A stretch of 64,000 nucleotides of DNA from Desulfoglaeba alkanexedens ALDC. Its GTDB lineage: Bacteria; Desulfobacterota; Syntrophobacteria; Syntrophobacterales; DSM-9756. The notes under the pieces are model-generated. The model had not been told where the DNA came from, did no database searches, and was given only the letters and a program-made list of their open reading frames with translations. Position 1 is the stretch's first letter. Each line of letters begins with the position of its first letter. Shown here in pieces: positions 1 through 64,000 of this stretch. The position numbers and the translations under genes are program-made. The stretch lies in the NCBI RefSeq assembly GCF_005377625.1, contig NZ_CP040098.1, forward strand, positions 2,903,279 through 2,967,278, given 5' to 3'.

Positions 1-527
1 CCGCCGGCGGGACATAGAAAGATCATAAGAGGTTCAGAGTTCCTCCGGCGCGGAAATCTTCTTTGCCTGTCTTCTTTTTCGCCTATCTGTTGCCGGCATG
101 TTCATTCCTGCGCTCCCAGCAGTGCCTGCGCGGGAGCTGCGCCATGATCAACCAAGCCGTATACCTGTTTCCGCTCGCCCTGAGGTATCGAAGGGCCAAC
201 CATCACATTCGTGCTTCCATGCCTCAGGACGAACGATACCCGGTATCGGCCGAAACGATGATCATGGCCCGCAAGGCACGCTGAGCCGGGAATGTCCCGG
301 TTGAGCTTTTCCGGCAAGGCATCGTTTTCGGCCAAAATGACCACATTGTGCACGAGATGTCCTTTTTATTATTGCATGGAGGATCCGGGTGCCTGGTGCA
401 GGCAGGCTCGGTATTTGATCAAGGGAGCTCGAACCATTGCGGCACATTTGATGCAGAGATGAGCTGATGAATCACCGGCTTGTCAGCTGAATGATTCAGC
501 CACCGCTTCTGCGTACGGGTTCTTTAT
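1..527. other. Leader stretch without a supported gene
   Basis: Short open frames occur on both strands here, but none has a ribosome binding site together with a recognisable protein. I see no RNA gene or repeat shared with the rest of the window. It may hold the promoter of the isomerase gene that begins at 528. Confidence 0.5.
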
Positions 528-1004
528 ATGGTTGTCCAGAAAGGTGCCATCGTGACCATGTTTTACGTTCTTAAGGATGCAGAGGGGAACGTCCTTGACG
601 ATAGGTACGAGCACATACCTGTGAGGTTCATCTTTGGATGCGGCGCGCTTCCGCCGGGACTTGAGAAAAGACTTGCGGGATTGAGGCAGGGGCAGAGAGT
701 GACGGTTGTCGTTCCTCCCGAGGAAGGATACGGGGAGAGAAAGCCTGAAAGGGTGATCAGGGTGCACAGAGATGATCTGCCCGAACACGAGAAGATAACG
801 GTCGGCGACAGGTTTAAACCTTTGTCCCCGGATCTTGAGTCGGATTCGGCCACGGTGCAAGGCTATATCGATGACTGGGTCTTGCTGGATTCGGCCACGG
901 TGCAAGGCTATATCGGTGACTGGGTCTACCTGGATTGCAACCATCCGTATGCCGGAAAGGAATTGCATTATGAGGTAGATATTGCCTATGTGCGGGTCCC
1001 TTAG
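528..1004 (+). CDS. SlyD-like FKBP-type peptidyl-prolyl cis-trans isomerase
   Basis: The 158-residue protein reads like the SlyD branch of FKBP isomerases, which speed proline isomerisation and act as folding helpers in the cytoplasm. It starts with the typical MVVQKGAIVTMFY strand. It carries the FKBP segment around VPPEEGYGER (about residues 64-73), an insert-in-flap-like section, and closes with CNHPYAGKELHYEVDI, close to the usual NHPLAGKTLHFEV ending. The His/Cys-rich metal-binding tail of E. coli SlyD is absent. An internal 45-bp tandem duplication repeats 15 residues just before the final strands, which probably lengthens a surface loop. The start at 528 fits the family alignment, although its ribosome binding site is weak; an ATG at 558 is the alternative. 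A TPR gene follows 93 bases downstream. Confidence 0.85.
   Translation: MVVQKGAIVTMFYVLKDAEGNVLDDRYEHIPVRFIFGCGALPPGLEKRLAGLRQGQRVTVVVPPEEGYGERKPERVIRVHRDDLPEHEKITVGDRFKPLSPDLESDSATVQGYIDDWVLLDSATVQGYIGDWVYLDCNHPYAGKELHYEVDIAYVRVP
843..932 (+). repeat. 45-bp in-frame tandem duplication inside the isomerase gene
   Basis: Two adjacent 45-base units (843-887 and 888-932) encode DSATVQGYIDDWVLL and DSATVQGYIGDWVYL. The reading frame is kept, so this looks like a recent slippage or unequal-crossover event that did not break the protein. Confidence 0.92.
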
Positions 1005-1097
1005 AAATATCCTGAGCCCCGGATCGGCGGTACGCGGCTGTGGCGTGATGAGAGGACCAGGGAACTCGGCCCGTGCTTTGGAAGGAGGTGAGCGGCT

Positions 1098-1631
1098 ATG
1101 GATATAGAAGCCTTGAATGAACTGGGAAGGAAACATCTGGAGAGGGGCGAGCACCGAGAGGCTCTGGTTCAATTCGAAAGGATGCTGGAATTGTTTAAGG
1201 AGAGGAGTGATACTCGCGACTTGGCGGAGCTTTATAATAACATAGGCCACGCACGGGTGGCCATGAAACGCTTCGACGAAGCTCTCATCTCATTCAACGA
1301 GGCGGCCCTGATCTACGGGCGAAGGGGAGATCTCATCAGGATGGCGGAGCAGTTCGGCAATATCGGATCGGTATACCGGGACAGAGGCGAGGTACTCTCC
1401 GCCGTTGAAAGCTACCGCCGGGCACTTGCTATTTTCGAGGAGCAATCCTACCGACTCGGGGTTGCCGACCAGTGCGCCAACCTCGGTTACATCTATGCCG
1501 TCGGAGGCGATCCGGGTACCGCCATCGAGTGGTTTGACAGGGCATTGGCCTTGTACCGGCTTGAAGGGGAGGATGTTCGAGCCGGGCTTACCGAGAAGAA
1601 CCTCCAAACGCTGAGGCGGCTCATTGGATGA
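1098..1631 (+). CDS. Tetratricopeptide-repeat protein
   Basis: The 177-residue soluble protein is made almost entirely of tandem TPR helices of about 40 residues: ALVQFERMLELF, ALISFNEAALIYGRRGD, AVESYRRALAIFEEQ and AIEWFDRALALYRLEG. The repeat length and the spaced sequence NNIGHARVAM / GNIGSVYRD / ANLGYIYAV resemble the TPR_12 (kinesin light-chain-like) subclass. Such domains scaffold protein-protein contacts; no catalytic domain is present. The start is well defined by GGAGGTGAGCGGCT before the ATG. The stop overlaps the start of the DUF4037 gene (ATGA, 1628-1631), so the two are almost certainly co-translated. The binding partner is unknown. Confidence 0.85.
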   Translation: MDIEALNELGRKHLERGEHREALVQFERMLELFKERSDTRDLAELYNNIGHARVAMKRFDEALISFNEAALIYGRRGDLIRMAEQFGNIGSVYRDRGEVLSAVESYRRALAIFEEQSYRLGVADQCANLGYIYAVGGDPGTAIEWFDRALALYRLEGEDVRAGLTEKNLQTLRRLIG

Positions 1632-2572
1632 ATGAGAATCTAGCGATGAAAGGACTTGATCTTTGCGAACAGTATTTTCGGGCTGTCGGGCTGCCGATGC
1701 TCCGAAGGGATTTCGGCAAAGATATCGATCGCATTGCCGCGGGTCTGGTGGGAGACGGTTCGGAATGTTTCGGGTTCGACGACGAGATTTCTCGGGATCA
1801 TGACTGGGGGCCCGGTTTCTGCCTCTGGCTGGAGAGTGAAGATTATGAACGAATCGGCCCGCAATTGCAGGCCGCGCTGGATGCTCTGCCCCCCCGTTTT
1901 CTGGGCTACGGGCCCCGCCGGAGCAGCCGCTGGGGGACAGGTCGGATCGGGGTGTTCGAAACGAGCCGCTTTTATGAGCGGTTTACAGGTATGAAAGAAC
2001 TGCCGCGCGACGTAAACGACTGGCTTTGGCTCCCGGAAAACAGCTTGGCGGCCTGCACCAACGGAAAGGTGTTCTGGGATCCGTTGGGAGAGTTCACCAG
2101 AAGGCGCAACGCGCTCTTGGCGTTTTATCCCGAGGACGTGAGGCTCAAGAAGATCGCATCTCGCTGCATGACGATCGGCCAGGCCGGACAGTACAATGTT
2201 CCCCGGTGCTTGCGACGCGGTGAATGGTTCGCGGCGCAGTATGCTGAAACCAAATTCTGTGCCGACGTCATTTCCCTGGTCTTCCTATTGAACCGTAGAT
2301 ATACCCCGTTTTACAAATGGATGCACCGGGCCGTGAAAGACCTCCCGATTCTTGGGCTATGGGCCCATGGCCGGATCGGCGATCTTATCGCCTTGACCAA
2401 CCTTGCGGACAAGGTGGACTTGATTGAAGCCATGTGTGTGGGCTTGATCGAAGAGCTGAAGCGGCAGGGTCTGACCGATCACCCCGGTTCATTTATGGCC
2501 GACCATGGTCCCGAGATTGTGCGCCGCATCGGGGATGAGCGTTTGCGTGGCCTTGATGTCTGGATCGGCTGA
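1628..2572 (+). CDS. DUF4037 domain protein (nucleotidyltransferase-like)
   Basis: This 314-residue protein matches my recollection of the DUF4037 family. The N-terminal third contains FGFDDEISRDHDWGPGF (about residues 49-65), an acidic patch with the D-x-D-x-D spacing seen in nucleotidyltransferase-fold proteins. The C-terminal part is helical and contains a conserved YNVPRCLRRGEW segment. No substrate is known. Translation is coupled to the TPR gene by a 4-base overlap. A DUF4125 gene lies two genes downstream, and I recall DUF4037 and DUF4125 occurring next to each other or fused in other bacteria, which supports a shared but undefined role. The family call is firm; catalytic activity is inference from the acidic motif. 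Confidence 0.8.
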   Translation: MNENLAMKGLDLCEQYFRAVGLPMLRRDFGKDIDRIAAGLVGDGSECFGFDDEISRDHDWGPGFCLWLESEDYERIGPQLQAALDALPPRFLGYGPRRSSRWGTGRIGVFETSRFYERFTGMKELPRDVNDWLWLPENSLAACTNGKVFWDPLGEFTRRRNALLAFYPEDVRLKKIASRCMTIGQAGQYNVPRCLRRGEWFAAQYAETKFCADVISLVFLLNRRYTPFYKWMHRAVKDLPILGLWAHGRIGDLIALTNLADKVDLIEAMCVGLIEELKRQGLTDHPGSFMADHGPEIVRRIGDERLRGLDVWIG

Positions 2573-2592
2573 TCGGTAAAGACGAGGAACTC

Positions 2593-3519
2593 ATGAAGAA
2601 TATTCTGGTGATCGGAGGCAGCTATTTTCTCGGAAGGGTTTTTGTAGAGGAAATGGCGCAGGATCCGGATAATTGCGTTTACGTGGTGAACAGGGGAAAC
2701 CGGCCGCTGAATATGCCGACCGTTCGGGAGCTGCGTTGTGACCGCAATGACGTTGCCGGGATGCGCGCGATTCTTCCGCACAAGACCTGGGATGCGGTGG
2801 TGGATTTTTGCGCCTACGCCCCGCAGGATGTCGACGACCTGATGCGGGTGATGACCAGGGATACGATAAAACATTACCTCCTCATCAGCACCGCTTCGGT
2901 TTATGCACCTACAAAAATCCGGCCTGTTCGCGAAAATGCTCCTATCGTCACTGCACCCCAACCCGCGCTTGGTCCGGCGGCGAGTTACGGTTACTTAAAG
3001 GCGCTTACCGAGCAGACGGCGCGCCGCCACTGCACCCAACGGAGTGTCCCCTACACCTGCCTGCGTCCGACCATCATTTATGGCAGGTACAACTACGCAC
3101 CGCGGGAAAGTTATTTTTTCGATCTGGTGCGGCGTGGCGAGCCGGTTGTCATTCCGGAGCACGATCTCCCGTTGTTTCAGTTTGTTTTGGTGGACGATGC
3201 CGCCAGGGCCACTGCCCGTTGCGTGCTCAATTCGGCCGCATACGGGAAGACCTTCAACGTGTCCGCCGATGAGCTCATTTCTTACGGCAGATTGGTCGAA
3301 GTGATCGAAGCCGTCTCGGGTAAGACGATCTCGAGACGACCGATGGACGTTGCGACCATCGACCGTCTCCGCATCCCTCTTCCCTTTCCTCTGGATGATC
3401 ATCTCATCTATTCCGGAAGGCTTCTTCAGGAAACGCTGGACTTTTCGTTTACACCTTTTCATGCCGGCATGCAGAGTGCCTATGATTGGTATCGACAATC
3501 CATGTCAACAACCCCTTGA
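2593..3519 (+). CDS. NAD-dependent epimerase/dehydratase family protein
   Basis: The 308-residue protein is an extended short-chain dehydrogenase (SDR) with a Rossmann fold. It opens with ILVIGGSYFLGR, a variant of the GxxGxxG dinucleotide-binding loop. It has a STASVYAP segment and the catalytic YxxxK as SYGYLKALTE (about residues 136-145), followed by CLRPTIIYGRYNY, typical of nucleotide-sugar epimerases and isoflavone-reductase-like SDRs. The substrate cannot be told from sequence. It sits 20 bases after the DUF4037 gene and ends only 17 bases before the DUF4125 start, so it is part of the same transcription unit. Confidence 0.85.
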   Translation: MKNILVIGGSYFLGRVFVEEMAQDPDNCVYVVNRGNRPLNMPTVRELRCDRNDVAGMRAILPHKTWDAVVDFCAYAPQDVDDLMRVMTRDTIKHYLLISTASVYAPTKIRPVRENAPIVTAPQPALGPAASYGYLKALTEQTARRHCTQRSVPYTCLRPTIIYGRYNYAPRESYFFDLVRRGEPVVIPEHDLPLFQFVLVDDAARATARCVLNSAAYGKTFNVSADELISYGRLVEVIEAVSGKTISRRPMDVATIDRLRIPLPFPLDDHLIYSGRLLQETLDFSFTPFHAGMQSAYDWYRQSMSTTP

Positions 3520-3536
3520 ATGAAGGAGGAGAAGTA

Positions 3537-4130
3537 ATGGACGCAAGAAGCCTGGTATCCCAGATATTGGATATCGAATTGGAAATGTTCAAAAGCGTTC
3601 CGGCACGCTACCCGGTCTCATGCCAGGACGACGAGGAAGGGTTTCGAATTATGCGGGCGGCCCAGTTCGCGGTTTGGTCGGAAGACACCTTGAGGAGCTA
3701 TCTCCAAGACTTGGAAGCGGCTCGGCAGGCGGACCGGAATCTGATGACGCTCAAGTATGCCCGGATGGAAGACCTGGTTGCTCCATTGCAGAACAACGTC
3801 GAGATCACGGAGCTCATCGAGGAGATCGTCTTGATTCAGTTGCAATGGCAGCGCGAAATGGAGGCCCGCTATCCGGCCCTCATGGCCCGTGGGCGCCCCA
3901 TGACGGACGATGGGAACGGCACCGGGGAGACATCCTTCGAAAGATATCTTCGGGCTGAGCTGGAAACCTATTCCCCGGTGACTCTGACCAACCTGTTCCG
4001 CGATATCGTGGCCAGGCAGGTCAAAGGTGAAAACATGACCGAAGAGATTTACGAGCATATGGTTAAGGCGCTGGGCTATTCTTCTCTGGTGGAGGCCGAC
4101 GAGAACGCCCGCCGGCAGACTACGCAATAG
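3537..4130 (+). CDS. DUF4125 family protein
   Basis: The 197-residue protein fits the DUF4125 family: an N-terminal ILDIELEMFKSV helix, a CQDD motif, MTLKYARMEDL (about residues 63-73), and a C-terminal ERYLRAELETYSP block. I chose the ATG at 3537 because it follows GAAGGAGGAGAAGTA; a longer frame reaching back to 3486 would overlap the epimerase gene and lacks a ribosome binding site. No catalytic motif is recognisable. It closes the 528-4130 gene group, whose function is unknown. Confidence 0.8.
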   Translation: MDARSLVSQILDIELEMFKSVPARYPVSCQDDEEGFRIMRAAQFAVWSEDTLRSYLQDLEAARQADRNLMTLKYARMEDLVAPLQNNVEITELIEEIVLIQLQWQREMEARYPALMARGRPMTDDGNGTGETSFERYLRAELETYSPVTLTNLFRDIVARQVKGENMTEEIYEHMVKALGYSSLVEADENARRQTTQ

Positions 4131-4201
4131 GAGCATGGGGTCTTGAACTGTCGCTGAAATGACGTGCCTCGATTTTTCTTATTCATAAGGAGACCGTTCG
4201 C

Positions 4202-5785
4202 ATGGATACACTGTTGGATAAGCGGTTGAGGGAGCTCGAGGAAGTTCGAAGAAAAGTATTGATGGGCGGTGGTGAAGAGAAGGTCCGGCAACACCATGGG
4301 TTGGGTAAGTTGACGGCGAGGGAGCGGGTGAGCCAGCTTCTGGATCCGGATAGCTTTTTTGAAATCCACATGTTGGTCGGACATGCCGTCGACCAGCCCG
4401 GAGACGGAATTGTCTGCGGCTGCGGAACGATTTACGGCAGGCCCGTGTATGTTTTCTCCCAGGACGCGACCGTCCGCGGCGGATCCATCGGAATGGAACA
4501 TGGCAGGAAAATGTACGAGACCATCGAGCGGGCTATAGACAAGAAAGTGCCGGTGATCGGCCTGAACGATTCTCCGGGAGCGAGGCTTCCAAACGCTTAC
4601 GAGGTCGAGATGCTGGGGAGCATGAAACGTTCCCTCTTTGCAGGCCTACAGGAAAAGCACGGTGGCTCGGTCTTTTACCCGAATACCCTCGGATCTGGAC
4701 TGATTCCCCAGATCTCCGCGATCCTCGGCACCTGCGGAGGGATCTCCGTATACTCTCCCGCCTTGACCGATTTCATCTTCATGGTCGACGGCATTTCCCA
4801 CATGTTCATTACAGGACCCGATGTAGTGAGGATGGTCACCGGAGAAGACATCAGCAAGGAGGACCTGGGGGGTGCGAAGGTTCATGCTCAGAAATCGGGT
4901 GTATGCGACTTCCGATGCGTCAGCGAGCAGGAGTGCCTGGCGGAGATTCGGAGACTGATCAGCTTCCTGCCGCTCAACTGTGAGGAAAAACCCCCCGTGT
5001 ACCAGAGCAGTGACAGCCCGAATCGATCTTGTGATGAGCTCAACGAGGTCGTGCCTTCGTCACCGAACAAACCCTACGATGTCCATCGAATCATTCATGC
5101 CATTGTGGACAGCGGCGACTTTCTCGAGGTGAAAAGGGAATTCGCACGCGAGGTGGTCGTCGGGTTCGGTCGTCTTGACGGCAAGACCATCGGGGTTGTT
5201 GCCAATCAACCCAGTGTCATGGCGGGGGCCATGACTTTCGACAGTTCCGACAAGCAGGCACGATTCATCCGCTTCTGTGATTGTTTCAATATCCCCATTC
5301 TTCTGCTGGTCGATACACCGGCGTATATGCCCGGCTCCGGGCAGGAGCACTCCGGCATTATCCGCCATGGCGCGAAAGTGCTTTATGCGCTTTGCGAGGC
5401 CTCGGTACCACGCATTTGTGTGGTTTTGAGAAAAGCATATGGCGGAGGAAATCTTGGCATGGGGGTTCTGTCCGGACTGAGCACGGACATTGTTGTGTAC
5501 TGGCCTACCGTGGAAACGGGGATACTCGGCGCCGAGCAGTCGGTAAATCTCCTGTACGGACGGCGCAAGGACGTTACGAAGGAGTTTATTCAAGAAAAGC
5601 TTCAGGCGTATCGAGAGACCTACGCCAATCCGATCTACGATGCCTCGTCCAATTTGGGGGTCCACGATGTGATCGCGCCGGCGGAGACCCGGTCCTACCT
5701 GATCCGAGCATTCCAGGCACTGCCGGAGATGCGGGAGAGCCGTGTGCGGAAAATGAACAAGCGGCATGGCAATATCCCGCTTTAG
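4202..5785 (+). CDS. Acyl-CoA carboxylase / methylmalonyl-CoA carboxyltransferase subunit
   Basis: At 527 residues this matches the biotin-dependent carboxyltransferase beta subunit family (propionyl-CoA carboxylase beta, methylmalonyl-CoA decarboxylase alpha). It has tandem crotonase-like N and C domains. LTARERVSQLLDP (about residues 37-49) is the family entry motif. Oxyanion-hole glycine pairs occur in the GTCGGISVYSPAL and RKAYGGGNLGMG regions. In anaerobic alkane degradation, (2-methylalkyl)malonyl-CoA must lose CO2, and a carboxyltransferase of this type is a proposed way to do so while feeding methylmalonyl-CoA formation. Its presence near the ass genes supports that idea but does not prove it. 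The start follows AAGGAGACCGTTCGC. No biotin carrier or biotin carboxylase gene is in the window. Confidence 0.88.
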   Translation: MDTLLDKRLRELEEVRRKVLMGGGEEKVRQHHGLGKLTARERVSQLLDPDSFFEIHMLVGHAVDQPGDGIVCGCGTIYGRPVYVFSQDATVRGGSIGMEHGRKMYETIERAIDKKVPVIGLNDSPGARLPNAYEVEMLGSMKRSLFAGLQEKHGGSVFYPNTLGSGLIPQISAILGTCGGISVYSPALTDFIFMVDGISHMFITGPDVVRMVTGEDISKEDLGGAKVHAQKSGVCDFRCVSEQECLAEIRRLISFLPLNCEEKPPVYQSSDSPNRSCDELNEVVPSSPNKPYDVHRIIHAIVDSGDFLEVKREFAREVVVGFGRLDGKTIGVVANQPSVMAGAMTFDSSDKQARFIRFCDCFNIPILLLVDTPAYMPGSGQEHSGIIRHGAKVLYALCEASVPRICVVLRKAYGGGNLGMGVLSGLSTDIVVYWPTVETGILGAEQSVNLLYGRRKDVTKEFIQEKLQAYRETYANPIYDASSNLGVHDVIAPAETRSYLIRAFQALPEMRESRVRKMNKRHGNIPL

Positions 5786-5857
5786 CCCACCGCTGCACCG
5801 CCATGTGCCGATACGCGGGTGGTTCGAGCCGGCCGCAAGCATACTGGAGGGAACGAA

Positions 5858-6796
5858 ATGCACAATCGGATCACACGCATACTTGGCGTCAAATACCCGC
5901 TCATCCTTGGAGCCATGCGCCACATAACCCTTGGAGAAATGGCCGCGGCTGTATCCAACGGTGGAGGTTTCGGTCAGATTGCCGCGTCGGGCCTATCGAC
6001 CGATCGGCTGCGCTCGGAACTCGCTCGGGCTCTGGAGCTTACGAGCCTGCCGGTGGGGATCAATATCCCCATTTATCGTCCGAATGCGTTCGACGCACTG
6101 GCGATAGCGATTGAAGCGAAGCTCCGGGTCATCACGACGTCTGCCGGAGATCCGTCCAAATTGATGGGGGCTGCCAAGGAGGCGGGTCTGAAGGTTCTGC
6201 ACAAGGTTTCAACCGTGGAAATGGCGAAAAAGGCGCAAAGTGCGGGGGTCGATGGGGTGATCGCCACCGGTTTTGAAGCCGGCGGACATGTGGGCAGGGA
6301 GATGATGACGACCTTCTGCCTGGTTCCACAACTGGTGGATGCCCTGACGATACCCGTTGTGGCGGCTGGAGGCATTGGCGACGCCAGGGGGTTCCTGGCG
6401 GCTCTGGCTCTCGGCGCCGAAGGTGCCGAAGTCGGTACGGCCTTTCTGGCTACCCATGAGTGCCCCGTTCCCGGTTTCTTCAAGCAGTCGGTCGTTGATG
6501 CGGGATGTGGCGCCACCGTGCTGCTTGGCAAAGACGCGATGCCTATGCGTGTTCTGAACAACAAGACGGCCGCCCGCATTCGCGGGTCAGACAAAGCCAC
6601 GGAAGATCAGCGGCTCACTGCCGAGGGGGACCGGGCATATGTTATGGAGTGCGCAGACGCGGAGACTTCGCTGATGCCCTGCGGGCAGGTGTGTGGTTTG
6701 ATTCATGAGATCGGCAGTGCCGTCGAAGTCTTTCCAAACATGGTGCGATCGGCGCGCTCGCTTCTCGAAGCTCTGCGCGGGGTGTTCGACACGTAG
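5858..6796 (+). CDS. Nitronate monooxygenase / NPD-like FMN flavoprotein
   Basis: The 312-residue protein is a TIM-barrel flavoprotein of the 2-nitropropane dioxygenase (NPD/FabK) family. The sequence shows the N-terminal LGVKYPLILGAM strand, the GGGFGQIAASGLS loop, and the phosphate-binding pair VVAAGGIGDARG and LGAEGAEVGTAFLATHE near residues 180-210. Members bind FMN and act as nitronate monooxygenases or FabK-type enoyl-ACP reductases. The neighbours here (carboxyltransferase, enoyl-CoA hydratases) make a CoA-thioester or enoyl substrate plausible, but that is inference. The start at 5858 is favoured by CTGGAGGGAACGAA; an upstream in-frame ATG at 5819 has no ribosome binding site. Confidence 0.85.
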   Translation: MHNRITRILGVKYPLILGAMRHITLGEMAAAVSNGGGFGQIAASGLSTDRLRSELARALELTSLPVGINIPIYRPNAFDALAIAIEAKLRVITTSAGDPSKLMGAAKEAGLKVLHKVSTVEMAKKAQSAGVDGVIATGFEAGGHVGREMMTTFCLVPQLVDALTIPVVAAGGIGDARGFLAALALGAEGAEVGTAFLATHECPVPGFFKQSVVDAGCGATVLLGKDAMPMRVLNNKTAARIRGSDKATEDQRLTAEGDRAYVMECADAETSLMPCGQVCGLIHEIGSAVEVFPNMVRSARSLLEALRGVFDT

Positions 6797-6877
6797 TGTC
6801 TGCGGCAGGCCGCAGAGACGGAAGAGCCGTTGGTGGTTGGTTGGACGCTCGCACGGATGGGCGCAAGGAGGACGCCG

Positions 6878-7675
6878 ATGAAATGGGACTATGTATTATT
6901 TGAGAAAAAAGATGCGATCGGGACGATCACGCTCAACCGGCCCGACAAGTACAACGCTTTTGCCGGACGGATGCGGGAAGAAATCCTCGAAGCCGTGGAA
7001 TCGGCCGGTCGGGATGTGGACGTGAGAGTGCTTGTTATTACAGGCGCCGGAAAGGCTTTTTGCTCGGGAGGGGACGTCAACGAGTTTGTGGAAGGAACGA
7101 GTAAAGCCATTGCCGACGCCGGCACGGCCACCAGCGACAGAATGACCATGTGTAAGGTGGTTCTGGCTATCAACAGCCTGGAAAAACCGGTTATCGCCGC
7201 GGTCAACGGTGTGGCGGCCGGTGGCGGATGCAATCTGGCCCTTTCCTGTGACATCCGCATTGCCAGTGAAAAAGCAAGGTTCGGACAGGTGTTCACCCGC
7301 CGGGGGGCTCATCCCGACTGGGGCGGCATCTACTTCCTACCCCGTCTGGTGGGCTATGCCAAGGCTGCCGAACTGATTTTCACCGGGGAGGTTATAGATG
7401 CGCAGGAAGCCTTCCGGCTGGGCATGGTCAACAAGGTTGTCCCTCATGAAGAGCTCCATCGGGCAACCTACGACCTTGCGGGCAGGATTGCGCGAAACGC
7501 CCCCATTCCCATTGCTCTTGCAAAACGAGGCCTGCAGAATTTCTTCAAAATGGATTTGGCCATGGCCCTCGACTACGAGGCCTATGCGCTCGGAGTGGTA
7601 TCAAAAAGCGACGATTTCATGGAAGGATTCAAGGCGTTTTTGGAAAAAAGGGAGCCTGTTTTCAGGGGAAGATAG
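6878..7675 (+). CDS. Enoyl-CoA hydratase/isomerase family protein 1
   Basis: This 265-residue protein is a crotonase-fold enzyme. It has the N-terminal ITLNRPDKYNAF motif, the first oxyanion-hole segment ITGAGKAFCSGGDV, the second at VAAGGGCNLALSCDIRIAS, and the C-terminal EGFKAFLEKREPVF tail. In the active-site stretch, TRRGAHPDWGGIYFLPRLVG replaces the two-glutamate arrangement of classical hydratases. The HPDWGG aspartate is more typical of isomerase or MenB/PaaG-like members, so hydratase activity should not be assumed. The ATG at 6878 follows AAGGAGGACGCCG. It is the first of three paralogues in a row and probably acts in degrading branched acyl-CoA. Confidence 0.85.
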   Translation: MKWDYVLFEKKDAIGTITLNRPDKYNAFAGRMREEILEAVESAGRDVDVRVLVITGAGKAFCSGGDVNEFVEGTSKAIADAGTATSDRMTMCKVVLAINSLEKPVIAAVNGVAAGGGCNLALSCDIRIASEKARFGQVFTRRGAHPDWGGIYFLPRLVGYAKAAELIFTGEVIDAQEAFRLGMVNKVVPHEELHRATYDLAGRIARNAPIPIALAKRGLQNFFKMDLAMALDYEAYALGVVSKSDDFMEGFKAFLEKREPVFRGR

Positions 7676-7768
7676 ACTTGGCCGCCAAATAACATCGATG
7701 CTCTCCAGGCTCACTTGCCGGATCGTTGAGCGAAAACCGTTGCAGGACGCGCCTGCATGGAGGAGCAT

Positions 7769-8581
7769 ATGAAGTTTGAGACAATTATTCTGGAGAAGAA
7801 AGACCATCTGGCAACACTGACACTCAATAGACCGAACAGCAGGAATGCTATGAACAGAAAGATGATGGATGAGCTGATAATGGCAATGGAGGACGTGGCG
7901 GAGGACGACTTCATTCGCGCCCTGCTCATCACCGGTGCCGGAAAGGCCTTCTGCGCCGGCGCCGATCTGGACATCATGCCCGGGGGTAAGAGTGGCGAGG
8001 ACCTGGCGGCGATGGGCGTTGAAGCGCTGCGGCGTTCGTTTCTCTTCAAGGCCAGCCGGAAAATCATGATTGGAATTCAGACCATGGAAAAACCCACTGT
8101 TGCCATGATAAACGGTCCGTGTGTGGGCGCAGGTTTCGATTTGGCCCTATCGTGCGATCTTAGAACCGCCAGCGACGATGCGGTCTTTATGTGCGGCTTC
8201 GTCAAACTCGGCCTCTTCCCCGGCTTTGGGGCGGCCTGGCTTTATCCAAAAGCCTTGGGTCTGGCGAAGGCGATGGAAATGCTCTATACGGGAGATGCCC
8301 TTTCCGCCGCCGAAGCCAAAGAAATAGGCATGCTCAATCACGTGGCTTCTCGAGAGTCGCTGGAGGCGGTCACCATGGCCATGGTGACAAAGATCGTGAA
8401 CGGTCCACCCATCGCCATACGTTTGATGAAGTCGCAGGTTTACAAGGGATTGACCTCGGACTTTGCTACCATGTTGGACGACGCCGCTGTCTATGAGAGT
8501 ATTACGCTTGCATCGAAAGACCATGTGGAAGGGCTAACCGCCTTCCGCGAGAAGCGTCCCGCCGCCTTTAAAGGCATTTGA
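7769..8581 (+). CDS. Enoyl-CoA hydratase/isomerase family protein 2
   Basis: A 270-residue crotonase-fold protein with LTLNRPNSRNAMNRK, the oxyanion-hole segment ITGAGKAFCAGADLD, and the second at VGAGFDLALSCDL. The catalytic loop reads FVKLGLFPGFGAAWLYP, so both glutamates of classical enoyl-CoA hydratase appear to be missing. It may be an isomerase or a different crotonase-family enzyme. The start was set at 7769 because GGAGG lies five bases upstream; an in-frame ATG at 7757 is too close to that site. A broken partial copy of this gene (bases 8208-8424) reappears at 23175-23391. Confidence 0.84.
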   Translation: MKFETIILEKKDHLATLTLNRPNSRNAMNRKMMDELIMAMEDVAEDDFIRALLITGAGKAFCAGADLDIMPGGKSGEDLAAMGVEALRRSFLFKASRKIMIGIQTMEKPTVAMINGPCVGAGFDLALSCDLRTASDDAVFMCGFVKLGLFPGFGAAWLYPKALGLAKAMEMLYTGDALSAAEAKEIGMLNHVASRESLEAVTMAMVTKIVNGPPIAIRLMKSQVYKGLTSDFATMLDDAAVYESITLASKDHVEGLTAFREKRPAAFKGI

Positions 8582-8599
8582 TCCTCAGACTCATAAGGG

Positions 8600-8845
8600 A
8601 AGCAGCTGTTCCCCTCGTTCCCAAGCTCCAGCTTGGGAACGCCCTGCCCGGGAAGCTCCAGCTTCCTTCCTGCTACAGCTGAGACGCGCTGTCTTTCTAG
8701 GGAGCTCGCTGGAATCTCGAAGTGGTCTTTCCCCACGTTCCCAAGCTCTGGCTTTGGAAGGGCCTCACCGAAGCTGGAGCTTCTGCACAGTTGTGTTCCC
8801 AAGCTGGAGCCTGGGAACAAGAAGCAAAGGATCTGCACCCGCTGA
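8600..8845. repeat. Cluster of short palindromic (REP-like) elements
   Basis: The gap between the second and third enoyl-CoA hydratase genes is filled by near-palindromes with 11-base arms (GTTCCCAAGCT and its complement) at 8617-8640 and 8795-8818. A decayed one lies near 8738, with shorter AAGCTGGAGCTT units between. The same arms recur at 22814-22837 and 23142-23165. The block 8700-8818 partly reappears inverted around 22838-23005. Confidence 0.8.
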
Positions 8846-8859
8846 CAAGGAGGCGCTTT

Positions 8860-9654
8860 ATGTCATTAGTTATCTATGAGAAGAAGGATAAGATCGCTTA
8901 CATTACCATGAATCGTCCTGAGAAGTTGAATGCCCTCAATCCTGAGCTTGTCAATGAGTTAGCAAAGACCTGGGTGGATTTCAGGGACGATGATGACGTG
9001 TGGGTGGCTATCCTCACAGGCATGGGAAATGCATTTTGTGCCGGGGTTGATATTGCATCTGACGTGGAACTGTTAGAGGCAATAAAGGGCACTCCTCCAT
9101 CAAGGGTGATCTCTTGGGAGAAAGAGGCGCCTGCTTGGCGCGCATCTCCTGCAAGCTATGATCTCTCGAAACCGATTATTGCTGCCATCAACGGATACTG
9201 TCTTGGCGGAGGCTTGTGGCTGGCGCTGGAAAGCGATATAAGGCTTGCCACCCCGACTGCTCAATTTGGGGTGCCGGAGCCGAGATTAGGCATGCCGGCA
9301 ACCTTTACCGCACTTCTCCAGCGCTATATCCCCCGAGGGGTCGCCTGTGAAATGCTCCTTACCACCGATGGAATGAGCGCACATAGGGCTTACGAGGTTG
9401 GCCTGGTGAACAGAATCGTTTCCGCTGAGGAACTGCTCCCTGCCGCAACAGAGATGGCGGAGAGGATCTGTAGAAATAATCCTCTCGCAATAAGGGCAGC
9501 AAAAGAGCTGGTTCGAAGAGGCGAGGATATGAGCCGCCCTGATGCCATGTCTCTAACAGACCATGTAATTCATAGCCTGATGCGTACTGAGGACATAATG
9601 GAGGGTTTTAAAGCCTTCGTGGAGAAGAGATCACCTATCTGGAAAGGGAAATGA
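8860..9654 (+). CDS. Enoyl-CoA hydratase/isomerase family protein 3
   Basis: A 264-residue crotonase-fold protein. It has ITMNRPEKLNALNPEL, the oxyanion segment LTGMGNAFCAGVDIAS, the second at YCLGGGLWLALESDIRLAT, and VPEPRLGMPATFTALLQRY, which keeps the glutamate of the PE motif. The C-terminal EGFKAFVEKRSPIWKGK is normal. Its codon use is less GC-rich than its two neighbours (for example TCATTAGTTATCTATGAG at the start), which suggests a separate origin. The start follows ACAAGGAGGCGCTTT. A longer frame back to 8722 runs through the palindromic repeats and was rejected. The exact reaction is unknown. Confidence 0.85.
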   Translation: MSLVIYEKKDKIAYITMNRPEKLNALNPELVNELAKTWVDFRDDDDVWVAILTGMGNAFCAGVDIASDVELLEAIKGTPPSRVISWEKEAPAWRASPASYDLSKPIIAAINGYCLGGGLWLALESDIRLATPTAQFGVPEPRLGMPATFTALLQRYIPRGVACEMLLTTDGMSAHRAYEVGLVNRIVSAEELLPAATEMAERICRNNPLAIRAAKELVRRGEDMSRPDAMSLTDHVIHSLMRTEDIMEGFKAFVEKRSPIWKGK

Positions 9655-9663
9655 GTGAGAAAC

Positions 9664-9851
9664 AGCAATTCCCGGAGCCCCTGTAAAGCCTTGAAAACCG
9701 GGGCTTGAAGGATTTGGTGTTCAAGGATTTGGTGTTCGAAAACCCGCGGGGTCGTTACAGGCTCCAAAGGGGGTTTCGAGGGTGAACTTTTTCGACCATT
9801 TTGGTTTTTCCCGCTGGAGAGCAGCCCGCGTCTCTACTGGGCTACCTTGCC
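9664..9851 (+). mobile_element. 5' end of a decayed transposable element (copy 1)
   Basis: This stretch closely resembles 45429-45600. Both contain CCCGGAGCCCCT, an AAACCCGCGGG motif, and TTTTCGACCATTTTGG (CGTTTTGG in the other copy), followed by GCCCGCGT and a start codon. A shorter relative of the first 80 bases lies at 25319-25402. Because it leads directly into a transposase fragment here, it is probably the left end of that element. Confidence 0.6.
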
Positions 9852-10217
9852 ATGAAGCCCGGCAAAAACGCTCCTTCCTCCAAGATCCGACTTCGCAAGC
9901 ATCTGAATGCCGATGCTCTGGTGAGGGCGGTGCGCCGTGAGTTCGAAAAAATCCCCGATGCCCGCAAAGGCAGGCCGCAGATCTCCTTTGCGGATGCGTC
10001 CATGAGCGCCTTCGCCATGTTTTCTTTGAAGGATCCCTCTCTTCCGGCCTTTGAGAAACGCTGGTCGGCTCGGGATCACAACCTGCATGCGCCCTACCAC
10101 ATCGAAAAGGCCGACGAGGCCACCGCCGAGGGCCGGGCTGTGGAGTTTCGGCACGCAGCGGTAGACAACTGCGACACGCTCCATTACTACCTCTTAGTCA
10201 ACGATCTTCCCCCATAA
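9852..10217 (+). pseudogene. Truncated transposase (ISNCY-like N-terminus)
   Basis: The frame encodes about 120 residues. It contains LRKHLNADALVRAVRREFEK and DASMSAFAMFSLKDPSLPAFE, which I recognise as the N-terminal part of large ISNCY-type transposases that begin with an MSAFAMFSLK helix. A full-length protein would be several times longer with a DDE catalytic domain. Here similarity ends after about residue 75 and the frame closes in unrelated sequence (TLHYYLLVNDLPP). It is therefore a remnant and not active by itself. It sits at the upstream boundary of the defence-type operon, consistent with an island edge. Confidence 0.6.
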
Positions 10218-10326
10218 CGCCATGTTCTAATCGCCGTCTGCACGATGGTTTTAGTGCCAGCGGTGGCTGCCGGTCACGGACAACTGGTTTCCTTACGGCA
10301 CCGCGTTACTGAGAGGAGGTGGTCCA

Positions 10327-13300
10327 GTGGACATCTTTGCGCTGCGGGACAAACTTGTCGAAGACTACAACGAATATACCCGAAGCTTCATCAAGATCGG
10401 CGATCCAAGAATTGACCGATTCGTCACGGAGGAGCTCAACGCGGGAGCCTTTTGGCCTGAACCGCTGATTCAACTTAACCCGTCCTTCGAATCCGGGGGT
10501 ACCATCGACGACTTGGTGGAACGAGGGATTCTCCACCCAAAATGTTCTGAAATCTTTCGACTCGGCAAATCTGATGAAGATCCCCTGGGAAAGGAGCTTT
10601 CCCTCTACCGTCACCAACTGGACGCCATCCTCAAGGCTAAGGAAGGCCGATCCTACGTTCTCACAAGTGGCACAGGATCAGGCAAAAGCCTCACCTACAT
10701 CGTACCCATCGTAAGCCACGTCCTGCATCGCGGATCCGGAAAGGGCATTCAGGCCATCGTGGTCTATCCCATGAACGCTTTGGCCAACAGTCAGGCCGAA
10801 GAACTGAGCAAATACCTTCAAAAAGTCTATCCGGAACGTCTGCCCCCCGTCCGATTCGCCCGCTATACAGGTCAAGAGCGCGGAGCGGAAAGGGAGCAGA
10901 TCCGCACCAATCCACCGGACATCCTCTTGACCAACTACATGATGCTGGAGCTTCTTCTCACCCGCAGGGAAGATGCCGGACTGGTGGAGGCGGCACGCGC
11001 CCTGCGGTTCCTCGTCTTCGACGAGCTCCATACTTATCGGGGCCGTCAAGGTGCCGACGTGGCCATGCTCATTCGAAGGTGCCGTTTGGCTTTTGGAGCG
11101 GAGGACATCGTCTGCGTAGGAACCTCCGCCACCATGGCCAGTGAAGGAACTTCGGAAGATCAGAAACAGCACGTGGCCCAAGTCGGTCAAAAGCTCTTCG
11201 GGGTACCTTTCACCTCGGATCAGATCATTGGAGAAGCGCTGGAGCGTGCCACACGGGAACTGGACTTCAATGCCCCTGACGTTATCGCGCAACTTCGCCA
11301 CGCCATCGAAACGGATGCGGAAGCCCCCGACGATACGGACAGTTTTTGTTCACACCCTCTCTCGTCGTGGATCGAATCGGCTTTTGGTATCCGCACCGAA
11401 TCGGAAACCGGCCGACTTGTGCGCCAGGCACCGAGGCGCCTTTTGGGCGGCGACGGTGCGGCGGAAGCATTGGCACGAATAACCTCGATGGATTCGAGTC
11501 GGTGTGCCCATGTGATTCGTCGCTTCCTTCTCAAAGGTTCCCAGATCTATCGAAGTGCCTCCAGTCGGTTTCCGGTCTTTGCCTTCCGGTTGCATCAGTT
11601 TTTCACACGTGGAGATACCGTCTGGACCACCATCGAACCGGAAGATCAGCGACATCTCGAACTTTCCAAGAAGATTTCCAAGCCCGGCGAACCCCAAAAA
11701 CTCCTCTTTCCCCTCGTCTTTTGTCGCCATTGCGGTGCAGCCTACTACCGAGTAAAAGTCGCTAAGGACGAACATGGCCGACGGCTTCTTCCTCGGGAAG
11801 ACCGTCAGGAGGAAGACGAACACCTGACTATCCCCGGTTATCTCTTTATTTCCTCCCAAAGGCCATGGCCTCGTACCGTGGGCCCGGAAATGCTGGAACG
11901 CCTTCCGGATTTCATGAAGGAGTGGACCGTCGAGGAGACCGAAAGGCCGGCCCGCGATGCCAAAAAAGACCTCCCCGAGCCCGTCTTCGTGGACGCTTCG
12001 GGCCGGATCGTCTCCGAGGGCGAAGGTCTCGATGCCGCTTTCATCCAGGGCCATTTCCCCTTCTGCCTCCATTGCGGCGTGGCTTACACACGGCACCAAA
12101 GAGCCGAACGCACCAAGCTGGCCACGCTCGGCGTGGACAACCGCAGCACAGCCACCACCATCTTGGCCATCCGTGCGCTCATCGAACTCCAGGGAGATGT
12201 GCAACTCCGCCGTGAAGCCCGTAAGCTGCTCAGCTTTACCGATAACCGCCAGGATGCCTCCCTGCAGGCGGGCCATTTCAACGATTTTGCTCAGGTGGCC
12301 CTACTGCGTTCAGGACTCTTCAAGGCCCTCGAAACCGCCGGCGCGCCTTCAACCCTCAACCCCGGCCCGAACAGGACAGCTGCACGAGAGGGCCGATCGC
12401 CGGAGGGTTTTCACTCCGCAGGGCTCAAGCATTACCAGTTATCCCGGTACGTTTTGGATGCCATGGGTCGTGCGTTCGAGGAGTATGCGTCTGATCCGGA
12501 CGTTCGGGGTCCGGGACGACAAACTACCGAGGATGCCCTGCGCCGGGTCATCGAATACTTCCTTTACCGAGACCTGCAGCGGGGCTGGCGTGTCACGGCG
12601 CCCAACCTGGAAGAGTGTGGGCTGCTCCGATTCGATTATGAGGGACTCACCGGTGACGAAAGCCTGCTCGCCGAGAAAGACCTTTGGGAGTCAGGATTCA
12701 CCATTCGGACGACCTCCAAGGACTCCACCTTCATTCCCACACCCGAACCTCTGCGCAGTCTGTCCGCTGATGTGCGCGAAGAGATACTGCGCACGCTTTT
12801 GGACGTGCTTCGCAGATCCCTCGCCATCAAAGTGGATGTTTTGAACCCATCCAAACAGCACGACCTGGTGGAACAAACCCGGTCCCGCCTCCGCGAAGAT
12901 ACCGTCTGGTACCTGGATGATCCCCGTGACCTCGTGAAAGCGACCGTCGCTTATCCACGGCCGCAGCGCAAAGGAAAACGCCGCGATGACCCTTATGGGC
13001 TCTTCGTCTCGTCTTACGGCGCCTTCGGCCGCTACGTGAAGCGCACCCTCAACCGGAACGCACCGGGAATACGCCTCGGGCGCGCCGAAATCGATGAAAT
13101 CATCGGCTTTCTCTTCTTGGGCTTGCGGCGATACGGCATCGTGGAGCAGGTGCGAGGTGACCGGGACGGTGAGGATCCGGGCTACCAGATCAATCCGGAT
13201 GCCGTCCGGTGGTTACCAGGCACCGGTGCGATCCGGCCCATCGACCGGACCCGGCTGGCGGAAGCCGGGGAGGTCCCTCCCGAGGTCAACCGCTATTTCG

Positions 13301-15666
13301 TGGAATGCTACCGCCGGTTCGTGGACCTGAAGTGCCTCCTGGAAGCTCGGGAACACACAGCGCAGGTGGATGCCGAACTAAGAAAGGATCGGGAGGACCG
13401 CTTCCGATCCGGCCGACTTCCACTCCTTTTCTGTTCTCCAACCATGGAACTGGGAGTGGACATCGCTGACTTGAACGTGGTGAACCTGCGAAACGTTCCG
13501 CCGACTCCAGCCAACTACGCCCAGCGAAGCGGCCGCGCCGGCCGCGGCGGTGAGCCGGCCCTGGTTTACACCTATTGTGCGGGCCGTAGCCCCCACGACC
13601 AATACTTCTTCCGGGAACCCGAGCAGATGGTGGCCGGGGTGGTGGCTCCCCCCCGGATCGATATTGCGAACCGGGACCTGATCCGCTCCCATATTCATGC
13701 CGTCTGGATGGAAATCGCCAAACCCGACCTGGGGCGGACCCTCACCCAGGTCTTGGATCTCAGGCCGGAAGACGGAGGACTTCCTCTCCCTATCCAAGAG
13801 GCGATCCTCGAGGTCCTGAGGAACCTGCGCTATCGCAGCCAAGCCCTGGAACGGGCGCAGCGGCTTGTGTGGTCCATTCGTGAAGAACTCTCGGCCTCAC
13901 CCTGGTTCCACGAAAATTGGGTGAAGGATATCTTAGACCAACTGGAAAAATCGTTTGACACCGCCTGTGACCGCTGGCGCAGTCTTTACCGGGCCGCAGT
14001 ACGCCAGAGGGAACTTCACCACCGAATCATCGGCGACCATTCCCGCCCTGAAAACGAGCGGGATCACTCCCGGCGCTTGCGTGCCCAGGCGGAAAGCCAG
14101 ATCCGCCTGCTCACGGAAGCGGAAGGCCTCTATGAAGGGGACTTCTACAGCTACCGGTATTTTGCCACGGAAGGATTTCTCCCCGGCTACAATTTCCCCC
14201 GTCTTCCCATTTCGGCTTACATTCCCGGCCGGAGGAAACGGGAAGGTCGGGACGAATTCGTCTCCCGCCCGCGTTTTCTCGCCATTTCAGAATTCGGCCC
14301 GCGAGCCCTGATCTATCACGAGGGGGCCCGGTACCGCGTTTACAAGGCCAACCTGGACTTCGGATCCGACGACGTGGAGGCTACCCACAGCCTGGCCACG
14401 GCCGTGATGAAGCGCTGCGCCGGATGCGGCTATGCCCACATGGAGCAGGGACTCGCCTTCGCCGAGATATGCGACCGGTGCGGTACGACACTGGATAGGT
14501 CCGCGTGTATCGAGAACTTGGTGTACATGCAGAATGTGAGCCTTCAGCCCGCCCAACGGATCACCTGCGATGAGGAAGAGCGCCAGCGCCTCGGCTATCG
14601 AATCGTCACCGCTTATCGTTTCCCTGAAGTGGGTGGAAGACTGGACCGGCGGGACGCCGAAATCTGGTGTGACGGCGACCTTATGCTTCGGCTTTCCTAT
14701 GGGGACGCCGCCGACCTTTTCCGCATCAACCTGGGTTGGAGTAACCAGCGCCGCAACCAACGCGTAGGTTTTGACTTGGACTTGGAGCGAGGCTACTGGT
14801 CACGAAACCAGGCGGACACGGAAGACTCGGACAATGCGCTCGCCTCGGGACGCGTCCAACGGGTGGTGCCCTATATCCGAGATACTAAGAACGCGCTGGT
14901 CATGAGCTTCGATCCACCTCCAGGTATGTTGGAAATGGCCGGCTTACAGGCGGCCTTCAAGGAAGCCGTTCAGAAGTACTTTCAGATCGAACCGCGGGAA
15001 CTGGGCTGCGAACCCCTGCCGGATGCCGACAACCGGCGGGAAATCCTTTTCTACGAAGCATCGGAAGGCGGCGCCGGGGTGCTCCGCCAAATCGTGGACG
15101 ACCCGAGCGTGTTTCCCGCTTTGGCTCGAACAGCCCTGGAAATCTGCCACTTCGATCCTGTGACCCTGGAAGACAAGGCCTCCAACACCTGCGGCCAGGC
15201 CTGCTATGCTTGTCTTCTGGACTACGGGAACCAGCCCGACCACCGGTACCTGGACCGCTATCTTGTCCGGGACTTTCTTGCACGTCTGACCGCCGCTCAA
15301 TGCCGTCCCTCGGGCGGCGTGGGATCCCGTGAGGAACGACTGGCGGCTCTTCGCAAGCGCTGCGACAGCGCCCTGGAAAAGAAGTGGCTCGATGTACTGG
15401 ACAAACTCCTGCTCAATCCGCCCAGTGACGCCCAGGTGTTGATCGAAGCATGCCATACCCGGCCTGATTTCTTCTATGCGGACACCAACGCAGCCATCTA
15501 CATCGACGGGCCGCCCCATGACGACCCCGCCCAAATCCGCGAAGACGAAGCGGTGACCCAACGGCTCATGGAACACGGCTACATCGTGATCCGTTTTCAC
15601 CACAAGGACGACTGGACGGAAATTTTCCGACGCCATCCGGACATTTTCGGGAGGATTGGATCATGA
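10327..15666 (+). CDS. DISARM-related DEXH helicase with DUF1998 and a C-terminal nuclease-like domain
   Basis: The 1779-residue protein combines several parts. The helicase N-lobe has Walker [13 protein letters not shown] (near residue 113), the DELH box in [14 protein letters not shown] (about 231) and [10 protein letters not shown]. Zinc-ribbon-like CRHCGAAYY and CLHCGVAYT pairs follow. The helicase C-lobe has [13 protein letters not shown] and [12 protein letters not shown] (about 1064-1075). A further Cys cluster is CAGCGYAH...CDRCGTTL. The DUF1998-type signature is [20 protein letters not shown]. The last 90 residues read like a Vsr/DUF559 endonuclease fold: Asp1714 in RPDFF, Asp1727 in YIDG, His1731, then GYIVIRF. 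Such proteins combine functions of the DISARM helicase DrmA and DUF1998 protein DrmB. The start is GTG with GAGGAGGTGGTCCA upstream. It overlaps the next gene by 4 bases. Antiphage function is inferred from the operon. Confidence 0.85.
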
Positions 15667-18500
15667 CCATGGCACTCCAGTTCGAACCGGGGAGCTTGAT
15701 CCATGCGCGCGGTCGCGAATGGGTCGTGCTCCCCGAATCCACCGACGATCTTATCCTAGCCCGTCCCGTCGGCGGCTTGGACGAGGAGACCGCCGGCATC
15801 ATTCCGGCCATCGAATCCGTGCAATCCAGTTCTTTTCCGCTGCCCGGCCGCGGCGACCTGGGCGATTCCTTTTCCGGTCGGCTCCTTCGCGATGCGGCGC
15901 GCCTGTCCACCCGCGCTGCCGCCGGGCCCTTTCGGTCTTTCGGCCGCATCGCCGTGGAACCCCGCCCCTATCAATTGGTGCCTCTCATCATGGCTCTCAA
16001 ACTGAATCCGGTTCGGCTCCTCATCGCCGACGATGTGGGGATAGGAAAAACCGTGGAAGCGGTCCTCATCGCCCGCGAACTGCTGGATCGAGGGGAAATC
16101 CGGCGCTTCACGGTGCTGTGTCCGCCCCATCTGGCCGAGCAATGGCAGCTGGAACTCTCCCAGAAATTTCACATCGAAGCGGAGCTGATCCTTTCCGGAA
16201 CCATCCAGCGCCTGGAACGGGACCTTCCCCTGGATATTTCCGTCTTCGATCGCTATCCCTTCACGGTGGTCTCCGCCGATTTCATCAAGACCTCGCGGCG
16301 TGCGGAAGACTTCATCAATAAATGCCCGGAACTGGTCATCGTGGATGAGGCGCACGGCTGCACCGTCGGCGACGGCTCCGGGCGCGCCCGCCAGCAGCGC
16401 TTCGAGTTGCTTCGCCGGATCACCTCCGAAGAATCCCGCCATGTGATCCTGGTAACCGCCACGCCCCACAGCGGGAACGAGCAGGCGTTCCGATCCCTTT
16501 TGAGTTTGCTGCGGAAGGAATTCGCCGATCTGCCTCTGGACCTGGACGCCAAGGGCCGTGAGGGCATTCGAAGGAAACTGGCGCGGCACTTGGTGCAGCG
16601 CCGCCGTGCCGACATCCGCCATTACCTGGAAGCGGACACGGCCTTCCCCGAACGCAAAGACAAGGTTCCCGAACCCACTTACACCTTCACTGAGCCCTAT
16701 CGGAAGTTTTTCAACGACATTCTCAGCTTCGTGGAAGGTTACGTTTCCGATGAGGAAGGTTCCTGGCGGCATCGGAGGGTGCGCTACTGGTCGGCTCTGG
16801 CTCTCTTGCGATGCGTTTCGTCCAGCCCTGCTGCGGCGGCCGCAACGCTCCGCACCCGAGCCGCCGTAGATGCCGCCGATGACGAGGCCGTGGAGGACGT
16901 GGGGCGACGGACTGTTCTGGACCAGGACGATACCGACGATGCCCTTCCCGTGGATTTTTCTCCCGGCTCCGACACGGAATCGGCTACGGACACCGTACGC
17001 CGCAAGCTGTTGGAATTCGCCCGCCGTGCCGAAGCCATCACGCCCGAACAGGACAACAAGCTTCAGGGCGCCATCCAGGAAATCCAAGGCCTTCTGGACG
17101 AAGGATTTCATCCCGTGGTCTTTTGCCGCTTCATAGATACAGCCCGGTATGTGGCCGAGCATCTTCATACGGCTCTCAAAGGCAAGGTGCGCGTGGAGGC
17201 GGTGACCGGCACGCTGCCTCCCGCCGAGCGGGAGGCGCGCATCCAGGCGTTGGTTACCGAACCCGGCCCGTACGTCCTGGTCGCCACCGACTGCCTGGCT
17301 GAAGGGATCAATCTCCAGGACCACTTCAACGCCGTGCTCCATTACGATCTGGCATGGAATCCCACCCGCCACGAACAACGGGAAGGCCGCGTAGACCGAT
17401 TCGGCCAAAAGAGCCCCGAAGTCCGCGTGATCACCTATTACGGCCAAGACAACCCCATCGACAAAGCCATCCTGGATGTCCTCATCCGAAAGCACAAGCG
17501 TATCAAAAGCGATCTCGGAATCATCGTGACTGTGCCAAAGTCCAGCGAAGAAATCGCCGAAGCCCTCTTTGAAACCGCGCGCCACAGGAGAAAGGAAGCC
17601 GCGGCCCCTCGCCAACTGGTCATGCCCTTCGTGTACGATTTGGAAAGAAAACGGAAGGAACTGCACCAGGAATGGGACAGCGCGAGCGACCGGGAAAAGG
17701 TGAGCCGCAGCCGCTTCGCCCAGCACGCCCTGGACCCGGATGTGGTGGCCGGGGAACTCCGAAGCGTGCGCGACGCCATCGGCCGTAGCCAGGATGTGGC
17801 CCGGTTTTTCCGAGAAACGCTTCAAGCCGCAGGCATTCCCCATGAGATGAACGGCCAGGCGGTTAAAGTCCATCTCGGAGACGTAACCCCGCGCAGCTTT
17901 CGCCAGGCTTTGGGAATGGATGAGCCCTTCACGGGGCGGTTCGAATTGCCCGTGGACCGCGACGAAATCTATCTTGCCCGGACCAGTCCCGTGATCGAAG
18001 GACTCGCCGGCTGGGTCCTGGATCAAGCATTGAATCCTCTGGCTGGAAACGGGCGGCGCATCGCCTCACGGCTCGGTGTCATGGCCACTTCCCTCGTGAG
18101 CGGGCGAACCACCCTCCTTATAGTGCGCTTTCGCTACCAGATGAAAAGAAGCACCGGGGTTATGGAAAGTCTTCTTTGCGAAGAGGTGGTACCCATGGCC
18201 TGTACGGGTTCGTCGTACGACCCCGTGTGGCTCCCGGCGGAAGAGGCGGAAGCACTCCTGGACGCCGTTCCCGAAAAGAACCTGCCGTCCACGGCCGTGG
18301 ACCAGCAGACGGGCCTGGCTGAAAGGACGCTTCCCAAGCTGAGGGAGCTGCTGGCCTCTGCGGCGCTCGAAAGGGCCGAAAAGCAACGGCAGGCCCACGA
18401 ACGGGTTCGGGAAGCGGTGCCGGCCTCCAGCCGCATCGGCCATGTCGAACCGGTTCTTCCGGTGGACATCCTGGGAGCCTTCATCCTGCTGCCGAGGTAG
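15663..18500 (+). CDS. SNF2-family helicase, DrmD-like
   Basis: The 945-residue protein is a superfamily 2 SNF2/RapA-type ATPase. The N-lobe shows ADDVGIGKTVEAVLIARELL (near residue 124), the DEAH box in VIVDEAHGCT (about 228-231) and VTATPHSGN. The C-lobe shows VFCRFIDTARYVAEHL, VATDCLAEGINLQDH and EQREGRVDRFGQKS. Domain order and size agree with the SNF2-like helicase DrmD of class 1 DISARM systems, which works with an N6-adenine methylase against phage DNA. Its start overlaps the stop of the upstream helicase gene (ATGA), and the methylase begins 9 bases after its stop, so the three form a tightly coupled operon. A gene for the phospholipase-D-like nuclease DrmC is not present. Confidence 0.88.
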   Translation: MTMALQFEPGSLIHARGREWVVLPESTDDLILARPVGGLDEETAGIIPAIESVQSSSFPLPGRGDLGDSFSGRLLRDAARLSTRAAAGPFRSFGRIAVEPRPYQLVPLIMALKLNPVRLLIADDVGIGKTVEAVLIARELLDRGEIRRFTVLCPPHLAEQWQLELSQKFHIEAELILSGTIQRLERDLPLDISVFDRYPFTVVSADFIKTSRRAEDFINKCPELVIVDEAHGCTVGDGSGRARQQRFELLRRITSEESRHVILVTATPHSGNEQAFRSLLSLLRKEFADLPLDLDAKGREGIRRKLARHLVQRRRADIRHYLEADTAFPERKDKVPEPTYTFTEPYRKFFNDILSFVEGYVSDEEGSWRHRRVRYWSALALLRCVSSSPAAAAATLRTRAAVDAADDEAVEDVGRRTVLDQDDTDDALPVDFSPGSDTESATDTVRRKLLEFARRAEAITPEQDNKLQGAIQEIQGLLDEGFHPVVFCRFIDTARYVAEHLHTALKGKVRVEAVTGTLPPAEREARIQALVTEPGPYVLVATDCLAEGINLQDHFNAVLHYDLAWNPTRHEQREGRVDRFGQKSPEVRVITYYGQDNPIDKAILDVLIRKHKRIKSDLGIIVTVPKSSEEIAEALFETARHRRKEAAAPRQLVMPFVYDLERKRKELHQEWDSASDREKVSRSRFAQHALDPDVVAGELRSVRDAIGRSQDVARFFRETLQAAGIPHEMNGQAVKVHLGDVTPRSFRQALGMDEPFTGRFELPVDRDEIYLARTSPVIEGLAGWVLDQALNPLAGNGRRIASRLGVMATSLVSGRTTLLIVRFRYQMKRSTGVMESLLCEEVVPMACTGSSYDPVWLPAEEAEALLDAVPEKNLPSTAVDQQTGLAERTLPKLRELLASAALERAEKQRQAHERVREAVPASSRIGHVEPVLPVDILGAFILLPR

Positions 18501-18508
18501 AAATCGCC

Positions 18509-21500
18509 ATGTCCCGAAGAAAACAGGATTTTCAGGCCGTTCGGTCGGAAGGGGGGCTGCTTCCGCCCGATCTTTTGCGCCGTATCCTCGATCCCAGGGG
18601 GGAACTTCCCGGCACCCGACCGAAGGATTACGACCTGGCCAAAGGAGAGCGACTCCATGAGCGGATCACCCAGAGCTGGAACAAGCTTCTGAAGCAATGG
18701 AAGGATTTTCAGTCGGTCCGAACCGGCCAGGGCGCCCGCACCGGAATCACCAATGAAAGATGGACTCTCCCGCTTCTTCGGGAACTGGGCTTCGGCTCGC
18801 TTCCCACCACGCCGGCTCCGGAAATCAATGGCCGCACTTACGCCATCAGCCGGATGTTCGGCCCCGTGCCGATCCATCTCATCGGCTGCGAACTGTCGCT
18901 GGACCGCAGAGCCGCCGGCGTGCGCGGCGCTGCCGCCTCGAACCCACACGGGCTGGTGCAGGAATTCCTGAACCGGAGCCCCAAGCACCTCTGGGGCATC
19001 GTCTGTAACGGCCTGCGGTTGCGAATCCTTCGGGACAGCCAGGCCCTTTCCCGCCAGTCCTTTCTGGAATTCGACCTGGAATCCATGTTCGACGGGGAAC
19101 TCTACAGCGACTTCGTGCCCCTTTGGCTCACCGCCCATGCGAGCCGTTTCGTTCCCCGGGACGGCGACCGCCCCGAAAGCTGTTATCTGGAAGAGTGGAC
19201 TCGCATCGCCCGGGAACAGGGTACCCGCGCCTTGGGTGATCTGCGCCAAGGGGTGGAACGGGCGCTTGAGATCCTCGGCGAAGGCTTTACCAGCCATCCG
19301 CAAAACACGCGCCTGCGGGACGCCCTGCGATCCGAAGACCTGTCGCTCAGCAACTTCCACGGCCAGCTCCTTCGCATCATTTACCGGATCATCTTTCTTT
19401 TCGTGTCTGAAGACCGCACCTTGGACGGCGTACCCCTGCTTCATCCCCGTGGGAACTCCGCCCAGGCTCGGGCGGCCCGGGAACGCTACGCCGCCCACTA
19501 CAGCACCAGCCGGCTTCGCGACCTGGCCTCCCGCATCAAGGGAAGCCGCCACGGGGATCTCTGGCGCCAGTTTCAAGTGGTGGTCCAAGCCCTTTCCGGT
19601 ACTCCTGACGGCGAAGCCGCACGTGAACACCTGGCCCTTCCGGCGCTCGGAAGCTTCCTGTGGAATCCCCGATCCACCGCCGATCTGAACGACGCCGAGC
19701 TGGCCAACTATGACTTCTTGGAGGCCTTGCGGTCACTCGCCTTCACGCGCCAGGGCAAGGTCCTTCGGCCGGTGGACTACAAGAGCCTCGGAGCCGAAGA
19801 ACTGGGCGGCATCTACGAAAGCCTCCTGGCTCTGATTCCCCGGATCAGCGCCGACGGAGCCCGCTTCACCTTCGCCCGTTTCGCCGGAAGCGAGCGGAAG
19901 ACATCCGGTTCCTACTACACCCCGGATGCGCTGGTTCAGTCGCTTTTGGACACGGCCTTGGATCCCCTGGTGGACGCCGCTGTGAAGGGAAAGAGCGGTC
20001 CCGAGGCCGAAGAAGCCCTTCTTTCCATCACGGTCTGTGATCCCGCCGTGGGATCCGGACATTTTCTCGTGGGCGCCGCCCGTCGCCTGGCCCGGCGTCT
20101 GGCGGCCCTTCGGGCTCAGACTCAAGGCGATTCCGAACCCAGTCCGCTTCTTTACCAACAGGCACTTCGCGACGTCATCAGCCGGTGCCTCTACGGCGTG
20201 GACCTGAACCCAATGGCCGTAGAACTGTGCAAGGTGAGCCTGTGGCTGGAAGCCCTGGAGCCGGGAAAGCCCCTGACCTTTCTGGACCACCACATCCAAG
20301 TGGGAAACAGCCTGCTGGGAACCACGCCGGAACTCATGAAGGAGGGCATCCCCGACGACGCCTTCAAGCCCCTCATTGGGGACGACAAGAAGATCTGCAG
20401 AGTCCTTCGCAGAAAGAACAAGCAGGAAAGTGATGGACAAATCACAATGTACCCCCTCCTTGCCGCTGAATCCCAAAAAGCTTATCGAACAATGGAAGAT
20501 CGGGCCCGCGCGTTGGATGAAAAGCCCGAGGAAACCTTGGATGAAGTTCGAGAAAAGGCCGCTTCTTTCAATGAACTGCTCGGTTCCGAGGAATACCGGC
20601 GGGCACGCCTTGCGGCGGACGCTTGGTGCGCCGCCTTCGTGTGGAAGAAACAAAAAGACGCGCCGCCCCCCATCATCACCGACATCCTCCGAAAACTCCA
20701 GGAAACCCCGAACGCTCTCACCCCCGAGCAGCGCAAGGAAGTGCAACGTCTGGCGGACCAATACCGGTTTTTCCATTGGCATTTGGCCTTCCCACAGGTG
20801 TTCGCCCGAGGCGGTTTCGATTGCGTCCTGGGCAATCCGCCGTGGGAGCGTGTGAAACTCCAGGAAAAGGAATGGTTTGCCGGACGCAATGAGGCGATCG
20901 CTAGTGCTCCCAACGCCGCCGCCCGAAAACGCATGATCCAAGATCTGATCGTGTCTGAGCCTCGGCTCCATGAGGAATTCATCGAAGACTTAAGAAGGGC
21001 TGAAGGGGAGAGCCACTTCTTTCGGAGCAGCGGTCGCTACCCTTTTTGTGGGCGCGGGGACATCAACCTGTATGCCGTTTTTGCCGAGGCTATGCGGGAT
21101 GTACTGAACGAACGGGGCCGTATGGGCTGTGTGCTCCCCACCGGGATCGCCACCGACGACACCACCAAGTTCTTCTTTCAGAACGTCATTGAAACCCGGT
21201 CCCTGGTGAGCCTCTTCGACTTTGAAAACAAGGGGATTTTTCCGGAAGTCGACAGTCGCATGAAATTCTGTCTGTTTACGGCGGGGGGAGGGAAACAACC
21301 CACGCATACGGCTGCGGAGTTTGCCTTCTTCGCCCATGGGGTGGAAGATCTTCGCGACCCCGAGCGCCGCTTCAGCCTGTCGGCCGAGGACATCGCCCTC
21401 CTCAACCCCAACACGCTCACCTGTCCCGTCTTTCGCTCGAGAAAGGACGCGGAACTTACCAAGGCCGTCTACCGCCGCGTCCCGGTGCTCATCCGCGAAG

Positions 21501-22603
21501 CCCGGGACGGCCGCCCCGAAGAGAACCCCTGGGGTGTGAAATTTACTCGCATGTTCGATATGTCCAACGACTCCGATCTGTTTCGCACCCGGGACCAACT
21601 GGAAGCCGACGGCTGGCGCCTTGACGGCAACATTTTCGAAAAAGACGGCGAAAAATACCTGCCGCTCTATGAAGCCAAGATGATCCACCATTTCGATCAC
21701 CGCTGGGCGACCTACGACGGGACAAAAATCCGGGACGTCGCCTCCGAGGAAAAGCAGGACCCCGCCTTCGTTGTCCTTCCCCGCTACTGGGTGAAGGAAG
21801 CTGACGTCCAGGCCGCTCTCGGGCCCACCGGCTGGACCCGAGGCTGGCTCCTCGGCTGGCGCGATATCACCAATACCACCAACGAGCGGACGGTTCTCGG
21901 TGGTGTTTTTCTCGCGTGTGCTGTGGGGAACAATCTCCCTATTTGGACGGTCGCCATGGAAGACGCTCAGCTATTCTCTTCAATATTTTCCAGCCACTCC
22001 CTAGACTATGCGGCACGATTCAAAGTTGGAGGGACCCATCTCAATTTCTTTATTGCACAGCAATTACCTGCGCTACCGCCAGATCGCTTTGAAAACACCT
22101 GCCTGTGGACCGCCGATAATAAAAACCTCAAGAGTTGGTTCCTTCCACGCATCCTGGAACTGACCTACACGGCTTGGGACCTGCAGCCCTTCGCTCGGGA
22201 CTGCGGCTACGAGGGGCCGCCCTTTCGCTGGGACGAGGAACGCCGGTTTCTGTTGCGCTGCGAGTTGGATGCGGCCTTCTTTCACCTGTATGTTCCCGCC
22301 ACGGCGGACGGGCAATGGAAGCGCGCCCTAAAGGACGAAGGAGCGGTCCGGGACGAAGCTCCGGAAGAACTGGAGGAACTGAAGCGTCACTTTTCCACCC
22401 CGCGCGATGCGGTGGATTACATCCTGGACACTTTCCCAATCGTTAAGCGAAAGGACGAACAACGATACGGCGAGTATCGAACTAAGCGCGTCATCCTGGA
22501 GATCTACGACGCCATGCAGGAAGCCCTTCGAACGGGCACTCCGTACCAAACCCGGTTTGATCCGCCCCCGGCGCACCCTTCCGTAGTTCATCGTCCATGT
22601 TGA
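18509..22603 (+). CDS. Eco57I-class N6-adenine DNA methyltransferase (DrmMI-like)
   Basis: The 1364-residue protein has a helical N-terminal region, then a class I adenine methylase core. The SAM-binding motif I is DPAVGSGHFLVGAARRL (Asp at residue 511), followed by LYGVDLNPMAVELCKVSLWL. The catalytic motif IV is NPPW (776-779) in CVLGNPPWERVK. A long C-terminal half is presumably the target recognition region, with FKVGGTHLNFFIAQQLPALPP near residue 1175. SGSYYTPDALVQSLLD before motif I is typical of type IIG and DISARM class 1 methylases. It should methylate adenine to mark host DNA. No PD-(D/E)XK nuclease motif was seen here, so cleavage would have to come from the first gene of the operon. 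Confidence 0.88.
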   Translation: MSRRKQDFQAVRSEGGLLPPDLLRRILDPRGELPGTRPKDYDLAKGERLHERITQSWNKLLKQWKDFQSVRTGQGARTGITNERWTLPLLRELGFGSLPTTPAPEINGRTYAISRMFGPVPIHLIGCELSLDRRAAGVRGAAASNPHGLVQEFLNRSPKHLWGIVCNGLRLRILRDSQALSRQSFLEFDLESMFDGELYSDFVPLWLTAHASRFVPRDGDRPESCYLEEWTRIAREQGTRALGDLRQGVERALEILGEGFTSHPQNTRLRDALRSEDLSLSNFHGQLLRIIYRIIFLFVSEDRTLDGVPLLHPRGNSAQARAARERYAAHYSTSRLRDLASRIKGSRHGDLWRQFQVVVQALSGTPDGEAAREHLALPALGSFLWNPRSTADLNDAELANYDFLEALRSLAFTRQGKVLRPVDYKSLGAEELGGIYESLLALIPRISADGARFTFARFAGSERKTSGSYYTPDALVQSLLDTALDPLVDAAVKGKSGPEAEEALLSITVCDPAVGSGHFLVGAARRLARRLAALRAQTQGDSEPSPLLYQQALRDVISRCLYGVDLNPMAVELCKVSLWLEALEPGKPLTFLDHHIQVGNSLLGTTPELMKEGIPDDAFKPLIGDDKKICRVLRRKNKQESDGQITMYPLLAAESQKAYRTMEDRARALDEKPEETLDEVREKAASFNELLGSEEYRRARLAADAWCAAFVWKKQKDAPPPIITDILRKLQETPNALTPEQRKEVQRLADQYRFFHWHLAFPQVFARGGFDCVLGNPPWERVKLQEKEWFAGRNEAIASAPNAAARKRMIQDLIVSEPRLHEEFIEDLRRAEGESHFFRSSGRYPFCGRGDINLYAVFAEAMRDVLNERGRMGCVLPTGIATDDTTKFFFQNVIETRSLVSLFDFENKGIFPEVDSRMKFCLFTAGGGKQPTHTAAEFAFFAHGVEDLRDPERRFSLSAEDIALLNPNTLTCPVFRSRKDAELTKAVYRRVPVLIREARDGRPEENPWGVKFTRMFDMSNDSDLFRTRDQLEADGWRLDGNIFEKDGEKYLPLYEAKMIHHFDHRWATYDGTKIRDVASEEKQDPAFVVLPRYWVKEADVQAALGPTGWTRGWLLGWRDITNTTNERTVLGGVFLACAVGNNLPIWTVAMEDAQLFSSIFSSHSLDYAARFKVGGTHLNFFIAQQLPALPPDRFENTCLWTADNKNLKSWFLPRILELTYTAWDLQPFARDCGYEGPPFRWDEERRFLLRCELDAAFFHLYVPATADGQWKRALKDEGAVRDEAPEELEELKRHFSTPRDAVDYILDTFPIVKRKDEQRYGEYRTKRVILEIYDAMQEALRTGTPYQTRFDPPPAHPSVVHRPC

Positions 22604-22612
22604 ACCGCGGTG

Positions 22613-22717
22613 TCAATGCGTTGGCTTCTTGACGGATCCGGCATCGGGCAGCCGGCATAGCACATGACGAGGGGACGCTGCGTCTCAATGCGTTGGCTTC
22701 TTGACGGATCCGGCATC
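22613..22717. repeat. Two identical 33-base direct repeats
   Basis: The 33-base unit beginning TCAATGCGTTGGCTTCTTGA occurs at 22613-22645 and again at 22685-22717, separated by a unique 39-base spacer. The geometry is CRISPR-like, but there are only two units and no cas genes in the window. It may equally be an attachment-type or IS-derived direct repeat. Confidence 0.85.
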
Positions 22718-23012
22718 ACCGGGATCAGTCCGAACAGAGGTTGGCGAGGCTACGACCGGGCGGAATGTATAGGCAGTACTCTGAGGTGTCTCCTCAGCTC
22801 CGGGTTCCACCTTGTTCCCAAGCTCGAGCTTGGGAACACAACTGTGCAGAAGCTCCAGCTTCGGTTCCCATGAGGCCGTGACCCATGCGAACCCGTTGCA
22901 GAATCCATAACAAAGGATCCGAACACCCCTACTTCGTCACACCTAGTATTCTAGGGTGGATCCCGGTCTTCACCCACAAAGACCACTTCGAGATCCCGGC
23001 CGGCTCCCTTCA

Positions 23013-23097
23013 GCCCCCTCCCCTTAATCCCCTCCCACAAGGGGAGGGGAAATAGAATTTGGCATCAAATATTAGGTCTATTATTTTCTACGCTACC
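23013..23097 (-). repeat. Truncated MITE-like element, left end
   Basis: About 85 bases match, in reverse complement, the left end of the complete element at 48194-48458. Shared parts are the hairpin-forming CTCCCCTTAATCCCCTCCC stretch, TTTGGCATCAAAT and the terminal ACGCTACC at 23090-23097. The other end is missing. Confidence 0.75.
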
Positions 23098-23174
23098 AAA
23101 TGCTTTACAGTGTGGCGAAGCTGGAGCTTCCCGGGCAGGTCGTTCCCAAGCCGGAGCTTGGGAACGAGGGGGAT

Positions 23175-23391
23175 TCGGCTTCTTCCCCGGCTTTGGGGCG
23201 GCCTAGCTTTATCCAAAAACATTGGGTCTGCCGAAGGCGATGGAAATGCTCTATACGGGAGATGCCCTTTCCGCCGCCGAAGCCAAAGAAATCGGCATGC
23301 TCAATCACATGGTTTCTCGAGAGTCGCTGGAGGCGGTCAGTATGGCCATGGTGACAAGCATCCTGAACGGTTCACCCATCGCGATGCGTTT
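23175..23391 (+). pseudogene. Broken copy of enoyl-CoA hydratase 2 (internal fragment)
   Basis: The 217 bases align without gaps to 8208-8424, the middle of the second enoyl-CoA hydratase gene, and most positions are identical. A Trp codon of the parent (TGG) is TAG here, so the fragment carries a nonsense codon, and both ends are cut off. It is flanked on its left by the same palindromic repeat that lies next to the parent gene, suggesting it was carried along in a duplication or recombination involving that spacer. Confidence 0.88.
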
Positions 23392-23456
23392 ACAGACATA
23401 TATACTCTGCGGATATTTTCACTGAGCAACCAGCTTGCTTCTTGTAAATAATGACT

Positions 23457-23490
23457 CCCCGTCGCTCATCATTAGGATGAGGCGACGGGG
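23457..23490 (-). terminator. Hairpin downstream of the DUF2147 gene
   Basis: CCCCGTCG and CTCATC pair with GATGAG and CGACGGGG around a short loop, with one bulged base. On the minus strand it lies about 30 bases after the stop of the DUF2147 gene and is followed by a weak T-rich stretch (CATTATTTAC). Confidence 0.6.
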
Positions 23491-23518
23491 AATGTGGAAA
23501 AGGCGGCCGGAACCGTCG

Positions 23519-23998
23519 TTAGTTGTTTCCGGTCTCTGCCCGTACCCACTTTTCAGTACGACCGAGCAGTGAAAACCCGATAAAGCCCCGTACATTCAAT
23601 TGATCGGCGTTGGGTTGAGTGATCTTGCATTTATACGTCTTGCCGTTATCCGGGTCATAGATGGTCCCGCCCTCCCAGGTGCTATTGTCGGCGGAATAGG
23701 TGAAGCCCTTCATCATCTGAAGACCCAGCAGAGGTCGCGACCTTAAGCTCTCTTCCGGGTTGTTTCTGTCCACTTTTGCCTTTCCCGCCATACCTTTCTC
23801 GTCCCCAGCGGGATATTCGGGCTCCGCAAGCCATACCACCTTACCACAAAAGGCCGCTCCGCACTTGAAAATCTCGACTTTGTACTTGCCCCCTTGAGTG
23901 GTCCATACTCCCAGGATGCCATCGCTCTCAGCACCGATAGCATCCGATGCAGCCCAAAGAAACATTATGCCTGCCGCCAATACCATCAACTTTTTCAT
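23519..23998 (-). CDS. DUF2147 domain protein, exported
   Basis: The 159-residue protein begins with a signal peptide: MKK, then a hydrophobic stretch LMVLAAGIMFLWAAS, with probable cleavage after DAIGA. The mature part matches the DUF2147 family: ILGVWTTQGGKYKVEIFKC, CGKVVWLAEPEYPAG, TYSADNSTWEGGTIYDPDNG and a C-terminal LNVRGFIGFSLLGRTEKW. Two cysteines (FKCGAAFCG) could form a disulfide in the periplasm. Family members are small beta-barrel, lipocalin-like proteins of unknown function. It lies about 100 bases downstream of the divergently unrelated chemotaxis receptor gene on the same strand and has its own terminator. Confidence 0.85.
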   Translation of the reverse strand: MKKLMVLAAGIMFLWAASDAIGAESDGILGVWTTQGGKYKVEIFKCGAAFCGKVVWLAEPEYPAGDEKGMAGKAKVDRNNPEESLRSRPLLGLQMMKGFTYSADNSTWEGGTIYDPDNGKTYKCKITQPNADQLNVRGFIGFSLLGRTEKWVRAETGNN

Positions 23999-24094
23999 TT
24001 CCTACGCTCCTCCCCATTTTTCCAGTGTGTGTTACGTTGCCTCCAAAACTCCGCCTTTTCCATGGGAACACCACCCCCTCCCGGTTGTCGACGC

Positions 24095-25273
24095 TCAAAA
24101 CGTCTCTGCGACAGGCAGGGATGTGCGTGAGGCACCAGCATCCGGGAGAAGCCCTTCGGCCCGTGGCAGCGCATGACGTGGAACAGCGAAAGCGTCAACA
24201 AACGCCGGATCGGAAACCACTTCCGCCGTTCCCTGCATCACCTGCGTGAGCTTCTGTGCAGATCTGTCGACAGCCTTTCCGAGACCGTTGAGTTCGCCGG
24301 CTGACGAGGCCAACTGCTCGGCGGCAGCGGCATTTTGCTGGGTCATTTTGGCGATCTGGGCCACAGCCTCATTCGACTGTGCAATTCCAATCGCAATTTC
24401 TTTGCTGGCGGTCAGTATTTGGCTCACCATCACGGCTACCTTTTCGGAACCATCCTTCATCTGCTGAAAGGCCTCGTCAGTCTCAAGCGTCAACTGCACA
24501 GCATCCTGGATGCCCTTGAGTGTGGTTTCAATAAGTGCTGCGGTATCTTGTGCGGATTTGGCGGATTGGAGGGCCAGTGTCCTGACCTCATCCGCCACCA
24601 CCGCGAAGCCGGCCCCCGCCTCTCCTGCCCGGGCTGCCTCCACTGCGGCATTGAGCGCAAGTATATTGGTCTTGAAAGCGATTTCGTCGATGACCTTGAT
24701 GATTCTTTTCGTTCCTTCGCTCGCGTCCAAAACCGTTTTCATTGCAGCCCTGAGATTATGCATCAGGTCGTTGGCGTGTGCATTCATTCCTCCAGCATGG
24801 TCCATCAGCCGTTGCGCTTCACCCGCACTCTCCGTGCTTTGCGCAGCCATGCTGGCGATTTCCTCCAAGGCCGCGGATGTCTCCTCAGTGGAAGCAGCCT
24901 GTTCCGATGCAGCTTCCGTGAGGGATTGACCGACCGAAGTCACCTGGGCGGAACATGCGACGATCTGCCTGGAGCTGGCAGAGAGTGTCAAGGCCACTTG
25001 AGTGATCGGTGTTACGATTCTTCTCGCCAATAGAATTAGGTTGATGAGCAAGCTGGAAGGTCCGACAATTAGACCAAACGCCACAGCCCGAGGATTGTAT
25101 GCACCAAATTTACCGACAATGAAAAGGGTCACACAAAGACAAAATATACCCGGCAACAACCAGATCAAGACCCTGGTAGTAAGTCCTTTCTTGTATACGG
25201 CATAGGTCGAAATGGAAGCCAGGAATTCACCGATTACCACATAACCGGAAAGTAGTAAGATCTCCCACAGCAT
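24095..25273 (-). CDS. Methyl-accepting chemotaxis protein
   Basis: The 392-residue protein has three hydrophobic membrane segments in the first 90 residues ([55 protein letters not shown]) and no large periplasmic sensor domain. A long coiled-coil signalling domain follows. The highly conserved hairpin tip reads [20 protein letters not shown] followed by [20 protein letters not shown] (about residues 200-240). It should relay to CheA/CheW; the signal must be sensed in the membrane or cytoplasm. A HAMP domain is not obvious. The Ala/Ser/Gln-rich flanks contain [16 protein letters not shown], a likely methylation region. A possible role in taxis to hydrocarbon is only suggested by its place beside the ass genes. 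Confidence 0.88.
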
Positions 25274-25318
25274 ATTACACCCCCCTCCCCAAAGGATTCA
25301 CTCGGATGAAATACGATT

Positions 25319-25402
25319 GAGCAGTTCCCGGAGCCTCTGTAAAGGCCTTAATAGGCCGGCCTCGAAAGATTCGGACTTCCCAAACCCGACGATCCCCCTC
25401 TC
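25319..25402. repeat. Short interspersed repeat (third relative of the 9664/45429 element end)
   Basis: AGCAGTTCCCGGAGCC followed by TGTAAAGG and an AAACCC segment resembles the start of the repeats at 9664 and 45429, but similarity fades after about 80 bases. Confidence 0.5.
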
Positions 25403-25682
25403 ATGCCCGCTCTTCAGGCCAAAACGATGCCTTCCGGGAATTGGTGAATAGAACGTATGAGGCTGCAAACTACCAACCCTAAATTTACACTATGTTCGAG
25501 TGCAACATAGTGGTTGTGCACACGTTAACTCAGCAACGCTCGTGCCATATGGAGATGACATTCCGCCATCCATAGAACGTCGACAGTATCGTTATCGTCT
25601 TAAGGCGGCGACCTCCCATGCGGACACTCGGTGGCTCGGACAAACGCCCATGCGCCACGCAATCACCATGCAGGTCAACATT

Positions 25683-25719
25683 CGGCCAGGATGGCCGCAG
25701 AGTTCGGCCATACTGTCCG
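25683..25719 (+). promoter_or_regulatory. Twin palindromes upstream of assD1 (candidate enhancer-binding sites)
   Basis: Two 15-bp sites, CGGCCAGGATGGCCG (25683-25697) and CGGCCATACTGTCCG (25705-25719), fit the pattern CGGCCA-N3-TGGCCG and are 22 bp apart centre to centre, about two helical turns. The second copy of the operon has the same pair at the same distance from the promoter. This layout suits a dimeric or oligomeric activator such as a sigma-54 enhancer-binding protein. Confidence 0.65.
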
Positions 25720-25862
25720 ACACTGGCGGCTCCGCTTTACCCCGGTCGGAGAGGCACGGGCCTGCGCTTTTCGAGGATTTCATCCAAACACCCTTCCAAA
25801 GGCCTTCACAGATGCGGTTTACGACTAACTCAATTTCTGAATGCCCGGGCAGCACAAGTGAC

Positions 25863-25878
25863 TGGCATTCTTGTTGCT
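25863..25878 (+). promoter_or_regulatory. Sigma-54 (-24/-12) promoter of assDCAB copy 1
   Basis: TGGCATTCTTGTTGCT has the GG and GC elements with the required spacing (TGGCAY-N5-TTGCW). It lies 144 bases after the twin palindromes and about 234 bases before the assD1 start, giving a long untranslated leader. The equivalent promoter of copy 2 (31290) keeps the conserved bases while the five spacer bases differ. Confidence 0.75.
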
Positions 25879-26111
25879 GCAAAAGCAGCTTCCATCCTAC
25901 GGTGTTGTCGTGTTCCAGGGTGTTGTCGTGCAGAACGCGTTGAGCTATGATGAGTTCTAAAGCGGATTGCAAAACGATAGAATGAAATTTAACACACGGT
26001 GGTATGAGGCGCTCCCTATGGAAGTTTTCGCCGCGAGGCACGGCGCGCGGCCTTGTACTTGTGAGGGTTGTCGGATCCTTGAGTTCACAGCATTCTTAAG
26101 GAGGTGTTTAA

Positions 26112-27086
26112 GTGGAAAACCGACCACTCGTTACGCAAATTCAACGATTTTCCGTAAACGACGGACCCGGGTTTCGGACGATCGTGTTTTTTAAGGGATG
26201 TCCTTTCCGGTGTCAATGGTGCCATAACCCTGAAACACAGTCGTTTTCCCCCGAGATTTACTGGAAAAGTAGATTATGCGTTCAATGCGGACACTGTTTC
26301 GATGTCTGTCCCAACCAGGCGATTTTCCCTCCGATTCCCCCGGAAGAAGCTCAGCGTGAGGACTCGACCTACTATAAGATCGACAAGGCGAGATGTGACC
26401 GGTGTATGAAATGCGTGGAGGCGTGCAGCTACGGTGCGCTCGAGCAGGTCGGCAAGCCCATGTCCATTGAAGAAATCGTCGAAGAGCTCGAGCGGGATCG
26501 GCCTTTCTATGACAATTCCGGAGGGGGGGTGACCATCAGTGGCGGGGAGCCTCTGGTGTTTGGCGAATTTGTCCGAAAGCTGATGGATGCGCTCAAGGCG
26601 CGAAGCCTTCATATCTGCCTTGATACTTCGGGCCATTCGCCCTGGGAGGTATTGGAGCCCGTCGCCGAACGAGCCGACATCATTCTGTACGACCTGAAAC
26701 ATCTCGACTCCGATGAACATGAGCGCCTGACAGGTGTACCGAACCAGCTCATTCTTCACAATTTGCAGAGGCTTGCGGCAAAGGGCTGCAGGATCTGGCT
26801 GAGAATTGTGGTGTTGCCCCGCTGCACCGATTCGATTGACTACCACCGCCGTGTGGTCGCTTTTCTTCGAAGTCTTCCCGGATCGTTGGAACGTATCGAC
26901 TTGCTGCCCTTTCACAACTGGTGCCAGGACAAATACCGCTGGCTTGGACGACCCTGGTCCTTTGCCGAGACGGAAAGTGTTCACCCGGATGAGGTGGAGC
27001 CGTTGTTGGAGCTGTACCTGTCGGCGGGACTGAATGCGACGATTGGTGGGTCGGGTTTTGATGCACAGGCAACGGCATCGGGGTGA
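26112..27086 (+). CDS. assD: Alkylsuccinate synthase activating enzyme, copy 1
   Basis: The 324-residue protein is a radical-SAM glycyl-radical-activating enzyme. The SAM-cluster motif is CPFRCQWC (CxxxCxxC, about residues 31-38). A ferredoxin-like insert with two further clusters follows: CVQCGHCFDVCP (about 56-67) and CDRCMKCVEACS (about 93-104). NSGGGVTISGGEPLVF is the SAM-contacting GGE motif. It would abstract hydrogen from the glycine of AssA to form the stored radical. It starts with GTG after AAGGAGGTGTTTAA. It is first in the order D-C-A-B, as in benzylsuccinate synthase operons. The copy 2 protein differs at only a handful of residues. Confidence 0.92.
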   Translation: MENRPLVTQIQRFSVNDGPGFRTIVFFKGCPFRCQWCHNPETQSFSPEIYWKSRLCVQCGHCFDVCPNQAIFPPIPPEEAQREDSTYYKIDKARCDRCMKCVEACSYGALEQVGKPMSIEEIVEELERDRPFYDNSGGGVTISGGEPLVFGEFVRKLMDALKARSLHICLDTSGHSPWEVLEPVAERADIILYDLKHLDSDEHERLTGVPNQLILHNLQRLAAKGCRIWLRIVVLPRCTDSIDYHRRVVAFLRSLPGSLERIDLLPFHNWCQDKYRWLGRPWSFAETESVHPDEVEPLLELYLSAGLNATIGGSGFDAQATASG

Positions 27087-27316
27087 TGAACCCCGGCTTA
27101 TGGCGATTGACGAACGCGTTGACGAACGTGAAGCAAAGGAGGTGAGCAAACGTTAGGAATGGAAGCCCCGCATGGTTCCGGTAGAGAACGACGGCTGACC
27201 ACCTGGTTCTGTGCTGACCCGGTGCCGATGGGGGGAAGTCGGTGCAATCTGTTTGGATAAACCTGGGCAATCGGTAGGTGGATGGAGCTGGAAGAGAAAA
27301 AGAAAGGAGGAGTCAA
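27087..27316 (+). other. assD1-assC1 spacer with a possible leader ORF
   Basis: A strong AAAGGAGGTGA site lies at about 27135-27145 but is followed only by very short frames. An 18-codon frame (27100-27156, MAIDERVDEREAKEVSKR) spans it and is kept in copy 2 with two changes. After that the two copies diverge, with an extra stretch of about 20 bases in copy 2 near 32645. A regulatory leader or mRNA structure is possible, but nothing further can be supported. Confidence 0.4.
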
Positions 27317-27481
27317 ATGCCTACATGTAAAGAATGCAAGAATTATTTTCCTCAGGAAGATGATGAATCTATGGGTGACTGTGTTCAGCGGGTAGTGGAT
27401 CCCAGGCAGGCATACTACAGGGCCAAGCCTGTGGCGGCTGACCAGGACGCCTCGAAGTGCAGCCAATTTGCAAAGAGGTAA
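27317..27481 (+). CDS. assC: Alkylsuccinate synthase small subunit AssC, copy 1
   Basis: A 54-residue protein with cysteines arranged CKECKNYF...GDCVQR...KCSQF, the same four-cysteine plan as the gamma subunit BssC of benzylsuccinate synthase, which binds a HiPIP-like [4Fe-4S] cluster. It should sit against the large subunit AssA and stabilise it. The ATG at 27317 follows AAAGGAGGAGTCAA; an in-frame upstream ATG at 27278 lacks such a site. The encoded protein is identical to that of copy 2 (32763-32927). Confidence 0.88.
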   Translation: MPTCKECKNYFPQEDDESMGDCVQRVVDPRQAYYRAKPVAADQDASKCSQFAKR

Positions 27482-27508
27482 TCGATATTCTACTAAGGAG
27501 GAATTACA

Positions 27509-30010
27509 ATGGCACAAGCAGCTGAAGCAAGAGAGGACATCGAACAACTGAAAGAGAGCCAGCAATGGTGGAAGCTGGCCGAAAAGCTGCGCAGCCCGCG
27601 GCTGGACTATCTGCGCAAGGCGGTTTGGAAAAAAGGCCCAATAGGTGGAGTGTATGCTCCGGGTATCAAAATTGAGCTAATGCGCAATATCCTTTTCACT
27701 GAGTCATGGAAGGAAAACGAGCGTGATCCCATCATGATGCGCAAAGCTAAAGCGCTCGCCCATGTCTGGCGGAATATACCGATATTTATCACCGATCACG
27801 CTCAGCTTGTAGGCTATGTTGGGAGTGCCCCCAATACGCTTGGGATGTGGCCTATTGAGGGCGCAAGCATGGTGAACGAGGAGGTGTACAACGACGAGGG
27901 CGTTATTCCGGAACCTGAAGAGGAATCGCTCAAGATTATGGCTGATCTCAACAACTACTGGGCGGGAAAGACGGCTATCGACCAGGTTGCGAGGCTGCTC
28001 GACCCCGAGGATGCAGTAAAGTTCATGAGTGGAGCGATTGGTTGGGGTGTGCCCACCTCGGCTTATGGCTACTCCGGGAAAGACTATGAATATCTGTTGA
28101 CGGGAAAGCGCGGGTTCGAAGATATCATGGAGGAAATAGAAGCCAGGTTGGACGAGGCGCAAGAGATTGTCCGTGGAACACCCGGGCCTGAGCTTTTACC
28201 CTACTACGAAAAAATCCAAAACTGGGAGGCGATGCTGATCGTCCTCGAAGCGGCCGTCGACTGGGCACGCCGTTACGCCCGGCTGGCTCGCATTATCGCG
28301 GAGAACTTCGAAAGCGACCCCAAACGCAAGGAGGAGCTTCTGCGTATTGCCGAGACCTGTGAGCGGGTGCCCGCAAAGGCGCCGAGGTCGCTGCAGGAAT
28401 CGCTGCAAATGGACCATTTCATCCAGATCCTCGCCCGGTACGAGGCATACGAGGGTGCGTGGCCTGCCCGGCCGGACTACTATCACGGGCCGTTCTACGA
28501 CAAGGATGTCAACATCGAGAAGAACCTGACCCGTGAAGAGGCACTGGACCTGGTGGGTGAATTCATGATCCGGGCATACGAAGTCGGGGGCTTTGGTCCA
28601 CGTTGGGGCAGGGAAGGACTGCAAGGGATTACCGGCACATGGGTGTGGACTATTGGCGGCGTCAAGCCGGACGGCACCGACGCGTGCAACGATTTGACAA
28701 GAGCGTTTCTACAAGCCGCCAGGCTTGTCAGGGTGGCCAACCCGACGTTCGCCTTTCGCTGGCATCCCAAGGTCCCCGACGACATCATGCGCGAATGCTT
28801 CGAATGCATCCGGCACGGGCTTGGTTATCCCTCCATGCGTAACGATCCGATCCTTGTGCAAAATGCCATGTATTGGCATGGGCATCCCCTGGAGGAAGCG
28901 AGAACATGGGTCCACCAGGCGTGTATGTCGCCGTGTCCGACCACAAAGCATGGTTTTCAGCCGTTCCGTATGGCCTCTGCGACCGCGAATTGCGCCAAGA
29001 TGATCGAGTATGCTCTGTTCAACGGCTATGATCCCGTTGTGAATATGCAAATGGGTCCCAAGACGGGAGATGCGAGGAAGTTCAAAAGCTTCGACGAGCT
29101 GTTTGAAGCCTGGGTGAAGCAGATGGAGTGGCTCACCGATACGCTTGTGAGAACGGTCAATCTCGGACGGGTAAAAGATCCGGAGTTTTATGGAAGACCG
29201 TTTCTTTCAGCCATTTCCGAGCGATCGGTGGAACAGGGCACAGACATTGTGAACCCTGAAGGTGAGCGAGGCAACAGCTGGGTTACGGGCTTTACCTGGG
29301 TCGAGAACGCGGACAGTCTTGCTGCCGTAAAAAAGCTTGTCTTCGACGAGAAGAAATACACGATGGATCAATTGATGGACGCTTTGCAGGCCAACTGGGA
29401 CGGTTATGAAGAAATGCGCCTGGATTTCGTGCGGAATGCTCCCAAGTGGGGAAATGATGACGACTATGTGGACCAGATCATGGTGCGTTGCCTTGAAGAG
29501 GTTGCCAGGCATTCGAAAGAGCTGAAAGATCCAACTGGGAATCCGTGGCCGCTTTTACCTGAGAACGTAAGCGGGAATATCCACTATGCCAACATCGTTG
29601 GGGCCCTTCCCAACGGCCGCAAACGCGGCGACGCGCTCTATGACGGCGGGATCTCGCCCGGTCCGGGGCTTGACAAGAAGGGGCCTACCGCGGTGCTCAA
29701 ATCCTGCGGCAAGTTCGACCATGTGCGCCTTGGGCGTGCCTTCCTCCTCAATCAGCGCCTTTCCCCGACCCAGCTCAAGGGTGAGCAGGGCTATCAGTTG
29801 TGGAAGGCCTACATGCGGACCTGGGCGGACCTCGGTCTGGACCACGTACAGTTCAACATGGTCGATGACGCCACGCTTAGGGCGGCGCAGAAGGACCCCG
29901 AAAAGTACCAGGAAGTGATCGTCCGGGTTGCCGGCTACAGCGCCCATTTTGTGGACATCAGCCGCAAGACCCAGGACAATATCATTCAAAGAACCATTCA
30001 GGGTCTGTAA
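27509..30010 (+). CDS. assA: Alkylsuccinate synthase catalytic subunit, copy 1
   Basis: The 833-residue protein is a glycyl-radical enzyme of the X-succinate synthase group, which adds the subterminal carbon of an n-alkane to fumarate. The catalytic cysteine is in HQACMSPCP (Cys472). The radical glycine is in RVAGYSAHFVD (Gly809), 25 residues from the C-terminus, as in pyruvate formate-lyase relatives. Length and order match known AssA/MasD and BssA. Start: AAGGAGGAATTACA before the ATG. It differs from copy 2 at about 16 residues, half of them clustered around residues 128-150, so substrate range is probably similar. Assignment to alkanes rather than toluene rests on recognition of AssA-like sequence and on the fatty-acid-type neighbours. 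Confidence 0.93.
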   Translation: MAQAAEAREDIEQLKESQQWWKLAEKLRSPRLDYLRKAVWKKGPIGGVYAPGIKIELMRNILFTESWKENERDPIMMRKAKALAHVWRNIPIFITDHAQLVGYVGSAPNTLGMWPIEGASMVNEEVYNDEGVIPEPEEESLKIMADLNNYWAGKTAIDQVARLLDPEDAVKFMSGAIGWGVPTSAYGYSGKDYEYLLTGKRGFEDIMEEIEARLDEAQEIVRGTPGPELLPYYEKIQNWEAMLIVLEAAVDWARRYARLARIIAENFESDPKRKEELLRIAETCERVPAKAPRSLQESLQMDHFIQILARYEAYEGAWPARPDYYHGPFYDKDVNIEKNLTREEALDLVGEFMIRAYEVGGFGPRWGREGLQGITGTWVWTIGGVKPDGTDACNDLTRAFLQAARLVRVANPTFAFRWHPKVPDDIMRECFECIRHGLGYPSMRNDPILVQNAMYWHGHPLEEARTWVHQACMSPCPTTKHGFQPFRMASATANCAKMIEYALFNGYDPVVNMQMGPKTGDARKFKSFDELFEAWVKQMEWLTDTLVRTVNLGRVKDPEFYGRPFLSAISERSVEQGTDIVNPEGERGNSWVTGFTWVENADSLAAVKKLVFDEKKYTMDQLMDALQANWDGYEEMRLDFVRNAPKWGNDDDYVDQIMVRCLEEVARHSKELKDPTGNPWPLLPENVSGNIHYANIVGALPNGRKRGDALYDGGISPGPGLDKKGPTAVLKSCGKFDHVRLGRAFLLNQRLSPTQLKGEQGYQLWKAYMRTWADLGLDHVQFNMVDDATLRAAQKDPEKYQEVIVRVAGYSAHFVDISRKTQDNIIQRTIQGL

Positions 30011-30021
30011 AGGGATGATTG

Positions 30022-30056
30022 GCCCGATACGGCGGATTACCCCTCCCGTATCGGGC
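30022..30056 (+). promoter_or_regulatory. Conserved hairpin between assA1 and assB1
   Basis: GCCCGATACGG pairs perfectly with CCGTATCGGGC (11 bp) across a 13-base loop. It starts 12 bases after the assA stop and lacks a T-run. The same stem is present in copy 2 with a different loop. It is more likely an mRNA-stabilising or partial-termination element that sets subunit ratios than a full terminator. Confidence 0.7.
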
Positions 30057-30178
30057 ATTCAAATTCGTAAGATGTGTCCATGCCTCATCGGCTGGTGTGG
30101 GCTTATCAAAGACCGGTAGCTTGAATATCTCGCAAGGAGAATGAGGCGGGCAAGCCATCGAAAGGGAGGGGAAATTTT

Positions 30179-30403
30179 ATGAAATGTTCAGCTTGTGGAT
30201 TTGAGGCTCCAGCAAATAAATTCCGTTATCTCTACAACGCTCGGATTGACGACCCTTTGTCTATGCGCCAATGTATAAAGTGCGGCGAAGTGATCGCCGT
30301 GAACGAGCTCAAGGGAGAAGCGGTGCAAATCGTCAAGCCCGGTGACGCACCGTGGGGTAAATCCGCCGGTATAGAGGGTGTTACACCATCTGTGCTGGAC
30401 TAG
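30179..30403 (+). CDS. assB: Alkylsuccinate synthase small subunit AssB, copy 1
   Basis: A 74-residue protein with two CxxC pairs (C3-x2-C6 in MKCSACGFEAP and C32-x2-C35 in RQCIKCGEV), like the rubredoxin-like or HiPIP-like beta subunit BssB. It should bind AssA and limit access to the active site. The ribosome binding site is AAAGGGAGGGGAAATTTT. It is three residues shorter than copy 2, because the duplicated block ends here: the last codon is followed by a stop and unrelated sequence. Apart from the tail the two proteins are nearly identical. Confidence 0.88.
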   Translation: MKCSACGFEAPANKFRYLYNARIDDPLSMRQCIKCGEVIAVNELKGEAVQIVKPGDAPWGKSAGIEGVTPSVLD

Positions 30404-30639
30404 GTTGTTTTGTCAAGCGGGCTCTCCGCATTGCGGGTGCCGATAAGGGGGAAACCGCCCGCATGCGGCTCCTCCCGGACGGCCAGTTTATGGAGGTGTG
30501 ATATAATTTAAAGTTTTCCCCAATGTCTAGCAAAAAATGCCGAGGCTTAAGCTCAGTGCAACGGGTTGGCCGAGCCGAGCGGAGCCCATGCGGAGCTCAG
30601 GCGAGGCGAGGCCAACCCTTCCTTATCCTCCTCTATAGG

Positions 30640-30840
30640 ATAGAAGGATCTCGGCGGTTTATAACCAAAATTCTGATGTAACCTCTCGTTATTGTAGAAA
30701 TCAAAGTAACCCTCCAAGCCCTCGAGGGCCTCCCCGGGGGTGCAGTAGTCCTTGACATAGACTTCCTCATATTTTACCCAGCGCACAGACGCTCCACCAT
30801 GATGTTGTCAAATGCCCTTCCCCGGCCATCCATGCTGATT
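30640..30840 (-). pseudogene. C-terminal remnant of an IS3-family transposase (OrfB)
   Basis: On the minus strand, ISMDGRGRAFDNIMVERLC is followed, after a one-base frameshift, by WVKYEEVYVKDYCTPGEAL and YFDFYNNERLHQNFGYKPP. These are the hallmark end of IS3-family integrase-type transposases. The catalytic DDE core upstream is missing and the frame runs out into an inverted repeat, so this is a dead fragment. It probably marks an insertion that once lay between the two ass modules. Confidence 0.8.
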
Positions 30841-30844
30841 CTTA

Positions 30845-30920
30845 CACCGGGTGAAGGGGGGGGATTTTTTGCCCTTTTTAACCTTTTTGCTTAAGGTCTC
30901 CATTTTTTCAGAACGCTACC
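30845..30920 (+). repeat. Truncated MITE-like element, right end
   Basis: TTTTTTGCCC, TTTTGCTTAAGGTCTCCA and AACGCTACC match the right end of the complete element at 48194-48458 (there 48395-48450). The left end is missing; it abuts the IS3 remnant. Confidence 0.7.
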
Positions 30921-31109
30921 AGAAAATTAGCGAACTGTCCGGCCCTCTTGTGCCTCGCGCTCCAGAAAAAGCGTGTCCTGTGATCATGTAGATTCCGGCC
31001 TCCATAAGAATGTCGACGGTATTGCTCTGCGGCGGCGAGCTCCCATGCGCACCATCGATGGGTCGCACAAACGCCCATGCGCCACGGAATCACCATGCAG
31101 GTCAACATT

Positions 31110-31146
31110 CGGCCAGTATGGCCGCACTAATCGGCCACACTGGCCG
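31110..31146 (+). promoter_or_regulatory. Twin palindromes upstream of assD2 (candidate enhancer-binding sites)
   Basis: CGGCCAGTATGGCCG (31110-31124) and CGGCCACACTGGCCG (31132-31146) are perfect CGGCCA-N3-TGGCCG sites with centres 22 bp apart, exactly as in copy 1 (25683-25719). They are better conserved than surrounding non-coding sequence. Confidence 0.68.
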
Positions 31147-31289
31147 ACGCTCGCGGCTCCGCGTTACCCCGGTCGGAGAGGCACGGGCCTGCCCTTTTCC
31201 AGGACTGCATCCAAAGACCCTTCCAAAGGCCTTCACGGATGCGGTTTACGACTAACTTAATTTCTGAATGCCCAGCTAGGGCCGGTGGC

Positions 31290-31305
31290 TGGCATTGTTC
31301 TTGCT
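31290..31305 (+). promoter_or_regulatory. Sigma-54 (-24/-12) promoter of assDCAB copy 2
   Basis: TGGCATTGTTCTTGCT matches TGGCAY-N5-TTGCW. It lies 144 bases after the end of the second palindrome, the same distance as in copy 1, and about 234 bases before assD2. The five spacer bases differ from copy 1 while the -24 and -12 elements are unchanged. Confidence 0.77.
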
Positions 31306-31538
31306 CCAACATTACCTCCTCTCCTGCGGTGTCGTTGTGTTCTAGGGTGTTGTCGTGCAGAAGGCGTTGAGCTATCATGAATGTTAAAGGGGATTGTAAA
31401 ACGGTACGATGAAGTTTACCACAAGGTGGTATGAGGTGCTCCTTATGGAAGTTTTCGCCGCGAGGCACAGTGTACGCCCTTGTGTTTCTGAGGCTTTTCA
31501 GATTCTTGAGTCTACTGCATTTGTAAGGAGGTGTTTAA

Positions 31539-32513
31539 GTGGAAAACCAACCACTCGTTACGCAAATTCAGCGATTTTCCGTAAATGACGGACCCGGGTT
31601 TCGGACGATCGTGTTTTTTAAGGGATGTCCCTTGCGGTGTCAATGGTGCCATAACCCTGAAACACAGTCGTTTTCCCCCGAGATTTACTGGAAAAGTAGA
31701 TTATGCGTTCAATGCGGACACTGTTTCGATGTCTGTCCCAATCAGGCGATTTTCCCTCCGATTCCCCCGGAAGAAGCTCAGCGTGAGGACTCGACCTACT
31801 ATAAGATCGACAAGGCGAGATGTGACCGGTGTATGAAATGCGTGGAGGCGTGCAGCTACGGTGCGCTCGAGCAGGTCGGCAAGCCCATGTCCATGGAAGA
31901 AATCGTCGAAGAGCTCGAGCGGGATCGGCCTTTCTATGACAATTCCGGAGGGGGGGTGACTATCAGTGGCGGGGAGCCTCTGGTGTTTGGCGAATTCATT
32001 CGAAAGCTGATGGATGCGCTCAAGGCGCGAAACCTTCATATCTGCCTTGATACTTCGGGGCATTCGCCCTGGGAGATATTGGAGCCCGTCGCCGAGCGAG
32101 CCGACATCATTCTGTACGACCTGAAACATCTCGACTCCGATGAACATGAGCGCCTGACAGGCGTACCGAACCAGCTCATTCTTCACAATTTGCAGAGGCT
32201 TGCGGCAAAGGGCTGCAGGATCTGGCTGAGAATTGTGGTGTTGCCCGGCTGCACCGATTCGATTGATTACCACCGCCGTGTGGTTGCTTTTCTTCGAAGT
32301 CTTCCCGGATCGTTGGAACGTATCGACTTGCTGCCCTTTCACAACTGGTGCCAGGACAAATACCGCTGGCTTGGACGACCCTGGTCGTTTGCCGAGACGG
32401 AAAGTGTTCACCCGGATGAGGTGGAGCCGTTGTTGGAGCTGTACCTGTCGGCGGGACTGAATGCGACGATTGGTGGGTCGGGTTTTCAGGCACAGGCAAC
32501 GGCATCGGGGTGA
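31539..32513 (+). CDS. assD: Alkylsuccinate synthase activating enzyme, copy 2
   Basis: The 324-residue radical-SAM activase is a near twin of copy 1. CPLRCQWC replaces CPFRCQWC, and the two ferredoxin-type cluster motifs (CVQCGHCFDVCP, CDRCMKCVEACS) and the GGE motif are intact. Differences are scattered and conservative (for example V to I in the GEFIRKLM segment, R to G in VLPGCTDS). The GTG start and AAGGAGGTGTTTAA site are the same. Both activases should be able to charge either AssA copy. Confidence 0.92.
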   Translation: MENQPLVTQIQRFSVNDGPGFRTIVFFKGCPLRCQWCHNPETQSFSPEIYWKSRLCVQCGHCFDVCPNQAIFPPIPPEEAQREDSTYYKIDKARCDRCMKCVEACSYGALEQVGKPMSMEEIVEELERDRPFYDNSGGGVTISGGEPLVFGEFIRKLMDALKARNLHICLDTSGHSPWEILEPVAERADIILYDLKHLDSDEHERLTGVPNQLILHNLQRLAAKGCRIWLRIVVLPGCTDSIDYHRRVVAFLRSLPGSLERIDLLPFHNWCQDKYRWLGRPWSFAETESVHPDEVEPLLELYLSAGLNATIGGSGFQAQATASG

Positions 32514-32762
32514 TGAACCCCGGCGTATGGCGATTGACGAACGCGTTGACGAACGTAAAGGAAAGGAGGTGAGCAAACGTTAGGAACGGAAGCCCCGCAT
32601 GGTTCCGGTAGAGAACGATGGTTGACTGCCTGGTTCTGTACTGACGATTTCTGATGCTGCTCTCGCGGTGCCGATGGGGGAAAGCCAGTGTAATCTCTTT
32701 GGGTAAGCCCGGGCAATGGGCATGTGGATGGAGCTGGAAGAGAAAAAGAAAGGAGGAGTCAA

Positions 32763-32927
32763 ATGCCTACATGTAAAGAATGCAAGAATTATTTTCCTCA
32801 GGAAGATGATGAATCTATGGGCGACTGTGTTCAGCGGGTAGTGGATCCCAGGCAGGCATACTACAGGGCCAAGCCTGTGGCGGCTGACCAGGACGCCTCG
32901 AAGTGCAGCCAATTTGCAAAGAGGTAA
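32763..32927 (+). CDS. assC: Alkylsuccinate synthase small subunit AssC, copy 2
   Basis: The 54-residue four-cysteine subunit has the same predicted protein as copy 1. The DNA is almost unchanged over the gene, whereas the preceding spacer (32514-32740) has drifted and gained about 20 bases. The start is again set by AAAGGAGGAGTCAA. It lies 27 bases upstream of assA2. Confidence 0.88.
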   Translation: MPTCKECKNYFPQEDDESMGDCVQRVVDPRQAYYRAKPVAADQDASKCSQFAKR

Positions 32928-32954
32928 TCGATATTCTGCTAAGGAGGAATTACA

Positions 32955-35456
32955 ATGGCACAAGCAGCTGAAGCAAGAGAGGACATCGAACAACTGAAAG
33001 AGAAGCAGCAATGGTGGAAGGTGGCCGAAAAGCTGCGCAGCCCGCGGCTGGACTATCTGCGCAAGGCGGTTTGGAAAAAAGGCCCAATAGGTGGAGTGTA
33101 TGCTCCGGGTATCAAAGTTGAGCTAATGCGCAATATCCTTTTCACTGAGTCATGGAAGGAAAACGAGCGTGATCCCATTATGATGCGCAAAGCCAAAGCG
33201 CTCGCCCATGTCTGGCGGAATATACCGATATTTATCACCGATCACGCTCAGCTTGTAGGCTATGTCGGGAGTGCCCCCAATACGCTTGGGATGTGGCCTA
33301 TTGAGGGCGCAAGCATGGTGAACGAAGAGGCGTACAACGAAGAGGGTGTTATTCCGGAACCTGAGGAGGAATCCCTCAGGACGATCGCCGAGATTAACAA
33401 CTACTGGGCGGGAAAGACGGCTATCGACCAGGTTGCGAGGCTGCTCGACCCCGAGGATGCAGTAAAGTTCATGAGTGGAGCGATTGGTTGGGGTGTGCCC
33501 ACCTCGTCTTATGGCTACTCCGGGAAAGACTATGAATATCTGTTGACGGGAAAGCGCGGGTTCGAAGATATTATGGAGGAAATAGAAGCCAGGTTGGATG
33601 AAGCGCAAGAGATTGTCCGTGGAACACCCGGGCCTGAGCTTTTACCCTACTACGAAAAAATCCAAAACTGGGAGGCGATGCTGATCGTCCTCGAAGCGGC
33701 CGTCGACTGGGCACGCCGTTACGCCCGGCTGGCTCGCATTATCGCAGAGAACTTCGAAAGCGACCCCAAACGCAAGGAGGAGCTTCTGCGCATTGCCGAA
33801 ACCTGTGAGCGGGTGCCCGCAAAGGCGCCGAGGTCGCTGCAGGAATCGCTGCAAATGGACCATTTCATCCAGATCCTCGCCCGGTACGAGGCATACGAGG
33901 GTGCGTGGCCTGCCCGGCCGGACTACTATCACGGGCCGTTCTACGACAAGGATGTCAATATCGAGAAGAACCTGACCCGTGAAGAGGCACTGGACCTGGT
34001 GGGTGAATTCTTGATCCGGACATACGAAGTCGGGGGCTTTGGTCCACGTTGGGGCAGGGAAGGACTGCAAGGGATTACCGGCACCTGGGTGTGGACTATT
34101 GGCGGCGTCAAGCCGGACGGCACCGACGCGTGCAACGATTTGACAAGAGCGTTTCTACAAGCCGCCAGGCTTGTCAGGGTGGCCAACCCGACGCTCGCCT
34201 TTCGCTGGCATCCCAAGGTCCCCGACGACATCATGCGCGAATGCTTCGAATGCATCCGGCACGGGCTTGGTTATCCCTCCATGCGTAACGATCCGATCCT
34301 TGTGCAAAATGCCATGTATTGGCATGGGCATCCCCTGGAGGAAGCGAGAACATGGGTCCACCAGGCGTGTATGTCGCCGTGTCCGACCACAAAGCATGGT
34401 TTTCAGCCGTTCCGTATGGCCTCTGCGACCGCGAATTGCGCCAAGATGATCGAGTATGCTCTGTTCAACGGCTATGATCCCGTTGTGAATATGCAAATGG
34501 GTCCCAAGACGGGAGATGCGAGGAAGTTCAAAAGCTTCGACGAGCTGTTTGAAGCCTGGGTGAAGCAGATGGAGTGGCTCACCGATACGCTTGTGAGAAC
34601 GGTCAATCTCGGACGGGTAAAAGATCCGGAGTTTTATGGAAGACCGTTTCTTTCAGCCATTTCCGAGCGATCGGTGGAACAGGGCACTGACATTGTGAAC
34701 CCTGAAGGTGAGCGAGGCAACAGCTGGATTACGGGGTTTACCTGGGTCGAGAATGCCGACAGTCTCGCTGCCGTAAAAAAGCTTGTCTTCGACGAGAAGA
34801 AATACACGATGGATCAATTGATCGACGCTTTGCAGGCCAACTGGGACGGTTACGAAGAAATGCGCCTGGATTTCGTGCGGAATGCTCCCAAGTGGGGAAA
34901 TGACGACGACTATGTGGACCAGATCATGGTGCGTTGCCTTGAAGAGGTTGCCAGGCATTCGAAAGAGCTGAAAGATCCCACTGGGAATCCATGGCCGCTT
35001 TTGCCCGAGAACGTGAGCGGGAATATCCACTATGCCAACATCGTTGGGGCCCTTCCCAACGGCCGCAAACGCGGCGACGCGCTCTATGACGGTGGGATCT
35101 CGCCCGGTCCGGGGCTTGACAAGAAGGGGCCTACCGCGGTGCTCAAATCCTGCGGCAAGTTCGACCATGTGCGCCTTGGGCGTGCCTTCCTCCTCAATCA
35201 GCGCCTTTCCCCGACCCAGCTCAAGGGTGAGCAGGGCTATCAGTTGTGGAAGGCCTACATGCGGACCTGGGCGGACCTCGGTCTGGACCACGTACAGTTC
35301 AACATGGTCGATGACGCCACGCTCAGGGCGGCGCAGAAGGACCCCGAAAAGTACCAGGAAGTGATCGTCCGGGTTGCCGGCTACAGCGCCCATTTTGTGG
35401 ACATCAGCCGCAAGACCCAGGACAATATCATTCAGAGAACCATTCAGGGTCTGTAA
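32955..35456 (+). CDS. assA: Alkylsuccinate synthase catalytic subunit, copy 2
   Basis: An 833-residue glycyl-radical enzyme with the same catalytic HQACMSPCP (Cys472) and radical RVAGYSAHFVD (Gly809) as copy 1. The roughly 16 differences include EEAYNEEG for EEVYNDEG, SLRTIAEINN for SLKIMADLNN, EFLIRT for EFMIRA, and a few single changes. A stretch of about 490 bases around the active-site cysteine (34195-34687) is identical to copy 1 at every position I compared, which points to recent gene conversion. This copy, unlike copy 1, is followed by the accessory genes and so may be the main operon. Confidence 0.93.
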   Translation: MAQAAEAREDIEQLKEKQQWWKVAEKLRSPRLDYLRKAVWKKGPIGGVYAPGIKVELMRNILFTESWKENERDPIMMRKAKALAHVWRNIPIFITDHAQLVGYVGSAPNTLGMWPIEGASMVNEEAYNEEGVIPEPEEESLRTIAEINNYWAGKTAIDQVARLLDPEDAVKFMSGAIGWGVPTSSYGYSGKDYEYLLTGKRGFEDIMEEIEARLDEAQEIVRGTPGPELLPYYEKIQNWEAMLIVLEAAVDWARRYARLARIIAENFESDPKRKEELLRIAETCERVPAKAPRSLQESLQMDHFIQILARYEAYEGAWPARPDYYHGPFYDKDVNIEKNLTREEALDLVGEFLIRTYEVGGFGPRWGREGLQGITGTWVWTIGGVKPDGTDACNDLTRAFLQAARLVRVANPTLAFRWHPKVPDDIMRECFECIRHGLGYPSMRNDPILVQNAMYWHGHPLEEARTWVHQACMSPCPTTKHGFQPFRMASATANCAKMIEYALFNGYDPVVNMQMGPKTGDARKFKSFDELFEAWVKQMEWLTDTLVRTVNLGRVKDPEFYGRPFLSAISERSVEQGTDIVNPEGERGNSWITGFTWVENADSLAAVKKLVFDEKKYTMDQLIDALQANWDGYEEMRLDFVRNAPKWGNDDDYVDQIMVRCLEEVARHSKELKDPTGNPWPLLPENVSGNIHYANIVGALPNGRKRGDALYDGGISPGPGLDKKGPTAVLKSCGKFDHVRLGRAFLLNQRLSPTQLKGEQGYQLWKAYMRTWADLGLDHVQFNMVDDATLRAAQKDPEKYQEVIVRVAGYSAHFVDISRKTQDNIIQRTIQGL

Positions 35457-35467
35457 AGGGATGATTG

Positions 35468-35500
35468 GCCCGATACGGCGGATTACCTGCCGTATCGGGC
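35468..35500 (+). promoter_or_regulatory. Conserved hairpin between assA2 and assB2
   Basis: GCCCGATACGGC pairs with GCCGTATCGGGC (12 bp) around a loop of 9 bases. The stem is the same as in copy 1 but one pair longer, and the loop differs in length and sequence, so the stem rather than the loop is being kept. There is no T-run. Confidence 0.7.
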
Positions 35501-35622
35501 ATTCAAATGCGTAAGATGCGTCCATGCCTCATCGGCTGGTGTGGGCTTATCAAAGACCGGTAGCTTGAATATCTCGCAAGGAGAATGAGGCGGGCAAGCC
35601 ATCGAAAGGGAGGGGAGATTTT

Positions 35623-35856
35623 ATGAAATGTCCAGCTTGTGGATTTGAGGCTCCAGCAAATAAATTCCGTTATCTCTACAATGCTCGGATTGACGACCCT
35701 TTGTCTATGCGCCAATGTATAAAGTGCGGCGAAGTGATCGCAGTGAACGAGCTCAAGGGAGAAGCGGTGCAAATCGTCAAGCCCGGTGACGCGCCGTGGG
35801 GTAAATCCGCCGGTATAGAGGGTGTTACACCATCTGTGCTGGACATGGAGGGGTGA
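35623..35856 (+). CDS. assB: Alkylsuccinate synthase small subunit AssB, copy 2
   Basis: A 77-residue protein with CPACGFEAP near the N-terminus and RQCIKCGEV in the middle, matching copy 1 except for S to P at position 4 and the extra C-terminal MEG. The stop is immediately followed by the start of the next gene (TGATATGG), so the operon continues here. This probably is the original downstream junction, and copy 1 was cut off at this point. Confidence 0.88.
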   Translation: MKCPACGFEAPANKFRYLYNARIDDPLSMRQCIKCGEVIAVNELKGEAVQIVKPGDAPWGKSAGIEGVTPSVLDMEG

Positions 35857-35857
35857 T

Positions 35858-36235
35858 ATGGCTGCAAGGGAAAAACGATCCTCCCGGCGGAGTCAATGGG
35901 AGGAAATGCGCAAGGGTTTGACGGGCGAGCTGTCGAAGAAAAGCTTCGAGGAGCGGGAGAAACTGCCCGAGAAGGCTTGTGGAAAGTGTAAGCACTTCTC
36001 CGAGAACGCATATGTATCTGATGGAAGGGGATTCTGCGCGGTGCTGAAGGTCGGAAGCAACATTGCCGCGGACCCGCCGGTGTGCGTTCTTGAAGGGGAT
36101 GCCGGGATGATGACCATATTTAACATGGATGCTTCCAGGTGCCCCTACTACGATCAGATGGAATTTATTGACACGGATGGCACCGAATGCGCCGATCCTC
36201 AATTCCGGCGTGCCCTGAGGCAATTCAAGTCGTAA
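35858..36235 (+). CDS. Small cysteine-rich protein, AssC-like
   Basis: A 125-residue protein with a basic N-terminal half (MAAREKRSSRRSQWEEM) and a C-terminal cysteine domain: CGKCKHF, GFCAVL, PPVCVLEG and SRCPYYDQ. The order CxxCKxF ... GxC ... CxxF/Y resembles AssC (CKECKNYF ... GDC ... KCSQF), so it could be a further iron-sulfur subunit of the synthase or an assembly factor. The ATG at 35858 starts one base after the assB2 stop with GGAGGGGTGAT upstream. There is no counterpart in the first ass module. I do not know a named homologue; some alkylsuccinate synthases are reported to have an additional small subunit, which is the best guess. Confidence 0.7.
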   Translation: MAAREKRSSRRSQWEEMRKGLTGELSKKSFEEREKLPEKACGKCKHFSENAYVSDGRGFCAVLKVGSNIAADPPVCVLEGDAGMMTIFNMDASRCPYYDQMEFIDTDGTECADPQFRRALRQFKS

Positions 36236-36250
36236 GACCTGTTCACATAG

Positions 36251-36281
36251 CCAGGGGGGCGAGATCGATCTCGCCCCCCGG
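36251..36281 (+). terminator. Strong hairpin after the AssC-like gene
   Basis: GGGGGGCGAGAT and ATCTCGCCCCCC form a perfect 12-bp GC-rich stem centred at about 36267, extended by CC/GG. No T-run follows and the next gene starts 20 bases later, so partial termination or mRNA protection is as likely as full termination. Confidence 0.55.
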
Positions 36282-36301
36282 CTGGACGCGGGAGATTCAA
36301 A

Positions 36302-36655
36302 ATGAACCTTACATGTAACAAATGCGGATTCACGGCCGAATACATCGAGTTTCGGTACATCTGCAAGACGGGCTGACCGGCTTGCGGAGAGGCTGATCTC
36401 CGCGAGTGCCCCAGGTGTGGGAACCAGTGTCATTTTTCGAGGAATGATGCCCTGGAACAAGAGCAGGAAGAGATGAAAGAGATGTCGAAACGTCTCGCGG
36501 CGATTACAGCATCCAGCGGTCCCGAGGCTCTGGACGAAGCGCGGGAGATTATGCGGAAGCTTAAGCGCATGAATCTGAGGTGGAACATATCGGCTCTGGA
36601 CGCATTCGTCAAAACCCGGCGGCGGGAACTTTTTCCGCAGGATTATGGGAATTAG
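36302..36655 (+). CDS. AssB-like cysteine-rich protein with in-frame UGA (candidate selenoprotein)
   Basis: From the ATG at 36302 an open frame of 117 codons runs to the TAG at 36653-36655, interrupted only by TGA at codon 25 (36374-36376). The start reads MNLTCNKCGFTAEYIEFRYI and then CKTG-stop-PACGEADLRECPRCGNQC. The N-terminus aligns with AssB (CxxCGF, FRY, CxxCG), and reading TGA as selenocysteine gives a UxxC redox motif. A 10-bp hairpin with GG at the start of its loop begins 5 bases after the TGA, as a bacterial SECIS would. The C-terminal half is charged and helical. If selenocysteine is not inserted, this is a nonsense-mutated gene, or only the 61-residue tail from 36473 is made. Confidence 0.5.
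36381..36406 (+). promoter_or_regulatory. SECIS-like hairpin downstream of the in-frame TGA
   Basis: CTTGCGGAGA pairs with TCTCCGCGAG over 10 positions (one G-T) around the loop GGCTGA. The loop starts with GG, like the apical G needed by SelB in bacterial SECIS elements. The loop begins 15 bases after the TGA, a little closer than the roughly 18 of E. coli fdhF. Confidence 0.45.
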
Positions 36656-36735
36656 AGCCACGGCGAGGGATCGGCCATGGATAATAAGAATAAAGGCTTT
36701 GTGCGGACAAATTCAAAAAGGAGGAATCCAACAAA

Positions 36736-37581
36736 ATGACGTTCGATCTTTCCAGCTTCGTTCCCGCACCGGAAGAGCACTTTTTCCTGCCAAACAGTGT
36801 GGTGGAGAATCTGGAGCGCATTGCCGCACTTTCGCAAAGGCATCCTGTGAACGTGCTGGTCGCCGGCAAGCAGGGGTGTGGCAAATCGACTCTCGTGAAA
36901 CAGTTCGCTGCACGCAACCGGCGCCCGCTTGCAACCTTCCAGATCGGCATCCTTTCGGAGCCGGGTCAGCTTTTCGGCGAGCACCGCTTAAAGGATGGAG
37001 AGACCTACTACCAGCAGTTTTTGTTTCCCCAGGCCATTCAAACCCCGGGTTGTGTAATCCACCTGGAGGAAATCAACCGCCCCGAGCATCCGAAAGCGCT
37101 TAATATGCTTTTTTCCGTCCTGGCCGAAGACCGCAAGGTCTGGCTGGACGAGCTTGGACTCATACGGGTTGCCGACGGCGTCGTCTTCATGGCTACCCTC
37201 AACGAGGGAGAAGAATTCGTAGGTACGGAGTTGTTGGACGCCGCCTTGCGGGATCGTTTCTATGTCACCGCCTTGGATTACTTGCCCGCGGATGTTGAAA
37301 CAAAGGTGCTCCATTACAAGACCGGGATCCCTGAAGCGGAAGCACTGACAATCGTCAATGTGGCTAACAAGCTGAGGGGTAATTCGAAGGACCCGATGGT
37401 TGTTTCGACGCGCCACACGCTCATGATCGCCGAAATGGTGGCAGTGGGGGCATCCATCGAAGACGCTTTCATTTACAGTCTCCAGGCGGGTAAGGACTTA
37501 CTGGAGTCTATTCTGCTTTCGCTCCATGTGCAATTGGGGAAAAAAGATGCGCACACCGAAACCGGCTATCAAATCTACTGA
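36736..37581 (+). CDS. MoxR-family AAA+ ATPase 1 (BssE-like)
   Basis: The 281-residue protein is an AAA+ ATPase of the MoxR/CbbQ type. The Walker A motif is GKQGCGKS (residues 44-51), Walker B is VIHLEEINR, sensor 1 is FMATLNEGEEF, and the arginine-finger region is AALRDRFYV. MoxR ATPases act with VWA proteins to remodel or load cofactors into enzymes. In benzylsuccinate operons bssE encodes a protein of this class that may help the radical enzyme assemble. The start follows AAAAGGAGGAATCCAACAAA. It overlaps the VWA gene downstream, the usual MoxR-VWA pairing, and has a paralogue at 40283-41167. Confidence 0.88.
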   Translation: MTFDLSSFVPAPEEHFFLPNSVVENLERIAALSQRHPVNVLVAGKQGCGKSTLVKQFAARNRRPLATFQIGILSEPGQLFGEHRLKDGETYYQQFLFPQAIQTPGCVIHLEEINRPEHPKALNMLFSVLAEDRKVWLDELGLIRVADGVVFMATLNEGEEFVGTELLDAALRDRFYVTALDYLPADVETKVLHYKTGIPEAEALTIVNVANKLRGNSKDPMVVSTRHTLMIAEMVAVGASIEDAFIYSLQAGKDLLESILLSLHVQLGKKDAHTETGYQIY

Positions 37582-39328
37582 TTGGTTCAAGCCGGCAATG
37601 GCTAAAATCCCGGAGCCCGGCGCCGGAGACGATGCGAGGCGGTTGGACCGGCTTATCAATGAGGCGGGGGCCGCCGGGCTCTCCCGGTACTGGCGCAGGA
37701 ACATATCCCAGCTGGAATCCTCGGAACTGGCCTATGCACTCCGGGCATTGGAGAAGGTCGCCGGGCACGTTGGCCATAACGTCGGGCGCATAGAATGGGC
37801 TGGTATGTCGACGGACGACACGGACGTCATCGTGCTCGATCCAGGCCTTATCATGGGGGACTATCCGATTCCCGCCTCGATGTTCGACTATCTGGTGGGC
37901 ATTGTGGTCCATGAAGCCCTTCATCGAAAGGAATGGACGGATCTGGTGTGGAAGAAGTCGCATGAGGCGACCTTGGACATGCCGGTACGGGAAAAGATCG
38001 CCTTTCACAAGATTGTCTATACCGGGGAAGATATTTATGTTGATTTCTTTTCCCAACGGAACATCCTTGGTGAGTACGTCCGGCTTGCCCGTGAGGTGGA
38101 GCTTCGCCAGGAGGAGCCGTTTCTTGGGGATATTCCTGTCAGTCTGGACAGGCTTGTGCACCATTGGCGGCGGAGCGCCTTCGATCAAAACAAATCGGCG
38201 GGTGTTGAACAAATGGACCAGGTGCTGCGTCTCCTCCATGAGTCGACGGGGGAACTTCGGTCCATCGGGTTTGCGTCGGGGGGAGTTGTCAGGCGATGTG
38301 AACTCAGGGCGCGGCTGTACCTTGAGACCTGGAAGAAAATCGCGCCCCATGTGGAGGGATGGAAAATCCTCGACATGTCGCTTTTATGGTATCCACGGGA
38401 CGGTTCCGAAAAGGTGCGTCCAATCAGGAGAAAAAGAAAGGTCCAGACCCGCCTTTCTGCCAACCTGGCTCAAGACATCGAGGAGAAACTCGCCGCCCAT
38501 TCAGCGGATATAACGCCCATTATTCGCAAGGTGGCCGGCGCGGACAATCCCGACGTCGTTCCCACGTCCCGGTGGGATTTCAATAATCCGATCAGCCCGG
38601 TCGTCGATCCTAGAATGATCGGGCGCATTCAAGGTGTGCTCCAAAGCTACGCGGAACGTGTAACGGTGTATAACCGGGGGCTTACTTCAGGAAGAGTGGA
38701 TCGTCGGAGGCTGTATAGAGCGCCGGTGAATGGGCGATGCTTTTTCCAAAAGCAGGCGCTGCCCAATCTTGACTGGAATATTTGTCTGTTGGTCGATGCC
38801 AGCGGCTCCATGGCCGGAGCACGCTGGAGGATGGTGGAAAGTATCGTTGCCACTCTGCACAAGGCCTTTCACGGTTTCCGCAACAGGCTTCAGGCCTTCG
38901 GGTATTTCGAGGTGGACGGGGTTTGCATGCTCTCCAGCCTGCTCGACGGCAAGCGTGTACTTTCAATACCTCCGAGCGGTCAAACGGCGTCTGGACAAGC
39001 CATCATTGCCGCTGCTTACTTCATGCCCAAGGATGCCAGGAGAAGGTTTATTATCCATGTGACGGACGGGGAGTCGAACTTCGGATGTGACGTCCAAATT
39101 GGAATCGATCACTGCCTTGCGGAGAGGATTCATCTTGTGACCCTTGGGGTCGCCTGTAAGGACCGTGAGGCAATGGTGGAGCAGTACGGCAACGGAATTC
39201 GGTTTCTCGATCATTTCGGCCAGTTGCCCGGCGCGATCGAACATCTTCTCAAGTGGACGCTTCTGGGCGAAGCAAAAGCGCTTATGGCCGGTTCTCGCCC
39301 GGTAAGGCAGAAGGCATCTGCCGTGTGA
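37547..39328 (+). CDS. VWA-domain protein with an HExxH motif, partner of MoxR ATPase 1
   Basis: About 593 residues. The C-terminal third is a von Willebrand A domain with an intact metal-ion-dependent adhesion site: LLVDASGSMAG (near residue 414), SGQTASGQA and IHVTDGESNFG. The N-terminal part contains VVHEALHRKEW (HExxH at about residues 122-126), a zinc-peptidase-like motif not seen in ordinary MoxR partners. An acidic segment follows (YTGEDIYVDFF, with glutamate and aspartate), which could supply the third ligand. The start is uncertain: 37547 follows GGGGAAAAAAG, while 37526 and 37598 are alternatives. The gene overlaps the ATPase gene by about 35 bases. The paralogue at 41164 lacks the histidines, so this copy may be the metal-binding one. 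Confidence 0.82.
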   Translation: MRTPKPAIKSTDWFKPAMAKIPEPGAGDDARRLDRLINEAGAAGLSRYWRRNISQLESSELAYALRALEKVAGHVGHNVGRIEWAGMSTDDTDVIVLDPGLIMGDYPIPASMFDYLVGIVVHEALHRKEWTDLVWKKSHEATLDMPVREKIAFHKIVYTGEDIYVDFFSQRNILGEYVRLAREVELRQEEPFLGDIPVSLDRLVHHWRRSAFDQNKSAGVEQMDQVLRLLHESTGELRSIGFASGGVVRRCELRARLYLETWKKIAPHVEGWKILDMSLLWYPRDGSEKVRPIRRKRKVQTRLSANLAQDIEEKLAAHSADITPIIRKVAGADNPDVVPTSRWDFNNPISPVVDPRMIGRIQGVLQSYAERVTVYNRGLTSGRVDRRRLYRAPVNGRCFFQKQALPNLDWNICLLVDASGSMAGARWRMVESIVATLHKAFHGFRNRLQAFGYFEVDGVCMLSSLLDGKRVLSIPPSGQTASGQAIIAAAYFMPKDARRRFIIHVTDGESNFGCDVQIGIDHCLAERIHLVTLGVACKDREAMVEQYGNGIRFLDHFGQLPGAIEHLLKWTLLGEAKALMAGSRPVRQKASAV

Positions 39329-39378
39329 GTTTGACCGATTGGGATCAATCGGGGGGAATTGACAGAAGGAGATGGACG

Positions 39379-39786
39379 ATGAAAATGTTCAGTGAAGAGT
39401 GGTTCAATGCAGTGGTGGATGCGCTGAAGGCGGATGACGAATTTCAACGGAAAGCCGAAGGATTTGACAGCGGGCTGCAGTTCAAGGTTCTGAAAGATCC
39501 TAAAGCCGGTGTTGATAAGGATGTGGCTTTCGGAATGTGGCTCCCCAGCGCGGAGCCGAACTGGTACGGACCCAGACCGGACGAGGATGTCGATATTATT
39601 CTGGAGGGCAAAGCAGGGAAATTCAAGGAAGTTCTCACGGCAAAAAAGAACGTCATAACGGATAGTTTCTTGACGGCTGTCACTATGGCAGGAGAGATTA
39701 TATGGAAGAAAGGTTCCATGAGCAAGCTATCGTCCAACGTGGGAACATGGAGGAGATTTCTGGAAGTGGTGAGTTCCGTGTCATAG
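39379..39786 (+). CDS. SCP2-like lipid-binding domain protein
   Basis: A 135-residue soluble protein that resembles the SCP-2 sterol-transfer fold: MFSEEWFNAVVDALKADDEF at the N-terminus, an alternating strand section with VAFGMWLPSAEPNWYGPRPD, then VDIILEGKAGKFKEVL and a C-terminal helical AGEIIWKKGSMSKLS. SCP-2 folds bind hydrophobic molecules in a tunnel. Located between the two MoxR-VWA pairs of an alkane-activation operon, it might shuttle alkane, alkylsuccinate or its CoA ester; that is inference. The ATG at 39379 follows AGAAGGAGATGGACG; the longer frame from 39253 overlaps the VWA gene and was not chosen. Confidence 0.7.
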   Translation: MKMFSEEWFNAVVDALKADDEFQRKAEGFDSGLQFKVLKDPKAGVDKDVAFGMWLPSAEPNWYGPRPDEDVDIILEGKAGKFKEVLTAKKNVITDSFLTAVTMAGEIIWKKGSMSKLSSNVGTWRRFLEVVSSVS

Positions 39787-40282
39787 ACCGGAGGAGGTGG
39801 CAAGGATGAGCAAGCTGAGTGAAAGGGCCAGGGAGTAACTGTCGCGGGAGGAGAGGTTGAATGTGCTGAGCACATCAACCCAAAAGGGTTGTGGTCATAT
39901 AGCGTTTATGCAACAGCTGTAAGCGAAATCCCCTGACGGTAGGGAGGACGACGCGTATTATATGATAGTCGATGACCCCCGATCACACTTTATCTTTGTG
40001 TATGATCCCGACATTTTCCGGGGTAAAAAGTACACGGTCTACAACGGACGCGACCTCACCACCGGTGAAATGCTGGCGTTCTGGTGTGGATGCCGGGAGG
40101 ACGATTGCTGGAGCGTTGGATCAGATCGAAAGGCTTCGATGAGGAGACGGCCGCCGCCGCTAGAGAGGATGCCCGAATGAGATTCGGGCGCATTTTCGAT
40201 CATCCGGACGAAATCTTTGAGCCATGGGAACAATAATGGCGGTGTAAGGCACATTTTGAGCTTCTAACGCGAGGTCATTGTT
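39787..40282. other. Spacer with gene debris
   Basis: The start has a good ribosome binding site (GGAGGAGGTGGCAAGG) before ATG at 39805, but the frame stops after ten codons. A frameshifted small gene (39962-40236) follows. Nothing else could be recognised. Confidence 0.5.
39962..40236 (+). pseudogene. Possible frameshifted small gene
   Basis: From the ATG at 39962 the frame gives MIVDDPRSHFIFVYDPDIF and GEMLAFWCGCREDDCW, then becomes Arg/Pro-rich and ends at 40180. In the neighbouring frame, ERWIRSKGFDEETAAA and FGRIFDHPDEIFEPWEQ run to the TAA at 40234-40236 with natural-looking composition. A one-base indel near 40105 would join the two into one protein of about 90 residues. I do not recognise the family; it may be a decayed accessory gene of the ass region or a sequencing error. 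Confidence 0.4.
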
Positions 40283-41167
40283 GTGATGTCTTCGGAAAAG
40301 CATTTACGAATACCCAATCTCGATCCGGACTTTTTTATTCTTGAACGAGACAGGGTCAATCTGGAACGGTTCGCGCGGCTTTCAGAGCGGCATCCTGTCA
40401 ACATAATGGTGACGGGAAGCCAGGGCTGTGGCAAGTCGTCCCTCGTAAGGCAGTTTGCCGCTATTTACGGGAGACCTTTGGCTACGTTCCAGGTGGGGCT
40501 CCTGGCCGAATCCGGACAGCTTTTCGGCCAACAGAGGCTCCAATCCGGTGAAACCTATTTCAAGGAGTTTCTGTTCTCCAAGGCCATCCAGACTCCGGGT
40601 TGCGTGATACATCTCGAGGAAATCAACCGCTCCGAGACGCCTCATGCCTTGAACGAGCTTTTTTCCGTGCTTTCCGAGGATCGCAGCATCTGGATCGATG
40701 AGCTGGGAACCGTAAAGGTGGCGCCCGGGGTTATATTCTTCGCCACCATGAACGAGGGAGAGAAGTTTACCGGGGTCGAGGAGATCGACGCGGCTCTGAG
40801 GGACCGGTTCTATTATATTCAGCTCGAGTACTTGCCTCATGAAGTTGAAAAGCAGGTCTTGGTGAGAAAGACGGGATTATCGGAGTCCGGAGCAGACCGG
40901 ATCTTGAATGTGATCAACCATATCAGGACCAATGAGCAAGCCGGCGTCAGCGTTTCCATAAGGCACAGCCTGATGATTGCGGAACTGGTTTCTTTAGGGG
41001 CCTCTTTGCGCGAGGCGCTCGTCTACAGTCTACAGATTTCCAGGGATGCTCTCGAATCCCTGCTTCTATCGGTACACGTTCAAACGCAGGATACGGAAGC
41101 GGAGTTGGACCGATATGTCGTGTATGTTCCCGAGAGCTCCCCGGCTACGGAAAAGGTTTTCCAATGA
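40283..41167 (+). CDS. MoxR-family AAA+ ATPase 2 (BssE-like)
   Basis: The 294-residue protein is a clear paralogue of the ATPase at 36736. Walker A is GSQGCGKS (residues 45-52), Walker B VIHLEEINR, sensor 1 FFATMNEGEKF, and the arginine-finger region AALRDRFYY. Both share LATFQVGLLAESGQLFG-like sequence but are well diverged overall, so this duplication is much older than that of assDCAB. The start is GTG at 40283 or the ATG three bases later. It overlaps the following VWA gene by 4 bases (ATGA). Confidence 0.87.
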   Translation: MMSSEKHLRIPNLDPDFFILERDRVNLERFARLSERHPVNIMVTGSQGCGKSSLVRQFAAIYGRPLATFQVGLLAESGQLFGQQRLQSGETYFKEFLFSKAIQTPGCVIHLEEINRSETPHALNELFSVLSEDRSIWIDELGTVKVAPGVIFFATMNEGEKFTGVEEIDAALRDRFYYIQLEYLPHEVEKQVLVRKTGLSESGADRILNVINHIRTNEQAGVSVSIRHSLMIAELVSLGASLREALVYSLQISRDALESLLLSVHVQTQDTEAELDRYVVYVPESSPATEKVFQ

Positions 41168-42852
41168 AAACATACTCTCTGTACTGGCGAAAAAACACTT
41201 CGAAGGAGGAGGCGGTCGAGCTCGCCCTTTGCCTTCGCTCCTTGCGTAAGGTTGCTTCTCATTTGGGATACAACGTCAAGCCCGTCTACTGGGAAGGTAT
41301 GGTCGATTCCGATGAGCGATCCATTTTGTTGGATCCGGCCGCTGTTAGAGGAAAATATCCCATCCCCTTCAACAAGTACGACATTCTGGTTGGACAGGTT
41401 ATCCTCGAAGGGAAGTCTTCTATGGAATGGCGGGAATGGGTTATTGGCAAGGTGGTGGAGGAGGCGGGGGAACTGAGCGGAGATGCTGAAGCAATTCTGC
41501 TTAAGATCGCCGGGGCAGCTGAGGACATATACGTTACGGAATGGGCGAAAAGCCATGTCTGGAGGCATTACCTGCGGCGTTTTTGGGAGGCCAGGCTCAG
41601 TGCCGGGCAACGTGATCCGGCTTTGCCTCCAACTGCGGACAGCCTTGCCGACATGTGGCGCAGGGAGGTGTTGTTGGGACGGACAAGTCGGAATCTACAT
41701 CAATACTATCACGGTCCTCTTGCGCTGTTGAATGCCTATACGGCCAAGATTGCAAACTGCCTGGCGCTTGCCGGCGTCGGCCGCCGGAGGGATTACAGGA
41801 AAAACTTATATCATGAGCTGTGGGCGCGGCTGTTCGAGGCTATCCAGGAGTGGGAATCATTCCAGTTGTCTCCCGATGCGGTCGGCTTGAGGGACGAGAT
41901 GGGTGTGAAGGGTGAAGTAGACGTTGAGACGGACACGCCGCGCAGATCGACGGATCTTGAACGCAACGAGGACCTGGAAGAGGATGTCATCGACAAGCTC
42001 AATTCCATCCTGGAAGCGGATGACACGATCGATCTGACCTCGGTTGTCTCCGCCGCGGTGGAAGACCCCGAGGCGGCCCCGATAAAAACGGTGTTCTCGA
42101 AAAGCGCGGTTCCAAGTGATATGATGCCCGACAAGGTGCAGACGGCTGTTATGAAAAAGCTTTTCAGGGATCAGGAGTTGTTTCTGAGACGGCGGCAGAT
42201 GAGGGGGGCGACCAGGAGGGGGCTGACAGAGGGCAAGCTTGATGCCCGCCGCTTATATCGGGTGCCCCTCGATGGCAAAGTTTTCAAAAACCGGGAATGC
42301 ACAAAAACCCGGAAGGCGTGGCACATCTGCATTGTGGTAGACGCTTCCGCGTCCATGAGTGGAAGAGGGGAGCATGGAAGTGTGATTCCCTGGGAGCTTG
42401 CCGAAAGGACCTTCGTTTCCCTTGCGGAAGCGATCAAAGGCTCAAAAAACACCCTCGATATCCATGCATACTGCGAACGTGGGGGCCAGTGTGTCATTAC
42501 CAACCTTTTTCACGGCGGCAGGGTGCACACCGTTGTTCCTTCCGGTCGCACTCCGTCAGGTCAGGCGATATTGGGTGCGGCCGCGATGATGGAAAAAGGC
42601 CATCCTCAAAACATGATGATTCACATAACGGATGGCGCTGCCAATTGTGGTTTGTCCCTCGGTGATGCGGTGCGGTTTTGCCGGAAAAACAACATCCGGC
42701 TTTTCACCATAGGATGCGGCTGTAACCAACAGACACAAGACTTTTTGAGCGGTTATTTCCCTGCTGAAAGTCTGTTTTTTATGAAAGATATGGGTGACCT
42801 TGCCATAGGCCTGTATGAGGTGTTTCGGCGCAACATTTTCGAGGCGGTATAA
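41164..42852 (+). CDS. VWA-domain protein, partner of MoxR ATPase 2
   Basis: The 562-residue protein pairs with the upstream ATPase by a 4-base start/stop overlap. The VWA domain holds CIVVDASASMSG (about residue 395), SGRTPSGQA and IHITDGAANCG, giving a plausible metal-binding site. The N-terminal region aligns with that of the VWA protein at 37547 (LALCLRSLRKVASHLGYNV against LAYALRALEKVAGHVGHNV). The position of the HExxH motif reads VILEGKSSMEW here, so the metal ligands are lost. The AEDIYV motif is retained. Together the two pairs suggest a heteromeric remodelling machine with one metal-binding and one non-binding arm. Confidence 0.82.
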   Translation: MKTYSLYWRKNTSKEEAVELALCLRSLRKVASHLGYNVKPVYWEGMVDSDERSILLDPAAVRGKYPIPFNKYDILVGQVILEGKSSMEWREWVIGKVVEEAGELSGDAEAILLKIAGAAEDIYVTEWAKSHVWRHYLRRFWEARLSAGQRDPALPPTADSLADMWRREVLLGRTSRNLHQYYHGPLALLNAYTAKIANCLALAGVGRRRDYRKNLYHELWARLFEAIQEWESFQLSPDAVGLRDEMGVKGEVDVETDTPRRSTDLERNEDLEEDVIDKLNSILEADDTIDLTSVVSAAVEDPEAAPIKTVFSKSAVPSDMMPDKVQTAVMKKLFRDQELFLRRRQMRGATRRGLTEGKLDARRLYRVPLDGKVFKNRECTKTRKAWHICIVVDASASMSGRGEHGSVIPWELAERTFVSLAEAIKGSKNTLDIHAYCERGGQCVITNLFHGGRVHTVVPSGRTPSGQAILGAAAMMEKGHPQNMMIHITDGAANCGLSLGDAVRFCRKNNIRLFTIGCGCNQQTQDFLSGYFPAESLFFMKDMGDLAIGLYEVFRRNIFEAV

Positions 42853-42995
42853 TTTTGGTGTGTGGGGCGGGCCGATCGGAATTCGTGGGATGTTGTTCCG
42901 ATTCTCGGTCAATGAGGTTACTGTCATCATCTCCTTGTTAATGAGCATTGAAGCGTGTTGTACTGGCAGAAATCCAAGCGAGCGGAGGAGGGGGA

Positions 42996-44129
42996 ATGTA
43001 TCAGGAGGAGCACAAGATCTTTCGAGATGCCTTCAGGAAGTTTTTGCAACAGGAAGTGACGCCCCATGTAAACGAGTGGGAAGAAAAACGGGTGGTTCCG
43101 AGGGAGGCTTGGGAAAAGATGGGAGCTGCCGGCTATCTATGTCCATGGCTCCCTGAAGAGTATGGCGGCAGCGGAGCCGATTTTCTGTTTTCCGTCATCG
43201 TAAATGAAGAGCTCGCCAGGGTTGGAGCCGTTGGCTTTTTCGCTCCGCTGCACAGCGACATTGTGGCGCCGTATTTGTATCACTTGGGTACCGAAGAGCA
43301 AAAGAAACGCTGGCTGCCGGGCTGTGCCAAGGGTACCTGTATTCTGGCGGTGGCTATGACCGAGCCGGACGCGGGCTCGGACTTGGCGGCCATGCGCACC
43401 AAGGCCGAACGCGACGGGGATTTCTATGTCATCAACGGCACCAAGACTTTTATCTCCAACGGGATCCAGGCGGACCTTGTCATTGTTGCCTGCCGCACGG
43501 ATCCGGAAGCTAAGCCTTCAAGGGGCGTCAGCCTGCTGATGGTCGAGCGGGGAACACCCGGATTTGAGCGCGGCAGAAAGCTGAACAAAATGGGTTTGCA
43601 CAGCCAGGACACCGCTGAGCTTCTGTTCGAGGACTGTCGCGTGCCTGTGGACCATCTGTTGGGCAAGGAAAACAACGGCTTCGTGCATTTAATGCAAATG
43701 CTTCAACAGGAGCGGCTGGTATGTTGCATTATGGCACAAGCCATGGCAGAGGCCATGATAGAGATGACCATCAACTACTGTCGGGAGCGCAAGGCCTTCG
43801 GGCAACCTATCGCCAGCTTTCAACACAATGCCTTCAAAATCGTTGACATGGTTACCGAGATCAAAGTGGGGAGGGTTTTTCTGGACCATTTGATCCAGAA
43901 GCACCTGGATGATGCCGACATTGTGACGGAAGTCTCAATGGCGAAGGCATGGATTGCGGAGATGGCCAACCGTGTGGCGTATCATTGCGTCCAGCTTCAT
44001 GGCGGCTACGGGTACATGGAAGAATATCCCATCTGTCGCTTTTACCGGGATGCGCGTGCTATTCCCATATTTGCCGGCAGCACGGAAGTGATGAAGCTGA
44101 TTGTGGCAAGGAAACTCAATCTATTATAA
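42996..44129 (+). CDS. Acyl-CoA dehydrogenase 1
   Basis: The 377-residue flavoprotein has the three acyl-CoA dehydrogenase domains. Signatures are AVAMTEPDAGSDLAAMRT (about residues 124-141), the FISNGIQADL strand, the C-domain RKAFGQPIASFQ and VQLHGGYGYMEEYP. The C-terminal loop reads IFAGSTEVMK, where short-chain enzymes carry a catalytic glutamate. Long-chain and isovaleryl-type enzymes lack it there and place the base elsewhere, so the substrate may be long or branched. This suits the 4-methylalkanoyl-CoA formed after alkylsuccinate rearrangement. The ATG at 42996 follows GCGGAGGAGGGGGA. An electron-transfer flavoprotein is not encoded nearby. Confidence 0.88.
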   Translation: MYQEEHKIFRDAFRKFLQQEVTPHVNEWEEKRVVPREAWEKMGAAGYLCPWLPEEYGGSGADFLFSVIVNEELARVGAVGFFAPLHSDIVAPYLYHLGTEEQKKRWLPGCAKGTCILAVAMTEPDAGSDLAAMRTKAERDGDFYVINGTKTFISNGIQADLVIVACRTDPEAKPSRGVSLLMVERGTPGFERGRKLNKMGLHSQDTAELLFEDCRVPVDHLLGKENNGFVHLMQMLQQERLVCCIMAQAMAEAMIEMTINYCRERKAFGQPIASFQHNAFKIVDMVTEIKVGRVFLDHLIQKHLDDADIVTEVSMAKAWIAEMANRVAYHCVQLHGGYGYMEEYPICRFYRDARAIPIFAGSTEVMKLIVARKLNLL

Positions 44130-44263
44130 CCGGGATCATGCAGGAGATGTTGGTCAAGGATCCCGCCCCTTGTGGGCGGCATCTTGCAAGTTAAGAGAAA
44201 ACAACCCATTCATAGGCGCCGGTAAGTGCAGGTTTTCTAGGCGTGTTTCATGAGGAGACTGAG

Positions 44264-45421
44264 ATGGATTTTGAGCTTCCCGAGGAATTGCGTATTCTGA
44301 GACAAGAAGTGCGTAAGTTCGCGCTGCGTGAGTTGGCCCCCATAGCCCAGGAATGTGACAGAGAAGAGCGTTATCCCAGGGAAGTATGGAAGAAGGCCTG
44401 TGAACAGGGCCTGGTAGGACCATGGATTCCCGAAGCGTATGGCGGCCCTGGAGTAGGTTTCCTCGCCAACGCCATCATAGCGGAGGAAATGTGCCGGATC
44501 GATATGGGTCTGGCTCTGTGCATCGGGGCCGCTACATTCGGCTCAGAGAATATTTTGCTTTATGGGTCCGAAGAGCAAAAGCAAACATATCTGCCACGTC
44601 TGGTGAATGGGGAAATTATATTCGCCGGTGCTTATACGGAGCCCAATGCAGGTACCGATGTGGCCGGCATCAAAACCAGAGCGGTGCGAGATGGTGATCA
44701 TTTTGTGCTCAATGGCAGCAAAATGTTCATCACCAATGGAACCATCTGCGACTATATGGTTGTTTTTTGTGTAACCAATCCTGACGCGCCTCGGCACGAA
44801 CGATTCAGCCTGCTTATTGTGGATGCCGGTACTCCTGGTATAACGCGTACCAAAATCAAGGGTAAGATGGGAATACGGGCGAGCGACACGGCGGAATTGG
44901 CCTTCGAGGATGTGCGGGTCCCGGTGGGAAACGTTGTTGGAAAACAAGGCAGGGGCTTTTATCAGCTCATGGATTTTTTCAATACCACCCGCACCATGGT
45001 GGCGGCCCAGGGCGTAGGGCTGGCCCAAGGAGCGTTGGACAAGGCAGTTCAGTATGTTCAGGAGCGCCATGCGTTCGGACAACCTCTTGCCGGCTTTCAG
45101 GCGGTACAGACACAGTTGGCTGAGATGGCCACGCGCATTGAGCTGACGAGGCACCTCACCTATAAAGCCGCATGGCAGGTAGACCTTGGCAAAATCGATC
45201 CGAAACTAAGCGCTATGGCGAAATATTATTCAGGAGAAATGGCCGTTTGGGTTGTCGACAAGGCGGTTCAGCTCCACGGGGGCTATGGCTATATAGACGA
45301 GTATGATGTACAGCGGTTTTACCGAGATGCCAAGATACTTGAGATCTACGAAGGGACTAAGGAAGCAGAGAAATTGACCATCGCCAAGGGACTGTTCAAA
45401 GAGTACGCCAGGCAGACTTGA
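44264..45421 (+). CDS. Acyl-CoA dehydrogenase 2
   Basis: The 385-residue protein has FAGAYTEPNAGTDVAGIKT, the MFITNGTICDYMVVF strand, ERHAFGQPLAGFQAVQ and AVQLHGGYGYIDEY. Near the C-terminus it has ILEIYEGTKEAEKL, which includes the YEGT glutamate that acts as catalytic base in short- and medium-chain acyl-CoA dehydrogenases and in glutaryl/benzylsuccinyl-type enzymes. It thus probably covers a different chain type from its neighbour. The start follows TGAGGAGACTGAG, 134 bases downstream of the first dehydrogenase. Confidence 0.88.
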   Translation: MDFELPEELRILRQEVRKFALRELAPIAQECDREERYPREVWKKACEQGLVGPWIPEAYGGPGVGFLANAIIAEEMCRIDMGLALCIGAATFGSENILLYGSEEQKQTYLPRLVNGEIIFAGAYTEPNAGTDVAGIKTRAVRDGDHFVLNGSKMFITNGTICDYMVVFCVTNPDAPRHERFSLLIVDAGTPGITRTKIKGKMGIRASDTAELAFEDVRVPVGNVVGKQGRGFYQLMDFFNTTRTMVAAQGVGLAQGALDKAVQYVQERHAFGQPLAGFQAVQTQLAEMATRIELTRHLTYKAAWQVDLGKIDPKLSAMAKYYSGEMAVWVVDKAVQLHGGYGYIDEYDVQRFYRDAKILEIYEGTKEAEKLTIAKGLFKEYARQT

Positions 45422-45985
45422 TCTCGGCGCAGCAGTTCCCGGAGCCCCTCTAGGAGCTTGAAAACGGGGCCTTGAAGGGTTTCGTCTTTGCAAACCCGCG
45501 GGTCGTTTCGGGTTCCGAAGGGGGTTTCGGGGGTGCACTTTTTCGACCGTTTTGGTTTTTCATGCTCGGGACCGGCCCGCGTTTCTGCTAGGAGCGCGTC
45601 CGGCAATGAAAAGACGGCGATGCGGATCCCTTGGTGGAGCGGCTTCAGCCGCGAAGCAGGCCTTTGTAGGAGCGGCCTTGGCCGGTGATTCGGGTCGCCG
45701 GCCGGCTGGCGTGCCGGCTCTTACAAAAGGGCACTGAAACCTATTCTCGGACAAGCTCCTAGGAGCGTGCCCTGGAACTCAGAATCAACCCTTTGGGGCA
45801 CGACGAGAGCAAACGCAATTTCGCACAGTTACTCCGCGTACCGCTACCCACAAAACCGCCGAAATCGGCAGCATTCTCGGGACACAAGCTCCTAGGGGCC
45901 GGACAAGATGCAGCCGCTTCTGTACATGGTAAAGTGGATAAATGCTTTTGTGTGTTGAAACGAACTTCAATGAATGGAGATAATC
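45422..45985. other. Repeat-bearing spacer before the acyl-CoA ligase
   Basis: 45429-45600 is a second copy of the transposable-element end found at 9664, ending at a start codon without any transposase behind it. It is followed by a REP-like GGAGCGGCTTCAGCCGCGAA (around 45638-45657), a long imperfect hairpin (GTAGGAGCGGCC to GCCGGCTCTTAC), and two CAAGCTCCTAGG boxes. No gene is supported. Confidence 0.65.
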
Positions 45986-47743
45986 ATGACACTACAGAGC
46001 TATTTCAAGGAGATTATGAACATCAACCGGATGGAGGACAATGAGCAGAAGGCCGAGGCTTCGAGGTCCCTTTTTACGAAGTTGAACCATGCGCCGATGC
46101 CCGACCGATTCAACTGGTCGGAGGAAATATTTGAAGGCATCCACGTCAAAGAGCGGGGCGGACAAGCGGCCCTGCTTTGGGTCAACATCGATACCGGTGA
46201 AGAGCGTCGCTACACCTACTCGGAGTTTGCCGACAAGGGCAACCAGCTTTTGAATTTCTTGAGAAAACATGGAATCCGCAAGGGCGGGAGCGTCTACATG
46301 ATGATTCCGGCCTTCCCCGAGATATGGTTTGGAAGCTTTGCAACGATAAAGGGCGGGATGGTGTCGGTCCCGACAGCCATGACCATGACGGTCAGAGAGC
46401 TCGAGTACCGCTTCAAGACCTTCGCCCCCCAGGCCGTTCTTGCTGACAAGGATTCGGCACCCCTTATCGATGAGGCTCTGAACAACGTGGGCGCCACTCC
46501 CAAGGTCAAGATCATCATCGGGGAGCGCGAAGGGTGGAAGAGCTACAACGAAGTGGAAAAAGAGAGCAAGACCGCCGAGGCCGAGAAGACGAAGCCCGGG
46601 GACATCACTCTCTGCTTCTTCACTTCCGGGACCACCGGCATGGCCAAGAGGGTGGCCCATACGGCTGTATCCTACCCCGTGGGCCATCTTTCTACGGCCA
46701 ACATCATCGGCATCAAGCCGGGGGATATCCACAACAATCTCAGCCAGCCAGGGTGGGCCAAGTGGGCCTGGAGCTGTCTCTTTGCACCGTTAGATGTCGG
46801 GGCAACCACGGCGGGCTTCTACTACCCTGCCAGGCTCGATGTCGAGAAGTACCTTGGCGCCCTTGACCGCTATAAGGTGAACACCTTCTGCGCGCCGCCC
46901 ACGGCCTGGAGGGCGTTCATACTGGCCGACCTTGGTAAGTTCAAGTTCGAAGCCCTGAGGGAATCGGTGAGTGCGGGCGAGCCGCTCAACCCGGAAATCA
47001 TCCACACCTGGCAGCGATTCACCGGAACCCAAATCCGGGACTACTACGGCCAGACCGAATCCACGGGCATGATCGGCAACCCCCCTTGGAACAAGGGCAA
47101 GATCGTTCCGGGCTCCTTCGGACAGCCGCACTTCCTCTACGATATCGCCCTGGTGGATGATGAGGGGCAGGAAATCACCAAACCCGACGAGGTGGGCCAC
47201 ATCGCTGTAAGGCTCGATCGCTGGAGAGCCATAGGCCTCTTTACCGAGTATATGGAGAGTCCCGAGCTGATGAAGGGGGCTTTCCGCGGCAACTACTATT
47301 ACACGGGAGACCGGGCGTCCTTCAACGACAAGGGCTACTGGTGGTTCGTGGGGCGTGCCGACGACGTCATCAAGTCCTCCGACTACCGGGTCGGTCCCTT
47401 CGAAGTCGAGAGCGCCCTGCTGGAGCACGCCGCGGTGGCCGAAGCCGCCGTCGTCGGCAGCCCCGATCCCAAGAGATGGCAGCTGGTCAAGGCCTTCGTC
47501 ATCCTTAAGCCCGGCTATGAGCCTTCTCCCGACCTCGCTTGTGACATTTTCAAACACTGCATGAAAGTCCTTGCCAAGTTCAAGATCCCGCGCATCATCG
47601 AATTCGTGCCCGAGGTGCCCAAGACCCTAAGCGGTAAGATCCGCCGTGTCGAGCTCAGGCAAAATGAGATCACGAAAAAGGAGAAGGGCGAAAGGGGACA
47701 GCACGAGTACTTCTTCCAGGACTTCCCGCAGCTCAAGTCCTAG
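45986..47743 (+). CDS. AMP-forming acyl-CoA synthetase (candidate alkylsuccinate-CoA ligase)
   Basis: The 585-residue protein belongs to the ANL adenylating superfamily, medium-chain acyl-CoA synthetase branch. It contains the ATP-binding FFTSGTTGMAKRVAHT (about residues 209-224), DYYGQTESTG, the hinge motif GYWWFVGRADDVIKSSDYRV and the catalytic lysine in PKTLSGKIRRVEL near the C-terminus. In the alkane pathway a ligase (AssK in some clusters) makes (1-methylalkyl)succinyl-CoA; position after the ass and dehydrogenase genes supports that role, but a fatty-acid ligase is possible. The ATG at 45986 follows TGGAGATAATC; 45974 is an alternative. A strong terminator follows at 47769. Confidence 0.85.
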   Translation: MTLQSYFKEIMNINRMEDNEQKAEASRSLFTKLNHAPMPDRFNWSEEIFEGIHVKERGGQAALLWVNIDTGEERRYTYSEFADKGNQLLNFLRKHGIRKGGSVYMMIPAFPEIWFGSFATIKGGMVSVPTAMTMTVRELEYRFKTFAPQAVLADKDSAPLIDEALNNVGATPKVKIIIGEREGWKSYNEVEKESKTAEAEKTKPGDITLCFFTSGTTGMAKRVAHTAVSYPVGHLSTANIIGIKPGDIHNNLSQPGWAKWAWSCLFAPLDVGATTAGFYYPARLDVEKYLGALDRYKVNTFCAPPTAWRAFILADLGKFKFEALRESVSAGEPLNPEIIHTWQRFTGTQIRDYYGQTESTGMIGNPPWNKGKIVPGSFGQPHFLYDIALVDDEGQEITKPDEVGHIAVRLDRWRAIGLFTEYMESPELMKGAFRGNYYYTGDRASFNDKGYWWFVGRADDVIKSSDYRVGPFEVESALLEHAAVAEAAVVGSPDPKRWQLVKAFVILKPGYEPSPDLACDIFKHCMKVLAKFKIPRIIEFVPEVPKTLSGKIRRVELRQNEITKKEKGERGQHEYFFQDFPQLKS

Positions 47744-47768
47744 CCCTCTGGTACGGATGGGCATCCGG

Positions 47769-47802
47769 TTTGTGAGGCGGGCTTTCGAGCCTGCCTCACA
47801 AA
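47769..47802 (+). terminator. Terminator hairpin with a TTCG loop
   Basis: TTTGTGAGGC pairs with GCCTCACAAA and the inner GGGCT with AGCCT around a TTCG tetraloop, a 15-bp stem. It lies 25 bases after the ligase stop. Confidence 0.8.
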
Positions 47803-48059
47803 AGATACGGTTCGCAGGAAAATAAGAAGGAAGGGAATGCATCAGAAAGAATCGTAGCAGGGATTTCATGGGCCGTCCGATTTGTTACACCCGTTCATCG
47901 TGATCTTCCGGCAAGGTTCCAATGGGTTTGTGACAAGTGTTTGTCACAGACGCAAGAGCGGCTGTTTTGCTGGGTGATCATTCTTAGAAACCGGCTCTTG
48001 TGACAAATGCTCTCACAAAAGGCCACGTCAGGCCGACTTTCCCAATAAAAAACCAAGCA

Positions 48060-48146
48060 TGGTGCCGAAGGCCGGACTCGAACCGGCACGGGTCGCCCCA
48101 CCACCCCCTCAAGATGGCGTGTCTACCAAGTTCCACCACTTCGGCA
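48060..48146 (-). tRNA. tRNA-Leu (GAG)
   Basis: Read on the minus strand it starts TGCCGAAGTGGTGGAACTTG. It has the A-G-A-rich D loop of leucine tRNAs, an anticodon stem CCATC/GGTGG around TTGAGGG (anticodon GAG), a long variable arm, the T loop GGTTCGAGTCC, the acceptor TTCGGCA, and an encoded CCA. A T-run follows the 3' end. Confidence 0.95.
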
Positions 48147-48193
48147 CATTAGCCGGAACAGCCAATATTTTACCCAAGGCCGCCGGCTTGGCA

Positions 48194-48458
48194 AGGCCTT
48201 GGTAGCGTAAAAAACAATAGACCTAACATTTGATGCCAAATCCTATTTCCCCTCCCCTTGTGGGAGGGGATTAAGGGGAGGGGAATGTGACTGATTGACA
48301 TACGTTAATTTTCTTACCCTCGCCCCAACCCTCTCCCCCCTTCCCCTTACTCCCCTCCTATCTGGGAGGGGATTCAGGAGAGGGGGAAGAGGGTGATTTT
48401 TTGACTTTCATTAACCATTTTGCTTAAGGTCTCCACTTTGGAACGCTACCAAGGCCTT
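48194..48458. mobile_element. MITE-like element with 8-bp target duplication
   Basis: The element 48202-48450 has short terminal inverted repeats (GGTAGCGT at the left, ACGCTACC at the right) and is flanked on both sides by AAGGCCTT, an apparent 8-bp target site duplication. It encodes no protein. Internally it carries a CCCCTCCCC/GGGGAGGGG hairpin. Truncated relatives are at 23013-23097 (left end) and 30845-30920 (right end). It sits flush against the secG stop codon. Confidence 0.75.
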
Positions 48459-48918
48459 ATTGAGACTGCCCGCCGCCTGCCGTTTTCTTGGCGGGTTCGC
48501 CGGACGAAGCCGGCTCGGGGACGCGGTTTTCCGCCGAAGCCGCTTGATCGGCCGCCTGAGGGGCCTTTTCCGCCGTCGAACGTTCGAGCGGGGCCACCGG
48601 TATCGCCGGGATCTCCGGCTGGACCGGCTTGGCTTCCGGAATCGGGGGCTGTTCCTTCACCGGCATCTGCTCCATCACCGACGCCGTGTCGGGGCGCCCG
48701 GAAAGGTAGGCCAGGGTGAGGCATGTGAGCATGAAGCCCACCGCGGCCAGGGTCGTAAGTTTCCCCAAGAAGGTGGTGCCGCCGGTGCTCCCGAAAAGCG
48801 TCTGGGAACTCCCGCCGAAGGACGCCCCCATTTCGGCTCCCCGGCCCCGCTGGAGAAGCACGATAAAGATCAGTGCCAGGCACGCCACGACATGAAAAAC
48901 AATCACCAAGGTCTGCAT
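48457..48918 (-). CDS. secG: Preprotein translocase subunit SecG
   Basis: The 153-residue inner-membrane protein has the SecG plan. The first transmembrane helix is LVIVFHVVACLALIFIVLLQ, followed by the loop RGRGAEMGASFGGSSQTLFG, and the second helix is TTLAAVGFMLTCLTLAYL. The long hydrophilic tail rich in Pro, Ala and Glu is longer than in E. coli but common in deltaproteobacteria. SecG aids SecYEG-driven export. Its TAA stop overlaps the right-hand flank of the MITE-like element by two bases. It follows tpiA by 3 bases on the same strand, in the usual gap-pgk-tpiA-secG order. Confidence 0.93.
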   Translation of the reverse strand: MQTLVIVFHVVACLALIFIVLLQRGRGAEMGASFGGSSQTLFGSTGGTTFLGKLTTLAAVGFMLTCLTLAYLSGRPDTASVMEQMPVKEQPPIPEAKPVQPEIPAIPVAPLERSTAEKAPQAADQAASAENRVPEPASSGEPAKKTAGGGQSQ

Positions 48919-48921
48919 GGT

Positions 48922-49698
48922 CTAAGTCACGTCTCCAGGAATTTGATACCGGACGATGCGGCTGAAGCTCGAAGCCTTGAGACTGGCTCCCCCGACCAAG
49001 AGTCCGTCGATATCGGGTTCCGCCATGAGTCGATCCACATTGTCCGGTTTGACCGAGCCTCCATACAATATTCTCACTTCATTTGCAACCGATTTATCGG
49101 TGTGGGAGGCCAGCCGTTCCCGGATAAAGGCATGGACTTCCTGGGCCTGGGCCGGAGTCGCGGTTTTTCCCGTGCCGATGGCCCAGACGGGTTCATAGGC
49201 GACCACCACCCGGGGAAAGTCGCTTTTCGAAACCGCCCCGAGGCCTTCTTGCAGCTGCCGGGCGACCACGTCGAAAGTTTTTCCGGCTTCCCGTTCTTCC
49301 AAGGTTTCGCCGATACACAGAACCGGTGTCATGCCTTCCCGGAAAACGGCAGCCACCTTCTTTTGCGCCATGGCGTCCGTTTCCCCGAAGATGTGGCGCC
49401 GTTCCGAGTGCCCCACGAGGACGTACCCACAGCCCACGTCTTTGAGCATGGGTGGAGAAATTTCCCCCGTGAAGGCCCCTTGGGGTTCCCAGTGGCAGTT
49501 CTGAGCGCCCAGGGAAAAGCCCGCCTCCGAAACGGCGACCCGGACGGCCCAAAGCGCCGTAAACGGCGGTGTGAGGAGCACCTCCCGGTCATCCGGGGAG
49601 CCCACGGCATCTCGGAGTTCTCCCACGAACGCGACGGCCTCTTCCACCGTCTTGTGCATCTTCCAGTTGGCGGCGATCAGCGTCTTTTTGGAACTCAT
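48922..49698 (-). CDS. tpiA: Triosephosphate isomerase
   Basis: The 258-residue TIM-barrel enzyme interconverts dihydroxyacetone phosphate and glyceraldehyde 3-phosphate. ANWKMHK (catalytic Lys), VLVGHSERR (catalytic His) and VVAYEPVWAIGTG (catalytic Glu) are all present, as is the phosphate loop ILYGGSVKPDN. I started at MSSKKTLIAANWK (49698) because the family begins there; the frame extends further upstream into pgk sequence without a ribosome binding site. Confidence 0.96.
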   Translation of the reverse strand: MSSKKTLIAANWKMHKTVEEAVAFVGELRDAVGSPDDREVLLTPPFTALWAVRVAVSEAGFSLGAQNCHWEPQGAFTGEISPPMLKDVGCGYVLVGHSERRHIFGETDAMAQKKVAAVFREGMTPVLCIGETLEEREAGKTFDVVARQLQEGLGAVSKSDFPRVVVAYEPVWAIGTGKTATPAQAQEVHAFIRERLASHTDKSVANEVRILYGGSVKPDNVDRLMAEPDIDGLLVGGASLKASSFSRIVRYQIPGDVT

Positions 49699-49714
49699 GG
49701 CATCCTTTCCCGAA

Positions 49715-50911
49715 TCAAGACTTCCGAGAACATTCCTCCAGGGCGGCGACTCCGGGCAGCGTCTTCCCTTCGAGCATCTCGAGGAACGCACCGCCGCCGG
49801 TGGACACGTAGCTCACCTTTTCCGCCGCCCCCGCCTTGTCCACCGCGCTGGCCGAATCGCCTCCCCCCACCACCGTGAAGGCCTCCGACCGCCCGAGAAA
49901 TTCCGCCAGTTCGAAGGTGGCCCGATGAAAGGGCGGGGTTTCGAAGACCCCCATGGGACCGTTCCAGACGATGGTGTGGCACGTGCTCAGCGCTTCCCGA
50001 ATCGCCGCCATGGTTTTCGGCCCCACGTCGAACACCATGGCGTCGGCGGGCACTTCATTCACGGGAACCACCCGCGCCGAGGCGCCTTCTTCGAGACTGG
50101 GAGCCACCACCACATCTACAGGCAAAAGCACGCGGACTCCTCGTTCTGCTGCCTTTTCCAGGAGGTTCCCGGCGGTCTGGAGGTGATCGTCTTCCACCAG
50201 GGACCGCCCCACACCGAAGCCCTTTTGCTTGAGAAAGGTGTTGGCCATGGCTCCCCCGATCACGAGAAGGTCGATGCGGGGGATGAGGTTTTCCAGGAGG
50301 CCGATCTTGGTGGAGACCTTGGCGCCCGCGATCACGAGCGCGAGCGGGCGTTTCGGGTCTTCCATGGCTTCCCGGAAGGCATGGAGTTCCTTTTCCAACT
50401 GGTAGCCCGCCGCGCATACGGGCACGTGGTGGGTGATCCCCTCCACGGATGCGTGGGCTCGGTGTGAGACGGCGAAGGCGTCATTGACGTAAACGTCGGC
50501 CAGTTCCGCCAAGCGGCGTGAAAAATCCGGGTCGTTCTTTTCTTCTCCTGGGTGAAACCGGAGGTTTTCGAGCAGGATCGCCTCTCCGGGCTGAAGCGCT
50601 TCCACCAGCCGCTTTACGTCGTCTCCCACGCAGTCAGAAGCCAGCGGCACGTCACGGCCCAAGATCTTTGAAAGGTGTGCGGCCACGGGTTTCAGGGAAT
50701 ACTCGGGAATCCGCTGTCCCTTGGGGCGCCCGAGGTGTGAAGCAAGAACGGCTTTGCCCCCGCTGCCTCGGATCTTTTCCAGACTCGGAAGGATCGCCCG
50801 GATGCGCCGGTCGTCGGTGACCGATGCCCTGTCCTTGCTCAGGGGGACGTTGAAGTCCACCCGGAGAAATACCCTCTTGCCAGAAAGATCCACCTGATCG
50901 AGCGTCTTCAT
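49715..50911 (-). CDS. pgk: Phosphoglycerate kinase
   Basis: The 398-residue two-domain kinase transfers the acyl phosphate of 1,3-bisphosphoglycerate to ADP. It has the N-terminal VFLRVDFNVPLS, LASHLGRPKG, a hinge region with ALVIAGAKVSTKIGLLENL, and the C-domain FDVGPKTM, WNGPMGVFE and GGGDSASAV nucleotide-binding segments. It lies between gap and tpiA on the minus strand, in an ordinary glycolysis/gluconeogenesis cluster. Length is normal. Confidence 0.96.
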   Translation of the reverse strand: MKTLDQVDLSGKRVFLRVDFNVPLSKDRASVTDDRRIRAILPSLEKIRGSGGKAVLASHLGRPKGQRIPEYSLKPVAAHLSKILGRDVPLASDCVGDDVKRLVEALQPGEAILLENLRFHPGEEKNDPDFSRRLAELADVYVNDAFAVSHRAHASVEGITHHVPVCAAGYQLEKELHAFREAMEDPKRPLALVIAGAKVSTKIGLLENLIPRIDLLVIGGAMANTFLKQKGFGVGRSLVEDDHLQTAGNLLEKAAERGVRVLLPVDVVVAPSLEEGASARVVPVNEVPADAMVFDVGPKTMAAIREALSTCHTIVWNGPMGVFETPPFHRATFELAEFLGRSEAFTVVGGGDSASAVDKAGAAEKVSYVSTGGGAFLEMLEGKTLPGVAALEECSRKS

Positions 50912-50955
50912 GGCGAAGATCCCCTCCTTTCCGGCCTTCAGTTATTCGGCGCGTT

Positions 50956-51966
50956 TCATTCGAGGAGTTTTCCCATGTGGATCGCAAGGTCCACCATGCG
51001 GTTGGAAAAGCCGAATTCGTTGTCGTACCAGCTGAGCACCTTGACAAGGCGGCCTTCCAGAACCGAAGTCAGGGCCGCGTCCACGCAGGACGAATAAGGG
51101 GAATGGTTGAAATCCACCGATACCAGTTCTTCGGTGACGTACCGCAGGATGCCCTTCAGAAGGCCTTCGGACGCTTCCTTGAAGGCCCCGTTCACCTCAT
51201 CCCTGGAGACGTTGCGACTCACCCGGCAAACGAAGTCCACGAGCGAAACGTTGGGGGTGGGGACGCGGATGGCCATCCCGTCCAGTTTGCCTTTCAGTTC
51301 GGGGATGACTTCCGCGACGGCCACGGCGGCTCCGGTGGTGGTGGGAATCATGGAAAGGGCGGCTGCCCGGGCCCGCCGGCGGTCCTTGTGGAGGGCGTCC
51401 AGGATGCGCTGGTCCATCGTGTAGGAATGGATGGTGGTCATTAGGCCGTGTTCGATTTCGAAGCGGTCGTGCAGGACTCGGACGACGGGGGCCAGGCAGT
51501 TGGTGGTGCACGAAGCGTTGGAGACCAGGTGATGGCGGGCCGGGTCGTACTGGTCATGGTTCACGCCCATGACGAAGGTGGCGTCCATGCCTTTTCCCGG
51601 AGCGCTGACGATAACCTTGCGGGCGCCCGAGTCCAGGTGTTTCCGGCACGATTCGCGGTCGCGGAAACGCCCGCTGGCTTCCAGCACGATGTCCACCTTG
51701 AGGTCCTTCCAGGGGGCTTGGGCGGGATCGGCGATCTTGAGGCACTGGGTGGCTTTTCCATCCACCACCAGGGTTTCGCCTTCCACGCGGATGTCCCGCT
51801 TCCAGACACCATGGACCGAGTCGTAGGTCAAAAGGTGGGCCAGGTCGTCGGGAGCCCCCAGGTCGTTGATGGCCACCACGTCCAAAGGCGTTTCGCGTTC
51901 CGCATTCACTTTGTAAAGCGTTCGACCGATTCTTCCAAACCCGTTGATTGCCACTCTAACGGCCAT
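50956..51966 (-). CDS. gap: Glyceraldehyde-3-phosphate dehydrogenase, type I
   Basis: The 336-residue enzyme carries the NAD-binding INGFGRIGRTLYK, the catalytic cysteine in SNASCTTNCLAPV and the C-terminal WYDNEFGFSNRMVDL. VAINDLG after the second strand suggests NAD preference. It is the normal length for the family, in contrast to the 442-residue paralogue next to it. Confidence 0.95.
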   Translation of the reverse strand: MAVRVAINGFGRIGRTLYKVNAERETPLDVVAINDLGAPDDLAHLLTYDSVHGVWKRDIRVEGETLVVDGKATQCLKIADPAQAPWKDLKVDIVLEASGRFRDRESCRKHLDSGARKVIVSAPGKGMDATFVMGVNHDQYDPARHHLVSNASCTTNCLAPVVRVLHDRFEIEHGLMTTIHSYTMDQRILDALHKDRRRARAAALSMIPTTTGAAVAVAEVIPELKGKLDGMAIRVPTPNVSLVDFVCRVSRNVSRDEVNGAFKEASEGLLKGILRYVTEELVSVDFNHSPYSSCVDAALTSVLEGRLVKVLSWYDNEFGFSNRMVDLAIHMGKLLE

Positions 51967-52035
51967 GACGGACTCCTTCTCGATGGTTTCAGGGTGGGCG
52001 ATACGCCGCCGTCTTCGGTTTCAGGCGAGAAGTGA

Positions 52036-53364
52036 TCAGTTCTTCATAGACTTAGCGATCCTAACCGTATTATCGCCAAGCATGTTGGTGTAGCTTCCCA
52101 ATTCGTTGTCATACCAGCCGTAGATCACGGCCTGAGTCACAGGGATTTCGATGAGCCGCTGTTTATTGGCGGGATCCAGCGCGTCGGCGTTCTTCATGGC
52201 TTCGTCCACGTCGAAGGAGCCGGTGTCGGACTCGCTGGAAAGCACGGCGCACACGCTGAGAATGTGATCCAGGTCGAACCGGACCGCCGCGGTGCGCGTG
52301 TGGGTTTCGTGGCCTTCGATGACCGCCGCCGCCTTGGGGAACCCGATGATGTCGGAGCTCACGTTCTGTTCTTCGGTGTAGCGCAGATATCCTTCCGGGA
52401 AGTGTTCCTGGGCGGCTTGGTAAACGGCGTTGATCCTTTCCCGGTTGATGGGGTTCTTCATGCTTTCGTCTTGGATGAGCACCACAAGGATGATGAGCGA
52501 CCCCGTTGAGGTGGGGATCCGAACCGATTCGGCGATGAACCCGATCCGCTTCATTTCCGGGATCACCAGCCCCAGGGCCTTGGCGGCTCCGGTGGTGGTG
52601 AGGATGATGTTGTTGAAGACCGACCGGGATTTCCTCAGGTCCGTAGCTTTGGCCTTGGGCGCGCGGTCCAGCACCTGCTGAGACGGGGTGGACGCGTGCA
52701 CGGTGGTCATGGACGCCGAAAGGATCCGCTGGGCGCCGAAGTAGTCCAGGAGCGGTTTGACCATGTAGGCGAGGCAGGTCGTGGTGCACGACGCCGCCGA
52801 AACGATGATGTGTTTCTGAGGATCGTAGTCCGCGTCGTTGATCCCGATGACGGTCGTCAGCGCGTCCGGCGGGATCTCCTTCGCCTTGTCCTTGATCTTG
52901 AAGGGGGCGGAAACGATCACCTTCTTGGCGCCGGCCGCCAGGTGACCCCGGACGGACCCCTTGGGGTCGTCTGCCGCGACCGTCGGGTCCAGGAATGCGC
53001 CGGTGGCGTCCACGACCAGTTCGACGCCGTGGTCGCGCCATCCGATATCGGCGGGGTTGCGGTGGCGTCGTAGCACCCGCACCGGCACGCCGTTGACCCG
53101 AAGCGTCCCTTCCCGGTCGTCGATCTCCTCGATGACGCGCTGCGCCTTGCAGCCGTAGAGGTAGTGATGTAGGGCCCCGTAGGTGGAATCCTTTTCGATG
53201 AAAAGCGCCAGGTCCTCGAGGCTCATCCCCACCTCGCGGCCGATATTCACCACCAGTTCGGTAAAGTAACGGCGCTCCACATGATGCCACAAACTCAGCT
53301 TGCCGATGCGGCCGAGACCGTTGATTCCGAGCTTCATCGGTATGGGCTTTTCTCCTCCGTTCAT
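52036..53364 (-). CDS. Atypical long glyceraldehyde-3-phosphate dehydrogenase
   Basis: The 442-residue protein keeps the GAPDH core: MKLGINGLGRIGKLSLW, SAASCTTTCLAYM with the catalytic cysteine, TTTGAAKALGLVIPEM, and WYDNELGSYTNMLGD. It is about 100 residues longer than gap. The extra length lies in the N-terminal half (GREVGMSLEDLALFIEKDST and the following section) and in the C-terminal half around ETHTRTAAVRFDLDHILSV. It is a separate clade from the normal gap next door and may favour the reverse direction or another cofactor; that is inference. The start is 53364 (AGGAGGAGAGGGTT upstream), or the internal ATG at 53337. Confidence 0.85.
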   Translation of the reverse strand: MNGGEKPIPMKLGINGLGRIGKLSLWHHVERRYFTELVVNIGREVGMSLEDLALFIEKDSTYGALHHYLYGCKAQRVIEEIDDREGTLRVNGVPVRVLRRHRNPADIGWRDHGVELVVDATGAFLDPTVAADDPKGSVRGHLAAGAKKVIVSAPFKIKDKAKEIPPDALTTVIGINDADYDPQKHIIVSAASCTTTCLAYMVKPLLDYFGAQRILSASMTTVHASTPSQQVLDRAPKAKATDLRKSRSVFNNIILTTTGAAKALGLVIPEMKRIGFIAESVRIPTSTGSLIILVVLIQDESMKNPINRERINAVYQAAQEHFPEGYLRYTEEQNVSSDIIGFPKAAAVIEGHETHTRTAAVRFDLDHILSVCAVLSSESDTGSFDVDEAMKNADALDPANKQRLIEIPVTQAVIYGWYDNELGSYTNMLGDNTVRIAKSMKN

Positions 53365-53431
53365 AACCCTCTCCTCCTGATCATTGCGCTCACCGACCGA
53401 CGTATCGTTTGCGCCTTAGGCCCCAACAGTA

Positions 53432-56400
53432 TCACCCGGGAACCTCCACGCGCTGGATGGCATGGGCCCCGTAATAGATGGCACCGCTTCGCCCGTCAAT
53501 GCCGATGATGTCCCCGGTCCGGAGAAGGCGGCCGTCGATGGCGCAACGGCCTTCCGTCTGCCACACCCGCAGCCGGCTGCAGCCGACCACGCACGTCTTG
53601 CCCAGCCGGTGAGCCACGATGGCCGCGTGCGAGGTGGCTCCGCCCTTTCCGGTGAGGATGGCATCGGCGATAGAGATTTCATGAATATCGTCGGGAACCG
53701 TGTCGGAACGGATGAGAATGACGGGTTCCCCGGGATGATCCTTTCGCAACCGGACGATGCTTTCCAAATCGAAGGCCACCCGGCCGCAGACGGCGCCGCC
53801 GCTCACACCGATGCCGCTTCCCAGGTACGCTTCGTGCAAAGCCTTCGTGGGCTGGAAGACCGGATAAAGCTTCGGGATCCGCGGAGCCATGTTGCGGCAT
53901 TGAAGTACGTAGACGCCGTCTTGGTGGTCGCCCTGGAACGTGAACTCGAGCTCCTGCGGCCCCCAGTTCTGCCTGTAGATGAGTTCCTTCGCGATGTCCA
54001 CCAGCCGCTGATACACCTGAGGGAAAAGCGACTCGAGCGAATGCTCCTTGCGTTCGCCTTCCGTCATCCGCTGTTTTTCGGAAAGGGGCAACGTCTTTAC
54101 CAGGCCGCCCACCACGTCTTCGCCTTGGTTTCCCAGGGTGAAGTCTCCTGTGGGATCGATGTCTTCTTCCGACGTCCACGGGTTGTGTGTGAACATGACG
54201 CCGGCTCCGGAACGAGTGTCCAGGTTTCCGAACACCATGGTCTGCACCGTGACGGCGGTCCCCCACTTTTCCGAAAGGCCCATGATTTCGCGATAGGTCT
54301 GGGCCTTGGGGTTGTACCAGGATTCCACCACCTGGCGGATGGCCGTAAAGAGCTGTTCCCGGGGATCGTCCGAAAAGTCGATTTCGTGAGTCTGGAGCGT
54401 CTTCCGGTAGGCACGGGCCAACTCCCTCATTTCTTCGGGGCTGAAGTCCCGCTTCACCTTGCGCCCATAACGGTTCTTGTAAAAATTCATGACGGCGTCG
54501 AACTCGTCGCGCTCGAGCCCGAAGGACATGCCCCACGACTGAAGAAACCGCCGGTAGTTGTCCCAGGCGAACCAGGCTTCGCCGGTCTGCTGGATCAGAC
54601 CTTCCACGATCCGCTCATTGATTCCCACGTTGAGGAACGTGTTCATCATGCCGGGCATGGATACCACGGATCCGCTCCGCACGGAAAGAAGCAGCGCATT
54701 TCCGGGACTGCCGAAGTTTCGCCCGGTGGATTGTTCCAGGCCGCCGAGGGACGCCATCACGCGTTCCTCGAAATCTTCGCGCGACTGAGGAAGCGCCTCG
54801 ATCACTTCCCGACACCGGAAGTATTCGGTGGTGATCACGAACCCGGGAGGCACCCGGATGCCGATGGAGTACAACTGAACGAGGTTGTATCCCTTGTTTC
54901 CCAGGTGAATGAGATCGTAGGTCTTGGTGTCCGGGCTGTGAAGCCAGGAAATGGTCTTTTCTGGATCGTAGCTCAGAAGAAGGTCCAGGCTGTCGGCGTT
55001 GAGCTCTTCCTTCTGCGTGGCCAGTGTTGTGAGGATGCTGGTGATGAAGTGGTCGAAATACTGGAGTCCAAAGGTGCGGGCGACCAGATGCCTCAGAAAG
55101 CTCTCCGAAATCCTCTGAAGCCGGATGGAAAAACTCTCTCCGCGTCCTTCCCGCCGGTAACGGGGAATGAACCGTTCCCGCCGGCTCAACTGTTCCACCA
55201 CCTGCTGAAGGTTGTCGGCATGAACCGCGTTGTAATTCGTCTGAATGATCTGCTTGATGGCTTCGGAAAACCCTCGAAAGATGTCCATGTACTGGCTATG
55301 GGAAAACCGACGGATTTCCAGGGCGCGCTGAAACAGGTCTTCCTGTCGTTCCAACCGCCTCGACGTGATTCCGTCGATATCCAACGCCTTGATGAAAAGC
55401 GGCAGCACCCGGGCGATCCGGAAAAACGTCGCCCGAGTGATGAAACTCAGGTTGAAGGAGAAGATGATTTCTTCGAAAAGCAGGTTGGCCAGGTTTTCCA
55501 GTCGGAAGGTAAGCCCCAGGGCATCGAACTTACGCTCGTTGTAGGATCCGTACATGGACGGGATATCCACGGCGATGTGGCGCTTGTGGTAGATGTTTTC
55601 CACGATGTGCATTTCGCTCGGCACGAGGATGATTTCCTTGAGCGCCAGCAGGTAGTCGAGGATGGCTTCCAGCTTCGGCAGGGGATCTTCGGCTTCCAGG
55701 GCCTCCAGGAGCGGCGCCGGATCCGGGAGCCCCAGTTGGACGGCGCGTTTCAAGTGTACCTGGATGTCTTTGAAGCTCAGGGCGTACTTTTCGTGGAGCA
55801 GTTGGTAAAAACGGATCATAAGGGCGGCCCGCCGGCGTTCCCGGTCCGAAATATCCGGCACCTCGGCGATCATTTCATCCAGATCCCCTTCCGGAATGTC
55901 CAGCAGATCCTCGACTCGGTTGATGGTCTTCTTGCTGAAAAGGTGCTGAAAAATCCGATGGATCTCGTCCACGTAAGGACCGGACGTGGAAACCTCCCGG
56001 AGGACTTCCTCGGGCACGTACCGGGCGAGCGGCTCCTTGTCCAGGGTGAGCCAGAAGTTGAGGATGGCTTCCATGAACAAGACAATCAGGTTATTGCTCT
56101 CCACATGGCTCTGTTTGCGAAGGAAATGGATGAGCTGGTCGCCGCGGCCCGTCAGTTCATCGACATCGGTGGAGACGGCTCGAAGCTGCCCCTCCGCACC
56201 GATTTCGTTGAAATAGACCGGGAAGAGCTTGGAGAGCTGCTTGACCAGGTTATAGATGGGTTGTATGGGCGCATGGAGGAGCCGGCTCACGTCCTTCTGG
56301 AAAAGGTCCGTGTCCCGGATGCAGATGCCGCCCAGGGAAAGATTCACGATCAAGGCCGAAAGAAGCGACCGTGTCTTCTTGGGATTCTTTTTGATCAATT

Positions 56401-57703
56401 CAAGCCAGATGCGAATGTTGGCAATGTGCGCCGGGTTGACCTGGACCTGCCAGTGGCGGCTGACGCCTCCCAGTTCCGGCGTTTGAAAGCCCATGGCGAT
56501 GATCCGCTTTACAAACGCGTCAATGAGGGGGCCGTGCTGGCTGTCGAGGATCTCGAGCCCGATGGTGCGGATGCATTGGAGTGCGGCTTCCGGGTAGTTC
56601 AGGAGGCAGCCGGCCAGCGCGTCGTAGACCCGTTCCAGGCGGTCCTGGAGGCTCTCGATGGATTCGTTGCGCATCCACCGGACCATGTCGAAGTTGATTT
56701 CTCTGAGCGTTTCTTCGTGAATACTTTCGAGCCCCTTGGTTTCAAGGATCTTAAGGCGTGCAAGCATGCTCAGGTGCTCGGAATTCTTGCCCAGTTCCAG
56801 GCCTTTGAGCTTATCGGGGAGATGGTGAAAGACCAGCACGACGTCCCGGAAATCGGGGATCGTAAGCATCTGCGCCACCGCCTTTCGATGGTCGGTTTCC
56901 TGGGCCAGCCGTTCCAGTGTTTCCAGTTGCCGGCGGTGGGAGCCGTGGGTGAGGGAGGCGAACAAGTCCCGGAAGGAAGGGGAGACGGGGGCGCCGTCCA
57001 TCTGCTTGAGGATCCATTCCAGGGGATCTTCGCGTTGGAGCCAGAACAGATGGGTTTCGCGGAGAACCCGGTTCATGAGGCTGCGGAATTCGCGGAAGTC
57101 TTCGGGTTCCGTCCAGAGTTCCAGGAGGGCCCGGCCCAGTTTTTTCGGCTGGTAGTAGCTTCGGGTCAGGCACTCGAAGGCCCGAGGGGGGAGGGCCGAA
57201 GCGGCCGCGAACAAGGCCCGCGGTATCCCTCGGTGGCAGGTGTCCAGCCGGACGGGATCATCCAGGACCCAGTCGAGGGCAAAGCCTTCGGGGGCGGCGG
57301 CGGCGAAGAGCCCGGGGGCTTCTTCCACGATCTTCAGCCACAAGGCCAGAAGGCAGTCCGCGGCGCGCGATCGAACGTCGGTCTGTTCCGAACTTTCGAG
57401 GGCCTCCAGGAAGATGCGGGAAAGCAGAGCGAAGATCCGCCCGTTGTGCGGATGGACCGTGTAAAGACGGAAGTTGGAAGTGGCGTAGCGCCAGGCTTCC
57501 TGCACCACGAAGTGCCAGTTGCGGTACCGGTGATGATACTCGACCAGCAGCTCCCCCGCCTGTCGTTCCTTGCCCGCATAGCCTCGCACGGCTTCTTCCA
57601 GAACCGTGAACACCGGTTCCACCACCACCGGCACGTTGGTGAGCCGCATGTTCTTGTTCCATGCGTCCGACTGGATTTCCTTTACGGATGTCGCAAACTC
57701 CAT
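53432..57703 (-). CDS. Very large PPDK/PEP-synthase-like protein without the PEP-binding barrel
   Basis: The protein has about 1423 residues. The last third resembles pyruvate phosphate dikinase: the ATP-grasp entry LGNKGYNLVQLYSIGIRVPP, LLLSVRSGSVVSMPGMMNT, MVFGNLDTRSGAGVMFTHNP, then the phosphohistidine domain GKGGATSHAAIVAHRLG with the acceptor His about 65 residues from the end. The C-terminal TIM barrel that binds PEP or pyruvate is absent. About 900 N-terminal residues are helical, with no domain I recognise. It could phosphorylate something other than pyruvate, or act as a regulator. The ATG at 57703 follows GAAGGTGTTTC; the frame runs on to 57757. The start overlaps the end of rimI. 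Confidence 0.8.
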   Translation of the reverse strand: MEFATSVKEIQSDAWNKNMRLTNVPVVVEPVFTVLEEAVRGYAGKERQAGELLVEYHHRYRNWHFVVQEAWRYATSNFRLYTVHPHNGRIFALLSRIFLEALESSEQTDVRSRAADCLLALWLKIVEEAPGLFAAAAPEGFALDWVLDDPVRLDTCHRGIPRALFAAASALPPRAFECLTRSYYQPKKLGRALLELWTEPEDFREFRSLMNRVLRETHLFWLQREDPLEWILKQMDGAPVSPSFRDLFASLTHGSHRRQLETLERLAQETDHRKAVAQMLTIPDFRDVVLVFHHLPDKLKGLELGKNSEHLSMLARLKILETKGLESIHEETLREINFDMVRWMRNESIESLQDRLERVYDALAGCLLNYPEAALQCIRTIGLEILDSQHGPLIDAFVKRIIAMGFQTPELGGVSRHWQVQVNPAHIANIRIWLELIKKNPKKTRSLLSALIVNLSLGGICIRDTDLFQKDVSRLLHAPIQPIYNLVKQLSKLFPVYFNEIGAEGQLRAVSTDVDELTGRGDQLIHFLRKQSHVESNNLIVLFMEAILNFWLTLDKEPLARYVPEEVLREVSTSGPYVDEIHRIFQHLFSKKTINRVEDLLDIPEGDLDEMIAEVPDISDRERRRAALMIRFYQLLHEKYALSFKDIQVHLKRAVQLGLPDPAPLLEALEAEDPLPKLEAILDYLLALKEIILVPSEMHIVENIYHKRHIAVDIPSMYGSYNERKFDALGLTFRLENLANLLFEEIIFSFNLSFITRATFFRIARVLPLFIKALDIDGITSRRLERQEDLFQRALEIRRFSHSQYMDIFRGFSEAIKQIIQTNYNAVHADNLQQVVEQLSRRERFIPRYRREGRGESFSIRLQRISESFLRHLVARTFGLQYFDHFITSILTTLATQKEELNADSLDLLLSYDPEKTISWLHSPDTKTYDLIHLGNKGYNLVQLYSIGIRVPPGFVITTEYFRCREVIEALPQSREDFEERVMASLGGLEQSTGRNFGSPGNALLLSVRSGSVVSMPGMMNTFLNVGINERIVEGLIQQTGEAWFAWDNYRRFLQSWGMSFGLERDEFDAVMNFYKNRYGRKVKRDFSPEEMRELARAYRKTLQTHEIDFSDDPREQLFTAIRQVVESWYNPKAQTYREIMGLSEKWGTAVTVQTMVFGNLDTRSGAGVMFTHNPWTSEEDIDPTGDFTLGNQGEDVVGGLVKTLPLSEKQRMTEGERKEHSLESLFPQVYQRLVDIAKELIYRQNWGPQELEFTFQGDHQDGVYVLQCRNMAPRIPKLYPVFQPTKALHEAYLGSGIGVSGGAVCGRVAFDLESIVRLRKDHPGEPVILIRSDTVPDDIHEISIADAILTGKGGATSHAAIVAHRLGKTCVVGCSRLRVWQTEGRCAIDGRLLRTGDIIGIDGRSGAIYYGAHAIQRVEVPG

Positions 57704-58230
57704 GAAACACCTTCCGTTGGATCCGGGTCGCTTCCGGCGAACCACCTGGATCGCCATGCGCGGTCCATTTCCAGTTCCATCAGCACGGCGGCTTCCCGGC
57801 CGACGCCGTAATAGCCGGGTCGAATCCCTGCGGGACGGAAGCCCACGCTTTCGTAGAGACGCCGGGCCGCTGTGTTGCCCCGACGCACCTCGAGCAGCGC
57901 AAGGCGGGCCTTGTTTCGGCAGGCGATCTTCAAGGCCTCCAGAAGGAGCGACCGCCCAACGCCCCGGCGCCGCTCGCCAGGTGCCACCGCCAGGTTGAAG
58001 ATCTGCACTTCGTCGGCCACCATCCAGAAACAGATGTAGCCCGCCACCTCCGTCGCCTGTTTCAGTGCCACAAGCAACCGTGAATGGGGCCTTTCGAATT
58101 CCTCCCTGAAAAATCGTTCATCCCAAGGCTCCACATGGCTGGCCTTTTCGATTTCCAGGACTTCCGGAAGGTCACCGAGACCCATTTCGGCGATGCGGAT
58201 CGGAGGGGACGCCCCGCTGAAGCCCGTCAT
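57682..58230 (-). CDS. rimI: Ribosomal-protein-alanine N-acetyltransferase RimI
   Basis: The 182-residue GNAT-fold protein has the conserved acetyl-CoA-binding motif VAPGERRRGVGRSLLLEAL (about residues 88-106), followed by ARLALLEVRRGNTAARRLYE and VGFRPAGIRPGYY, the RimI pattern. RimI acetylates the N-terminal alanine of ribosomal protein S18. The C-terminal 25 residues are an extension that overlaps the start of the large PPDK-like gene. Its ATG overlaps the stop of the PTS gene (TGATG), so the two are coupled. Confidence 0.85.
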   Translation of the reverse strand: MTGFSGASPPIRIAEMGLGDLPEVLEIEKASHVEPWDERFFREEFERPHSRLLVALKQATEVAGYICFWMVADEVQIFNLAVAPGERRRGVGRSLLLEALKIACRNKARLALLEVRRGNTAARRLYESVGFRPAGIRPGYYGVGREAAVLMELEMDRAWRSRWFAGSDPDPTEGVSWSLRHP

Positions 58231-58640
58231 CACGCCCTCGCGACCGGTTTAGCCAGCACTTCGCCGGCAAGCGTAATGTGGCGCCGGCCGTAATCCCTCA
58301 GAGTCTCGGCCACTTTCCTGAGGGATCCGTCGCCGCGGCAGGCGGCGAACTTGATGAGCATGGGAAGATTCACGCCGCAAAGGATCTCCACGTTGGGGCC
58401 GAGCAAAGAGAAGCTCACGTTCGCCGGAGTGCCGCCGAAAAGATCCGTCAGGATCAGGACCCCTTTGCCGGAATCCACCGCCTTGACGGCATCCGAAAGT
58501 TCGGCGCCCATGGCTTCCAGCGACTTGCGCGGATCCATGGAAACGGCCCGCATCCCCTCAAGATGCCCCAGAATCAGCTCAACCGCGCACAACATTTCTT
58601 CCGCCACCCCGCAGTGGGATACCACGACGAGCCCGATCAT
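58230..58640 (-). CDS. PTS mannose-family EIIA domain protein
   Basis: A 136-residue cytoplasmic protein like the IIA domain of mannose-type phosphotransferase systems: MIGLVVVSHCGVAEEML (phosphorylatable His near residue 9), then LILTDLFGGTPANVS and VNLPMLIKFA. No sugar permease genes lie nearby. With ptsN and rapZ alongside, it is more likely part of a regulatory (nitrogen-type) PTS relay, as in other deltaproteobacteria. I chose the start at 58640, after GAAGGAGACCAACCCAAG, over the longer frame to 58700. Confidence 0.85.
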   Translation of the reverse strand: MIGLVVVSHCGVAEEMLCAVELILGHLEGMRAVSMDPRKSLEAMGAELSDAVKAVDSGKGVLILTDLFGGTPANVSFSLLGPNVEILCGVNLPMLIKFAACRGDGSLRKVAETLRDYGRRHITLAGEVLAKPVARA

Positions 58641-58696
58641 CTTGGGTTGGTCTCCTTCGACCCGCGGCCGCAAGAGGGCGACCCGGGCGATGCGTC

Positions 58697-59572
58697 TCAC
58701 TCCAAGAGAATATCACGATGGAATAATACAACATAATAACCCTTCGTCCGCAACTTGTCAGCCACCTGCTCGGCGATCACCACCGACCGATGCTTACCTC
58801 CGGTGCACCCGATGGCGATGGTCAAAAACCGCTTTCCTTCGTTGATGTATTGCGGAAGAAGCTTGAACAGTAGGCCCGTGTACTCCCTCACGAAGCCTTC
58901 GGCTTCCGGCCACCGCAGGACCCAGTCGCGCACCTGCCGAGTCCTCCCGTCCAGGGAGCGCAGATCCTCCACGAAGTAAGGGTTTGGAAGAAATCGCACG
59001 TCCATCACTAGATCGGCTTCATAAGGGATCCCGTATTTGAAACCGAAGGAAAGCACCTGGACGCTCAGCCGCTCCTTGTCGTTCAGAAGCGAATACGTCC
59101 GCGTGATCAACGCTTTCAATTGATGGACCGAAAGATTGGTGGTGTCCACGATCCGGTCGGCCCGTGACCGCAGCGCCGTCAGTTCCCTCCGTTCGCCGGC
59201 GATGGCGTCGCGAAGGTGCGTGTCGGCCGAGGCCATGGGATGAAGGCGCCGAGTTTGACTGAACCGCCGTTGGAGCGATTCGTCCGAGGCTTCCAGAAAG
59301 ATGATTTCCAGGGAGTAGCCGGACCTTTCCATGGACTCAAAGATCGGTTCGTAGTCCCTGAGAAACGATCGGCCCCGGATGTCGATACCCAGGGCCACCC
59401 GATTGATGGTGGGCATGTCTTTTTCGCAAAGCGATAGAAACTGGGGCAGCAGGGGCACGGGCAGGTTGTCGATGCAGAAATAGCCAATATCTTCAAAAGC
59501 TTTGATGGCGGTACTCTTTCCCGACCCGGAAAGCCCCGTGACCACGACCACGTGAATCTTCCGATTTTCCAT
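58697..59572 (-). CDS. rapZ: RNase adapter protein RapZ
   Basis: The 291-residue P-loop protein has VVTGLSGSGKSTAIKAFED (Walker A, about residues 10-28), YFCIDNLPVPLLP, and the C-terminal IAIGCTGGKHRSVVIAEQV motif of the RapZ/YvcJ family. In E. coli RapZ presents small RNAs controlling glucosamine-6-phosphate synthase to RNase E; in other bacteria it is a GTP/ATP-binding regulator linked to the PTS. The position after ptsN and rpoN is the classic arrangement. Confidence 0.95.
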   Translation of the reverse strand: MENRKIHVVVVTGLSGSGKSTAIKAFEDIGYFCIDNLPVPLLPQFLSLCEKDMPTINRVALGIDIRGRSFLRDYEPIFESMERSGYSLEIIFLEASDESLQRRFSQTRRLHPMASADTHLRDAIAGERRELTALRSRADRIVDTTNLSVHQLKALITRTYSLLNDKERLSVQVLSFGFKYGIPYEADLVMDVRFLPNPYFVEDLRSLDGRTRQVRDWVLRWPEAEGFVREYTGLLFKLLPQYINEGKRFLTIAIGCTGGKHRSVVIAEQVADKLRTKGYYVVLFHRDILLE

Positions 59573-59798
59573 GGAAGCCTGTCCTCTCTCCCTCGACGGT
59601 TGGCGGCGCTACGGGGATGCAGCCGCACGGCTGCGCGAAAAGGCATGGGCTTGGCGGATTGAGGGGATTCGAAGTGGAGGCCGAAAGGGAGGTGACGGGG
59701 AGAAACAGCCTTTCGCCTCACGAGGCCCACCGTCCGGCCGTCGAGTTCGGAGCGGCGACCGCCGGCCGCCCCGCGCGTCGACGTTCCGGGTTTTTCTT

Positions 59799-60260
59799 CT
59801 AGAAATCGTCGTCTTCCTGCTTGATGATCGAATAGATCTCTTCGCGGGACGCGGCTCCACTCAGCCGTTTTCGGACGGTGTTGTTCTTCAGCAGTCGGGC
59901 GATCTTCGCCAGCGCCCGCAGGTGGATTCCGGCGCAGCTTTCGGGTGCGACCAGCAGGAAGAAGAGATGTGCCGGCTTACCGTCCATGGACTCGAAGTCG
60001 ACGCCCCGCGAGGACCTGCCGAAAGAAAGAGCCAGGTGATCCAGGTTTTCGATCTTTCCGTGAGGGATGGCGATGCCTTCGCCGATCCCCGTGCTTCCCA
60101 GCCGTTCGCGCTCCAACAGCACTTCGATCAGGCGTTCCCGATCCAGATGAGGCTTATAATGCAGCAGGGCACCGGTCAGTTCCTCGAGGACTTCCCGCTT
60201 GGTCGTTCCTTTGAGCTCCGCTATGATCGCTTCCATGGGGAGAATGTCCAGTATCTTCAT
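59799..60260 (-). CDS. ptsN: Nitrogen-regulatory PTS EIIA (PtsN)
   Basis: The 153-residue EIIA of the nitrogen phosphotransferase branch has the phospho-acceptor His in GEGIAIPHGK (about residue 67), LLVAPESCAGIHLRALAKIA and a charged C-terminus. It acts as a phosphorylation-dependent regulator of metabolism. It lies about 90 bases downstream of hpf, as in many genomes with an rpoN-hpf-ptsN order. Confidence 0.93.
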   Translation of the reverse strand: MKILDILPMEAIIAELKGTTKREVLEELTGALLHYKPHLDRERLIEVLLERERLGSTGIGEGIAIPHGKIENLDHLALSFGRSSRGVDFESMDGKPAHLFFLLVAPESCAGIHLRALAKIARLLKNNTVRKRLSGAASREEIYSIIKQEDDDF

Positions 60261-60353
60261 CAATCGTTCTGATTCCTCCTGGCCGGTTGATCCTTCGCCG
60301 CAGGCAGGGGCCCGCAGCCGGGCCGGACCGTCTTCGTGCGGCCGGTCCGCCGT

Positions 60354-60896
60354 TCATTGTATGGGTTCGATGAGCCCGAAGTTGCCGTCGTTTCGTTTGT
60401 AAAGAACGTTGACGCGGTTCGTGTGGCGGTTCGTGAAGACGAGGAACCCGCCGTTGGAAAGGTTTAGCTGCATCACCGCTTCGTCCAGGTCCATGGGCTT
60501 GGCGTGGATCTGTTCCGTTTTCACCACCTGGGGCCCGCGTTCCTCATCCTCTTCGGCCCATTCGAGCACTTCCGAGGCCGCCTGCAGGTTCTTTTCCCCC
60601 GCCGGCGGTTTCCGCTTCCTGAGCTTGTCCTTGTATTTCTTGATTTGGGATTCAATGTTATCCGAAACCATATCTATAGCGGAATACATGTCTTCGGTCT
60701 CTTCCACGCCGTTGATGCGAATACCGTTGGCGTCGATGGTCGCTTCCGCAATATGCCGGAACTTTTCCACCTTCAGCACGATATTGGCTTCAATGGGTTC
60801 GTCCACGTACTTCTTGACCCGGGAAATCTTCTCTTCAGCGTAGTCCTTCAGGGCGGGAGAAGGTTCTATATTACGAAAAGTGACGTTGATCTGCAT
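60354..60896 (-). CDS. hpf: Long ribosome hibernation promoting factor
   Basis: The 180-residue protein has the N-terminal S30AE domain (INVTFRNIEPSPALKDYAEE, then IVLKVEKFRHIAEATI) and a C-terminal dimerisation domain (KPMDLDEAVMQLNLSNGGFL and RHTNRVNVLYKRNDGNFGLI). Long HPFs dimerise ribosomes into 100S particles in stationary phase. It is encoded directly after rpoN. Length is normal for the long form. Confidence 0.94.
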   Translation of the reverse strand: MQINVTFRNIEPSPALKDYAEEKISRVKKYVDEPIEANIVLKVEKFRHIAEATIDANGIRINGVEETEDMYSAIDMVSDNIESQIKKYKDKLRKRKPPAGEKNLQAASEVLEWAEEDEERGPQVVKTEQIHAKPMDLDEAVMQLNLSNGGFLVFTNRHTNRVNVLYKRNDGNFGLIEPIQ

Positions 60897-60947
60897 TTAC
60901 GTTTCCCTCCACTCTATGGCACCACTCGGAAACCAGGGCTCGACGCA

Positions 60948-62399
60948 CTAGCCGCCGTTTTCTCCCCACAACAACTGCTTCCTTTTGTGAGACGGAAGGA
61001 TACCAAGCATTTCCCGGTACTTGGCCACTGTCCGCCGGGCGATCCGGATATTGTCCCTCTTCAACAGGTCGACGATTTCCTGGTCGCTGTAAGGCTTTCC
61101 CGGATCCTCTTCGCGCACGATCCGGCGTATCTGCTCCTTCACGCTTTCGGACGCCACCGCGTCTCCCACGACGCTGTTTATGGAACTGTTGAAGAAATAT
61201 TTCAACTCAAAAATCCCCTGAGGGGTATGCATATACTTATTGGTTGTCACTCGACTGATGGTCGACTCGTGCATCCCCACATCTTCGGCCACGTCCCGAA
61301 GGACCATGGGTTTGAGGTGAGAGACGCCCCTTTCTAGGAAATCGCGTTGGAAATTGACGATGCTTTGGGCGACCTTGTAAAGTGTTCTCTGGCGCTGGTG
61401 GATACTCTTGATCAGCCAGGCGGCGGAACGCAGCTTGGACTGGATGTACTCCTTCGTGTCTCCTGAAACGTCGGAATTCCGGCCCAAGGCTTCCTTGTAG
61501 TAGGGGTTCACCTTGAGCTTGGGCATGCCGTCTTCGTTCAGAAGGACCACGAATTCGTCGTCCACTCTGATCACGAAAACGTCCGGGCTGATGTACTGGA
61601 CGTCGTCTTCCGTGTAGGCGCTCCCGGGTCTGGGGTCCATCCCGAGAATGATGTCCACGGCTTCCTTGACTTCTTCCTGCGATTTCTTGAGCGCCCGGAC
61701 CAGTCCCTGGTAATTGCGGTTTTCGAGGAAATGGAGGTGGTTTTCGATGATGTCGATCACAAGGCCGTTGGGAAGGGGCAGGTTATGAGCCTGGATGAGC
61801 AGGCATTCGCGCAAATCGCGGGCCGCCACCCCGGGGGGGTCGAAGGTCTGGACCTTGCGCAGAACCTTTTCCACCTGCTCCGGGGTCACCGCCGTCATTT
61901 CGGCGATTTCTTCGATGGTGGCCACCAGGTAGCCGTCCCGATTGAGGTTGCCGATGACGGCGGCTCCAATTTCCTTTTCGTCGTCGTCCAGGCCGGAAAG
62001 GCGCAGCTGCCAGATCAGGTGGTCTTCCAGGGAAGGTTTGTGGGTGAGGCGCTGTTCGTAGGAAGGGTAGTCCTGACCCGGGTCCCGTTCAACCAGAACC
62101 GGTGTGCTGGTATTGTATTCCTCCAGGTAGGCTTCCCAGTCGAAATCTTCACGGACCTTCTCGGTGATTTCCACTTCGGCGTACGTTTCCTGAGCCGGTT
62201 CGGCCTCGATTTCCCCCTCTTCCCGTTCCGCGGTCTCCTCCTGGCCATCTTCCAGGACCGGGTTGGTTTCCAGTTCTTCGCGAATGGTTTCCACCAATTC
62301 GAGGCGTGACAGTTGGAGCAGCTTGATGGCCTGTTGCAACTGAGGCGTGATGATCAGTTGCTGGGAAAGCTTCATTTGCTGTTTGAGTTCCAGTGCCAT
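60948..62399 (-). CDS. rpoN: RNA polymerase sigma-54 factor
   Basis: The 483-residue sigma factor has all three regions. The glutamine-rich activator-interacting N-terminus is KQQMKLSQQLIITPQLQQAI. An acidic linker follows (EETAEREEGEIEAEPAQE). The core-binding region precedes the DNA-binding part with KPMVLRDVAEDVGMHESTIS and the RpoN box ARRTVAKYREMLGI near the C-terminus. It recognises -24/-12 promoters and requires enhancer-binding ATPases. Two promoters of that kind precede the ass modules in this same window. Confidence 0.97.
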   Translation of the reverse strand: MALELKQQMKLSQQLIITPQLQQAIKLLQLSRLELVETIREELETNPVLEDGQEETAEREEGEIEAEPAQETYAEVEITEKVREDFDWEAYLEEYNTSTPVLVERDPGQDYPSYEQRLTHKPSLEDHLIWQLRLSGLDDDEKEIGAAVIGNLNRDGYLVATIEEIAEMTAVTPEQVEKVLRKVQTFDPPGVAARDLRECLLIQAHNLPLPNGLVIDIIENHLHFLENRNYQGLVRALKKSQEEVKEAVDIILGMDPRPGSAYTEDDVQYISPDVFVIRVDDEFVVLLNEDGMPKLKVNPYYKEALGRNSDVSGDTKEYIQSKLRSAAWLIKSIHQRQRTLYKVAQSIVNFQRDFLERGVSHLKPMVLRDVAEDVGMHESTISRVTTNKYMHTPQGIFELKYFFNSSINSVVGDAVASESVKEQIRRIVREEDPGKPYSDQEIVDLLKRDNIRIARRTVAKYREMLGILPSHKRKQLLWGENGG

Positions 62400-62412
62400 G
62401 ATGCTTCTCGCC

Positions 62413-63147
62413 TTACAGGGAGAATCCCTGCCCCAAGTAGGTCTCGCGGGCCCGTTCGCTTCGAGCGATCATCTCGGGAACTCCCTCCTCCAGGATGCGG
62501 CCTTCGTGCATGATGTAGGCCCGGTCGCATACCTTGAGGGTTTCCCGGACGTTGTGGTCCGAAATGAGAACCCCGATACCCCGGTCCTTCAGGGAACGGA
62601 TGAGCCCCTGAATCTCGGCCACGGCGATGGGATCGATTCCCGCAAACGGTTCGTCGAGCAGAATGAAGCTGGGTTCCGTAACCAGTGCCCGGCTGATTTC
62701 GAGCCGTCGCCGTTCGCCCCCCGACAGCCGTTCCGCCTTGTTTCGGGCCAGGTGCGAGATATTGAGATCCGCCAGGAGCGCCTTGAGTCTTTCTCTGCGC
62801 TCCGCGCGTCCCAGATCCAGGGTTTCGAGGATCGCCATGACGTTTTCTTCCACGGTGAGCTTCCGGAAAACGGAAGGCTCCTGGGGCAGGTAGGCGATGC
62901 CCTTTCGAGCCCTAAGATACATGGGGTCGTTTCCGATGTTCTCGCCGTCCAGGTGAACGGTTCCCGCATCCGGGCGGATGATTCCGACCACCATGTAAAA
63001 GGTCGTGGATTTTCCGGCACCGTTCGGTCCCAGGAGCCCCACGATTTCTCCCTGTTCCAGATCCAGGTTCACGTGGTCCACCACGCAGCGTCCGCCGTAG
63101 TTCTTCACGAGTTCCCGAATCCGGAGCGACCTCGAAGCGCAACCCAT
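62413..63147 (-). CDS. lptB: LPS export ABC transporter ATP-binding protein LptB
   Basis: The 244-residue ATPase has Walker A GPNGAGKSTTF, the signature LSGGERRRLEISRAL, Walker B FILLDEPFAGIDP and the switch His in LISDHNVRETL. It powers extraction of lipopolysaccharide from the inner membrane with LptFGC. It sits between lptA and rpoN, the common Gram-negative order. Confidence 0.95.
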   Translation of the reverse strand: MGCASRSLRIRELVKNYGGRCVVDHVNLDLEQGEIVGLLGPNGAGKSTTFYMVVGIIRPDAGTVHLDGENIGNDPMYLRARKGIAYLPQEPSVFRKLTVEENVMAILETLDLGRAERRERLKALLADLNISHLARNKAERLSGGERRRLEISRALVTEPSFILLDEPFAGIDPIAVAEIQGLIRSLKDRGIGVLISDHNVRETLKVCDRAYIMHEGRILEEGVPEMIARSERARETYLGQGFSL

Positions 63148-63151
63148 CCGC

Positions 63152-63721
63152 TCAATCCTCCGACCTTTTGGGGTGGAGCACCGCCTGCACCGGCTGGTCG
63201 GAAGTTCCCTCCACCACGCTTCGTTCCTCTTCCAGGTAGAGCGTGATGAGGCGCCCTTGGACAGTGTTCTTACCCTGCATCAGCCGCGGGTTTCCCGACA
63301 ACATGATTTTCTGTTCCTTCTGGAAGAACACCGCTTTCTCCGCTCGGGCGACCTTGTCCTCGCGGGTGATCGTCACCTCGCCTTCCACCTCGATGCGCTC
63401 CACCTCTTCCATCATCTGGTTTTCAGCAAGGTCGGCGCCTTCCTTTGCGTACACCGTGAGCCGCTTTCCCGTGATCACCAAGTCGTCCTGTTTGACCACC
63501 ACGTGGCCTTCGAATCGGATGGTATTGGAACGCTGGTCCACCACCATGCGATCGCTCGCCACATGGAGCGGCGACCCGCCGGCCAGGGCCTTGACTTCCG
63601 GCCCTTTGGGTGTTTCAGCGGCGGCCGCTGGATTCACCGAGCCGGTCTGAACGACGGCGGTCCAAAGAAGCCCGGCTGCGATCGCCGCAGCCCAGGTGAA
63701 AATCCTAGAATGTCGTTTCAT
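63152..63721 (-). CDS. lptA: LPS transport periplasmic protein LptA
   Basis: About 189 residues with a signal peptide (MKRHSRIFTWAAAIAAGLLW, then a cleavage region AAAAE) and an OstA/LptA beta-jellyroll repeat pattern: LHVASDRMVVDQRSNTIRFE, GHVVVKQDDLVITGKRL and GEVTITREDKVARAEKAVF. It bridges the periplasm carrying lipopolysaccharide. I chose the ATG at 63721, which follows GGGGACGCG; a longer start at 63736 is possible. Confidence 0.88.
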   Translation of the reverse strand: MKRHSRIFTWAAAIAAGLLWTAVVQTGSVNPAAAAETPKGPEVKALAGGSPLHVASDRMVVDQRSNTIRFEGHVVVKQDDLVITGKRLTVYAKEGADLAENQMMEEVERIEVEGEVTITREDKVARAEKAVFFQKEQKIMLSGNPRLMQGKNTVQGRLITLYLEEERSVVEGTSDQPVQAVLHPKRSED

Positions 63722-63756
63722 CGCGTCCCCAACCACCGTCCTGCCTTGGTTCTGTT

Positions 63757-64000
63757 CTACGGCCGCCGAAAGCTCACGCCGGTGAAAACCGCCTGGACCG
63801 ACCCTTCCATCACCGCCTGTTCCGCTGCAAGGAAGTAGGTCCAGCGGTTCCCCTCCAGCTCCATGTCCGGACCGGTTATCCGGGTGAAGGCCTCCGAATG
63901 GATGACGCCGTCTCCGTGGCGGTAGTGGGCGCTTTCCGTGACCAACTCGTAGCTCCGGTCACCCCGGGCCAGCCGGGCCCTCACGTCGCCCCAAAGGTCG
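63757..64000 (-). CDS. lptC: LPS export protein LptC (partial, 3' part)
   Basis: The open frame enters from beyond the window end and stops at 63757. The visible 80 residues (DLWGDVRARLARGDRSYELV, HYRHGDGVIHSEAFTRITGP, then YFLAAEQAVMEGSVQAVFTG) have the strand pattern of the LptC/OstA jellyroll C-terminal half. Its place just before lptA supports the call. The N-terminal membrane anchor is outside the window. Confidence 0.7.
   Translation of the reverse strand, partial: DLWGDVRARLARGDRSYELVTESAHYRHGDGVIHSEAFTRITGPDMELEGNRWTYFLAAEQAVMEGSVQAVFTGVSFRRP

Follow-up and report, generated by a model that had tools for sequence, protein, structure and literature searches.

The gene secP of Desulfoglaeba alkanexedens ALDC very probably encodes a selenoprotein, SecP, and very probably belongs to the alkylsuccinate synthase operon, as judged by comparative sequence analysis with no measurement of protein or of selenium. 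One of the main known routes by which oil alkanes enter anaerobic food webs is their addition to fumarate. The analyzed window is a stretch of 64,000 nucleotides (G000:C1:2903279-2967278) from a genome of 3.37 Mb on a single contig. An earlier note on this DNA had proposed SecP as a candidate selenoprotein, and the proposal was supported by a codon 25 that specifies only Sec or Cys, by a hairpin in the Sec forms and by the sel genes of the genome. The features are listed in Table 1.

Table 1. Features of the secP locus (positions within the window) and selenocysteine genes elsewhere in the genome (positions on contig C1)
Feature	Position	Strand	Basis or remark
Radical-SAM activating enzyme, AssD/MasG-like	31539-32513	+	first copy 98% identical
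Gamma subunit, MasC-like	32724-32927	+	E 1.6e-13 to 9o8u_C
Catalytic alpha subunit AssA/MasD, glycyl radical enzyme	32955-35456	+	1416 bits to 9o8u_A
Delta subunit, MasE-like, rubredoxin-like	35623-35856	+	E 8e-21 to 9o8u_D
Beta subunit, MasB-like	35858-36235	+	E 5e-31 to 9o8u_B
Strong inverted repeat between beta gene and secP, without T run	36250-36282	+	sequence
Shine-Dalgarno-like GGGAG just 5' of the secP ATG	36290-36294	+	sequence; same in paralogue L002
Predicted selenoprotein gene secP	36302-36655	+	ATG to TAG, 117 residues, U25
In-frame TGA at codon 25, inferred to encode selenocysteine	36374-36376	+	TGA 37, TGC/TGT 12 distinct sequences
SECIS-like hairpin core, 7 bp (36384-36390 with 36397-36403)	36384-36403	+	RNA folding, codon-preserving shuffles, covariation
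MoxR-type AAA ATPase, directly downstream of secP	36736-37581	+	
VWA-domain partner of MoxR ATPase	37526-39328	+	
selD	C1:409171-410097		380 bits; own in-frame TGA
selB	C1:442104-444002		379 bits
tRNA-Sec	C1:707516-707610		anticodon tca
selA	C1:2150248-2151618		623 bits

The secP frame was open throughout except for the TGA at codon 25, which lies in the context CKTG-TGA-PAC, and it ended with TAG; both the 117-codon frame interrupted solely by this TGA and its context agreed with what the earlier note had described. SecP consists of an N-terminal four-Cys ribbon (residues 1-46) and a C-terminal three-helix part (residues 47-110). The ribbon cysteines C5, C8, C36 and C39, correctly placed in that note, were all invariant among the homologues, and N91, R93, W94 and N95 were invariant in the helices. 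Changes among homologues downstream of the TGA were found mostly at third codon positions (1778 vs 1082 and 780), indicating purifying selection on the coding frame after the TGA. Upstream of secP in the paralogue L002, the sequence differed from the inverted repeat of the window (36250-36282) and was again self-complementary in appearance.

A second copy of secP was detected in the same genome (C1:1984452-1984802, 91% identical, TGA retained) and sits in a second operon of the same composition (L083). Clear homologues were present in 18 of the 395 genomes of a draw from the phylum, its own genome included, the others showing 50-61% identity, and scanning species genomes with a profile yielded 43 named loci. 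Codon 25 was TGA in Desulfosarcina alkanivorans PL12, Smithella SCADC and one Firmicutes MAG. Both copies of Desulfatibacillum alkenivorans DSM 16219 (L068 and L069), which equal those of genome G090, carried TGC; D. alkenivorans and G090 belong to the same phylum as the genome of the window. A Dehalococcoidia MAG also had TGC at this codon, and a further genome from the phylum of that MAG had TGA. After removal of identical rows, 49 distinct sequences from several families and at least two other phyla remained, with TGA in 37, TGC or TGT in 12 and no other codon, so the search for homologues with Cys or TGA suggested by the earlier note returned these two states alone. A tree built without codon 25 required five changes between Sec and Cys, at least three of them forced by well-supported branches. 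No SecP match was obtained in single-sequence scans of genome contigs and viral contigs, in the profile scan of viral contigs, or in plasmids and phages.

A SECIS-like hairpin follows the TGA. Its loop, GGCTGA (6 nt, 36391-36396), starts 15 nt past the TGA. The earlier note had claimed a hairpin of 10 bp with a loop starting in GG; hairpin and loop were both recovered, and RNAfold gave 11 consecutive pairs for the window sequence, seven of which form the conserved core. Selection on the RNA was told apart from selection on the protein by redrawing the codons after codon 25 from the codon use of each locus, with the amino acids left unchanged. Under these shuffles the hairpins of Sec forms were more stable than expected (mean z -2.81; 86% at p<0.05), whereas those of Cys forms were not (mean z -0.03; 8% at p<0.05). 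In the Sec forms, the seven-pair core was paired in 90% of cells, more than in any shuffle or slid control, and showed 10 double (compensatory) changes, as against 65.5% of cells and no double change in the Cys forms. Seven Sec forms showed a swap of G-C to C-G; in these, residue 28 is Thr in place of Cys and Arg34 is encoded by CGG rather than CGC. L029, a Cys form that branches within the Sec forms, retained the full hairpin (z -3.2), as would be expected just after a recent loss of Sec. SECIS elements carry a G within the first two loop positions; this rule was met by 32 of the 37 Sec forms and failed in five. Some members of the Smithella clade, and L061, had only a weak hairpin, and an Rfam search gave no SECIS match. 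For the interval 36374-36420, where the earlier note had suggested a SECIS prediction, shuffles and covariation thus both point to a SECIS-like hairpin that is under selection in the Sec forms but not the Cys forms.

The genome encodes the machinery that such a gene would need: selA, selB and the tRNA-Sec, left by the earlier note to be checked, were all found, together with selD. Among 33 SecP carriers tested, 31 had selB above the cut-off; the two others were G440, whose locus L049 is a Cys form, and G237, a TGA form from an 85% complete genome. A member of the CxxC_Se_CxxC selenoprotein family with an in-frame TGA (L147, C1:1308195-1308353) was also identified in the own genome, which supports active use of Sec there. 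We propose that selenocysteine would be inserted at residue 25 by SelB and tRNA-Sec, with the hairpin immediately 3' of the TGA as their guide; the support for this step is comparative, not biochemical.

Two other readings of the TGA were considered, and neither retains any real credibility. It might be an ordinary stop, arisen by sequencing error or as a decayed codon, with the downstream frame left as a relic. TGA does serve as a normal stop codon here, and an ORF of 60 aa begins at a separate ATG (36473). This reading was rejected because 37 distinct sequences, drawn from independent assemblies, share the TGA at this codon and Cys is its sole alternative, because the downstream frame is under selection, and because the hairpin accompanies the TGA forms and, except in L029, not generally the Cys forms. 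Alternatively, the TGA might be suppressed or recoded to another residue such as Trp, or be read through at random. Read-through contexts do exist in bacteria, but TGA is used as the terminator of homologous genes, Cys alone takes its place at codon 25 and the Sec machinery is complete, and both TGA as Trp and random read-through were rejected on these grounds. The preferred reading remains a selenoprotein with Sec at residue 25.

The gene order around secP was activase, gamma, alpha, delta, beta, secP, MoxR ATPase and VWA, and all four subunits matched chains of the solved 1-methylalkylsuccinate synthase 9o8u. Across species, SecP was encoded together with alpha, beta, gamma, delta and the activase, which meets what is expected of a member of the ass/mas operon. 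Among the 43 named loci, a separate delta gene was found within 1.5 kb of secP in 27 of 35. AssA and SecP strongly co-occurred in a draw of 395 genomes (both in 16, AssA alone in three, SecP alone in two, neither in 374; p about 1e-23). The genomes with SecP and without AssA were G094, which is 85% complete, and G181, where the copy begins 136 bases from the contig end. Three AssA-bearing genomes of this draw had no SecP (G280, G320 and G407). In the operon of G407 the ATPase follows delta directly with no secP between them, indicating that SecP is dispensable somewhere and is common rather than universal. The mas cluster of Azoarcus HxN1 was likewise described without SecP.

Several further arrangements were observed at these loci. 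In the window, 26112-30403 and 31539-35856 are two nearly identical activase-gamma-alpha-delta sets in tandem (alpha 98% identical), of which only the second is followed by beta and secP. Within the stretch separating them, the minus strand at 30553-30786 resembles the end of an IS3-type transposase, as judged by eye. A second MoxR/VWA pair without secP (40283-42852) comes after the first. Some loci encode a pair of activating enzymes that are about 38-43% alike, and have an extra delta-like ribbon protein with a motif around ADSAG or ADEAG just upstream of the activases (L034 4262-4396, L042 3944-4108, L066 837-947, L069 3405-3515, L134 8967-9077 and L138 6089-6271).

Synteny and co-occurrence support SecP as an accessory factor of alkylsuccinate synthase. 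Its ribbon would most likely dock on the glycyl radical enzyme complex or on its activating enzyme, and the selenol, acting with the adjacent MoxR/VWA ATPase, could then carry out a redox step of the thiol type to mature, reduce or reset the enzyme; both steps are inferred. The Cys forms would do the same job as the Sec forms. A role of this thiol-redox kind is a tentative suggestion, possible but with the odds somewhat against it; the biochemical job is inferred only. The UxxC redox centre proposed in the earlier note could not be upheld as a thioredoxin-like centre, since its pair is not strictly conserved: Cys28 is replaced by Thr in eight of the 37 Sec forms. Cys21, a possible resolving partner, is also not invariant, and a simple UxxC dithiol cycle is thus unlikely to account for everything. 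A lone selenol, acting through a mixed selenide-sulfide with a partner protein or as a hydrogen-atom donor, fits SecP better. That the selenol donates a hydrogen atom to quench or reset the glycyl or thiyl radical of alkylsuccinate synthase, as a safety or repair device, is quite doubtful; if true, a protein radical would be controlled by selenium chemistry.

Two different roles for such a selenoprotein were weighed against this proposal. SecP may be partnered solely by the MoxR/VWA ATPase, forming a general repair module that merely travels with alkylsuccinate synthase. Linkage to the ATPase was indeed the tighter one: among the 43 named loci, it directly follows secP in 39 of the 40 with room, and in 24 of 29 alpha is found no more than 4 kb upstream. 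This is countered by the very strong co-occurrence with AssA at the genome level and by loci such as L035 and L057, where alpha is beyond 4 kb from secP but is found further along the same contig, so this reading is unlikely, though it should be kept in mind. It is rather improbable that Sec25 serves as a metal ligand, or as a helper in building the single-Fe or Fe-S sites of delta, beta and gamma, without thiol redox. The four invariant Cys with Sec on the loop between them, the three genes of metal-binding subunits next door and the lack of an invariant resolving Cys would all suit such a role. However, delta in 9o8u binds its one Fe through the four ribbon Cys and nothing else (PMC12358834), and the same four-Cys pattern is kept invariantly in SecP; moreover, the modelled Sec25 is on a lower-confidence loop between two strands (pLDDT about 69). 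An accessory selenoprotein of alkylsuccinate synthase remains the preferred reading of SecP.

The earlier note had regarded selenocysteine in an alkane-activation operon as new, and within the searchable literature this holds. No paper pairing alkylsuccinate synthase with a selenoprotein was found in the open literature, and a search for alkylsuccinate synthase with selenocysteine returned the Polymorphum genome paper only; most subscription papers could not be searched, and an earlier mention is possible. Alkane-activating enzymes have been hard to activate outside their own hosts, and a conserved selenoprotein in the operon suggests that a component needed for maturation or activity is missing. 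It also ties alkane degradation to the supply of selenium. Standard gene calling truncates the TGA forms of SecP at residue 24.

Among the selenoprotein families, papers and NCBIfam models that could be searched, none covers SecP, and searches of Pfam and NCBIfam gave no credible family. A 2026 inventory of 119 selenoprotein families ties none of them to glycyl radical enzymes, the nearest being DG and DW/OS_HP3 (PMC13188914). The zinc ribbon-containing (seleno)protein DG (NF049953; deep-Sep, PMC12013277; Table 1 of PMC13188914) is likewise a small zinc-ribbon selenoprotein of Desulfobacterota, and differs in its reported motif, GUxG vs GUPAC/TG in SecP. A few SecP members matched its model weakly (best E 4e-6). 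SecP members scanned singly reached 16-18 bits, where they matched at all, vs a cut-off of 130 bits; the window SecP gave no match, and none of 22 genomes tested passed the cut-off. The dual CXXC small selenoprotein CxxC_Se_CxxC (NF041197, OS_HP3/DW) has two CxxC motifs with Sec between them, as SecP does. The window SecP did not match this model (40-bit cut-off), and the member in the own genome is the one elsewhere on the contig (C1:1308195-1308353).

A second ribbon protein of 66-67 aa with an in-frame TGA was observed in three SecP carriers of one genus (g55, Smithella-type genomes), at L026 1453-1650 (-), L027 1501-1698 (+) and L028 1450-1650 (-). Its sequence, GTGG-U-HTVG...CPRCG, is about 27-30% like the N-terminus of SecP, and a hairpin-like GGATC...GATCC comes after the TGA. 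No alkylsuccinate genes were found nearby and no NCBIfam model was over the cut-off; it possibly represents another selenoprotein family.

The BssB/MasB beta subunits are also small Cys-rich accessory proteins of this enzyme class. The AssB-like fold claimed in the earlier note was not borne out: SecP had no match to 9o8u_B by phmmer or by profile, the neighboring gene is beta, and an identity of SecP as AssB/beta was rejected. Its relative is delta (MasE; PDB 9o8u chain D; PMC12358834), which is encoded in the same operons and has the same N-terminal CxxC...CxxC ribbon. The SecP profile matched 9o8u_D with E 0.002, and the SecP model superposed on MasE with an rmsd of 1.8 over 46 residues at 28% identity (Z 4.7, low by itself), so the first 46 residues are predicted to resemble the rubredoxin-like delta type. 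Foldseek gave no significant whole-chain match for the model, and structural matches to the helical tail were common bundles only. The site to which the activating enzyme has to bind is covered by delta (PMC12358834), and the delta C-terminal tail contacts the glycyl radical domain in 9o8u. MasE has neither Sec nor Cys at the loop matching that of Sec25. The delta C-tail (PWGKSAGIEGL in the delta genes here) is absent from SecP, which instead has a three-helix tail, ending in RWN...RQRELF helices.
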